DNA from: Natrialba swarupiae
Lineage (GTDB): Archaea > Halobacteriota > Halobacteria > Halobacteriales > Natrialbaceae
Assembly: GCF_008245225.1 (NCBI RefSeq)
Contig: NZ_VTAW01000035.1
Location: 1 to 35,323 of the forward strand
Length of the DNA stretch: 35,323 nucleotides
Reading direction: 5' to 3'
Shown: one piece after another, positions 1-35,323 of the stretch
Position numbering within the stretch: the first letter of the stretch is position 1
Layout: each line of letters starts with the position of its first letter
Program-made: the position numbers and the translations under genes
The notes under the pieces: generated by a model
Database searches by the model: none
Told to the model about the DNA's origin: nothing
What the model saw: the letters and a program-made list of their open reading frames with translations, nothing else

Positions 1-215
1 GTACGCTAGTGCCACCAACTACCGTAACGAATCAAAGAGTTTCAGGTGGTTTGGTCCGTTGTTTCGGCAACTACTGTAAACGGCGGGGTTTTGCACCTGT
101 TCATCCCATAACCGGTCTCGAGGCCAGATCGCTCGGTCTCGAGCGTCGGCTTCGATCACGTCGACCGACTGATTCGTGGGGCGATTTGATGTGTGTCGAC
201 GTTGAACACGCTCGC
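1..215. other. Leader region upstream of first Usp gene
   Basis: The reading frame of the first Usp gene stays open through this stretch. The Usp fold, however, begins only at the ATG at 216, and the upstream codons give no recognisable domain. An AT-rich patch at 183-188 is a possible weak TATA box that would place the transcript start near the ATG at 216. I see no other gene. Confidence 0.4.
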
Positions 216-1088
216 ATGTTCGCGACCCTGCTCGTTCCGACGGACGGCTCGGACGGGAGCGACGCCGCGATCGCCCACGCAATCCAGTACGGCCAAACCT
301 ACGGCGCGAAGATCCGTGCGCTCTACGTCGTCGAAACCGGTCTCGAGCCCTCCGACCTGACCGACGACCAGCGCGACGCGCTCGAGGCACCCTCGGAACG
401 ACGCGGTCGAGAGTCGACGATCGAGGTGACGAACCGGGCGGAATCCGCGGGTCTGGAGGCGGCTCGAGAAGTTCGCGAGGGCGTCCCCTACCGCGAGATC
501 CTCTCGGCTGCCGTCGAGTCCGGTGACGATCTGATCGCGATGGGAACCCACGGCCGGCGAGGGGTCGACCGCGCGCGACTGGGGAGTACCACCGAACGGG
601 TCCTCGCACTCGCGGACGTCCCGGTGCTTTCGGTTCGACTGGACGAAGACGCGTCGCCGGCAGTCGACGACGGCTACGACCGGATCGTCGTTCCGACGGA
701 CGGCAGCGACGCTGCCGAACGGGCCGCGGAGACGGCCTTCAACGTCGCGGAGAGGTACGACGCCACCGTCTACACCGTCTACGTCCTCGATACGACGATA
801 TACGACTTAGAAGACGCTCCCCGGAGCACGATCGGCCCGCTCAGGGAGGGCGGAGAGAACGCGATCCAGTCGGTCGCGAGCATGGCCGAGGACCGTGGCC
901 TCGAGACGAAAACCGCGGTTCGACGGGGCGTTCCGGCGGACGAACTGCTCGCGTACGCGTCGTCGGTCGATGCGGATCTGCTCGCGATGGGAACGCGGGG
1001 ACAGGCCGTCGGCACCGGTGACCTGCTCGGAAGCACTACGGCCCGGGTCGTCAGGCGGTCGCCGGTGCCGGTGTTGAGCGTCGGATAG
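216..1088 (+). CDS. Tandem UspA-domain universal stress protein
   Basis: This is a cytoplasmic protein of two universal stress (UspA) domains in tandem, about 290 residues from the ATG at 216. Each half opens with the typical strand and PTDGS motif (LLVPTDGS, IVVPTDGS). Each ends with the ATP-binding signature G-2x-G-9x-G-S/T: GTHG...GST in the first half and GTRG...GST in the second. Both halves should therefore bind nucleotide, as known for ATP-binding Usp proteins; the cellular role is not defined by sequence. The frame is open upstream, and an ATG at 189 is an alternative start, but the fold begins at MFATLLVPTDGS. The gene converges with the DUF389 gene, with about 118 nt between them including a T5 run near 1116. 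It is one of four separate Usp genes in the first 6 kb. Confidence 0.9.
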   Translation: MFATLLVPTDGSDGSDAAIAHAIQYGQTYGAKIRALYVVETGLEPSDLTDDQRDALEAPSERRGRESTIEVTNRAESAGLEAAREVREGVPYREILSAAVESGDDLIAMGTHGRRGVDRARLGSTTERVLALADVPVLSVRLDEDASPAVDDGYDRIVVPTDGSDAAERAAETAFNVAERYDATVYTVYVLDTTIYDLEDAPRSTIGPLREGGENAIQSVASMAEDRGLETKTAVRRGVPADELLAYASSVDADLLAMGTRGQAVGTGDLLGSTTARVVRRSPVPVLSVG

Positions 1089-1206
1089 CCGCCGCGGGCG
1101 CGCTTCGACAGGCCGTTTTTCCGCCGGTTTCTGGCCCCGGTACGTCCGGACTCGCCGGGACGCGGGTCCGGCTCCACATCGGCGCTCCACGTTCCTGCGA
1201 TCCGCA

Positions 1207-2595
1207 TCAGGGCTCGACGACCTGAACGTACTGCCGATCCAAGCGTTCGTTCCCTTCCTGTCCAGCCAACCACTCCCGATCGTCGGTCTCCTCCCAGTCG
1301 ACGGGGTATCGCTCGTCCGCGACGGCGTAACGCACTTCCACGATCGGCGGGTCGTCGACGTCCGCTGCGACGGCGTCGAAGATCAGTTCACCGAGAGCCG
1401 GATCCGGCGCGAGTTCGTCGCTTCGGACCGTCACGACGACGCGGTCGATCGACCGGAACGGGTAGTCGTCGTCGAGGACCACCTCGACGGATTCGGCCTC
1501 TAGGTGGTCGTATCGGGGTTCTGCGAGCACCGCCTCAACCTCCTCGTCCGCCGCCGACGCCACCTGGGTCGTCTGAAACTCGATCAGCGTAATCGCGCCG
1601 AGAGGTGCCGCAAGCACCAGCAGTGCCACGGCGAACACCGCGAGGTAGGTCGCTGTCTGGCGACGCGTCGGAGACACCTCGAACAGCCCCTGCGGTCGGT
1701 AGCCGGCCACCCAGAGCGTGACCAACGCGGCGAGGTTGATCGACAGGACGTTGACGACGACGAGGACGAACGCGCCGAAAGCCGCACCCCACATCCCCCA
1801 GGCAGTCGTAATTCCGACGGCCGCAGCCGGTGGGATGAGCGCTGCCGCGATCATCACGCCGACGATCGCCTCCGAGAACCCTCGCGTGAGACTCAGGATG
1901 CCGGCGACGCCGGCACCGAGCGCGACGGCGAGCGAGAAGAGGTTCGGCGACACCCGTTCCTGGAGTTCGGCGACGACGACGATGTCGACGCCCCCCGGCT
2001 CGAACCCCGCGAGTCGGGCGAGCCACGCGAGTCCGATCGATGCGGCGACGACGACGGCGACGCCGACCAGCTGGTACCGGAACCCGGTCGACCGAAGTCC
2101 ATCGTTGCCGGTGACGATGCCGACACTCGCCGCGAGCGCCGGCCCGAGCAACGGCGCGATCACCATCGAGCCGACGACCACCGCCGGCGAGTCTGCGAGC
2201 AGTCCCGACGTCGCGACGACGGCGCTGATCAACAACATGACGACGTAGATCCTGAACGCGGGCGTGAGTTCGTCGGCTTTCGTCTCGAGTACCTGCCTCG
2301 AGGTCCGTTCACCCCTCGTTCCGCCGTGGCTGTGGCGTTCGCGCAACTCGTCGAACTCCTCGGAGACGACGGTCTCCGCGTCGATGACGACGACGCGTGC
2401 GCCAGAGAGGTCCGCCTCCGACAGTCGGTCGAGCACGCCCTCGACGGCCCGCGTCGGAAGCGGAAACCTGACTGCGGCGTCGTGTTCCTGGCGGCCGACC
2501 TCGTCGCTGACGATGTAATCGACACCCTCCGCCTCGAGAACGTCGAGGACTGCCCGGCGCTGTCCGTCCGGAATCGTGATTTCGATGTACCGCAC
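1207..2595 (-). CDS. DUF389 (TIGR00341 family) membrane protein
   Basis: This is an integral membrane protein of about 462 residues. The N-terminal 90-100 residues form a soluble alpha/beta region starting RYIEITIPDGQRR, typical of the archaeal TIGR00341/DUF389 family. It is followed by a hydrophobic core of several membrane helices with glycine-rich turns (VVVGSMVIAPLLGPALAASVG is the family hallmark region), then a charged C-terminal extracytoplasmic or soluble tail. The function of the family is unknown. I prefer the GTG at 2595 because family members begin at this RYIEITIP strand, and because a TATA-like CTATCC on the minus strand near 2622 would put the transcript start at about 2595. 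A GTG at 2610 would add five residues. The gene lies between Usp genes with no close operon partner. Confidence 0.85.
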   Translation of the reverse strand: MRYIEITIPDGQRRAVLDVLEAEGVDYIVSDEVGRQEHDAAVRFPLPTRAVEGVLDRLSEADLSGARVVVIDAETVVSEEFDELRERHSHGGTRGERTSRQVLETKADELTPAFRIYVVMLLISAVVATSGLLADSPAVVVGSMVIAPLLGPALAASVGIVTGNDGLRSTGFRYQLVGVAVVVAASIGLAWLARLAGFEPGGVDIVVVAELQERVSPNLFSLAVALGAGVAGILSLTRGFSEAIVGVMIAAALIPPAAAVGITTAWGMWGAAFGAFVLVVVNVLSINLAALVTLWVAGYRPQGLFEVSPTRRQTATYLAVFAVALLVLAAPLGAITLIEFQTTQVASAADEEVEAVLAEPRYDHLEAESVEVVLDDDYPFRSIDRVVVTVRSDELAPDPALGELIFDAVAADVDDPPIVEVRYAVADERYPVDWEETDDREWLAGQEGNERLDRQYVQVVEP

Positions 2596-2744
2596 ACCCC
2601 GTCGGACCACGGACAGACGGATAGAACTACGTCGTGACGGACCCGTCTCGTCGCCACTCCCGATCTATCTGAGTACTCGAGAGTGTCTCTGTGGAACGGC
2701 TCGTCGACTGATTTCGAGAGCCTCAGCCGACAATCTCGAGACGG

Positions 2745-3614
2745 TTAGCGGAACAGCCGGCGGAGTCTGGACGGGACGGGGTCGTGGCGTTTCGCCAGGA
2801 TAACCGTCCCGGCGGCGTGTCTCCCGACCGCTTCCGAGATCGTCCCGAGGAGCCGTCGCTGAATGAGGCCGCCCCGAGAGACGCCGAGGACCGTCAGATC
2901 GTGATGGGTCGTCTGATCCGTAATCGTCCCAGCGACGTCGGTCGACTCGAGGACCGTTCGCTCGACAGAGTCGACGCCAGAGAACGAGTCGGCGGTATCC
3001 TCGAGTAGCGCCTGTGCCTCGTCTTCGGATAGCTCGAGGTCGTCGGGATCGACGACGTGAAGCAGGGTGACCGACGCATCGTTCCGTCGGGCGATCGCGC
3101 CGGCGGCTTCGGCTGCGTACCCGTCGTGTGGCCCGCCGGCAACGGGGACGAGGACCGAGTCGATCTCCGGCGTCGGCGTCTTGACCCGCTTGACGAGAAC
3201 GTCACAGGGAGCGTTTCGGAGGATCGTATCGAGGTAACTTCCCAGAATCACCTCCTCCCGCGGTGGGCGACCACGCCAGCCCAGAAGAATCGCGTCGGCG
3301 GCGTACTCCTCGGCGCCACCGACGATGCCCGTCGCGACGCCGCGGGCGATTCGAATCCGGCTCTCGACCGGAATGCCGGCCGATTCGACGCGATCTGCGG
3401 CATCAGCCAGCAGTTGTTCGTCTTCGTCCTCGAGGAGATACCGCCGCCCGTCCTGGAGCGACAGTTGTGGTGGGACCTCGAGAACGTAGAGGAGCACGAT
3501 TCGGTACGAGCGATCGGTAGCGAGATCGATCGCCGTGTCCAGCTGTCGGGTTGCGGTCTCGGCGTTCGCAATCGGGACGAGTAGCGTCCCGTCCGCGGTT
3601 GTCGGATCGTCCAT
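2745..3614 (-). CDS. Tandem UspA-domain protein, second paralogue
   Basis: This 289-residue protein has two Usp domains. The first starts at about residue 10 (TLLVPIANAETA) and the second at about residue 150 (SVLVPVAGGPHD). The usual PTDGS loop is changed to PIAN and PVAG. The nucleotide motif is kept in the first half (GWRG-9x-GS). It is altered in the second half, where the second glycine of G-2x-G is an arginine (GVSR-9x-GT). This pattern resembles the Usp domains fused to the APC transporter at the other end of the window more than the neighbouring classical Usp proteins. A TATA-like TGATAAC on the minus strand at about 3637-3644 fits a near-leaderless start at 3614. It is divergent from the next Usp gene. 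Confidence 0.88.
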   Translation of the reverse strand: MDDPTTADGTLLVPIANAETATRQLDTAIDLATDRSYRIVLLYVLEVPPQLSLQDGRRYLLEDEDEQLLADAADRVESAGIPVESRIRIARGVATGIVGGAEEYAADAILLGWRGRPPREEVILGSYLDTILRNAPCDVLVKRVKTPTPEIDSVLVPVAGGPHDGYAAEAAGAIARRNDASVTLLHVVDPDDLELSEDEAQALLEDTADSFSGVDSVERTVLESTDVAGTITDQTTHHDLTVLGVSRGGLIQRRLLGTISEAVGRHAAGTVILAKRHDPVPSRLRRLFR

Positions 3615-3852
3615 ACGCTCGAGACGGCCCCCGGTCTGTTATCAGTTACTCTGACTCTCGAGTCGACGGAGACATCGACCACCCGAGTTGGTCTTGAGTG
3701 AGAACCGCGATAGCAAACGGTGTGTCGTACGGACTGGGATGAGCCGGTGCCTGTTGATCGAAAACGGCGGCCGATCGGCCGACAATTGGTCATCGCAGCC
3801 CGTGTCAGCTATCTCTGGACGGATTTCGACTTGTCGTGGCCCGGGAACGAAC

Positions 3853-3865
3853 GCCACATTATATG
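3853..3865 (+). promoter_or_regulatory. Archaeal promoter (TATA box) for Usp gene at 3902
   Basis: CACATTATATG contains TTATAT at 3859-3864. The expected start of transcription is at about 3885-3890, which lies after the in-frame ATG at 3863 and just before the GTG at 3902. The box therefore argues for the GTG as the true start codon. Confidence 0.6.
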
Positions 3866-3901
3866 TTATCTGAACGAATAGAAAACCGTGAGGGATTCAC
3901 C

Positions 3902-4360
3902 GTGTACGATAGCGTTCTCATCCCAACGGATGGTAGTAAGGCGGCGACGGCAGCGGTCTACGAAGGAATCGAACTGGCGGCACAGAATCAGGCGACCGTC
4001 CACGCGCTGTACGTCGTCGAACCGATCCCACTCGGTGGGTTCACCAGCGGCCCGGCACCGGCGAGTTCGGAGTGGGACGACGTCGTAGACGAACAGCGGG
4101 CCGAAGGAGACGAAGCGGCGACCGAAGTCGTAGAGGCGGCCGAGTCGTTCGATCTCGAGGTCGTCGAGGCCGTCGAGTACGGAAAACCGGCCGGCGTGAT
4201 CCTCGAGTACGCCGACGAACACGATATCGACGCGATCGTGATGGGGACCCACGGTCGATCCGGCGTAGACCGGGTCGTCATCGGGAGCGTCACCGAGACG
4301 GTCGTTCGTCGGAGTCAGGTTCCGGTCCTCGTCGTCAGGACCGACGGCGAGGGTGACTGA
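3902..4360 (+). CDS. Single-domain UspA universal stress protein
   Basis: This is a 152-residue Usp protein read from the GTG at 3902 (YDSVLIPTDGSKAA). Upstream in-frame ATGs at 3836 and 3863 would add residues outside the fold, and the TATA box at 3859 overlaps the second one. The classical ATP-binding motif is present near the C-terminus (GTHGRSGVDRVVIGS). The length is that of a single-domain Usp, expected to act as a cytoplasmic homodimer. The TGA stop codon is the TGA of the CTGATACGG repeat that begins at 4357, so the repeat element directly ends this gene. The family is certain; the specific stress role is not visible. Confidence 0.92.
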   Translation: MYDSVLIPTDGSKAATAAVYEGIELAAQNQATVHALYVVEPIPLGGFTSGPAPASSEWDDVVDEQRAEGDEAATEVVEAAESFDLEVVEAVEYGKPAGVILEYADEHDIDAIVMGTHGRSGVDRVVIGSVTETVVRRSQVPVLVVRTDGEGD

Positions 4361-4438
4361 TACGGGTTACTGCAACGATGTACCGCGCATCTGCCACACG
4401 GGTCGCGGTTACGCCGGAAATGACAGTAAGTCGTATGA
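4357..4438 (+). repeat. CTGATACGG-type intergenic element, copy E1
   Basis: This 82-bp element starts CTGATACGGGTTACTG and ends TGACAGTAAGTCGTATGA. The two ends are imperfect inverted repeats of each other, about 14-17 bp long. The interior shares GGGTCGCGG and CGCCGGAA with the copies at 10234 and 10317. Its first TGA is the stop codon of the upstream Usp gene. Confidence 0.7.
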
Positions 4439-4718
4439 ATTGGTAGCTACCAATCCGGTATGCTGTGACCGACTGTCGGTCGGTCATCTCTGATGGAGCC
4501 GTTCACGGGGACCGGTCCGGATTTCCGCCGGCCCGTCGCGACCACCGGGAGCGCCTCGAGGCGAACGCTGAACGGTGTGTCCCGTGAGAACGCGGCGGGC
4601 AGCAGCGACGAGCGCTGCGAGCCCCAAGCGTGAGGTGGCCACCCACCCCAAACGGCTTCGGGTCGAACCACGTGATGGGGAGGGACACTCACGTTGACGT
4701 TTTCACCACCCCGATATC
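4439..4718. other. Intergenic stretch with palindrome and hairpin
   Basis: No gene is supported here. The stretch holds a perfect 16-bp palindrome (ATTGGTAGCTACCAAT, 4439-4454) that abuts the repeat element. It also holds a small stem-loop (GACCGAC, 5-nt loop, GTCGGTC, 4467-4485) that could form at the 3' end of the Usp transcript. The remainder to 4718 is GC-rich with open frames on both strands, but none has a recognisable domain or start context. Confidence 0.45.
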
Positions 4719-4727
4719 TTTATATTA
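4719..4727 (+). promoter_or_regulatory. TATA box for AhpD-like gene
   Basis: TTTATATTA lies 28-36 nt before the ATG at 4755, so the transcript should start about 7 nt before the start codon. It is one of the strongest TATA matches in the window. Confidence 0.65.
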
Positions 4728-4754
4728 TCTCCCAGTGAGGTGTGGGCTGTTACC

Positions 4755-5345
4755 ATGTCACGAGTGCCACTCATCGAGCCCGACAGCGTCGACGATCCAG
4801 CCATCGAAGAGATATTCGAGTGGGTCACCGAGATGGAAGGGACCGTCCCCAACCACTTCTACTTGGAAATGAACTTCCCGGAGTATATGAAACACAAGCT
4901 CAGGTCGACGGCAGTGCTTTGGGAAGAAGGGGAGCTTTCGATGCCGGAGATTCAACACGTCGGTATCGCCGTCTCGAAGGCAAACGGCTGTGAGTACTGC
5001 ACCGGCGCTTTCTGTACGATCCTCGATTACGGTCTCGAGGCGGAGACGAAATACGTAATGGAGTTCCTCGAAGCTGGCACGGACGTACTCGATGACGCCC
5101 GTCTCGAGGCTATCGTCGACTACGCGTTGATCGCAAACGAAGATCCAACCGCCGTCACGGACGAGGATGTCGAGCGATTACGGGACGTCGGTCTCGGAGA
5201 TAAAGGGATTGTCCAGTTGACGCATGTCGTCAGTGACTTCGCATCTTACAACCGGATCAACAGCGCACTAGACACCGACTACGACTACCAGGAAATGTGG
5301 CGCGAGGCTAACCTGACTGCTATGAATCCCGCCGCCGACGAGTAA
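4755..5345 (+). CDS. AhpD-like/carboxymuconolactone decarboxylase-family protein
   Basis: This 196-residue all-helical protein belongs to the AhpD/CMD superfamily, whose members include peroxidase-related enzymes. The core motif is CEYCTGAFC at residues 79-87. The CxxC pair (C79, C82) matches the redox-active cysteines of AhpD-type peroxidases. The position four residues after the second Cys, usually the proton-relay histidine, is Phe86, and an additional Cys87 follows. Activity may therefore differ from canonical AhpD. The start at ATG 4755 is favoured by the TATA box at 4719; an upstream in-frame ATG at 4740 would fall close to or before the transcript start. Its position among Usp genes suggests oxidative-stress duty, but this is inference. 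Confidence 0.85.
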   Translation: MSRVPLIEPDSVDDPAIEEIFEWVTEMEGTVPNHFYLEMNFPEYMKHKLRSTAVLWEEGELSMPEIQHVGIAVSKANGCEYCTGAFCTILDYGLEAETKYVMEFLEAGTDVLDDARLEAIVDYALIANEDPTAVTDEDVERLRDVGLGDKGIVQLTHVVSDFASYNRINSALDTDYDYQEMWREANLTAMNPAADE

Positions 5346-5477
5346 CAACCTCCGGTCGTTCCAACCAAGCCGATACCGGTACGGAACAGCGACCCTTTTA
5401 TTTCTTAGGGTATATTGAACACAATAATTGGTCTGTTCGATCCGTCGCTACGAAGGGATCGTTTCCAGGCGTCCGCC

Positions 5478-5484
5478 TTTATAC
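5478..5484 (+). promoter_or_regulatory. TATA box for Usp gene at 5507
   Basis: TTTATAC ends 23 nt before the ATG at 5507. The predicted transcript is essentially leaderless. Confidence 0.6.
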
Positions 5485-5506
5485 TCCGTGAGGGACAACG
5501 TCGGGT

Positions 5507-5959
5507 ATGTACGATCGAATACTCGTGCCGACTGACGGGAGCGATCACGCCGACGCGGCGGCGGAGACCGCCATCGACCTCGCGGCCACGCTAAACGCGA
5601 GCGTCGACGTTCTCTGCGTCGTCGAAGTGGGGCCACTTGGTTCGATTTCGCTCCCTGGCGAACGCGGGAGTGCAGAAGAGATCCTTGGCGAGCGAGCACG
5701 GGGGTTCGTCGACGAGATCGCCGAGCGCGCTCGAGCGCGCGACGTGACGGTCGCAACCGAGGTCAGAGAGGGGATTCCGGTCCGCGAGATCCTCGAGTAC
5801 GCCGGCGAGATCGACGCGGACGTCGTCGTCATGGGGTCGAGAGGGCGTGGCGGGATCGGCCGAATGATGTTAGGAAGCGTCACGGAGGGAGTTACCCGCC
5901 ACAGCGAGCGAGACGTCCTCGTCGTCGGCGACGAGGCTACTGCCCTGTCGGAGTCGTAG
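5507..5959 (+). CDS. Single-domain UspA universal stress protein
   Basis: This is a 150-residue Usp with N-terminal MYDRILVPTDGSDHAD and a canonical ATP-binding motif GSRGRGGIGRMMLGS near the C-terminus. It is a close relative in design of the gene at 3902-4360. The start is fixed by the fold and by the TATA box 23 nt upstream. Downstream, about 50 nt after the stop, lies the degenerate CTCATACGG-type repeat E5. It is expected to be a cytoplasmic nucleotide-binding stress protein; no specific partner can be deduced. Confidence 0.93.
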   Translation: MYDRILVPTDGSDHADAAAETAIDLAATLNASVDVLCVVEVGPLGSISLPGERGSAEEILGERARGFVDEIAERARARDVTVATEVREGIPVREILEYAGEIDADVVVMGSRGRGGIGRMMLGSVTEGVTRHSERDVLVVGDEATALSES

Positions 5960-6005
5960 TCACTCACGGCGGCACGGTCTCTCCAAATCGTCGTCAGTTC
6001 TGCGA

Positions 6006-6071
6006 CTCATACGGTCTGCTGTACCGATGTACCGGCGAACCCGCAGACGGTTTCGGGTTCGACGGCACCGA
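6006..6071 (+). repeat. Degenerate CTCATACGG element, copy E5
   Basis: The sequence opens CTCATACGGTCTGCTGTACC and is followed by a GATGTACCGGCGAACC core resembling the other copies. The 3' half is not well conserved, so I treat it as a partial copy, on the plus strand downstream of the Usp gene. Confidence 0.4.
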
Positions 6072-6172
6072 CTGATACGGTCTGCGATGACTGATTTCCG
6101 GTCGATCGCACGCCGGTCTGTGATCGACCGGGACCGACTCATCGCGGCCCGTATGACGGCAATCCGTATCAG
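6072..6172 (-). repeat. CTGATACGG-type element, copy E4, minus orientation
   Basis: This element of about 101 bp ends in the perfect 9-bp inverted repeat CTGATACGG / CCGTATCAG. Read on the minus strand it starts CTGATACGGATTGCCGTC and contains GACCGGAAATCAGTCATCG near its 3' end, like the other copies. It begins 6 nt after the stop codon of the minus-strand gene that ends at 6179, with the same polarity as copies E1 and E2 have toward their genes. Confidence 0.6.
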
Positions 6173-6178
6173 GGTGGA

Positions 6179-6583
6179 TCACGCACCGTCGGAGAGCGCG
6201 TTCGAGCGCCGGCCGAGTCCCCACCCGAGAAGGGCGAGGCCGACGAAGATCGCGATCGCCTGGACGGCGTGTGCGGCAGGGACGACCTCGGGTGTAAATC
6301 CCCAGGCGTCGAGGCCGAGACTCGCCAGAAGCGAGAGTAACACGAGTGCGACGCCGACGTCCGCGGTTCGCATGCTCGGAAGCGGGCCCGGCGAGGTGCG
6401 AAGTCGCCCGATCAGGTAAAACACGAGCACGTACGGAATCCATCCGACGACGAGGTACCGCACCGCTCGAGCGGGCTCGCCGGCGAGAACCTGGCGGGGG
6501 ACCAGTCCCAGGTAGACGATCGCCGTCGCGACGACGGCCACGATCAGTAACAGGTACCCGCTGGCGCTGGGGCGCGTTGACAT
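6179..6583 (-). CDS. Small four-helix membrane protein, function unknown
   Basis: This 134-residue protein starts at the ATG at 6583 (MSTRPSASGYLLLIVAVVA). The frame continues upstream to 6688, but the TATA box at 6615 excludes that extension. Four hydrophobic segments can be seen at about residues 9-25, 40-60, 73-92 and 100-122, separated by short Arg-rich turns, so it is an inner-membrane protein. I do not recognise a named family. It is divergent from the BrkB-family gene, sharing a 142-nt promoter region with it. A CTGATACGG element follows immediately after the stop codon. Confidence 0.75.
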   Translation of the reverse strand: MSTRPSASGYLLLIVAVVATAIVYLGLVPRQVLAGEPARAVRYLVVGWIPYVLVFYLIGRLRTSPGPLPSMRTADVGVALVLLSLLASLGLDAWGFTPEVVPAAHAVQAIAIFVGLALLGWGLGRRSNALSDGA

Positions 6584-6613
6584 AACGTACGACTCGTGAT
6601 CCGTTCTGATGGT

Positions 6614-6623
6614 CAATATATGG
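6614..6623 (-). promoter_or_regulatory. TATA box for gene 6179-6583
   Basis: On the minus strand this reads CCATATATTG. It lies about 31-40 nt before the ATG at 6583 and supports that start over the longer frame. Confidence 0.55.
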
Positions 6624-6725
6624 ATGGGGTACGGATCCGAACAGGGTTCGAGGCGCGAACGGGGGAGACCCGTCCACTCGCCGTGCAAGGAGACCGCCTA
6701 TTGAATCGGGGCTCGTTGACGCGGT

Positions 6726-7853
6726 ATGGGTATCGATGTCCGAAACGGGATCCCGTTCGGAAAGGCGGTCGTCGCCGGCATTCAGGAGAAGAACGTCCCG
6801 TTCATGGCAGCGAGCATCGCCTACCAAGCGTTCATCTCGCTGATCCCGCTTCTGGTCCTCGTGTTCTTTCTCGTGACGGTACTCGGCGACGAGGGGCTCG
6901 CTGCTGAAGTCAGCGCCGCAACCGCCGGGTTTCTCCCCGAGAGTGGCCAGCTCATGGTCGAAAACGCCATCGAGGAGTCACCCGCGACCGCCGGTTCGAC
7001 CATCGTCGGGCTCGTCGTCCTGCTGTGGGGATCGCTGAAGATCTTCCGCGGGCTCGACACGGCGTTCTCGGAGATCTACGACAGCGCGACCGAGAGTTCG
7101 TTCGTCGGCCAGATTCGGGACGCGCTGATCGCACTCGGTGCGATCGGACTCGCGCTGGTTGCGGCTGGAGCGACGAGCATCCTCCTCGCGGTGTTTCCCG
7201 ATGTTCCGTTTCTCGGTCTGGTGGGTCCCCTCGCGCTCGTCGTCGGCCTGACGATCGCCTTCTTCCCGATGTACTACTACTTCCCCGACGTCGAGGTCTC
7301 GGCTCGAGCGGTCCTCCCCGGCGTCCTCGTCGCCGCCGTCGGCTGGACGGCTCTCCAGTCGCTGTTTCAGGTGTACGTCTCCTTTGCAGCCGACTCGGAG
7401 TCGGCCGGCCCCGTCGGTGCGATCTTGCTGTTGATGACCTGGCTCTATTTCGGCGGGCTCGTGTTGCTCGCCGGCGCAGTCGTCAACGCGGTCGGATCCG
7501 GCCGACTCGAGCCGGAGGACGTGCCGTTCTCGGAGTCTGACGACGCAGACGCCGACCGCGACCCCTTCGTCGACCGGGCACGCCGCGAACGCCAGCGGCT
7601 CGTCGATCGGATCGACGCCCTCGAGCGAGAGCGCGATCGGCTCCGCAACGACCTGGCGTCCCAGCGTCGACGACGGTACCGACTCGAGGACCGGGTGAGT
7701 CGCCTCGACGCGACGACACGGGATCTCGAGGCCGAGAACCGCCGGCTTCGCCGGCGTCTCGAGGACGGCCAGGGCCCTGGATGGCGAAAGACAGCGCGAG
7801 GGATTCTGTCCCGAGTCAGCCGCGTTCGGCTCGGAACGGTAAAACGTCCGTAG
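6726..7853 (+). CDS. YihY/virulence factor BrkB-family membrane protein
   Basis: This 375-residue protein starts with an amphipathic segment and the family motif around residues 20-50 (ENVPFMAASIAYQAFISLIPL). Five or six membrane helices follow up to about residue 255, including the conserved YYYFPDVEV region and the GPVGAILLLMTWLYFGG segment near the end of the core. The family is known as YihY (formerly RNase BN) and is now regarded as a transporter-like membrane family of unsettled substrate. After the core, about 110 residues form a highly charged Arg/Asp/Glu-rich coiled-coil tail (about 275-345), which should lie in the cytoplasm. Its codon use is the same as that of its neighbours. It is divergent from the small membrane protein upstream. 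Confidence 0.88.
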   Translation: MGIDVRNGIPFGKAVVAGIQEKNVPFMAASIAYQAFISLIPLLVLVFFLVTVLGDEGLAAEVSAATAGFLPESGQLMVENAIEESPATAGSTIVGLVVLLWGSLKIFRGLDTAFSEIYDSATESSFVGQIRDALIALGAIGLALVAAGATSILLAVFPDVPFLGLVGPLALVVGLTIAFFPMYYYFPDVEVSARAVLPGVLVAAVGWTALQSLFQVYVSFAADSESAGPVGAILLLMTWLYFGGLVLLAGAVVNAVGSGRLEPEDVPFSESDDADADRDPFVDRARRERQRLVDRIDALERERDRLRNDLASQRRRRYRLEDRVSRLDATTRDLEAENRRLRRRLEDGQGPGWRKTARGILSRVSRVRLGTVKRP

Positions 7854-7916
7854 CGAGCCGACGGGTCCGGCCCGTGAATCCGGAGGTTCTTTGTCGGTCG
7901 CCGTCTCTGCTCACCC

Positions 7917-8339
7917 GTGTCGCATCCGATACGGGACCTCCGGCGACGGATCCGAAGCGAGCATTCGGACGTCGTCGCCAGCGTCGGCGACTGCGCCGAC
8001 CGCGTCGCCGATCCGTGGGACACCTCACGGACGACCGACGGGCGGGCGGTCGCCGATTCGTTGCGAACCGAACTCGAACGCACGGGTTCGCTCGAGCGGC
8101 TGTCTGCGGTGCTCGAAGACGTCGTCACTGCAGCGGGGCACGAACTCCGTGCCGATCCAGTTCCGGCACCACCGTACGTCGTCGTGACGAGTCGCGGCCC
8201 GATTCTCCGGGCGACGATCGACCCTGGGCGGCTGGTGATTCGATTCGACGTCTTCGAGGTGGTTCTCAACGCCTCGACGGATCGAATGACAGCGTATCGG
8301 CGGACGGATGGAACGCGGGTGACGATTTCACTCGAGTGA
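7917..8339 (+). CDS. Conserved-looking haloarchaeal hypothetical protein
   Basis: This is a 140-residue soluble protein beginning with GTG at 7917 (SHPIRDLRRRIRSEHSD). The first 75 residues are helical and charged. The second half looks like a small beta-rich domain (YVVVTSRGPILRATIDPGR, then LVIRFDVFEVV). I do not recognise the family. The gene is compact, with clean GC3-rich codon use, 63 nt after the BrkB gene and 34 nt before the YbaK gene, so the three may be co-transcribed. A TTCTTT patch about 25-30 nt upstream could be a weak promoter of its own. Confidence 0.65.
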   Translation: MSHPIRDLRRRIRSEHSDVVASVGDCADRVADPWDTSRTTDGRAVADSLRTELERTGSLERLSAVLEDVVTAAGHELRADPVPAPPYVVVTSRGPILRATIDPGRLVIRFDVFEVVLNASTDRMTAYRRTDGTRVTISLE

Positions 8340-8373
8340 ACCTTTTAGTGATGGGGCCGAAACGACCGCACCG

Positions 8374-8850
8374 ATGCACGAACGCGCAGCGGCGTTTTCG
8401 GAACGGGCCCGCGAGCGATTCGGCTTCGAGCCCGAGGTCGAGGAGTTTAACGAAGGAACGAAGACGGCGGCCGACGCGGCCGACGCGATCGGCTGTGCCG
8501 TCGCACAGATCGCCAGTTCGCTCGTCTTCGACGTCGACGGCTCGCTCGTCGTCTCAGTTACGAGTGGTGCAAATCGCGTCAGCGAGGAGGCACTCGGTGA
8601 CACGTTCGACGTCTCGGCCGACGACGTCTCGATGGCCGATCCGGACCGAATCAGTGAGGAAGTCGGCTGGTCGATCGGCGGCGTCCCCCCGTTCTGTCAC
8701 GATCGATCGATTCCGGTGCTCGTCGACGAGACGTTGCTCGAGTACGAGACCGTCTGGGCAGCCGCTGGAACGCCGGAAGCGGTCTTCCCGATCGATCCCG
8801 AGACGCTGACGACGTACGCGGACGGTGACGTGACGTCTGTCGTCGAATAA
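8374..8850 (+). CDS. YbaK/EbsC-type aminoacyl-tRNA editing-domain protein
   Basis: This 158-residue protein has the YbaK/prolyl-tRNA deacylase fold. The EGTKTAADAADAIG segment (residues 27-40), the TSGANRVSEE strand-turn and the GWSIGGVPPF motif (98-107) are all present. Family members hydrolyse mischarged tRNAs. In well-studied members a lysine sits in the motif equivalent to Q-I-x-K-S; here that segment is QIASS, so the lysine position holds Ser48. Haloarchaeal homologues I remember share this change, so it is probably a lineage feature rather than decay. An AT-rich TTTTAG patch at 8343-8348 could be its promoter. Confidence 0.85.
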   Translation: MHERAAAFSERARERFGFEPEVEEFNEGTKTAADAADAIGCAVAQIASSLVFDVDGSLVVSVTSGANRVSEEALGDTFDVSADDVSMADPDRISEEVGWSIGGVPPFCHDRSIPVLVDETLLEYETVWAAAGTPEAVFPIDPETLTTYADGDVTSVVE

Positions 8851-9024
8851 TTGCCAGATCCGTACGACCGTCAGATTCGTCGTTCGAACCGACGTCGTCA
8901 CCACTCGAGTCGGTCAGCGTCGGAGTTGTCGGAAGAGGTCACCGTGTGCCTGCGACGAATCCGATGAGTTCTCGTCGATTGCCGACCGGAAAGCCGAATC
9001 GTCGTCACGGTCACCGGCCGTCGT

Positions 9025-9084
9025 CCGTGAAGACGGAATCTGATCCCAACAGAACCGTGAAGACGGATTCTGAACCAAACAGAG
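9025..9084 (+). repeat. Two-copy 30-bp tandem repeat
   Basis: The unit begins CCGTGAAGACGGA and the two copies match at 26 of 30 positions. The length is a multiple of three, and both strands remain open through it, but nothing else indicates coding. Confidence 0.7.
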
Positions 9085-9184
9085 CTTCCGGTACCAACCT
9101 GTTCGAGAACCGAGTATTCCGCTCGAGGGGTTCGAACGTCGGCGGCCCGTGATGGTTGTTATACTTGGTTCTATCGTTGTAAGT

Positions 9185-9193
9185 TGTTAATAA
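9185..9193 (+). promoter_or_regulatory. Shared TGTTAATAA element upstream of zinc lipoprotein
   Basis: TGTTAATAA begins 60 nt before the ATG at 9245. The same nine bases begin 61 nt before the znuA start. The element could be the TATA box of a transcript with a leader of about 30 nt, or a regulator site placed on it. Confidence 0.45.
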
Positions 9194-9244
9194 GATCGCC
9201 AGATTCATTACCAACCACCCGCAACGGAGCGGTGGTGACTACGC

Positions 9245-10237
9245 ATGACTGACAAGCCACGTCTGGCTTCCCGTCGGCGGCTGCTCGCGACGACCGGTAC
9301 GTTCGCTGCACTCGGTATCGCCGGCTGTCTCGGTGACGAGGAGAGCGGCGAATCCGAGAGCGACGACGGCCACGACGACGATCATGATCACGATGACGAC
9401 CACGATCACGACGACGATCATGATCACGATGACGACCACGATCACGACGATGACCACGACCACGACCACGACGACGGTCCGGTCTCCGAATTCGAGGTTT
9501 TAGACCGAGATCACGACGAAGACGTTCTCGTCTACGTCCACGGTGACCACTGGCACGACGATCCGCTCGTCGTCCCCCACGACGATAACCTCTCGCTCGG
9601 CGCGTACGCCGAGGACGACCACGGCGACGAGATCGAACTCGGCGACGGCGTCGAACTCGAGGCCGCGGTCGTCGACGGTGCGAACGAGATCGTCGAGTTC
9701 GACTTCCACGGCGACCACATCCACGTCCACGGCGAGGAAGACGGCTTTACCGATATCGTCTTCAAGCTCGTCGAAGACGGCGACGTCATCTACGAGACGC
9801 CCGAACTCGAGACGGAGGTCAGCGATCACGACGACCACGACCACGGTCACGATCACGGCGACGTCGAGGAGCTCAAGATCCTCGACCGCTCCGAGGATCC
9901 ACACGAGGAGGTCGCCGAGTACCACGACGGTCACTGGCACGGCGAGTTGCCACACGTCCACGTCGACGACAACGTCTCGCTCGGCGGCGAGTTCTACGAC
10001 GACCACGGCGACGAGATTCACGTCGGTGGCAGTGAGGAGTACGAACTGGCCGTCACGCTCGCCGACGGCGCGGAGGAGGGAATCGTCGAAATCGATCCCG
10101 ACGAGCACTGGCACGGCGACCACGTCCACATCTACGGCGAATCCGAGGGCGAGACCGAAGTGATCTTCCAGCTCTGGCACGACGATCACGCCGACTGGGA
10201 GACCGAGCCGATCACGATCGACGTCGAGGATCACTGA
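9245..10237 (+). CDS. His/Asp-rich Tat lipoprotein with duplicated putative zinc domain
   Basis: This is a 330-residue exported protein. The N-terminus has a twin-arginine motif (SRRRLL) and a lipobox ending AGC28, so it should be a Tat-exported lipoprotein anchored outside the cell. Residues 43-77 are a pure His/Asp linker built from five DDDHDH units. Two homologous domains follow, at about 82-192 and 209-328. They share a His-rich opening (HGDHWHDDP and HDGHWHGELP), DDHGDEI, GDHIHVHGE / GDHVHIYGE and an aromatic-ET end. A third copy of this domain lies inside the neighbouring ZnuA. I do not recognise a named family; beta-rich patterning suggests a sandwich fold. Context and His content argue for zinc binding and hand-over (inference). 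Its stop codon is supplied by repeat E2. Confidence 0.88.
   Translation: MTDKPRLASRRRLLATTGTFAALGIAGCLGDEESGESESDDGHDDDHDHDDDHDHDDDHDHDDDHDHDDDHDHDHDDGPVSEFEVLDRDHDEDVLVYVHGDHWHDDPLVVPHDDNLSLGAYAEDDHGDEIELGDGVELEAAVVDGANEIVEFDFHGDHIHVHGEEDGFTDIVFKLVEDGDVIYETPELETEVSDHDDHDHGHDHGDVEELKILDRSEDPHEEVAEYHDGHWHGELPHVHVDDNVSLGGEFYDDHGDEIHVGGSEEYELAVTLADGAEEGIVEIDPDEHWHGDHVHIYGESEGETEVIFQLWHDDHADWETEPITIDVEDH
9374..9463 (+). repeat. Five 18-bp units encoding DDDHDH
   Basis: These are in-frame near-identical 18-nt units inside the lipoprotein gene, encoding five DDDHDH hexapeptides, each with two histidines. Repeat number could vary between strains through slippage. Confidence 0.8.
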
Positions 10238-10316
10238 TACGGGTTCCTGACCCGATCGCTCAGCGCACCCGTCGCCCGGGTCGCGGATGCGCCGGAAGTG
10301 ACATACAACGGGTCGT
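10234..10316 (+). repeat. CTGATACGG-type element, copy E2
   Basis: The element opens CTGATACGGGTTCCTGACCC and contains GGGTCGCGG and CGCCGGAAGTGAC. Its first TGA is the stop codon of the lipoprotein gene. It is directly followed by copy E3. Confidence 0.7.
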
Positions 10317-10403
10317 CTGATACGGATTCCTGTCCCGATCGCCCGTCGCACCCACGCCCCCTGGGGCCGGTTCGCCGGAACTGACTGACAGGAACCCGTA
10401 TGA
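10317..10403 (+). repeat. CTGATACGG-type element, copy E3, best terminal inverted repeats
   Basis: This element of about 87 bp has the clearest ends: CTGATACGGATTCCTGTC on the left and GACAGGAACCCGTATGA on the right, which are inverted repeats over about 17 bp with two or three mismatches. It could fold into a long hairpin. Together with copy E2 it fills most of the 301-nt gap before znuA. Confidence 0.75.
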
Positions 10404-10477
10404 GAGGAGCATCACCCGCCGTTGCCGATCTTCCCGTTGTTCGGACCGTTACTAACACCGCGTGATCCGCTACCACG

Positions 10478-10486
10478 TGTTAATAA
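10478..10486 (+). promoter_or_regulatory. Shared TGTTAATAA element upstream of znuA
   Basis: The nine bases are identical to the element at 9185-9193 and begin 61 nt before the ATG at 10539. A second AT-rich patch at 10501-10516 (ataataactcttttag) could be an additional or the main TATA box. Confidence 0.45.
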
Positions 10487-10538
10487 CCAATCTTGGGCAG
10501 ATAATAACTCTTTTAGCTACGAGCACCTAGTGGCGAAT

Positions 10539-11957
10539 ATGGACATCTCACGTCGTTCTGTCTTGAAAGCCAGCGGGGGTACGCTGGCGGGAGCAGCGGT
10601 CGCCGGCTGTCTGAGCGAACCCGACGCGGGGGAGTCCAACGAGGGGGGCGACGACGACGGCAACGGTCCCACCGGATACGCCGCGTTTTTCGCCCTCTGG
10701 GACTGGGCCAATCACGTCGGCGGCGACGAGATGACGTTCGTGAATCCGATCGAAGCCGGCGAGATGGGACACGGCTGGGAGCCGCCGGCCGACATCCAGC
10801 GCGATATCGCCGACTCGGACGTCTTCGTCTACCTCGACACCGCCGAGTTCTCGTGGGCACAGAACGTCGCAACTGACCTCGAGACCGATTACGACGACGT
10901 GACGCTCATCGACGCGATGGCGGGCCTCGAGTCGCAGTTGCTGGCGGTCGACAGGGATCCGGAAGACGACCGCGAACCAGCGCGAGACCACGAGTTCGAC
11001 CCGGATGCGGTCGACGTCGCCGGTTTCGACGTCTACGACGGCCAGTCCGGGGAAGAAGTCGCCTACTGGCACGGAGACCACTGGCACGGAGAGCTCCCGG
11101 AGGTTCCCCTCGAGGGCTCGGCGACCGTCGAGGGTGTCTTCGAGGACGACGAGGGGCGTGTGCTCCCGCTCGGCGACGACGAGCAGTTTCAGATCGATGC
11201 GCGAATCATCGACGGCGCGAACGAGGACGTCCTCGAGATCGAGTCCCACGGCGATCACGTCGAGTTTCACGCGCTCGACGTCGGGCGAACGCGAGTCGTC
11301 TTCGAACTCGTTGCGGACGGGGAGGTACTCTGGGATACCAGTGCCGACAACATGACGGCCGAAGTCGTCGAGGAGCTCTCCGAATCCGACGCGCCGGAGT
11401 TTTACGACCCACACGTCTGGGTCGATCCGATCATCGCCCAGGACGTCGTCGAGACGATCGCGGACGGTCTCGCCGAGGTCGATCCCGACAACGCCGAAAC
11501 CTACGCGGAGAACGCCGCCGCCTACAACGAGCGCCTCGACGAGGTCGACCGTCAGTTCGAGGATCTCGCCGCGGAGGCCGACCGCGACGTCGCGGTCCTG
11601 GCGGGCCACGACTCGTTTCAATACATCGAACACCGGTACGACTTCGAGATCCACACGCCGGTCGGCATCTCCCCCGACGCGGCCGAGACGGAGTCGGACA
11701 TCTCGGAGGCGATTTCGATCGTCGAAGAACACGACATCGACACCATCCTCTACGATCCGTTCGAGACACCGAACCCGGACGAGGACGTCCCGCAGATGGT
11801 CGAGGTACTCCTCGAGAACACCGACGCAGAGGAGTACGCGCCCCTCTCGCCGGCCGAGGGGACCACCGAGGAGTGGAACGAGCAGGAGTGGGGATGGATC
11901 GAACAGATGGAAGAGATAAACATCCCATCGCTGCGACAGGCACTCGGTGCGGAATGA
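10539..11957 (+). CDS. znuA: ZnuA-like zinc-binding lipoprotein with inserted His-rich domain
   Basis: This 472-residue extracellular binding protein belongs to the cluster 9 (A-I) zinc/manganese ABC family. It has a Tat motif (SRRSVLK) and lipobox AGC24. Expected metal ligands are visible: His78 (GHGWEP), His292 (DPHVWVDP), His357 (AGHDSF) and probably Asp406 (LYDPF). Between the first two, where ZnuA proteins carry a flexible His-rich loop, about 115 residues (162-277) form a complete copy of the domain found twice in the upstream lipoprotein (WHGDHWHGELP, IIDGANED, SHGDHVEFH). The start at ATG 10539 is chosen because the signal peptide begins there; the frame is open back to 10422. It overlaps a candidate 40-residue frame by ATGA and leads the operon znuA-znuC-znuB. 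Confidence 0.92.
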   Translation: MDISRRSVLKASGGTLAGAAVAGCLSEPDAGESNEGGDDDGNGPTGYAAFFALWDWANHVGGDEMTFVNPIEAGEMGHGWEPPADIQRDIADSDVFVYLDTAEFSWAQNVATDLETDYDDVTLIDAMAGLESQLLAVDRDPEDDREPARDHEFDPDAVDVAGFDVYDGQSGEEVAYWHGDHWHGELPEVPLEGSATVEGVFEDDEGRVLPLGDDEQFQIDARIIDGANEDVLEIESHGDHVEFHALDVGRTRVVFELVADGEVLWDTSADNMTAEVVEELSESDAPEFYDPHVWVDPIIAQDVVETIADGLAEVDPDNAETYAENAAAYNERLDEVDRQFEDLAAEADRDVAVLAGHDSFQYIEHRYDFEIHTPVGISPDAAETESDISEAISIVEEHDIDTILYDPFETPNPDEDVPQMVEVLLENTDAEEYAPLSPAEGTTEEWNEQEWGWIEQMEEINIPSLRQALGAE

Positions 11958-12076
11958 GTTCGAACCAGGAGCGTTCACGCACGGAAGCGTCCAGGAACCA
12001 ACGTGCCCGAAACGGACGATTCGAAGTGGAAGAACTAAGCACACGCACCTCCGAGAACGGGGTGAGTTCACAGTGA
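11954..12076 (+). CDS. Candidate 40-residue ORF coupled between znuA and znuC
   Basis: This open frame starts with an ATG overlapping the znuA stop (ATGA) and ends with a TGA overlapping the znuC GTG start (GTGA). That is the arrangement expected for translational coupling on both sides. The product would be a polar 40-residue peptide (MSSNQERSRTEASRNQRARN...) with no Cys, His or membrane segment and no recognisable family. Codon use is less GC3-rich than in the flanking genes, which argues against strong coding selection. It may instead be a spacer that lets ribosomes travel from znuA to znuC. Confidence 0.3.
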   Translation: MSSNQERSRTEASRNQRARNGRFEVEELSTRTSENGVSSQ

Positions 12077-12813
12077 GTTCGATCGTCGACGTCCAGAACG
12101 TGACGTTCTCCTACGGCGAGAAGCTCGCGCTCGACGACGTCTCGTTGACCGTCGACGAGGGCGACTTCCTGGGACTGATCGGTCCGAACGGATCTGGAAA
12201 GACGACGCTGTTACACATCATGCTCGGCCTGATCGGTCCGGACCGCGGTTCGGTCGAACTGTTCGGCCAACCCGTCGAGCAGTTCGACCAGGGCGAGCGC
12301 ATCGGCTACGTCTCCCAGAAAGCGACCAGCCGCGGTGGGACGATGCCGGTCACCGTCCGTGAGTGCGTCCGAATGGGGCGGTTCGCCCACGTCGGCCACT
12401 CGAGGCTCTCCGACGAAGATCGACAAATAGCCGAGGACGCACTCGAGACGGTCGACATCGCGGATCTGGCCGACCAGCGAATCAACCAGCTCTCGGGCGG
12501 CCAGCGCCAGCGGGCGTACATCGCTCGAGCGATCGCCTCCGAGGCCGATCTGCTCGCACTCGACGAGCCGACCGTCGGCGTCGACGCCGAATCCCGCGAC
12601 GCATTCTATCGGTTGCTCGATTCGCTGAACGAGTCGGGGATTACGATCATCCTGATCGAACACGACATCGGCGTGGTCACCGATCGAGCGAATCGCATCG
12701 CCTGTATCAACACCGAACTGTACCACCACGGCGACACGGAATCGTTCGTCGAGAGCGAGGCCCTGAGCGAGGCCTACGGCGCGACGGGAACCGTCGTCCA
12801 CCACCACCACTGA
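12073..12813 (+). CDS. znuC: Zinc ABC transporter ATP-binding protein
   Basis: This 246-residue cytoplasmic ATPase is read from the GTG at 12073 (SSIVDVQNVTFSYG). All ABC motifs are present: Walker A GPNGSGKTT, signature LSGGQRQR, Walker B LLALDEPT and switch LIEHDIG. It should energise import of the metal held by ZnuA. The frame is open upstream to 11947 inside znuA, but those residues lie outside the fold. The C-terminus ends in four histidines (VVHHHH), a possible cytoplasmic metal-sensing tail. The stop codon is 2 nt from the znuB start, so znuC and znuB are tightly coupled. Confidence 0.93.
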   Translation: MSSIVDVQNVTFSYGEKLALDDVSLTVDEGDFLGLIGPNGSGKTTLLHIMLGLIGPDRGSVELFGQPVEQFDQGERIGYVSQKATSRGGTMPVTVRECVRMGRFAHVGHSRLSDEDRQIAEDALETVDIADLADQRINQLSGGQRQRAYIARAIASEADLLALDEPTVGVDAESRDAFYRLLDSLNESGITIILIEHDIGVVTDRANRIACINTELYHHGDTESFVESEALSEAYGATGTVVHHHH

Positions 12814-12815
12814 CG

Positions 12816-13916
12816 ATGAGCGGGCAGGACGAACACGCGACGGAGTCGACCCACCTCTCCGAGGAGCGATCGCAATCCGTCAAGCTGGACCCGAGACGAG
12901 CCGTCGAACTCCTCGGCGTCACACTCGTCGGCATTTTGGGGGCACTCATGATCGGATTCGTCGCACTCGACTGGCTTCGCCACTATCCCTCGCTTGGCAC
13001 ACTGCCGACGACGGCGTTCGAGCAGTTCCTGATCGCCGGCATGTGGGCCGACTACGTTCTCGGAACCAACGTCTTCCAGCACCCGTTCATGTGGCGCTCG
13101 ATCGCGACCGGCGTTCTCGTCGGTATCGTCGGACCGCTCGTCGGCACGTACCTCGTCCACAGGCAGATGGCGTTGATCGGCGAGACGCTCGCCCACACCG
13201 CCTTCGCGGGCGTCGCGATCGGACTGCTCGTCATCGGCCTCACCGGGTTCGGCGGGTCGCTGATGTTCGTCGCGCTGCTCGTGAGCGTCGTCGGTGCCCT
13301 CGCAGTCCAGTGGCTCACGGAGCGCACCAGCACGTTCGGCGACGTCCCGATCGCGATCATGCTTACCGGGAGCTTCGCCGTCGGGACGTTGCTCATCAGC
13401 TGGGGTCGCGGCCACGTCCCAGTCACGATCGACATCGAGGACTTCCTCTTTGGCAGTATGGCGGTCGTCACCGCCGACGGCGCGCGGATGATGGCGATCC
13501 TGAGCGTCGCCGTCGTCGCCATCGTGGCGGTCACGTACAAACAGCTCCTCTTTATCACCTTCGACGAGCAGGCCGCTCGAGTCGCACAGCTCAACGTTTC
13601 CGGCTACAACACGTTACTCGTCGTGATGACCGCGGTCGTCGTCGTCGGCGCGATGCAGGTTCTGGGCGTGATCCTCGTCGCGGGAATGCTCGTCATCCCC
13701 GTCGCCGCCGCCTCGCAGGTCGCCCGGAGCTTCCGCGAGACGCTGTATCTCTCGATTTTGATCGGCCAGATCTCGGTCCTCGGCGGCTTCGCGTTCGCGA
13801 TCGGCTCGAGTCTCCCCTCCGGCGGGTCGATCATCGTCGTCGCCATCGCCTTCTACCTGGTCGCAGTGGCCGCCTCGTTGCTCGCGGGTCGGTCGGCAGC
13901 GATCTCGATGCATTAG
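12816..13916 (+). CDS. znuB: Zinc ABC transporter permease
   Basis: This is a 366-residue permease of the ABC-3 (ZnuB/MntB) family. A charged cytoplasmic N-terminus of about 30 residues precedes the membrane core. About eight hydrophobic helices can be traced, with the family stretch around the cytoplasmic coupling region (IGETLAHTAFAGVAIGLL) and the ILVAGMLVIPVAAA segment. Start at ATG 12816, two nucleotides after znuC. It completes the importer with ZnuA and ZnuC. Zinc is more likely than manganese because of the His-rich accessory domains, but the metal is not proved by sequence. Confidence 0.93.
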   Translation: MSGQDEHATESTHLSEERSQSVKLDPRRAVELLGVTLVGILGALMIGFVALDWLRHYPSLGTLPTTAFEQFLIAGMWADYVLGTNVFQHPFMWRSIATGVLVGIVGPLVGTYLVHRQMALIGETLAHTAFAGVAIGLLVIGLTGFGGSLMFVALLVSVVGALAVQWLTERTSTFGDVPIAIMLTGSFAVGTLLISWGRGHVPVTIDIEDFLFGSMAVVTADGARMMAILSVAVVAIVAVTYKQLLFITFDEQAARVAQLNVSGYNTLLVVMTAVVVVGAMQVLGVILVAGMLVIPVAAASQVARSFRETLYLSILIGQISVLGGFAFAIGSSLPSGGSIIVVAIAFYLVAVAASLLAGRSAAISMH

Positions 13917-13972
13917 CGGTTGGTGTCTTTGACACCCGTTTTGCGGGCCGTGTCACGGGAACGAGGGGACGG

Positions 13973-13980
13973 TTTTAATT
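13973..13980 (+). promoter_or_regulatory. TATA box for acyl-CoA synthetase gene
   Basis: TTTTAATT lies 25-32 nt before the ATG at 14005, giving a transcript with a leader of only a few nucleotides. Confidence 0.55.
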
Positions 13981-14004
13981 CGCCCGGGACCGACCGATCG
14001 AACG

Positions 14005-16101
14005 ATGGGACGGTTATCCGAACTATTCGAACCCGAGACCGTCGGCGTGATCGGCGCGACCGACCGCGAGGGTGCGGTTGGCCGAGCGATCACGGCGAAC
14101 TTACACGAGGAGTTCGCGGGCGAGGTCGTCCCGGTCAACCCCTCGCGTGAGGAGGTCCTCGGGCTCGAGTGTTATCCGGACGTGACGAGTGCGCCGCCGA
14201 TCGATCTGGCCGTCGTCGTCGTTCCCCCGCCGGCCGTCGTCGAAGCGATCCGCGCGGTCGCCGAAGCCGGGACGGAGAACGTCGTCGTGATTACGGCCGG
14301 CTTCTCCGAAACCGGAAGCGAGGGCGCAGCCCGCGAACGAGAACTACGTGCGGTCGCCGAGGAGTACGATCTGAACGTCGTCGGGCCGAACAGCCTCGGG
14401 GTGATGGCGACCGACGTCGGCATGAACGCGACGTTCGGCCCCGAGAGCGCCCGCCCAGGATCGATTTCGTTCATGAGCCAGTCGGGGGCCTTTATCACCG
14501 CCGTCCTCGACTGGGCCAACGAACAGGGGATCGGCTTCCAGGACGTCGTCTCGCTGGGCAACAAGAGCGTCCTCGACGAGACCGACTTCGTCCGCGAGTG
14601 GGGCGAGGATCCCGACACGGACGTCATAATCGGCTATCTCGAGGGGATCGACGACGGCGACGAGTTCGTCGAGGTCGCCCGCGAGGTGACAGACGAGACG
14701 CCGATCGTCCTCGTCAAGTCCGGCAGAACCGACGCCGGCGCGCAGGCAGCGTCTTCCCACACTGGCGCGATCGCCGGCAGCGAGCGCGCCTACGAGGCGG
14801 GCTTAGAGCAGGCGGGCGTTATCCGCGCACACTCCGTCCAGGAGCTGTTCGACTACGCTCGCGCGCTTTCGGGACTCCCCGAACCCGAGACGGACGGCGT
14901 CGCCGTCGTCACCAATGCGGGCGGTCCAGGCGTGTTGACGACCGACGCGGTCGGCGACTCGAGACTCGGGATGGCCGACTTCGCGGACGAGACGATCGAC
15001 GCGCTGTCGGAGGCGATGCCCGAGGAGGCAAACGTCTACAACCCGATCGACGCCATCGGCGACGCTGACGTCGAGCGGTTCGGGGAGGCCCTCGAGATCG
15101 CGCTCTCGGACCCGAACGTCGGTAGCGCGGTCGTCGTCAGCGCGCCGACGGCGGTCCTCGAGTACGACAAACTCGCCGAGACGGTCATCGAGAAGCGCGA
15201 GGAGTTCGACAAGCCGGTCGTCACCTGCCTGATGGGCGGTGACCGTGCACGCGCCGCCGAGGAGGTGTTACGGGAGTTCGGCATTCCGAACTACTTCGAT
15301 CCGTCTCGGGCCGTCGCAGGACTCGACGCGCTCGCACGGTATCGCGACGTTCGCGAACGAACTGTCGACGCACCCGAACGGTTCGATGTCGATCGCGAGC
15401 GCGCCCGTGAGATCGTCTCTCGGGCGAACGAACGCGAGGACAACCGCCTCGGTATCGAGTCGATGGACCTCCTCGAGGCCTACGGCATTCCGACGCCGGC
15501 CGGCGAGATCGTCGACGATCCCGGCCGAGCGAGGGAGGTCGCCGAGTCGATCGAGGGAGACGTCGTCCTCAAGATCGTCAGCCCCGACATCTCCCACAAA
15601 TCCGATATCGGGGGCGTCAGGGTCGGCGTGAGCGACGAGGACGTCTACGACGCTTACGAGGACGTCGTCGCCCGTGCGCGCAACTACCAGCCCGAGGCGA
15701 CGATCCTCGGCGTCCAGGTCCAGGAGATGCTCGACCTCGAGGAGTCGACCGAGACGATCGTCGGAATGAATCGCGACCCCCAGTTCGGCCCGCTGTTGTT
15801 GTTCGGGCTGGGCGGTATCTTCGTCGAGATTCTCGAGGATACCTCGGTTCGCGTGGCCCCGATCGGCGAATCCGACGCGCGCGAGATGATCGACGAGATC
15901 CGGGCGACGCCGCTGTTGCGGGGTGCACGCGGCCGCGAACCGGCGGACGTCGACGCGATCGTCGAGACGATCCAGCGACTCTCACAGCTGGTGACCGACT
16001 TCCCGGCGATCCTCGAACTCGACGTCAATCCACTCGTTGCCGGACGCGACGGCGTACAGGCGATCGATCTGCGACTCACCGTGGACACGGAGGAACTATG
16101 A
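14005..16101 (+). CDS. ADP-forming acetate/acyl-CoA ligase, fused alpha-beta type
   Basis: This 698-residue enzyme converts acetyl-CoA or other acyl-CoA, ADP and phosphate to the acid, ATP and CoA, the usual archaeal route of substrate-level acetate formation. Domain order is a CoA-binding Rossmann domain (GVIGATDREGAVG, residues 14-26), succinyl-CoA-ligase-like domains with the phosphohistidine loop SSHTGAIAG (His252), and from about residue 465 an ATP-grasp domain (GDVVLKIVSPDISHKSDIGG and the LFGLGGIFVEI strand). The alpha and beta parts are fused in one chain, as is common in haloarchaea. The last bases overlap the next gene by ATGA, so the two are translationally coupled. Acetate as substrate is likely but not certain. 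Confidence 0.9.
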   Translation: MGRLSELFEPETVGVIGATDREGAVGRAITANLHEEFAGEVVPVNPSREEVLGLECYPDVTSAPPIDLAVVVVPPPAVVEAIRAVAEAGTENVVVITAGFSETGSEGAARERELRAVAEEYDLNVVGPNSLGVMATDVGMNATFGPESARPGSISFMSQSGAFITAVLDWANEQGIGFQDVVSLGNKSVLDETDFVREWGEDPDTDVIIGYLEGIDDGDEFVEVAREVTDETPIVLVKSGRTDAGAQAASSHTGAIAGSERAYEAGLEQAGVIRAHSVQELFDYARALSGLPEPETDGVAVVTNAGGPGVLTTDAVGDSRLGMADFADETIDALSEAMPEEANVYNPIDAIGDADVERFGEALEIALSDPNVGSAVVVSAPTAVLEYDKLAETVIEKREEFDKPVVTCLMGGDRARAAEEVLREFGIPNYFDPSRAVAGLDALARYRDVRERTVDAPERFDVDRERAREIVSRANEREDNRLGIESMDLLEAYGIPTPAGEIVDDPGRAREVAESIEGDVVLKIVSPDISHKSDIGGVRVGVSDEDVYDAYEDVVARARNYQPEATILGVQVQEMLDLEESTETIVGMNRDPQFGPLLLFGLGGIFVEILEDTSVRVAPIGESDAREMIDEIRATPLLRGARGREPADVDAIVETIQRLSQLVTDFPAILELDVNPLVAGRDGVQAIDLRLTVDTEEL

Positions 16102-17246
16102 CTGACACCGACGCGACACCGACGGACGAAAGCGAACGCACCGATAGCCGCGACGATGTCGACGAACCCTTAGTCGACTCGGAAACCGAGACGATTCTCG
16201 TCGCTTCGCTCGAGGAGAGCACCGGGAAGACGGCGATTACCCTGGCGCTCGCACGCCTCGCACAGGCCGAGGGCGAGGACGTCGGCTACATGAAGCCGAA
16301 AGGCACGCGCCTGCAGAGCAACGTCGGGAAGACCCTCGACGAGGACCCGATGCTCGCACGCGAACTGCTCGATCTCGAGGCAGAGATGCACGACCTCGAA
16401 CCCGTGGTCTACTCGCCGACGTTCGTCGAGCAGGCGATTCGCGGCCGCGAGGACCCGGCGGAACTCCACGAGCGCGTTCGCGAGGCGTTCGAGGGCCTCG
16501 CGGCTGGGAGAGAGCGGATGTTCCTCGAAGGCGGCGGCCAGTACAATGTTGGCGGCATCGTCGACCTGACGGACGCCGACCTCGCTGAATTACTCGACGC
16601 GCGCGTCCTAGTGGTCGCCCCGTACGAACGCCCTATGGACGTCGACGATGTTCTTGCCGCAGCCGACGCGTTCGGCGACCGACTCGCGGGCGTCGTCTTC
16701 AACGACATCGCCGACGCAGCATACGATCGTCTCGAGACGGACGTCGCCCCCTTCCTCGAGGGGCGAGACGTTCCCGTTCTGGGCGTTCTCCCCAGTGAAC
16801 GGACGCTTTCGGGTGTCACCGTCGCCGATCTTGCCGACGAACTCGGCGCCTCGATGCTCGTCGAGGAGGGAGCCGACGCATACGTCGAACGGTTCACTGT
16901 CGGCGCGATGGGTGCCGACAGCGCGCTCAAACACTTCCGCCGGACGAAAGACGTCGCCGTCATCACCGGCGGCGACAGAGCCGAAATCCACACGGCGGCG
17001 CTCGAGGCGTCAGGGGTTCGCTGTCTGATCCTGACCGGCGGTCATCGGCCGTCGGGAGCAGTTGTCGGCCAGGCCACCGAGAAGGGCGTCCCGATCCTCT
17101 CGGTGCAGACCGACACGCTGACGACCGTCGAACGCGCCGAAGACGTCGTCCGAAGCGGCCGCACGCGAGACGCGGAGACGGTCGATCGGATGGAAGCACT
17201 GTTGGCCGACCACGCGACGGTCGACGCGATTCTCGGAACGGAGTAG
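16098..17246 (+). CDS. AAA_26/DRTGG-domain protein (phosphotransacetylase-like N-terminus)
   Basis: This 382-residue soluble protein resembles the regulatory N-terminal part of long bacterial phosphotransacetylases. After an acidic leader of about 30 residues comes a BioD/CobB-like P-loop domain (ILVASLEESTGKTAIT) with FLEGGGQYNVGG and VVAPYERPMDVDD. A DRTGG domain follows at about residue 265 onward (GAMGADSALKHF, LILTGGHRPSG). The catalytic phosphotransacetylase domain is absent. The ATGA overlap with the ADP-forming ligase gene suggests a sensor or regulator of that enzyme or of acetyl-CoA flux, which is inference. A role as a ligase or amidotransferase of unknown substrate is possible because the P-loop is intact. 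Confidence 0.85.
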   Translation: MTDTDATPTDESERTDSRDDVDEPLVDSETETILVASLEESTGKTAITLALARLAQAEGEDVGYMKPKGTRLQSNVGKTLDEDPMLARELLDLEAEMHDLEPVVYSPTFVEQAIRGREDPAELHERVREAFEGLAAGRERMFLEGGGQYNVGGIVDLTDADLAELLDARVLVVAPYERPMDVDDVLAAADAFGDRLAGVVFNDIADAAYDRLETDVAPFLEGRDVPVLGVLPSERTLSGVTVADLADELGASMLVEEGADAYVERFTVGAMGADSALKHFRRTKDVAVITGGDRAEIHTAALEASGVRCLILTGGHRPSGAVVGQATEKGVPILSVQTDTLTTVERAEDVVRSGRTRDAETVDRMEALLADHATVDAILGTE

Positions 17247-17517
17247 TTGCCGTTTGCAGGCGATTTACACCTGACTCGACGACGTCACCTCGAGTACGCA
17301 CCCGTCGCTCGAAGCCGCGCGTCGCTGAGACTCCTCCCCGCTCGAAGCTACCCGCCGCCCGGCGTCGTCCGCCGCTCGGTGCCTTTCGTCACGCAGAGCA
17401 CTCCCCACTCGGTGGCGCCCGTTGCCCAGAGCTTCCCGTCACTCGGAGTGTTACTTACCCAACAATTTTTACCCTAGTGACTGTCACGTCTGACCAACAA
17501 TTAAGAGCCAGCCACGC

Positions 17518-17823
17518 ATGGACCGAGACATGGACGACACTCCACAGGAGATCACCTCTCTCGTCGGACGCGAGGTCTACTCGAACAGCGGCGTCTTCGT
17601 CGGCGAAGTCGAGGATCTACAGCTGAACTTAAACGGCGAGGCCGTCGTCGGGCTGGCACTCGGCGACCTAAATCCGGAACTGTTTGCCGAGGAAGCGCGG
17701 ACCGAACAGGGCGTCATCGTTCCCTACCGCTGGGTGCGCGCCGTCGGTGACGTCATTCTAGTCAACGACGTCGTCGAGCGGGTCCGCGATCCGGACGAGG
17801 AACGCGACGAAGTACTCGCTTAA
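17518..17823 (+). CDS. PRC-barrel domain protein
   Basis: This 101-residue protein consists of one PRC-barrel (LVGREVYSNSGVFVGEVEDLQ ... VIVPYRWVRAVGDVILV) and an acidic tail. Small archaeal PRC-barrel proteins include CdpB, which links SepF to the FtsZ-based division machinery of haloarchaea; I recall such a gene next to a DHH phosphoesterase, as here, but could not verify it. Start choice is open: the ATG at 17518 gives the full frame, and an ATG at 17530 is equally compatible with the AATTAAGA box at 17498. Its TAA stop shares TTAA with the stop of the convergent DHH gene. Confidence 0.85.
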   Translation: MDRDMDDTPQEITSLVGREVYSNSGVFVGEVEDLQLNLNGEAVVGLALGDLNPELFAEEARTEQGVIVPYRWVRAVGDVILVNDVVERVRDPDEERDEVLA

Positions 17824-19268
17824 CTTCCGTTCGATCCTTCCGTTCCCTCGACGCCCATCGCGTCGAATAAGGTTCGCTTGACCGCCTCCTCGGTCAACTC
17901 GAGCAACGTATCACGGGTATCCTCCGAGATTTCGATGCCGGTGAAGATCCCGAGTGGAATCTCGGCGCTGGCTTGCGTCGAGTGGCCGGCAGTCTCTCCC
18001 ATCTCACCGTAGGCGTCGTCTAAGACTTTGCCGATATTGATCCGGATGTCCTTCGAGCGACCGGCGAGAAAGATCGTCTCGTCGGCGATGCCGAAGACGG
18101 CGGTCGTGGTGACGCCCTCTAAGTTCAGCAGGTGGCTGGCCGCCTGCGTCAGCGCCTCGCGGTCGCGGACGAGTCCGGCGTTCGAAACGAGGTGACTCCC
18201 CTGGACGTCGCGGTTGGCGATCGCCTCCGCGAGGACGTCCAGCGTCTCGGGAGACATCGACGGCGACTCGACCTGTTCTAAGGTGTCGTGGTTCGCGAAC
18301 GGATAGAGGTAGGCGGCGGCGGTGAGATCGGCAGGGGTCGTGTCGCGTTTGAAATCCAGCGTCTCCGCGCGGATGCCGTAGAGCAAGGCTGTGGCGACCT
18401 CCTCGGAGACGTTCATGTCGAACTCCTGGATGTACTTCGTGACGATCGTCGACGTCGAGGACATGTTGGGTCGGATGTCGACGAACTCCGGTTCGTACTC
18501 CATGTCTCCTTCGTGGTGGTCGATGACGGCGTCGACCGAGAGATCCATCTCAGTCGAGGTGGCGTGGTCGACCAGCGCGACGGTGTCGTAGATCGATCGA
18601 TCCTCGAGTTCGTCCCACTGGAACAGGTCGATTCCGAGCAGGTTGACGAACGCCCGGTTCTCCTGGTGGCCGACGTCACCCAGGTAGATGATGTCCGATT
18701 CGATCTCCAGGTGGTCGGCGATCGCCTGGAGCGCCGCCGCGCTCGCGATCGAGTCCGGATCCGGACTATCCTGGGTGACGATCGCGAGTCTGTTCGAGGT
18801 CTCTTCTAGCAGCTGGGCCAACTTTCCGGTGTTGTACTCGAGTTCGCCCGACTCGAGTGCACGAAGCGCGGATTCGGCGATCACCGACGACGGGTTGATG
18901 ACGATGTCGGCACCGAGTTCGGAGAGTTCGTCACCCGAGACGGGGTCGCTCGCGCGGGCGACGACGAACTGATCGGCGTTTTCGTCGCGGATGTGCGAGA
19001 CGGCTCGTTTGTTCGACTCGACGTCGGAGGCGAGGATCAATACGACGTCCCGGTCGGCAACCATCTCGGCGGCCTCCGGCTCGCGAATGTCAGCAGTACG
19101 CGCGTCGAGGTCCTGATCGCGAAGCGATTCGACGCGGCTCTCGTCGCGGTCGACGATGAGCACGTCTTTTCCCTGCTCGACGAGTTCTTCGGCGACGGCG
19201 TACCCGACGCTTCCACAGCCAAGAATCGCGTAGTCAGAGATCGACGAAATCGTAACCCCCGTACTCAT
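17820..19268 (-). CDS. TrkA-N/DHH-DHHA1 phosphoesterase
   Basis: This 482-residue protein has three parts: a TrkA-N (RCK) Rossmann domain (ILGCGSVG at residues 15-22), a DHH phosphoesterase domain with motifs DSPDPD (167-172), VDHA (233-236) and DHH (250-252), and a DHHA1 domain with AGHSTQASAEIPLG in place of the usual GGH. DHH-DHHA1 enzymes hydrolyse nano-RNA or cyclic dinucleotides. The RCK fusion suggests control by NAD or a nucleotide, and a role in c-di-AMP or nanoRNA turnover is plausible but unproved. The start at ATG 19268 is chosen because the longer frame to 19400 adds no domain. It is convergent with the PRC-barrel gene, with a 4-nt overlap. Confidence 0.88.
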   Translation of the reverse strand: MSTGVTISSISDYAILGCGSVGYAVAEELVEQGKDVLIVDRDESRVESLRDQDLDARTADIREPEAAEMVADRDVVLILASDVESNKRAVSHIRDENADQFVVARASDPVSGDELSELGADIVINPSSVIAESALRALESGELEYNTGKLAQLLEETSNRLAIVTQDSPDPDSIASAAALQAIADHLEIESDIIYLGDVGHQENRAFVNLLGIDLFQWDELEDRSIYDTVALVDHATSTEMDLSVDAVIDHHEGDMEYEPEFVDIRPNMSSTSTIVTKYIQEFDMNVSEEVATALLYGIRAETLDFKRDTTPADLTAAAYLYPFANHDTLEQVESPSMSPETLDVLAEAIANRDVQGSHLVSNAGLVRDREALTQAASHLLNLEGVTTTAVFGIADETIFLAGRSKDIRINIGKVLDDAYGEMGETAGHSTQASAEIPLGIFTGIEISEDTRDTLLELTEEAVKRTLFDAMGVEGTEGSNGS

Positions 19269-19408
19269 TACCCATGTGGTCGGACCGACCGCACTTAACG
19301 GTCCCGAAGATTGGTACGTCACGAAAAGACCGACGTCGAGTCGGGAGTGGTGCGCCCGCTCGAGGGAACGCGTGCCGTCGGCTCCCACGGCGGAACCCAA
19401 GGGAAACG

Positions 19409-19416
19409 TATTTTAC
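19409..19416 (+). promoter_or_regulatory. TATA box for tRNA-Lys
   Basis: TATTTTAC lies 25-32 nt before the first base of the tRNA, the normal distance for an archaeal tRNA promoter. Confidence 0.6.
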
Positions 19417-19440
19417 CGCCCGTCGAAAAGTCGGATGTGA

Positions 19441-19514
19441 GGGCCGGTAGCTCAGTTAGGCAGAGCGTCTGACTCTTAATCAGACGGTCGCGTGTTCAAA
19501 TCGCGCCCGGCCCG
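19441..19514 (+). tRNA. tRNA-Lys (anticodon CTT)
   Basis: This is a full cloverleaf: acceptor GGGCCGG pairs with CCGGCCC; D-arm GCTC/GAGC; anticodon arm TCTGA/TCAGA around CTCTTAA, giving anticodon CTT (lysine, codon AAG); T-arm GCGTG-TTCAAAT-CGCGC; discriminator G. No intron is visible. CCA is not encoded. Two partial copies of its 3' end lie within 240 nt downstream. Confidence 0.95.
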
Positions 19515-19694
19515 CTTTCCCGTTGCGAACAAATACGTGAGCGACAGGTAACGGAACCGGCGGGATTTGAACGCAGGGAACACGCAGCGCGAACGGAGTG
19601 AGCGACCGTGTGACCGTGTGTTCAGATTCCTCCTTCGGCGGGATCTGAACCAGACCGAGGTTCTGCGAGCCGTGCGAGCAGATTCTCGGGTGTG

Positions 19695-19715
19695 GTTCAA
19701 ATCGCGCCCGGCTCG
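19695..19715 (+). repeat. Partial copy of tRNA-Lys 3' end (possible att site)
   Basis: The sequence GTTCAAATCGCGCCCGG is continued with CTCG, where the tRNA at 19494-19514 has CCCG. Such duplication of a tRNA 3' end is what tyrosine-recombinase integration leaves behind. Confidence 0.55.
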
Positions 19716-19733
19716 TATTCTCGCCGTAGTCCG

Positions 19734-19754
19734 TAATCGAGCCCGGCCCGCTTT
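19734..19754 (+). repeat. Second partial copy of tRNA-Lys 3' end and flank
   Basis: This copy matches tRNA positions 19498-19518 at 19 of 21 bases. It includes the CTTT that lies outside the mature tRNA, so the copy extends beyond the gene end. Confidence 0.5.
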
Positions 19755-20054
19755 ATCACGATTCGACACGGGTGGGTTTCCCGCAACTCACGGACAATTT
19801 CGACGCGAATCTGGATCTCGCCCGTCTCCTGTGGCACCGACGCGGTCGTTCCAGTCACACCCGGACTCGTCGCGATGACAGTCGCAGTGGTTGCCGTCAC
19901 ACAGACCCCTGTCCGGCATTGCGACGAACGGTGGCGGCCCGCTCGTTTCGTTCGAGAACGAAAATATCGTTTCAAGCTGACAGTCTCTATCAGCGTCGCT
20001 AATCTCTTTGGAAACGGGGTTATTGCCGTCCTTGCTGTATCGTGCATCGTAATT

Positions 20055-20723
20055 ATGACATCGATCGCAGACATCGAGATCCCGGCCGACGGAACCGGAT
20101 TAGGCGAGCTGTTCGAGACGGTCCCCGCGCTGACGTGTGAGATGGAGCGCGTGATCGCCTCGAGCGGACACGGGTTGTGGCTGTCGGGAGCGGCGCAGCC
20201 GGAGATCGAAGACGCGTTGGCGGAGACGTCCGCGATCGGGTCGTACTCGTGTATCACGAGCGAGGAGGAACGACACCTCTACGACATCGAATTCGAACCG
20301 GAGACGGTCGATCCGTTCGAGGTCGTTCTCGAGGAGGGTGGGACGGTGTTGAGCGCGTCTGCGTCGAACGGAACGTGGCTGTTGAGCGTTCGCGTGATCG
20401 ACCGCGAGAGCGTGAGTACGCTGTACGACCGACTCGCGGACGACGGCGTGTCGCCGACGATCGCCCGACTGTTCGCCCTCGCCGAAGAGAGTCGAACCCA
20501 GTGTGGACTGACCTCGCGTCAGTACGAGACCCTGGTCGCTGCGATCGATCACGGCTACTTCGAAATTCCGCGAGAGGTCTCGATGCAGGAACTCTCCGAC
20601 GAACTCGACATCTCCCATCAGGCGCTGTCCGAACGTCTCCGGCGGGCCTACCGAGCACTCGTCACCTCGGAACTCAACGTAACCGAGGAGGAAGCCACTG
20701 CACCGCCGCTGCCATCCGACTGA
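20055..20723 (+). CDS. HTH_10 (bacterio-opsin activator-type) transcription regulator
   Basis: This 222-residue regulator starts at the ATG at 20055 (MTSIADIEIPADGTGLGELF). The N-terminal 145 residues match the BAT-type sensor region that often precedes HTH_10. The C-terminal HTH_10 domain spans about 152-204 (LTSRQYETLVAAIDHGYFEIP, then ELSDELDISHQALSERLRRA). No PAS or GAF domain is attached, so the ligand or signal is unknown. The frame is open back to 19875, but the added residues resemble no domain. It stands alone, about 540 nt after the tRNA; targets are not evident. Confidence 0.88.
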   Translation: MTSIADIEIPADGTGLGELFETVPALTCEMERVIASSGHGLWLSGAAQPEIEDALAETSAIGSYSCITSEEERHLYDIEFEPETVDPFEVVLEEGGTVLSASASNGTWLLSVRVIDRESVSTLYDRLADDGVSPTIARLFALAEESRTQCGLTSRQYETLVAAIDHGYFEIPREVSMQELSDELDISHQALSERLRRAYRALVTSELNVTEEEATAPPLPSD

Positions 20724-21183
20724 GGCGAACTATCTTCGTTCGTGTCGACGAACCCGTTATCCGTCCGTAGACGTGTCGAGAACCGTTCGTGGATAGCAAC
20801 AGCGGTCCGAGTGACACTCGGCTCCCCCTGGATCGACCGACGGCGGTATCCCGAGCGTTCCCCGCGGCGATTCACGACCAGCGATGGCTGCTACGGAACG
20901 GCGTGTCGATACACCGGTGTGACCCAGGTGAGATTCCAGTCACACCGAAACTGATAGGGAGCATCGTTGTTCAGCGATTCGAAACACGGGACCGAGTGAC
21001 GTGAACGAGTCGAGGACAACGAAACACGCGGTCGGCGACGAAAATCCCCGTGACGGACAGCAAACTGTCCGAGCGACGCAGGCTTCGATTGCCACGGGGA
21101 CGTCGATCCCGACCGCGTCGAATCGGCCGCAAGCCTGCGCAAGCACCACCATCATAGTCGTCTTCGTCGTCGGTGATAGCGCA
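20724..21183. other. Intergenic stretch with inverted repeats
   Basis: No gene is supported in these 460 nt. There is a perfect 9-bp inverted repeat CGGTGTGAC / GTCACACCG with a 15-nt loop (20915-20947). A second 9-bp pair, CGCAGGCTT / AAGCCTGCG, lies at 21077-21085 and 21131-21139. A weak TATA-like CATCATAG at 21149-21156 could serve the next gene. Confidence 0.45.
20915..20947. repeat. 9-bp perfect inverted repeat (hairpin or operator)
   Basis: CGGTGTGAC (20915-20923) pairs with GTCACACCG (20939-20947) across 15 nt. It lies between two plus-strand genes, far from both ends. It could be a transcript 3' hairpin for the HTH_10 gene or a protein-binding site. Confidence 0.45.
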
Positions 21184-21696
21184 ATGTCTCCACAGTTTAC
21201 CGACGACGACATCGGCAAAACCGTCATCAACGCCAGAGGAAAGGAGGTCGGAATCGTCGCGAACGTCGAACACGGAACGGCACACGTCGAGCCCGATCCA
21301 GGGATAGCGGACACGATCAAGGCCAAACTCGGGTGGGGTGGAACCGACGAGGACGCCTATCCACTCCAGGAGGAATCGGTCGCAGAAGTGACTGGGGACG
21401 AGGTCCGCCTCGAGACCGATCTGTCCGGATCCGGTGGTGGAGCCGGTACAACCGGTCGGACGTCCGATACGACATCCGCTGGAACGACTGACACCGGTCG
21501 CGAATCCGAAATGCATGACGACGAGGGGATGATGGACGATGACGACGACCTCATCGGTGACGACGACGAGGGGATGATGGACGATGACGACGACCTCATC
21601 GGTGACGACGACGAGGGGATGATGGACGACGACGACGACGACGACCTCATCGGTGACGACGATGACGACGACCTCGTCGGTGACGACACCCGGTAA
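21184..21696 (+). CDS. PRC-barrel-like protein with acidic repeat tail
   Basis: This 170-residue protein starts at the ATG at 21184 (SPQFTDDDIGKTVINARGKEVG). Residues 1-80 look like a PRC-barrel-type small beta domain, with VEHGTAHVEPDPGIADTIKA and YPLQEESVAEVTGDEVRLE typical of haloarchaeal relatives I remember. A Gly/Thr/Ser-rich linker follows. The tail has three imperfect copies of D(D)DEGMMDDDDDLIGD followed by a final DDDDDLVGDD. No signal peptide is seen, so it is cytoplasmic. Function is unknown; the very acidic tail could bind cations or basic partners. The frame is open further upstream, but no domain is lost by starting here. Confidence 0.78.
   Translation: MSPQFTDDDIGKTVINARGKEVGIVANVEHGTAHVEPDPGIADTIKAKLGWGGTDEDAYPLQEESVAEVTGDEVRLETDLSGSGGGAGTTGRTSDTTSAGTTDTGRESEMHDDEGMMDDDDDLIGDDDEGMMDDDDDLIGDDDEGMMDDDDDDDLIGDDDDDDLVGDDTR
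21517..21687 (+). repeat. In-frame acidic tandem repeat (42-51 nt units)
   Basis: There are three near-identical units of 42, 45 and 51 nt containing GAGGGGATGATGGACGA and CTCATCGGT, plus a partial fourth. Length differences are whole GAC/GAT codons, as expected from slippage within an Asp-rich reading frame. Confidence 0.8.
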
Positions 21697-21816
21697 CGAC
21701 TGCTGGAGACGACCTCGAGCGGCCGGATCGAACGGCAATTCTCTCGGTTGCCATCGTTCGATCGAATAGCACAACCGCCGTCTCTGGCGGTCGTCGAAGG
21801 GGCAGTACGGAACCGA

Positions 21817-22656
21817 TTACGGGTCCGATTCCGTCTCACCGTGAGTGACTCCCTCCCGCTCGTTGGCGCGTTTTCGACGAATCGCGGCGCGGGCGTTGGA
21901 CGCGTCGTACCCGAAGAGGACGTCCTCGCCGTAGGCCTCCGCGACCTCGAGGGCGTGAATGAGGTCGTCGACGTCGACGTTCACCGCGTACAGTTCGATG
22001 CTAAACGGACTGTCGAGTGCGCTCTCGAATCCTCTGGCGATGGTCTCGAGCCAGTAGGTCGTCCCGTAGGCCGTATCGTACAGCGGGACGACGAACTCGT
22101 CGACGTACTCGGAGATCGCCTCGAGATCGATCCCGGCCCGCTCGTAGAGGTGACCGGGATAGGGATCGGGGTAGAGTGTGAGGAAGACGCGACCGGGGAT
22201 TCGATCGGCCGCCTCGGCGACGAACTCGGTAATGACGCTCGCACGCCACTCGAAGCGGTCCTCGTACTCGCTCTCTTCGAACGACCGCTCGCAGATACCA
22301 CAGTGACAGTACTCCGCCCGCGGGAAGCCAACGTCGTCGAGACGAACGTCCTCGTTCGCATCGACGCAGTCGTCGATTACCTCGAGCAACCCTTCGCGGT
22401 AGTCCGTACGCGACGGACAGACGTAATCCCAGTCGAAGTACGACCGATCGCGCGTCGCGGGGCGCCCGAGGTCGTCGACGGGAACGAGCGACGGGTCGGC
22501 GTCGGAGGCGGCGTTGTCGCCGAAACAGGAGACCATGTTCACCCCGTCCGCGATCGGTTCGGCGGACCGTCCGGTCACGTCTTTGACTTCGTAGAATCCG
22601 CGGTCGAACTCCGGCCATCGGACCTCTTCTTCGTTTCGCGTGACGACGCCGTACAT
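21817..22656 (-). CDS. Putative TIM-barrel (glycoside-hydrolase-like) protein, unknown substrate
   Basis: This 279-residue soluble protein has no signal peptide. Features include CPSRTDYREGLLE (80-92), VRLDDVGFPRAEYCHCGIC (104-122) with a C-H-C-x2-C cluster (C117, H118, C119, C122), RVFLTLYPDPYPGH (156-169) and FVVPLYDTAYG (188-198). Alternating strands with acidic ends, and the LDDVGFP motif followed by a cysteine cluster, recall the TIM-barrel of COG1649/GH10-like hypothetical hydrolases. This is a fold-level guess; the function is not known. The Cys/His cluster could bind a metal. It lies downstream of the microprotein gene on the same strand with a 46-nt gap. Confidence 0.7.
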   Translation of the reverse strand: MYGVVTRNEEEVRWPEFDRGFYEVKDVTGRSAEPIADGVNMVSCFGDNAASDADPSLVPVDDLGRPATRDRSYFDWDYVCPSRTDYREGLLEVIDDCVDANEDVRLDDVGFPRAEYCHCGICERSFEESEYEDRFEWRASVITEFVAEAADRIPGRVFLTLYPDPYPGHLYERAGIDLEAISEYVDEFVVPLYDTAYGTTYWLETIARGFESALDSPFSIELYAVNVDVDDLIHALEVAEAYGEDVLFGYDASNARAAIRRKRANEREGVTHGETESDP

Positions 22657-22702
22657 AGCTTGGGGTACGACGCCGCCGCCGTAAGACGTTCGGTTGACTA
22701 TG

Positions 22703-22816
22703 CTACTGTACCGGTTCGTACTCGATCTCTTCGACGTCCGACGTGAGGCTCATCGCAACCTTCACGAGAACGGCGATAACGACCAGGGCGACCAGTATCT
22801 TGACAATACGGGACAT
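22703..22816 (-). CDS. 37-residue single-helix membrane microprotein
   Basis: A short frame starts at the ATG at 22816 (MSRIVKILVALVVIAVLV) and ends with TAG at 22703. One membrane helix spans about residues 5-23, preceded by Arg/Lys and followed by a short acidic tail (SLTSDVEEIEYEPVQ), giving an N-in topology. A TATA-like AATATCTA on the minus strand at 22847-22854 sits about 31 nt before the ATG, so the gene has its own near-leaderless promoter. It lies between pyrI and the TIM-barrel gene on the same strand. The family is not recognised; the promoter and the clean topology argue that it is real. Confidence 0.6.
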   Translation of the reverse strand: MSRIVKILVALVVIAVLVKVAMSLTSDVEEIEYEPVQ

Positions 22817-22846
22817 GTACGAACGGACGTAGGACTGGTGACCACT

Positions 22847-22854
22847 TAGATATT
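22847..22854 (-). promoter_or_regulatory. TATA box for the 37-residue ORF
   Basis: AATATCTA on the minus strand lies about 31 nt before the ATG at 22816. Confidence 0.5.
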
Positions 22855-22888
22855 CTGGATAAATCTCTAGAAACGAATACGAGTCGAA

Positions 22889-23350
22889 TTAGGTGTCGAT
22901 GAGATCTGCAATCGACTCGCGGACGATCGTTCCGCAGTACGAACACCGAACGCCGTCCTCGAGCACCTCGAACCGCGAGGTGACCGGCTCGCCAGCGGCC
23001 GTGATACAGTCCGGATTCGGACAAGAGAGGACGTCCTCGACGACGTCCGGGCTGTCGACCCGGTGTTTCTCGACGACGTCGTAGTCGCGGACGATGTTGA
23101 TCGTGGCGTCGGGCGCGATTAGCGAGAGGACGTCGACTTCGTCCTGGCTGAGCTCGCGGCCTTCGACCTTGACGATGTCCTTGCGCGCCAGCCGATCGGA
23201 CGGGACGTTTATTCCGACTGAGACCTCCTCGCCCTCCTTGCCGTCGATCCCGAGGATCGCGAGGACGTTGAGCGCCTGCCCGCCGACGACGTGATCGATG
23301 ACGGTCCCGCTTTTGATCTTGCTCACCCGGAGCTGGTGGTCATCACTCAT
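22889..23350 (-). CDS. pyrI: Aspartate carbamoyltransferase regulatory subunit
   Basis: This 153-residue regulatory chain of aspartate transcarbamoylase acts in pyrimidine biosynthesis. The N-terminal nucleotide-binding domain ([21 protein letters not shown]) is followed by the C-terminal zinc domain with four cysteines, C110, C115, C136 and C139 (SCPNPDC and CSYC). These structural-zinc ligands hold the contact to the catalytic subunit. It overlaps the end of pyrB by 8 nt, so the two are translated from one message. The length is normal for the family. Confidence 0.96.
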
Positions 23351-24275
23351 CGGTCTCCCCTCCGTTCGACAGCAAGAGATCGAGCAACGCCATCCGAACC
23401 GGGACCCCGTTGTGTGCCTGTTCGAAGTAGGCCGCGTACTCGGTGTCGTCGATCTCGGGAGCGATTTCGTCGACTCGCGGCAGCGGGTGCATCACCGTCA
23501 GGTCGTCGTCGGCCGCCTCGAGCGTCTCGAGGTCGATCTGGTACTCGCCCGCGACCTTCTGGTACTCGTTTTCGTCGGGGAACCGTTCGCGCTGGATTCG
23601 GGTAACGTAGAGGACGTCGAGCGACGGCAACACCTCCTCGAGGGATTCGTGCTCGCGGATGCCCGCGCCGTTGCCCGCCTGGTGGAGGTCGTAGACGACC
23701 TCGCGGGGCAGACGCAGGCTCTCGGGGCTGACGAAGTGCTGGCGCGCGTCGAAGTTCGTCAGCGCGTGGGCAAGCGAATGAACCGTTCGACCGTATTTCA
23801 GGTCGCCCATGATACCGACTGTCAGATCCTCGAGCCCCGCGTTCTCTCGAATCGTATAGAGATCTAGAAGCGTTTGTGTCGGGTGATGACCCGCGCCGTC
23901 ACCCGCGTTCAACAGCGGGACGTCGACGAACTCGCTGGCCATCGTCGCCGCCCCCTGTTTCGGATGCCGGAGGACGAGCGCGTCCGCGTACCCCTCGATA
24001 ACGCGAACCGTATCGGCGAGCGTCTCACCTTTCTTGACGCTCGAGGACTCGACAGAACCCATGTCGACGACGTCGCCCCCCAGACGTTTCATCGCGGCTT
24101 CGAAGCTCATCTTCGTCCGCGTGCTCGGCTCGAAAAAGAGCAATCCGAGCAACGACCCTGCGTGTCGATCCGCGACGGCGCTGGGATCGGCGTCGATCTC
24201 TGCGGCTCGGTCGAGTACGGTCTCGACGTCCGCCCGCGAGAGTTGTTTGCTCGTGATGAGGTGATCGTGGCGCAT
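23343..24275 (-). CDS. pyrB: Aspartate carbamoyltransferase catalytic subunit
   Basis: This 310-residue enzyme condenses carbamoyl phosphate with aspartate, the committed step of UMP synthesis. The carbamoyl-phosphate loop [13 protein letters not shown] (STRT at 51-54), the SSVKKGET loop from the neighbouring subunit, [13 protein letters not shown] and [10 protein letters not shown] are all intact. Start ATG 24275. It is the first gene of pyrB-pyrI on the minus strand and is divergent from the RecA-like gene across 121 nt. A clear TATA box is not obvious for it; an AT-poor promoter may lie around 24300. Confidence 0.96.
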
Positions 24276-24359
24276 TCGTTCGTGTACGCTCTTGCGGGCA
24301 CCTTCAATCCAACCATTCGGTTCGCTCGCAGTTCCTTTTGGCCCGAAAACAAAGGCAAA

Positions 24360-24367
24360 GAATTATG
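24360..24367 (+). promoter_or_regulatory. TATA-like box for RecA-like gene
   Basis: GAATTATG lies 30-37 nt before the ATG at 24397. It supports this start over the longer frame beginning at 24292. Confidence 0.5.
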
Positions 24368-24396
24368 CGGCCACTGTCTCAAATGGACACAATCGA

Positions 24397-25023
24397 ATGG
24401 AAGGGCGGCTCGAGACCGGAATCGACGTACTGGACCGGAAACTAGGTGGGGGGTTGCCACCGGGGTGTGTCGTCGCCTACACTGCAAGCCCCGCCAGCCA
24501 ATCCGAGCTGTTACTGTACGAACTGACGGCAGCTCGGGGAACGCTATACCTGACTACGGAGCGCTCCGAGTCGGCTATCGAACAGGCGATCGACAACTCG
24601 CCATCGTCGGTCGGGAACCCGACGATCAGACACATTACCTCGGACGATCCACTCGAGGAGGCGACGCAGTTCGTCAACGCGCTCCCCGACGGCGCGAACC
24701 TCATCGTCGACACGATGGACGTCTTAGAGCGCAGCGACGCCGGCGAGTACATCACGTTCCTCAACGAGCTGAAAGACCGGATGCTCGAGACCGACAGCAT
24801 CGCGGTCTTACATTGTCTCTCTGGGGAGAGCGTACCCGAGAATCGTGCCCGGACGAACCACGCCGTCGACGCAGTGTTCGACCTGCGAACCCAGATTGCC
24901 GGCACCGAACTCGAAAATCACCTCACGATACCGAAGTTCCGCCACGGAAATCAGCCGACCGACACGATCAAACTCGAACTGACCGAGGAGGTCGCGATCG
25001 ACACCAGCCGGGATATCGCTTAG
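24397..25023 (+). CDS. RecA/KaiC-like (RAD55-type) protein with degenerate Walker A
   Basis: This 208-residue protein has a RecA-fold layout: TGIDVLDRKLGGGLPPG (residues 7-23) as in KaiC/GvpD-like proteins, a strand VVAYTA, then YLTTERS, LIVDTMD (Walker-B-like) and a C-terminal strand region. The nucleotide loop that should read GxxGxGK[ST] is ASPASQSE, with Lys and Thr replaced, so ATP binding is probably lost or altered. It may act as a scaffold or regulator. Start at ATG 24397 by fold and promoter. It is convergent with gshA. Confidence 0.78.
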   Translation: MEGRLETGIDVLDRKLGGGLPPGCVVAYTASPASQSELLLYELTAARGTLYLTTERSESAIEQAIDNSPSSVGNPTIRHITSDDPLEEATQFVNALPDGANLIVDTMDVLERSDAGEYITFLNELKDRMLETDSIAVLHCLSGESVPENRARTNHAVDAVFDLRTQIAGTELENHLTIPKFRHGNQPTDTIKLELTEEVAIDTSRDIA

Positions 25024-25178
25024 AATCGGAGGCGATACCACCACCCGAGCCGACACCAACGTGTGTTGGCACCACCGATATTATCGCCGAGCCGCTACCA
25101 CTATCTACGGCAGGGCACCACATCATCACCTGCGCCATACACGCACGGACACCCTGCCGGCGTACCCCCCTTCTGACG

Positions 25179-26267
25179 TCACTCGACGCCGAGCAACAGC
25201 GAATTACACAGCGCGTCGGCCCCCTCGTCCTCGAGCAGTCGTCGCTGTCGCCGAGCACCGCTGTCGCGCTCGTAGACCTGCTTGATCCCGTCGATCCCGA
25301 GTCGCTTACACTCGCGGTCGACGACCTCCCCGAGGTCGACCGTTCCCTCGAGGTCGCGGTCGATGAACGAGGCGTCGTGTCCGTGGCGAATCGCGCGCCA
25401 CTTGTTCTCGTCTATGAGTTCACGCCGGTGGTCCGACGCCATCCCACTCGCACCGTCCTCGTACTCCTCGGCCAGCGTACAGACCAGCGCGTGGGCGTAC
25501 TCGACGAACGCGAGGACGATCTCCGGGTCGGCCTGTCCGTCGGGCGTCCGGAGTTCGACCGTTCCGTGGGCCGTGTGCGGCCGAACGTCGTACCAGAGTT
25601 CACCCCGGTCGCTGATCGAGTCGGTCTCGAGCATCCGCCGCTCGAAGCGGTCGAACGCCTCGAAGTCCTCGAAGTACGTCGGCATCCCCGTGTTCGGGAG
25701 CGCCTCGAAGATCTTGGCACGGGCCGACTGTAATCCAGTGTCGAACCCGTTCCAGTACGGTGAGTTCGCCGAGAGCGCGAGCATGATCGGCACGTACCAC
25801 CGGAGTTCGTTGGCGATCCAGACCGCTTTGTCGGCGTCGTCGACGCCTACGTGGACGTGGACGCCAGCCGTCGTGTTCCGGTGTTGTGGGTACTGAATTC
25901 GGTCGAGTTGTGACCGATACCGGGGTTTTTCGGCGTGCTCGAGGTCGCGCCACTTCGCCATCGGGTGGAGACCGGCCGCCGCGATCCGGTAGTCGTGAGC
26001 GCGTGCGTGGTCGTCGAGTGCCCGGCGAACCTCGAGAAGCGAGTCGCGAGCGTCCGCGGGGTCTTCGATCAGGGGCGTTTGGGTCTCGATCACACACTTG
26101 AACAGTTCGTGATCGAGTCGCTCTCGCAGGATCTCCGGCGGGTCGTGTTCGTAGACGAGTTCGTCTGTCCCACTCGTCGGCCGGCCCTGCTCGTCGACGA
26201 CGAAACACTCCTCTTCGATCCCCAGCGTGCCCATACGCGTAAACGATTCCGGCGACCCGCGTTCCAT
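25179..26267 (-). CDS. gshA: Glutamate-cysteine ligase (haloarchaeal GCS2 type)
   Basis: This 362-residue enzyme joins glutamate and cysteine to give gamma-glutamylcysteine, the main low-molecular-weight thiol of haloarchaea. The fold starts at [17 protein letters not shown] and shows [47 protein letters not shown] and LCNSLLLG near the C-terminus, all typical of the GCS2/YbdK family. Start at ATG 26267 ([15 protein letters not shown]); a second ATG 12 codons in is possible. The TATA box at 26292-26299 is at the right distance for a near-leaderless message. Confidence 0.93.
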
Positions 26268-26291
26268 CGTCCCCAGTTTTCGGCCGCGACA

Positions 26292-26299
26292 GTAAATAC
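26292..26299 (-). promoter_or_regulatory. TATA box for gshA
   Basis: On the minus strand this reads GTATTTAC. It lies 25-32 nt before the ATG at 26267. Confidence 0.6.
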
Positions 26300-26552
26300 G
26301 GTTTGGAGTCGGCACGCTGTGAGCGCGTGACCATCGAAGAGCACCCTCCCATGTGGTCCGTGCTGGGACGACCGTCGTCGGCCCATCAATCGGCTTCGAG
26401 TTCGATCACTCGACTTCGTCGTGGCTCGCGTTCGTTCACTTTCGGAACCCTTCTCTGGGTGCGCCGGGGCTGACGGACAGCAGAGCGTATGACTGCCGGT
26501 CGGTCGGCCCGCCAGTGTGCGATCGGCCGGAATAGACGCATCGCACTCCGTC

Positions 26553-27824
26553 TCAGACGTCCTCGAGCGCGTAGAGGGTTCCGTCCGTGCTCCCGACGTA
26601 GACGACGCCGTCGACGACTGCGGGGGAACTGGCCACCCCGCCGTCGGTCGAGAACCGCCATCGAATCTCGCCGTCTCGAGCCGAGAGGCCGTAGACGTAG
26701 CTGTCCTCGTTGCCGACGTAGATCGTGTCGCCGACGATGGCGGGGCTCGATCGTACCTGACCGAACCCGCTTGCAGACCAGTAGAACGCCTCCGGGTTGC
26801 CCGGTTCGTCCTCCGACTCGTCCTCGTCGTCCGCTTGTTCGGCGTCGGCCGAGAGCGCATAGAGGTTGGTATCGAAGCTCCCGACGTAGACGACGCCGTC
26901 GACGACTGCGGGACTCGAGACGACCGATCCCTCCGTCAGAAACGTCCAGCGAACGTCGCCAGAGTCCGCGTCGATCGCGTAGACGGTGTCGTCGTTGCTC
27001 CCGACGTAGACGACGCCGTCCGCGACCGTCGGCCGACTCTGAATCATGTCGCCGGTCGCGACCTCCCAGCGCGCCTCGACTGCCCCATCGTCGTCCCCAT
27101 CTTCGTCGCCGCCCTCGGCCTCGAGGTCTTCGACGTCGACTGCGTACACCGACTGATCGCCGCTGGCGACGTAGACAGTCCCGTCCGCGACGGCGGGTGC
27201 CCGCTGGACGGAACCGCCGGTCTCGAACGTCCCGCGCTCCGTGCCGTCGTCGGCAGAGACCGCATAGAGGCTGTTGTCGGAACTCCCGACGTAGACGACG
27301 CCGTCGACGACCGTCGGACTCCCCGGAACCATCCCCTCGGTCTCGAAGCGCCAGCGCTCCTCGCCGTCGTCGACGGAGAGCGCGTAGAGATGTCCGTCCT
27401 GACTGCCGACGTAGACGACGCCGTCGACGACCGCCGGCGAACTCGGAACCGCGTCGCCGGTCTCGAAGCGCCAGCGCTCCTCGCCGTCGTCGGCAGCGAC
27501 CGCGTAGACGGTTCCGTCCTGATTACCGACGTAGACGACGCCGTCGACGACCGCCGGACTGCTGTACACCGTCTCGCCGGTCGAAAACGTCCAGCGGGCG
27601 TCGACGTCCTCCGTCGGTCCCTGCCCGGGCGCGTGGCCCGTGTTCCTGGCGTCGAACTGGAACGTCGGCCAGTCCGCACGCTCGTCCGGGTCGCCCGCGG
27701 CCACGTCGACCTCCGTGTCGGTCGGTCCATCATCGTCCGAGCCGCCGAGACAGCCGGCGAGACCCGCGAGACAGGCCGCCGCGCCAGCGCGAAGGACTCC
27801 GCGTCGGTCACGTACACGTCTCAT
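26553..27824 (-). CDS. PQQ-type eight-bladed beta-propeller lipoprotein
   Basis: This 423-residue exported protein starts at the ATG at 27824. The signal peptide (RRGVLRAG...LAGC25) has twin arginines and a lipobox, so it is likely a Tat lipoprotein. Eight blades follow, each with a variant of SSPAVVDGVVYVGS, then LYALSADDGEERWRFET. Blades 4 and 6 carry acidic inserts (EAEGGDEDGDDDGA, and EQADDEDESEDEPG). A final blade without its last strand (TDGTLYALEDV) is completed by the N-terminal ARWTFSTGE strand. PQQ cofactor binding is not implied; many such proteins are BamB-like scaffolds. No enzyme partner lies nearby. The TATA box at 27853 fixes the start. Confidence 0.92.
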   Translation of the reverse strand: MRRVRDRRGVLRAGAAACLAGLAGCLGGSDDDGPTDTEVDVAAGDPDERADWPTFQFDARNTGHAPGQGPTEDVDARWTFSTGETVYSSPAVVDGVVYVGNQDGTVYAVAADDGEERWRFETGDAVPSSPAVVDGVVYVGSQDGHLYALSVDDGEERWRFETEGMVPGSPTVVDGVVYVGSSDNSLYAVSADDGTERGTFETGGSVQRAPAVADGTVYVASGDQSVYAVDVEDLEAEGGDEDGDDDGAVEARWEVATGDMIQSRPTVADGVVYVGSNDDTVYAIDADSGDVRWTFLTEGSVVSSPAVVDGVVYVGSFDTNLYALSADAEQADDEDESEDEPGNPEAFYWSASGFGQVRSSPAIVGDTIYVGNEDSYVYGLSARDGEIRWRFSTDGGVASSPAVVDGVVYVGSTDGTLYALEDV

Positions 27825-27852
27825 TTCGGATACAGAACTATCGGAAAGGGAG

Positions 27853-27860
27853 CCATATAG
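27853..27860 (-). promoter_or_regulatory. TATA box for beta-propeller lipoprotein gene
   Basis: On the minus strand this reads CTATATGG. It lies about 29-36 nt before the ATG at 27824. Confidence 0.6.
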
Positions 27861-27935
27861 GCTTCCCGTAATCGCGCCCACCGTTCGTCGCCACGCCGTC
27901 GCCACACTACGTACCGACCGACGCCGCGTTCGTCG

Positions 27936-28574
27936 TTACCGTGGCCGGGCGACGACGCCGAGGTGATCGTCGTGGTAGGCGTCGAGTCGGCACCGCTCGA
28001 ATATCTCGTATCCCTCCTCGAGATCCGTACACACCTCCTCGAAGACGTCCGATGGCTCGCGGGTGACGTCCTCGCTTCGGGCCTTCACGGCGAGCAGGAG
28101 CCGCCCGTCGTCGGCGAGAAACTGTCGATTCTCGAGGGCGACCCGCGCCTGGCCGCGCGTCGCGACGTCCTGGACGATGGCGTCGACGTCGGACTCGACG
28201 ACGTGGGCGTACGTCTCCGGTTTCCGGGCGTCCGCGAGGAGAGGAAAGAGCCGGGGGCGGGAGGCCGCGGTCTCGAGCAGGTCTCTGGCCGGTCGCGGGG
28301 CGAATTCCACGGCGTAGGTCGGCCCGGCGAAGTCCGCGACGTGGCTCACCGTCGTTCCGCTGGCCGCACCGAGATAGAGCACCGTCTCCCCACCCTCGAG
28401 GCCGGTCTCCATCTCGAGTTCGAACATTGCACCGAGTTTCGATCGATCGGGGGCCCAGGCTCGCCACTCGCCGTCGGTCGGCTCGCCGTAGACCGGTTCG
28501 CCGCGGGTCGCCAGCCGTTCGGTCCCGTCGATCGTCCGGCGTTGGACACCTGTCGGAAGCAGACCGTTACTCAT
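27936..28574 (-). CDS. flpA: Fibrillarin-like rRNA/tRNA 2'-O-methyltransferase
   Basis: This 212-residue catalytic subunit of the archaeal C/D-box sRNP methylates ribose 2'-OH groups of rRNA and tRNA using S-adenosylmethionine. The SAM motif VLYLGAASGTTVSHVAD, the VYAVEF-like strand YAVEFAPRP, LLADARKPE and VDAIVQDVATRGQA are present, as is the catalytic lysine region LLLAVKARSED. Start at ATG 28574; the longer frame in the same register reads antisense-like residues inside nop5. It overlaps the end of nop5 by 8 nt, so both subunits come from one message. Confidence 0.95.
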   Translation of the reverse strand: MSNGLLPTGVQRRTIDGTERLATRGEPVYGEPTDGEWRAWAPDRSKLGAMFELEMETGLEGGETVLYLGAASGTTVSHVADFAGPTYAVEFAPRPARDLLETAASRPRLFPLLADARKPETYAHVVESDVDAIVQDVATRGQARVALENRQFLADDGRLLLAVKARSEDVTREPSDVFEEVCTDLEEGYEIFERCRLDAYHDDHLGVVARPR

Positions 28575-29496
28575 TCGTGCCTCCGTTCTCGTCGTCCCGA
28601 TCGCCGTCGACAGCCGGTTCACCGTCATCGTCACCGTTCCCGATATCAGCGTCGCTGGTGCGCGCCTGAATCGTCTCGATGCGTTCGGCGAGTTCCGCCT
28701 CGAGTTCCGGTTTGCGTTCGCCGGAGTAGTGATCGACGCGGGCAGCGATTGCGAGCTTTCCCGCGAGCGCACGCGCCGCCGATCCGCGATGGTCGGGATG
28801 GGTGCCCCGGACCGCGTCGTGGACGTAGATGATCCCGTGTTTCGGCGACGGAGCGTGTCCGCGCAGGTGGGCGAACAGGGCATCCTCAGCGCCGAGTACC
28901 TGGATCGTTCCGCTGGGTTTCTTCGCTAAGCTCTCGAGGCCGCCAGCGAGCGAGACGAGTCGGGCCGCAAGGATCGGCCCCGCGAGCGCAGAGAGGTTCG
29001 GCGCGACCGTCGGCGCTCGTCGCTCGACGAACTCTCGGAGGTCGTCGGCCTCGTCGCCGAGGTCGGCGACACGTTCGGCGAGCGATCGGATCGCGGGCTC
29101 GCCTGCCACCGCCTCGCGGTCCTCGCTCGCCAGTTCGCGGGCGTACTCGAGGCCGGTTCCAGCGTCGGGGTCGACGGTGCCTGCCCACTCGGCGAGGCGT
29201 TCGGCGAGTTCGTTCGCCGTCCGTTCGCAGTCGTCCATCGCTCGAATCGCGTGGACCAGCTGGCGGTCGTCCGCCCGCTCGCGGGACTCGATCGCCGACC
29301 GCGCCGCCGCGGTCGTCGCCTCCTTCAGCGCGTCGTAGTAGCTCTCGCGATCCGCGGTAAATCCGGACTCGACGGCGAGGGCCGGCCAGTCCCGAGACAC
29401 CTCACTCGAGCCGTCCCGGACCGCCGCGGCGGCCGACTCGAGATCGCTGGCGTCGACCCCGGAGAACCATCCGGCGTCGGGGGCGCTGTCGTTCAT
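28567..29496 (-). CDS. nop5: Nop5/Nop56-58-family C/D-box sRNP scaffold protein
   Basis: This 309-residue scaffold bridges fibrillarin and the L7Ae-bound box C/D guide RNA. A helical coiled-coil middle (about 70-190) is followed by the Nop domain with APNLSALAGPILAARLVSLAGGLESLAKKPSGTIQVLGAEDALFAHL, in which GP-x-LAARL and the K-PS-x-T-x-QVLGAE-x-AL signature are clear. The tail is very acidic (DGEPAVDGDRDDENGGTNE), unlike the basic tails of non-halophiles. Start at ATG 29496 by the TATA box at 29520. It precedes and overlaps flpA. Confidence 0.95.
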   Translation of the reverse strand: MNDSAPDAGWFSGVDASDLESAAAAVRDGSSEVSRDWPALAVESGFTADRESYYDALKEATTAAARSAIESRERADDRQLVHAIRAMDDCERTANELAERLAEWAGTVDPDAGTGLEYARELASEDREAVAGEPAIRSLAERVADLGDEADDLREFVERRAPTVAPNLSALAGPILAARLVSLAGGLESLAKKPSGTIQVLGAEDALFAHLRGHAPSPKHGIIYVHDAVRGTHPDHRGSAARALAGKLAIAARVDHYSGERKPELEAELAERIETIQARTSDADIGNGDDDGEPAVDGDRDDENGGTNE

Positions 29497-29519
29497 ACCA
29501 CGTCGTAGCCGCCGCCGTC

Positions 29520-29526
29520 GTATATG
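29520..29526 (-). promoter_or_regulatory. TATA box for nop5-flpA
   Basis: On the minus strand CATATAC lies 24-30 nt before the ATG at 29496. Confidence 0.6.
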
Positions 29527-29628
29527 CGTTCCCGAAACGCGCTCCCGGTGTCCGCTCGAGATGGGTTCGACGGCCACGCGTTCGGGCGAACGAACGGAAA
29601 ACGGTGCGTGTGGCCCGCTGGAGGACAG

Positions 29629-32004
29629 TTATTTCCCGAACAACCGTTCCCTGAGCGACCGGGAACTCGGGCGCTCTGCGAGCACCACCGAACAGTCGAC
29701 CTCGGTGACGACGTCGTAGGCGACGGAACCACGGATCAGACGTGAGAGGAGTCCGCGTCCGGTCGCTCCGAGAACGATCAGCGAGTGGTCGCGAGCCGCC
29801 GTCGCGATCGCGTCTTCGACGTTGCCGGAGGTATCGACCCTGCTCGCCGCGTCTTCGAGACCGTGGTCGGCCGCCCACTCCTCGAGGAACGCTTCGCCGT
29901 CGGCCAGGCCGTCCGGGTCGTCGACGACGTGCAACAGCGTGATTTCGGCACCGATTCGCTCGCGGAGATAGCGAGCGATTTCGGCGCTCAACTCGGAGTC
30001 CGGACCGCCGGCGGTCGGCACCAGCACCCGGTCGAGACCCGTGCCGCGGTCGTCGAAGACGAGGAAGTCACACGGGAGGTCGTCCGTGAGTTCGTCGAGC
30101 GGGCGCTCCGCCCGCCCAGCGGACCACGGCCGACCGGACCCCCATCCCATCACGACCGTGTCCGCTTGCTCGCGTCGGGCGACGTCGAACACCTCCTCGA
30201 GCGAGCGGTGGGAGACGACGGTCCGGACGTCGACCGGCACGTCGAGTGTCTCCGTGCTCTCTCGAACCTGGGCCATCAACTGCTGTGACTCTTCGTCGAT
30301 TCGCTTGACGTGTTCGGAACCTTCCTCGAGTGGCGTCTGGTCGGGCACCTGGACGACGTGGACGGCCTGGACGACGCCGTCGTTGGCTTTGGCGACGATA
30401 CTCGCCAACTCGAGCAGGTTCGACTCGGTTCGGGGATTCGACACCGGAACGACGACGGTGTACTCGTCGTCCGACGGCTGGACGGCGCTCGCCGCGGTCA
30501 CCGCCGCATCCGGCATCTCGGCGGATCGATCCAGGATGTACGCCCCGAGCAGCCCCTCGAGACTGGTCTTCGTTCGCGCGTAGCCGAAGTACCAGACGAT
30601 CGCGAAGACGACGAACACCATGCTGATCAGCGTCGCGATCGGGTCCATGAAGCCGATCAACGCGAGCGAGAGGACGAAGCCGGCGATCGGCAAGAACGGA
30701 TAGAACGGCACCTCGAAGTCGGGATCGTACTCCGGGGGGTTCGTCTCACGGAAGACGACCAGCGAGGCGTTGATCAACGCGTAGACGACGAGGTGAAGGA
30801 CGCTCGCCGCACTCGAGAGGATCTCGACGGTCTCGCCGAGACCGATAATGAAGACGATGATCAGGAAGCCGGTGACGGCGATCGATCGGTACGGCGTCGC
30901 GAACCTCGGATGGATCTCGTTGAGTTTGTCGGAGACGATCTTGTCCCGGCCCATCGCGAAGTTGATCCGTGCGGAGGCGAGAATCGACGCGTTCGCACTC
31001 GAGGCCGTCGCGAGCAACGCTGCGAGGGTGATCGAGGTGACGCCGACCCCCAGAAGCGGGATCTCGAAGCCGGCGACGGGAAGCTGGTAGTCGAAGACGA
31101 CCTCGGCCGCGTAGGACATCGGCGCGTTCTCGACCGTCTCGAGGAAGAACTCCTCGTGGGGAATTAGCCCCATCAAGAGCCCGACGAGAATCGTGTAGAT
31201 GACCATCACGATTCCGACGCTGCCGATGATGGCGATCGGAAGGTTTCGACCGGGGTTTTTGAGTTCCTCACCGACGGTCGCGATCTTCGCGTAGCCGAGA
31301 TAGGAGACGAAGACGAGTGCGGCACCGGGGAGGATCGCCGCCGTTCCTTCGGGGGTGTAGCTGCCGTCGACGGTGACCGTTCCCCAGTCGAACGAGAAGA
31401 AGCCGACGATGGCGAAGATCGTGAGAAGACCGAGCAGGATGGTGACGATGGCGGTCTGAATGCCGCCGGTTTCCTTTGCGCCCATGTAGTTGACGCCGAC
31501 GAAGATGGTCCCTGCAATGATCGCCCCGATCTGGATTTCGTTCAGCGTGAGACCGATCTCGATCGTCCCGATGGCGACCGTGCCCAGGTCGACCGCCGGC
31601 AGGAGCGTGAACGTCCCGAGGAGGGGGATCGAAACCGTCGTTCCGTCGAGCAAGTCGGCGAGATAGCCGCCAAAGCCAATGCAGTAAAAGGCGCTCGCGA
31701 AGGCGAGGCCGATCCAGTCGCCCATCCCCGAGATCGAGCCAGCCAGTGGTCCGAGCGCGCGATTGATGTAGTAGTAAGCTCCGCCGGCTTTCGGCATCGC
31801 GGTCCCGAGTTCGCTCACCGAGAACGCGTTCACCATCGCGATACAGCCACCGATGATAAACGAGATGACGACCGCGGGCCCCGCCTCCTGTGCGGCGACG
31901 CCTGGTAAAACGAAGATGCCGGCGCCAACCATCGTCCCGATTCCGATCGCCAGCGCCGAAACGAGCCCGAGGTCCTTGGCGAGTTCTTCTTCGGTTTCAG
32001 CCAT
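29629..32004 (-). CDS. APC-superfamily amino-acid transporter fused to two Usp domains
   Basis: This 791-residue protein begins at the ATG at 32004 (AETEEELAKDLGLVSALAIG). The first 475 residues or so form about 12 membrane helices of the amino acid-polyamine-organocation family, with the helix-1 signature GIGTMVGAGIFVLPG and PKAGGAYYYINRALGP. The cytoplasmic tail holds two Usp domains. The first (about 490-630) lacks a normal nucleotide motif. The second (about 640-790) keeps GATGRGLLSRLIRGS and VLVPTAGG. Fused APC-Usp transporters are common in haloarchaea; Usp nucleotide binding may control transport. The substrate is probably an amino acid, not defined further. A TATA-like GGTTTATC (32035-32042, minus strand) precedes it. 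Confidence 0.92.
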   Translation of the reverse strand: MAETEEELAKDLGLVSALAIGIGTMVGAGIFVLPGVAAQEAGPAVVISFIIGGCIAMVNAFSVSELGTAMPKAGGAYYYINRALGPLAGSISGMGDWIGLAFASAFYCIGFGGYLADLLDGTTVSIPLLGTFTLLPAVDLGTVAIGTIEIGLTLNEIQIGAIIAGTIFVGVNYMGAKETGGIQTAIVTILLGLLTIFAIVGFFSFDWGTVTVDGSYTPEGTAAILPGAALVFVSYLGYAKIATVGEELKNPGRNLPIAIIGSVGIVMVIYTILVGLLMGLIPHEEFFLETVENAPMSYAAEVVFDYQLPVAGFEIPLLGVGVTSITLAALLATASSANASILASARINFAMGRDKIVSDKLNEIHPRFATPYRSIAVTGFLIIVFIIGLGETVEILSSAASVLHLVVYALINASLVVFRETNPPEYDPDFEVPFYPFLPIAGFVLSLALIGFMDPIATLISMVFVVFAIVWYFGYARTKTSLEGLLGAYILDRSAEMPDAAVTAASAVQPSDDEYTVVVPVSNPRTESNLLELASIVAKANDGVVQAVHVVQVPDQTPLEEGSEHVKRIDEESQQLMAQVRESTETLDVPVDVRTVVSHRSLEEVFDVARREQADTVVMGWGSGRPWSAGRAERPLDELTDDLPCDFLVFDDRGTGLDRVLVPTAGGPDSELSAEIARYLRERIGAEITLLHVVDDPDGLADGEAFLEEWAADHGLEDAASRVDTSGNVEDAIATAARDHSLIVLGATGRGLLSRLIRGSVAYDVVTEVDCSVVLAERPSSRSLRERLFGK

Positions 32005-32177
32005 AATCCCCTCCGTCAATTAGTGGAAGAGAAGATAAACCAGATCTCATTTTCGTATTCATAGTTGTACTCTCGTCGACGGTACAGTAACCCACGTCGG
32101 ACACACCTCTTAAATTATTTGTTCGCGGTTGATGTCTCGTTTATAGTTCTCTCCCACGCGTCGATTGTGGGACGTCA

Positions 32178-33305
32178 CTAGACGCCGAACGTCGCACGGA
32201 GCATGTCTCGAGTGCCCGGGCCGAGTCCCACCGCGACGACGGTGATCATCAACAGGACGGCGTAGCGGGGACTCTCCTCGAACACCTCCTCGTTGAACAC
32301 CCAGATGACGGCGACGGCGGCTGCGAGTTTGACCAGCAAGAACGGCCAGGCCGCGCCGGTGACGTCGACGACGCTCGCAGGGAGCATCGATCCAGTGACG
32401 TTGACGATCGCCTCGTTGACCGGATGTTTCGGCACCAGATTCCGACTGTGGCCGAACGCCACCGCCCAGTCGAGACCGATCACGTTCGCGACGCCGTCGA
32501 CGGCGTGTGCCCAGATGACGACGAACCCCATGAACATGGTCCCGCTGTTGATCTGGGGTGCGAGCCGACCGATCGCGAACCAGACGACGACTGTCGCGGC
32601 GGTCGCACCGACGAGCGTCGTCGTCAGTAACAGCGGGTAAAAGGTCGCATACGGTTCCGTCGCCGCGAGCCATCCCAGGTAGCCGACGGTGGCCGCGAGC
32701 AACACCGTTCCGATTCCGGCGAGCGGATACTCGTAGCCCGAGACGTGGCCGTTGCGATCCAGCCAGACCGAGGCGACGACGGCCACGAACGTGACGAGAA
32801 AGACGGTGAAGTAGATCAGCGGACTGATCAAAAACCCTGACCACGGCAGTTCGATCGCGAGTTCGCCGGTGTCGCGGTAGGCGGCGACGTTCGCGTCCTC
32901 GACGACTCGCAGGGCACCGCCGAAGAGCATGAACGGGAACAGCGCGTAAAAGCCCGCCCGGTAGCGCTCGATGTTCAGCCGCCTGACGAGCAGGACGATC
33001 CCAGCCAAAAACAGGATCAGCGTCGGGATGTAGCCGGCATAGGAAACGAACGTGTAGCCGGGCGAGGCGGTCGGTCCGTCGTCGGGCCCGGCTTCGTCGA
33101 TGTGGACCTGCTCGCCGCCGGCCCAGGCAACTTCCCTCCAGCCGTGGGCGTCGGCGACGACTGGACCCCAGTAATACTGCCAGATGAGATCGACGTACAC
33201 CCGCTGTGGAAAGGCGATCGCAGCGAGGGTAACGATCGCCGCGAGGAGGGCGACGGTCACGGCCCACACACGGGCCGGCCCGTAGCGCTCGATGAACTCG
33301 TTCAT
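32178..33305 (-). CDS. DUF63-family membrane protein
   Basis: This is a 375-residue multi-pass membrane protein. It opens with [19 protein letters not shown] and has about eight hydrophobic helices. Family features of archaeal DUF63 are visible, notably [13 protein letters not shown], the [21 protein letters not shown] segment and a histidine in [15 protein letters not shown]. The residues in AHAVDG and the polar RVVED are conserved-looking charges within helices, suggesting an enzyme or transporter site, but the family's function is not established. Start at ATG 33305. It stands on its own strand unit between the APC-Usp and inositol-phosphatase-family genes. Confidence 0.88.
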
Positions 33306-33404
33306 ATCCGATATCCGTGGCGGTGGGCGCTTACCGTTTCCGGTTTTCGCGTTTCCTGCAGTCGTCCACTCTGTCCGCTCGCTAACCCACGAATCGGTTC
33401 GCTA

Positions 33405-34208
33405 TCACCCGGTAATCTGTCGAGCAGCCTCGAGTAACTCGTCGTGAATCCCGCCGTTCGACGCGACCAGCCCCTCGCTGTCGTGTCTCCACCGCTCGCC
33501 CTTGAGGTCGGTGACGACTCCACCCGCCTCGCGGACGAGGGCGACGCCGGCGACCGTATCCCAGGGGTTCGCCTGCAGGTTCGTCACGACGCCCTCGAGG
33601 GACCCCGAAGCGACCATCCCGAGCTCGAGTTGGGCACAGCCGTGGCGTCGGATGTCGCCAAAGCGCGTGACCAGGGCTTCGGCCGCCGCCGCGTACTGAT
33701 CTCGCTGGTGGTAGTCCCACCAGAACGTGGGACAGACGGTCGACGCCTCCGGGTCCGTTCGATCGCTGACCGAGAGCGAATCACCGTTCAGAAACGGACC
33801 GCCGGGTCCGACCCGGTACGTATCGGCTAGCGCCGGACAGACCGTCGCCGCACCGACCGGTTCGCCGTCGACGACCGCGGCGACCGCAGTACCGAACGCG
33901 CGGCTGCCGGCCACGTAGTTGTTCGTACCGTCGATCGGGTCGACGATCCAGGCGGGGCCCTCCTCGGGCACCCGCTTCAGGGCGTCGTTTTCCTCGCCGA
34001 CGATCGGATCGTCCGGAAACGTCTCGCGGACGACGTCGACGACCGCCACCTGGGCGTCCTTGTCGGCCTGGGTCACGACGTCCGTCTTCCCGTCTTTGAA
34101 CTCGACCTCGAGGTCGGCCCGAAACGACTCCGCCGCGATCTCCGCACCTGCGTTCGCCGCTCGCAGAGCCACCTCGGCCCGCCGATCCGTAGACTCGCGT
34201 TCGCTCAT
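33405..34208 (-). CDS. Inositol monophosphatase-family phosphatase
   Basis: This 267-residue enzyme has all IMPase metal-site motifs: GEEND (residues 71-75), DPIDGTNNYV (90-99) and WDTVAG (216-221), plus an early KTDVVTQAD (41-49). The family includes inositol-1-phosphatase, archaeal fructose-1,6-bisphosphatase and related enzymes; the motifs do not separate these substrates. It is Mg-dependent and cytoplasmic. Start at ATG 34208 (SERESTDRRAEVAL); the open frame upstream to 34433 adds no domain. A TATA-like CTTTTCAC on the minus strand near 34232-34239 supports the start. Confidence 0.9.
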   Translation of the reverse strand: MSERESTDRRAEVALRAANAGAEIAAESFRADLEVEFKDGKTDVVTQADKDAQVAVVDVVRETFPDDPIVGEENDALKRVPEEGPAWIVDPIDGTNNYVAGSRAFGTAVAAVVDGEPVGAATVCPALADTYRVGPGGPFLNGDSLSVSDRTDPEASTVCPTFWWDYHQRDQYAAAAEALVTRFGDIRRHGCAQLELGMVASGSLEGVVTNLQANPWDTVAGVALVREAGGVVTDLKGERWRHDSEGLVASNGGIHDELLEAARQITG

Positions 34209-34574
34209 TGACTCCCGTCCGCGCTCCGGGGTGAAAAGCTGTCGGATCTTCGACGAACGTCGGCTCGAGTGGAGAGTTTGGCCACCCAACGACCGATAGA
34301 GGGGATTTCCTTCAAAAACACGCGGAAGTTCGGCCGACACTCGAGTCTTGATGGGCGACCGAAGCGCCGAAACGCGGTATCGTAACCGGCGAGGCCGATC
34401 CGGCTGGAGCCGAGACGGGGTTCGGAGTCGCATTCCCGAGGCTGCGTGTTCCAGTCGGACGTGACCGAGGCGTCGGACCGATGCTGACGGCGAAACGGAG
34501 TGCCATCACCTCGAGTATTCCCCGCCTGCTCTGGTCGGTGAGTGTACGAGCTCCAAGCAGGATTGAGTTAGTCA
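34209..34574. other. Intergenic stretch between divergent promoters, no gene seen
   Basis: These 366 nt separate the start of the phosphatase gene (minus) from the promoter of the substrate-binding protein gene (plus). An 87-codon open frame lies on the minus strand (34312-34575), but its product is low-complexity and resembles no family. I looked for a tRNA or C/D-type RNA and found no convincing fold. Confidence 0.45.
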
Positions 34575-34581
34575 CATATTT
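34575..34581 (+). promoter_or_regulatory. TATA box for substrate-binding protein gene
   Basis: CATATTT lies 27-33 nt before the ATG at 34608, predicting a leader of about 5 nt. Confidence 0.55.
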
Positions 34582-34607
34582 GTTGTAGAGAGGCCAGCGT
34601 TCAATCG

Positions 34608-35323
34608 ATGCAACGTACGTTCGACGTGAGACAGCTACTCACAGTTGTGGTGGGGGCGATCCTCATCTGTTCACTCTTTGCGCCGGCAATCGTTGGCGGC
34701 GCGATAGCAGATACCGGCCAGGAGACGACGAGCGAGTCGGTTACTGGCATGGACGCCGACCTGGAGTGTGAGTTCCCGCTCGAGCGAACGGACGCCCGCG
34801 GGGAGACGATCACACTCGAGGAGGAACCCGATCGAATCGTGACGCTGTATCCGGGTGACGCCCAGTTGGCGTTCCAGGTCGGGATCGAGGATCGAGTCGT
34901 CGGAATGCCGATCGGGCAGTATACCGACTCCCTCGAGACCGACGGTCAGACGGACATCAGTCGCGACGACGGCGTCACACCGGAGGTCGAGACCATCGTC
35001 GACCTCGATCCGGATTTCGTCCTCGCTGCGAACATCGCGCTCTTCGAGGAGGATCTGGTGGCCCAGATCGAGGAGGCTGGGATCCCCGTCTACGTTCTCG
35101 ACGAGGCGAACTCGATCGAGGACGTCGAAGAGAACGTCGCCGCCACGGGCGAACTCTCCGGTGAGTGTGAGCGAGCGCAACTACGGAGCGAGTGGATGAC
35201 CGACCGCCTCTCGATCCTCGAGGACGCCGTCGACGACGAGGACGAGCCGCTGGCGTACTACCCCACCGGCGACGGGTTTACGCCCGGTACCGATACCTTC
35301 CAGCACGACGTCCTCGAGGCCAG
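34608..35323 (+). CDS. ABC transporter substrate-binding protein (BtuF/FepB-like), 3'-truncated by window
   Basis: The first 238 codons of an exported class III (siderophore/cobalamin type) binding protein are present, and the gene runs off the window end. There is a hydrophobic signal segment (residues 11-34, VVVGAILICSLFAPAIVGG). After a mature N-terminus with ECEFPLERTDARGETITLEEEP come the family motifs RIVTLYPGDAQLAFQVG, VVGMPIG, PEVETIVDLDPDFVLAAN and AGIPVYVLDEANSIEDV. No lipobox cysteine is seen at the signal end. Haloarchaeal relatives often carry a C-terminal PGF-CTERM anchor, but that part is outside the window. The ligand (cobalamin or an iron chelate) cannot be decided here. Confidence 0.85.
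   Translation, partial: MQRTFDVRQLLTVVVGAILICSLFAPAIVGGAIADTGQETTSESVTGMDADLECEFPLERTDARGETITLEEEPDRIVTLYPGDAQLAFQVGIEDRVVGMPIGQYTDSLETDGQTDISRDDGVTPEVETIVDLDPDFVLAANIALFEEDLVAQIEEAGIPVYVLDEANSIEDVEENVAATGELSGECERAQLRSEWMTDRLSILEDAVDDEDEPLAYYPTGDGFTPGTDTFQHDVLEA

Follow-up and report, generated by a model that had tools for sequence, protein, structure and literature searches.

An apparently unnamed domain with a probable role in zinc capture, found in a lipoprotein and inside ZnuA at a haloarchaeal zinc-uptake locus

The window, i.e. the whole stretch of 35,323 nucleotides analyzed here, makes up contig C44 of a genome of 4.2 Mb; the nearest matches bearing a name are from the haloarchaeal family Natrialbaceae. 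The locus comprises genes for a lipoprotein, a ZnuA, a ZnuC-type ATPase, and a ZnuB-type permease, all on the forward strand. The lipoprotein (ORF at 9245..10237, 330 aa) begins with a twin-arginine-like/lipobox N-terminus (RRRLLATT...AGC) and ends in ...ITIDVEDH, where a hydrophobic anchor segment is absent. A His/Asp-rich tract with 18-bp tandem-like repeats (about residues 40-78, 9362..9478) is followed by two copies of a domain, the first at residues 82-194 (9488..9826; HMM match and homology) and the second at residues 209-329 (9869..10231; HMM match and fold model). Apart from weak low-complexity matches, the lipoprotein has none in Pfam or NCBIfam. ZnuA (10539..11957; PF01297, E 1.1e-41) is a zinc-type substrate-binding protein in which a third copy, found by profile match, is inserted at about residues 160-276 counted from ATG 10539 (11016..11366). 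The ZnuC-type ATP-binding protein (12073..12813; PF00005) lies in a frame that is open from 11947, and we chose GTG 12073 as its start; its best NCBIfam matches are zinc/manganese ATPases, under the cut-off. The permease follows from ATG 12816 (12816..13916; PF00950, ABC-3, E 1.5e-53). No bacterial-type promoters or terminators were found in 9100-10600, as expected in an archaeon.

An earlier note on this DNA had proposed that three homologous copies of about 110 residues lie at residues 82-192 and 209-328 of the lipoprotein and 162-277 of ZnuA. They are indeed homologous, with the slightly different boundaries given above. By Smith-Waterman, the three pairs score 232, 215, and 212, whereas 1000 shuffles that preserve composition reached at most 90, 80, and 80 (z 20.6-21.7), and the identities are 53/113, 43/106, and 40/108. 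The real scores are so far above those of the shuffles that shared His/Asp content cannot account for the similarity, which rules out chance or common composition as its cause. The aligned copies have HxxHWH, DxxG, and GDH(I/V) in common. The HxxHWH triad reads HGDHWH, HDGHWH, and HGDHWH in the three window copies (residues 99-104, 9539-9556, for copy 1; residues 227-232, 9923-9940, for copy 2; 11070-11087 for copy 3). These copies also keep a DGA(N/E)E stretch, which is absent from a fourth copy held by a second ZnuA of the genome (contig C20), itself adjoining a ZnuB gene. The third ZnuA-family protein of the genome (C99) has no insert. One more weak match, on C29 (E 0.08), was dropped as chance; its locus reads as menaquinone-synthesis genes.

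The domain had been described as belonging to no named family and as lacking the features of ZinT, and our searches agree on both points. None of the copies had a significant match in Pfam, NCBIfam, or PHROGs, PADLOC gave nothing usable, and the ZinT family of Pfam matched neither the whole proteins nor the single copies up to E 10. No profile clearly matched all three copies to a non-metal domain: weak matches to Imm32, DUF7668, PB1, Gag_spuma_N, and phrog_12668 were scattered and inconsistent between copies, and we rejected them. A family scan of 83 relatives likewise returned just scattered weak matches. Searching PDB sequences with the domain profile produced nothing convincing, and Foldseek on the domain alone had no hit at E 0.001 or better. 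Plasmid records held no domain match and viral contigs no relative. Hence, judging from three family libraries and a limited search of the literature, the domain is apparently a new, unnamed family, and it may bear a name elsewhere.

Structure prediction, which the earlier note had suggested, was run on copy 2. The AlphaFold2 model (82 homologs, pLDDT 95.6) is a beta sandwich with one short helix, its nearest solved fold being the SbsC S-layer domain (Z 9.3, rmsd 2.1 over 85 residues); other Ig-like domains match it at Z 6-8. We read the domain as a predicted Ig-like beta sandwich, an assignment of fold class and not of function. The Ig domains of S-layer proteins and filamin, which the fold resembles (Z up to 9.3), are common spacers, and the domain does occur in large, repetitive surface proteins of other genomes (L023, L037, L067). 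One could thus see it as an Ig-like module of the cell surface that acts as a structural spacer or in adhesion, its histidines being incidental. We consider this highly improbable: the histidines, which the seed patterns of our search favor, are among the most conserved residues and covary in two sets, and the domain is concentrated on metal-transport genes.

Those conservation figures are 93% for H18, 92% for H21, and 100% for W22, in all cases residues that the seed patterns favor. Among 85 domains culled at 70% identity, the presence of histidines covaries within {H18, H21, H23} and for most pairs of {H77, H80, H82, H99, H102}, and pairs that combine the two sets never reach significance. 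Such tests are inflated by relatedness, though equally for pairs within and between sets. In the ZnuA inserts of Archaea the triad is kept in 95-100% of cases and the second set is often lost. The two separately covarying sets suggest two separate putative metal sites: site 1, the HxxHWH triad, and site 2, an HGDHxH strand with an HxxH turn. The DHWH and GDHVH clusters, earlier singled out as likely metal sites, are thereby backed by covariation.

The host of copy 3 is a ZnuA of cluster A-I by its PF01297 profile match and its two-lobe fold. The model of the full protein (pLDDT 85.5) aligns with 260/260 residues of Lmb (Z 30.5, rmsd 1.7), so its core is complete and the insert is extra. Residues H78, H292 (in DPHVW), H357, and D406 occupy invariant or nearly invariant columns among 25 homologs and, by analogy, would be the metal ligands (three His, one acidic). 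In the profile alignment with AdcA, the stretch between profile positions 162 and 288, which contains the insert, maps to a few residues of the His-rich stretch of AdcA just before DPHVW. The insert ends about 16 residues ahead of His292, and a plain His-rich loop is found at this position in many haloarchaeal ZnuAs that lack the insert. In AztC, the D-loop (residues 117-133) directly precedes the ligand His138 and contains three histidines, essential for taking zinc from AztD (PMC7463823). From the His-rich loop at the insert site and the analogy with this D-loop, we infer that the domain stands where ZnuA would otherwise have its zinc-receiving loop. The same ZnuA site holds a different inserted domain in another haloarchaeon.

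The earlier note saw the domain as having spread within one locus, and this part of its reading did not hold. The domain is found in other proteins, loci, and phyla (see below), and the domain tree, which relies on a short alignment and has many weak forks, makes the copies old lineages: copies 1, 2, and 3 mostly cluster with the same position in other species, which suggests that the duplications are old, and haloarchaeal ZnuA inserts largely group together. A recent local duplication finds no support in this tree. Once the insert is removed, the tree of the ZnuA core requires at least six changes of insert state, and its well-supported branches force at least four. The insert is always next to the DPHxW motif in the copies aligned, and in two loci (L033, L036) the domain is duplicated inside ZnuA. 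The simplest reading is repeated insertion at one site of ZnuA, with a count of changes that covers gains and losses alike.

The lipoprotein gene and znuA are both preceded by a 30-bp inverted repeat, GTTANTAA-N14-WTANYAAC, which starts about 60 bp before the ATG. The operator-like repeat is GTTAATAA-N14-TTACCAAC upstream of the lipoprotein gene (9186..9215, forward strand) and GTTAATAA-N14-ATAATAAC upstream of znuA (10479..10508, forward strand), and these two sites are the only exact pattern matches in the 4.2-Mb genome. Most related lipoprotein genes have the repeat at the same distance, and it is also found at this position at the ZnuA genes of relatives. Across 41 related genomes we counted 22 exact places, against 0 for the reversed pattern: 8 belong to ZnuA genes, whether or not these carry the insert, 4 to genes for COG0523 GTPases, and 3 to those of domain lipoproteins, and 7 are unassigned. 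At two mismatches or fewer, the repeat precedes 26/33 non-ZnuA archaeal domain genes and 41/51 ZnuA genes (control 0), with a motif that was itself derived from part of the archaeal domain-gene set scored. One-mismatch sites in the genome of the window include a COG0523 gene (cobW domain). COG0523 together with ZnuA suggests zinc starvation as the putative trigger. Against this, SirR in Halobacterium ties ZnuA-like genes to manganese (PMC3600143).

This repeat bears on another reading, in which the domain is a zinc buffer or sink that stores the metal at the surface or blunts its toxicity, without passing it on to ZnuA. The His/Asp-rich tracts and the several domains per protein would give such a device a high capacity, and stand-alone copies away from transporter genes (L049, L051) fit it as well. 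We nevertheless regard it as improbable, as a repeat common to ZnuA and COG0523 genes points to shortage and not to excess, and the domain is built into ZnuA and fused to AztD.

To describe the distribution of the domain, we scanned named genomes with two His-rich peptide patterns as seeds, which favors copies retaining them, and retrieved 47 loci. ZnuA is encoded in 36 of them, carrying the domain or beside it, and most of these also encode ZnuB and the ATPase. The domain is present in 35/194 sampled genomes of the class of the host. Its architectures are varied. Single-domain lipoproteins (L021, L079) exist alongside two- and three-domain ones, ZnuA inserts comprise one to three copies per protein, and two metagenome-assembled genomes of Thermoplasmata (L016, L017) encode a ZnuA with both an insert and an extra C-terminal copy. 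Methanocalculus has a membrane-anchored form (L048). In one bacterium (L027), whose locus also encodes ZnuA and ZnuB, the domain is fused to an AztD-like part (NF038015, E 5.7e-28, under the model cut-off). The proposed link to zinc uptake is thus upheld by the ZnuA neighborhood, the AztD fusion, and the common operator-like repeat; a lack of any link to metal-transport genes across genomes, which would have spoken against it, is not what the 36 loci with ZnuA show.

A few loci count against a role limited to zinc. In Tindallia, the domain lipoprotein is encoded between CbiQ-CbiO and CbiM, genes of a Co/Ni ECF transporter, and three loci (L049, L051, L048) have no metal transporter within reach of the domain gene. 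These cobalt/nickel neighbors and transporter-free loci imply that zinc may not be the sole ligand or role. The domain could then be a general capture device for transition metals whose ligand depends on the neighboring transporter, which would mean zinc at ZnuABC loci, nickel or cobalt at ECF loci, and possibly manganese at some. Besides the Tindallia locus, this would suit an Ignavibacteriales genome where the domain protein lies downstream of a TonB-dependent receptor, and the existence of manganese binders among cluster A-I proteins. We find it unlikely given that most loci are of the ZnuABC type, one of them with AztD, and that the repeat also marks COG0523 genes; moreover, the metal of the Tindallia transporter could itself be zinc.

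Bacteria account for 11 loci in about seven phyla: Tindallia, Nitriliruptoria, Izimaplasma, Mollicutes, Acholeplasmatales, Spirochaetaceae, Gemmatimonadetes, three Ignavibacteriales, and Nannocystineae. Many of the named archaeal hosts, those coded Ods and B79T1B8 aside, are, as far as is known, haloalkaliphiles, with Halorutilus salinus and Methanocalculus chunghsingensis as presumable exceptions. The sample codes of all 11 bacterial loci are those of soda-lake projects, two of them (MSAO and DLM2) by our own reading. B1Sed10, T1Sed, CSSed10/11, and T3Sed10 are soda-lake codes in one study (PMC6146748), CSSed16 and CSBr16 in another (PMC6704655). MSAO bins are named in a third, from whose main text Bac2 is absent (PMC6295475), and we read DLM2 as Deer Lake mat from a paper describing the lake and not the code (PMC6748926). 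The resulting bias of bacterial hosts toward soda lakes is striking as a raw count of 11/11. A limited literature search found no paper directly on zinc in soda lakes.

Our preferred explanation is a two-site Ig-like domain that captures zinc and feeds ZnuA, followed by import through ZnuBC, and we judge it probable as a whole. When zinc is short, a regulator at the common inverted repeat would allow expression of both genes. Anchored at the surface, the lipoprotein would use its His/Asp tract and both domains to catch zinc outside the membrane and pass it to ZnuA, where the copy at the site of the His-rich loop may receive the ion or keep it beside the cleft; ZnuBC would then import it. The parts of this scheme differ in strength. 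Involvement of the domain in the uptake of zinc or a related metal is very likely, and zinc capture is well supported. Direct binding by the domain, with zinc as the main ligand and a role of the histidines, is likely, whereas a directed hand-over to ZnuA, by analogy with known pairs, is only slightly favored. More tentatively still, one may envision an undescribed family for zinc acquisition that was traded between soda-lake Archaea and Bacteria in adaptation to a near absence of free zinc at high pH, and that entered the zinc-receiving loop of ZnuA several times as a built-in metallochaperone.

With these results, the proteins of zinc uptake in Archaea and soda-lake bacteria gain an apparently unnamed domain family. 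The results point to a probable metal-capture module nested in the binding protein of a transporter, at the loop that presumably receives the metal. The bias toward soda lakes possibly ties the chemistry of a habitat, where free zinc would be scarce at high pH, to protein architecture, and the inverted repeat offers a handle on an archaeal metal-starvation regulon.

Several described systems resemble this one in part. AdcA of pneumococcus is also a ZnuA-type protein with an extra zinc-binding domain. There, the extra domain is a ZinT at the C-terminus, whereas that of the window ZnuA is inside the His-rich loop and has no ZinT match. In Pseudomonas, PA4063 (DUF2796) is a small His-rich periplasmic zinc-trafficking protein, and the only likeness (E 1.8) concerns the N-terminal part of the lipoprotein, including the His/Asp tract, and not the domains; its fold is ferredoxin-like (PMC8561739). 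The closest described protein that we found, compared by description, is ZepA (All3515) of Anabaena, which is secreted, handles zinc, and combines an Ig-like domain with a conserved motif, H-X(2-9)-H-(F/Y)-H (PMC10957091). This motif is close to HxxHWH and both domains are Ig-like sandwiches, that of the window by prediction. A common origin is possible. ZepA contains, in addition, another domain with a novel fold and ends in a PEP-CTERM segment, and no archaeal homologs were reported by those who described it (PMC10957091). Both elements are absent from the window lipoprotein, which has no PEP-CTERM match in NCBIfam.

The streptococcal Pht proteins (PF04270) have repeated HxxHxH triads in a surface protein, and this motif is also found in all three window copies. 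For PhtD and AdcAII, the gene is in an operon with that of a ZnuA-type protein, and the transfer of zinc between them has been studied (PMC3842936). However, the window copies have no Strep_his_triad match, 7/83 relatives match PF04270 weakly (E up to 1, best 6e-4), probably because of the common HxxHxH motif, and the domain profile hits no PDB sequences of that family. The domain is, in addition, nested in ZnuA. AztD is likewise a zinc-binding extracytoplasmic partner of a ZnuA-type protein, and the D-loop of AztC is the place of our insert. Yet AztD is a beta-propeller, whereas the domain, with its roughly 115 residues, is predicted to be an Ig-like sandwich; the window lipoprotein does not match the NCBIfam AztD profile, and an AztD-like part is found only in L027, beside the domain. 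Hence, the domain would act like the PhtD-AdcAII and AztD-AztC pairs while failing the profile tests of both families, and it is best read as a new domain family with a new architecture among proteins of an already known type, the accessory proteins of zinc uptake.

Natrialba swarupiae encodes a second ZnuA with one inserted copy of the His-rich domain on another contig, C20 (L006:4363-6837). A ZnuB gene directly follows it, and no ZnuC gene was found beside this pair in the 16 kb that were read. The C20 ZnuA and ZnuB may share the ATPase encoded in the window. On a further contig of the same genome (C39, L176), one-mismatch copies of the operator-like repeat, at 19366 and 19817, lie upstream of genes for a binding protein of the Peripla_BP_2 family and for a permease of the FecCD family, which are perhaps a further metal importer in the same regulon. 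In the window itself, the spacer between the lipoprotein and znuA genes contains, within 10234-10404, two 74-bp direct repeats that share 74% identity. It also holds a nearly perfect inverted pair of 16 nt, with one arm at 10234-10249 and the other at 10389-10404; these repeats possibly constitute a small mobile or structural element.

The domain was also found in other settings. The Nitriliruptoria MAG with the AztD fusion (G462) encodes, at a separate locus (L156), a 518-aa ZnuA with one copy, as well as ZnuAs lacking it. In Methanocalculus chunghsingensis, a protein (L048:5287-6462) carries a single copy of the domain between an N-terminal part with no match in Pfam and a membrane anchor at the C-terminus. 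By reading, its gene adjoins apparent formate dehydrogenase genes, and there is no metal transporter nearby. Two more genomes of the Methanocalculus group have two-domain ORFs.

A distinct domain, which we name SurfN (pattern HACxH...ATVFSQTHQPYAVTLESETGYVTFEGEPGTYAFFTD...), is present repeatedly in large surface proteins bearing the His-rich domain and, in some genomes, in ORFs close to ZnuA (occurrences in L022, L023, L037, L067, L076, L118, L121, and L137). A Pfam search with two SurfN-rich proteins found no family. In the ZnuA of another haloarchaeon (G137, L184:1492-3030), SurfN, flanked on both sides by His-rich repeats, is inserted at the very loop that elsewhere takes the His-rich domain.
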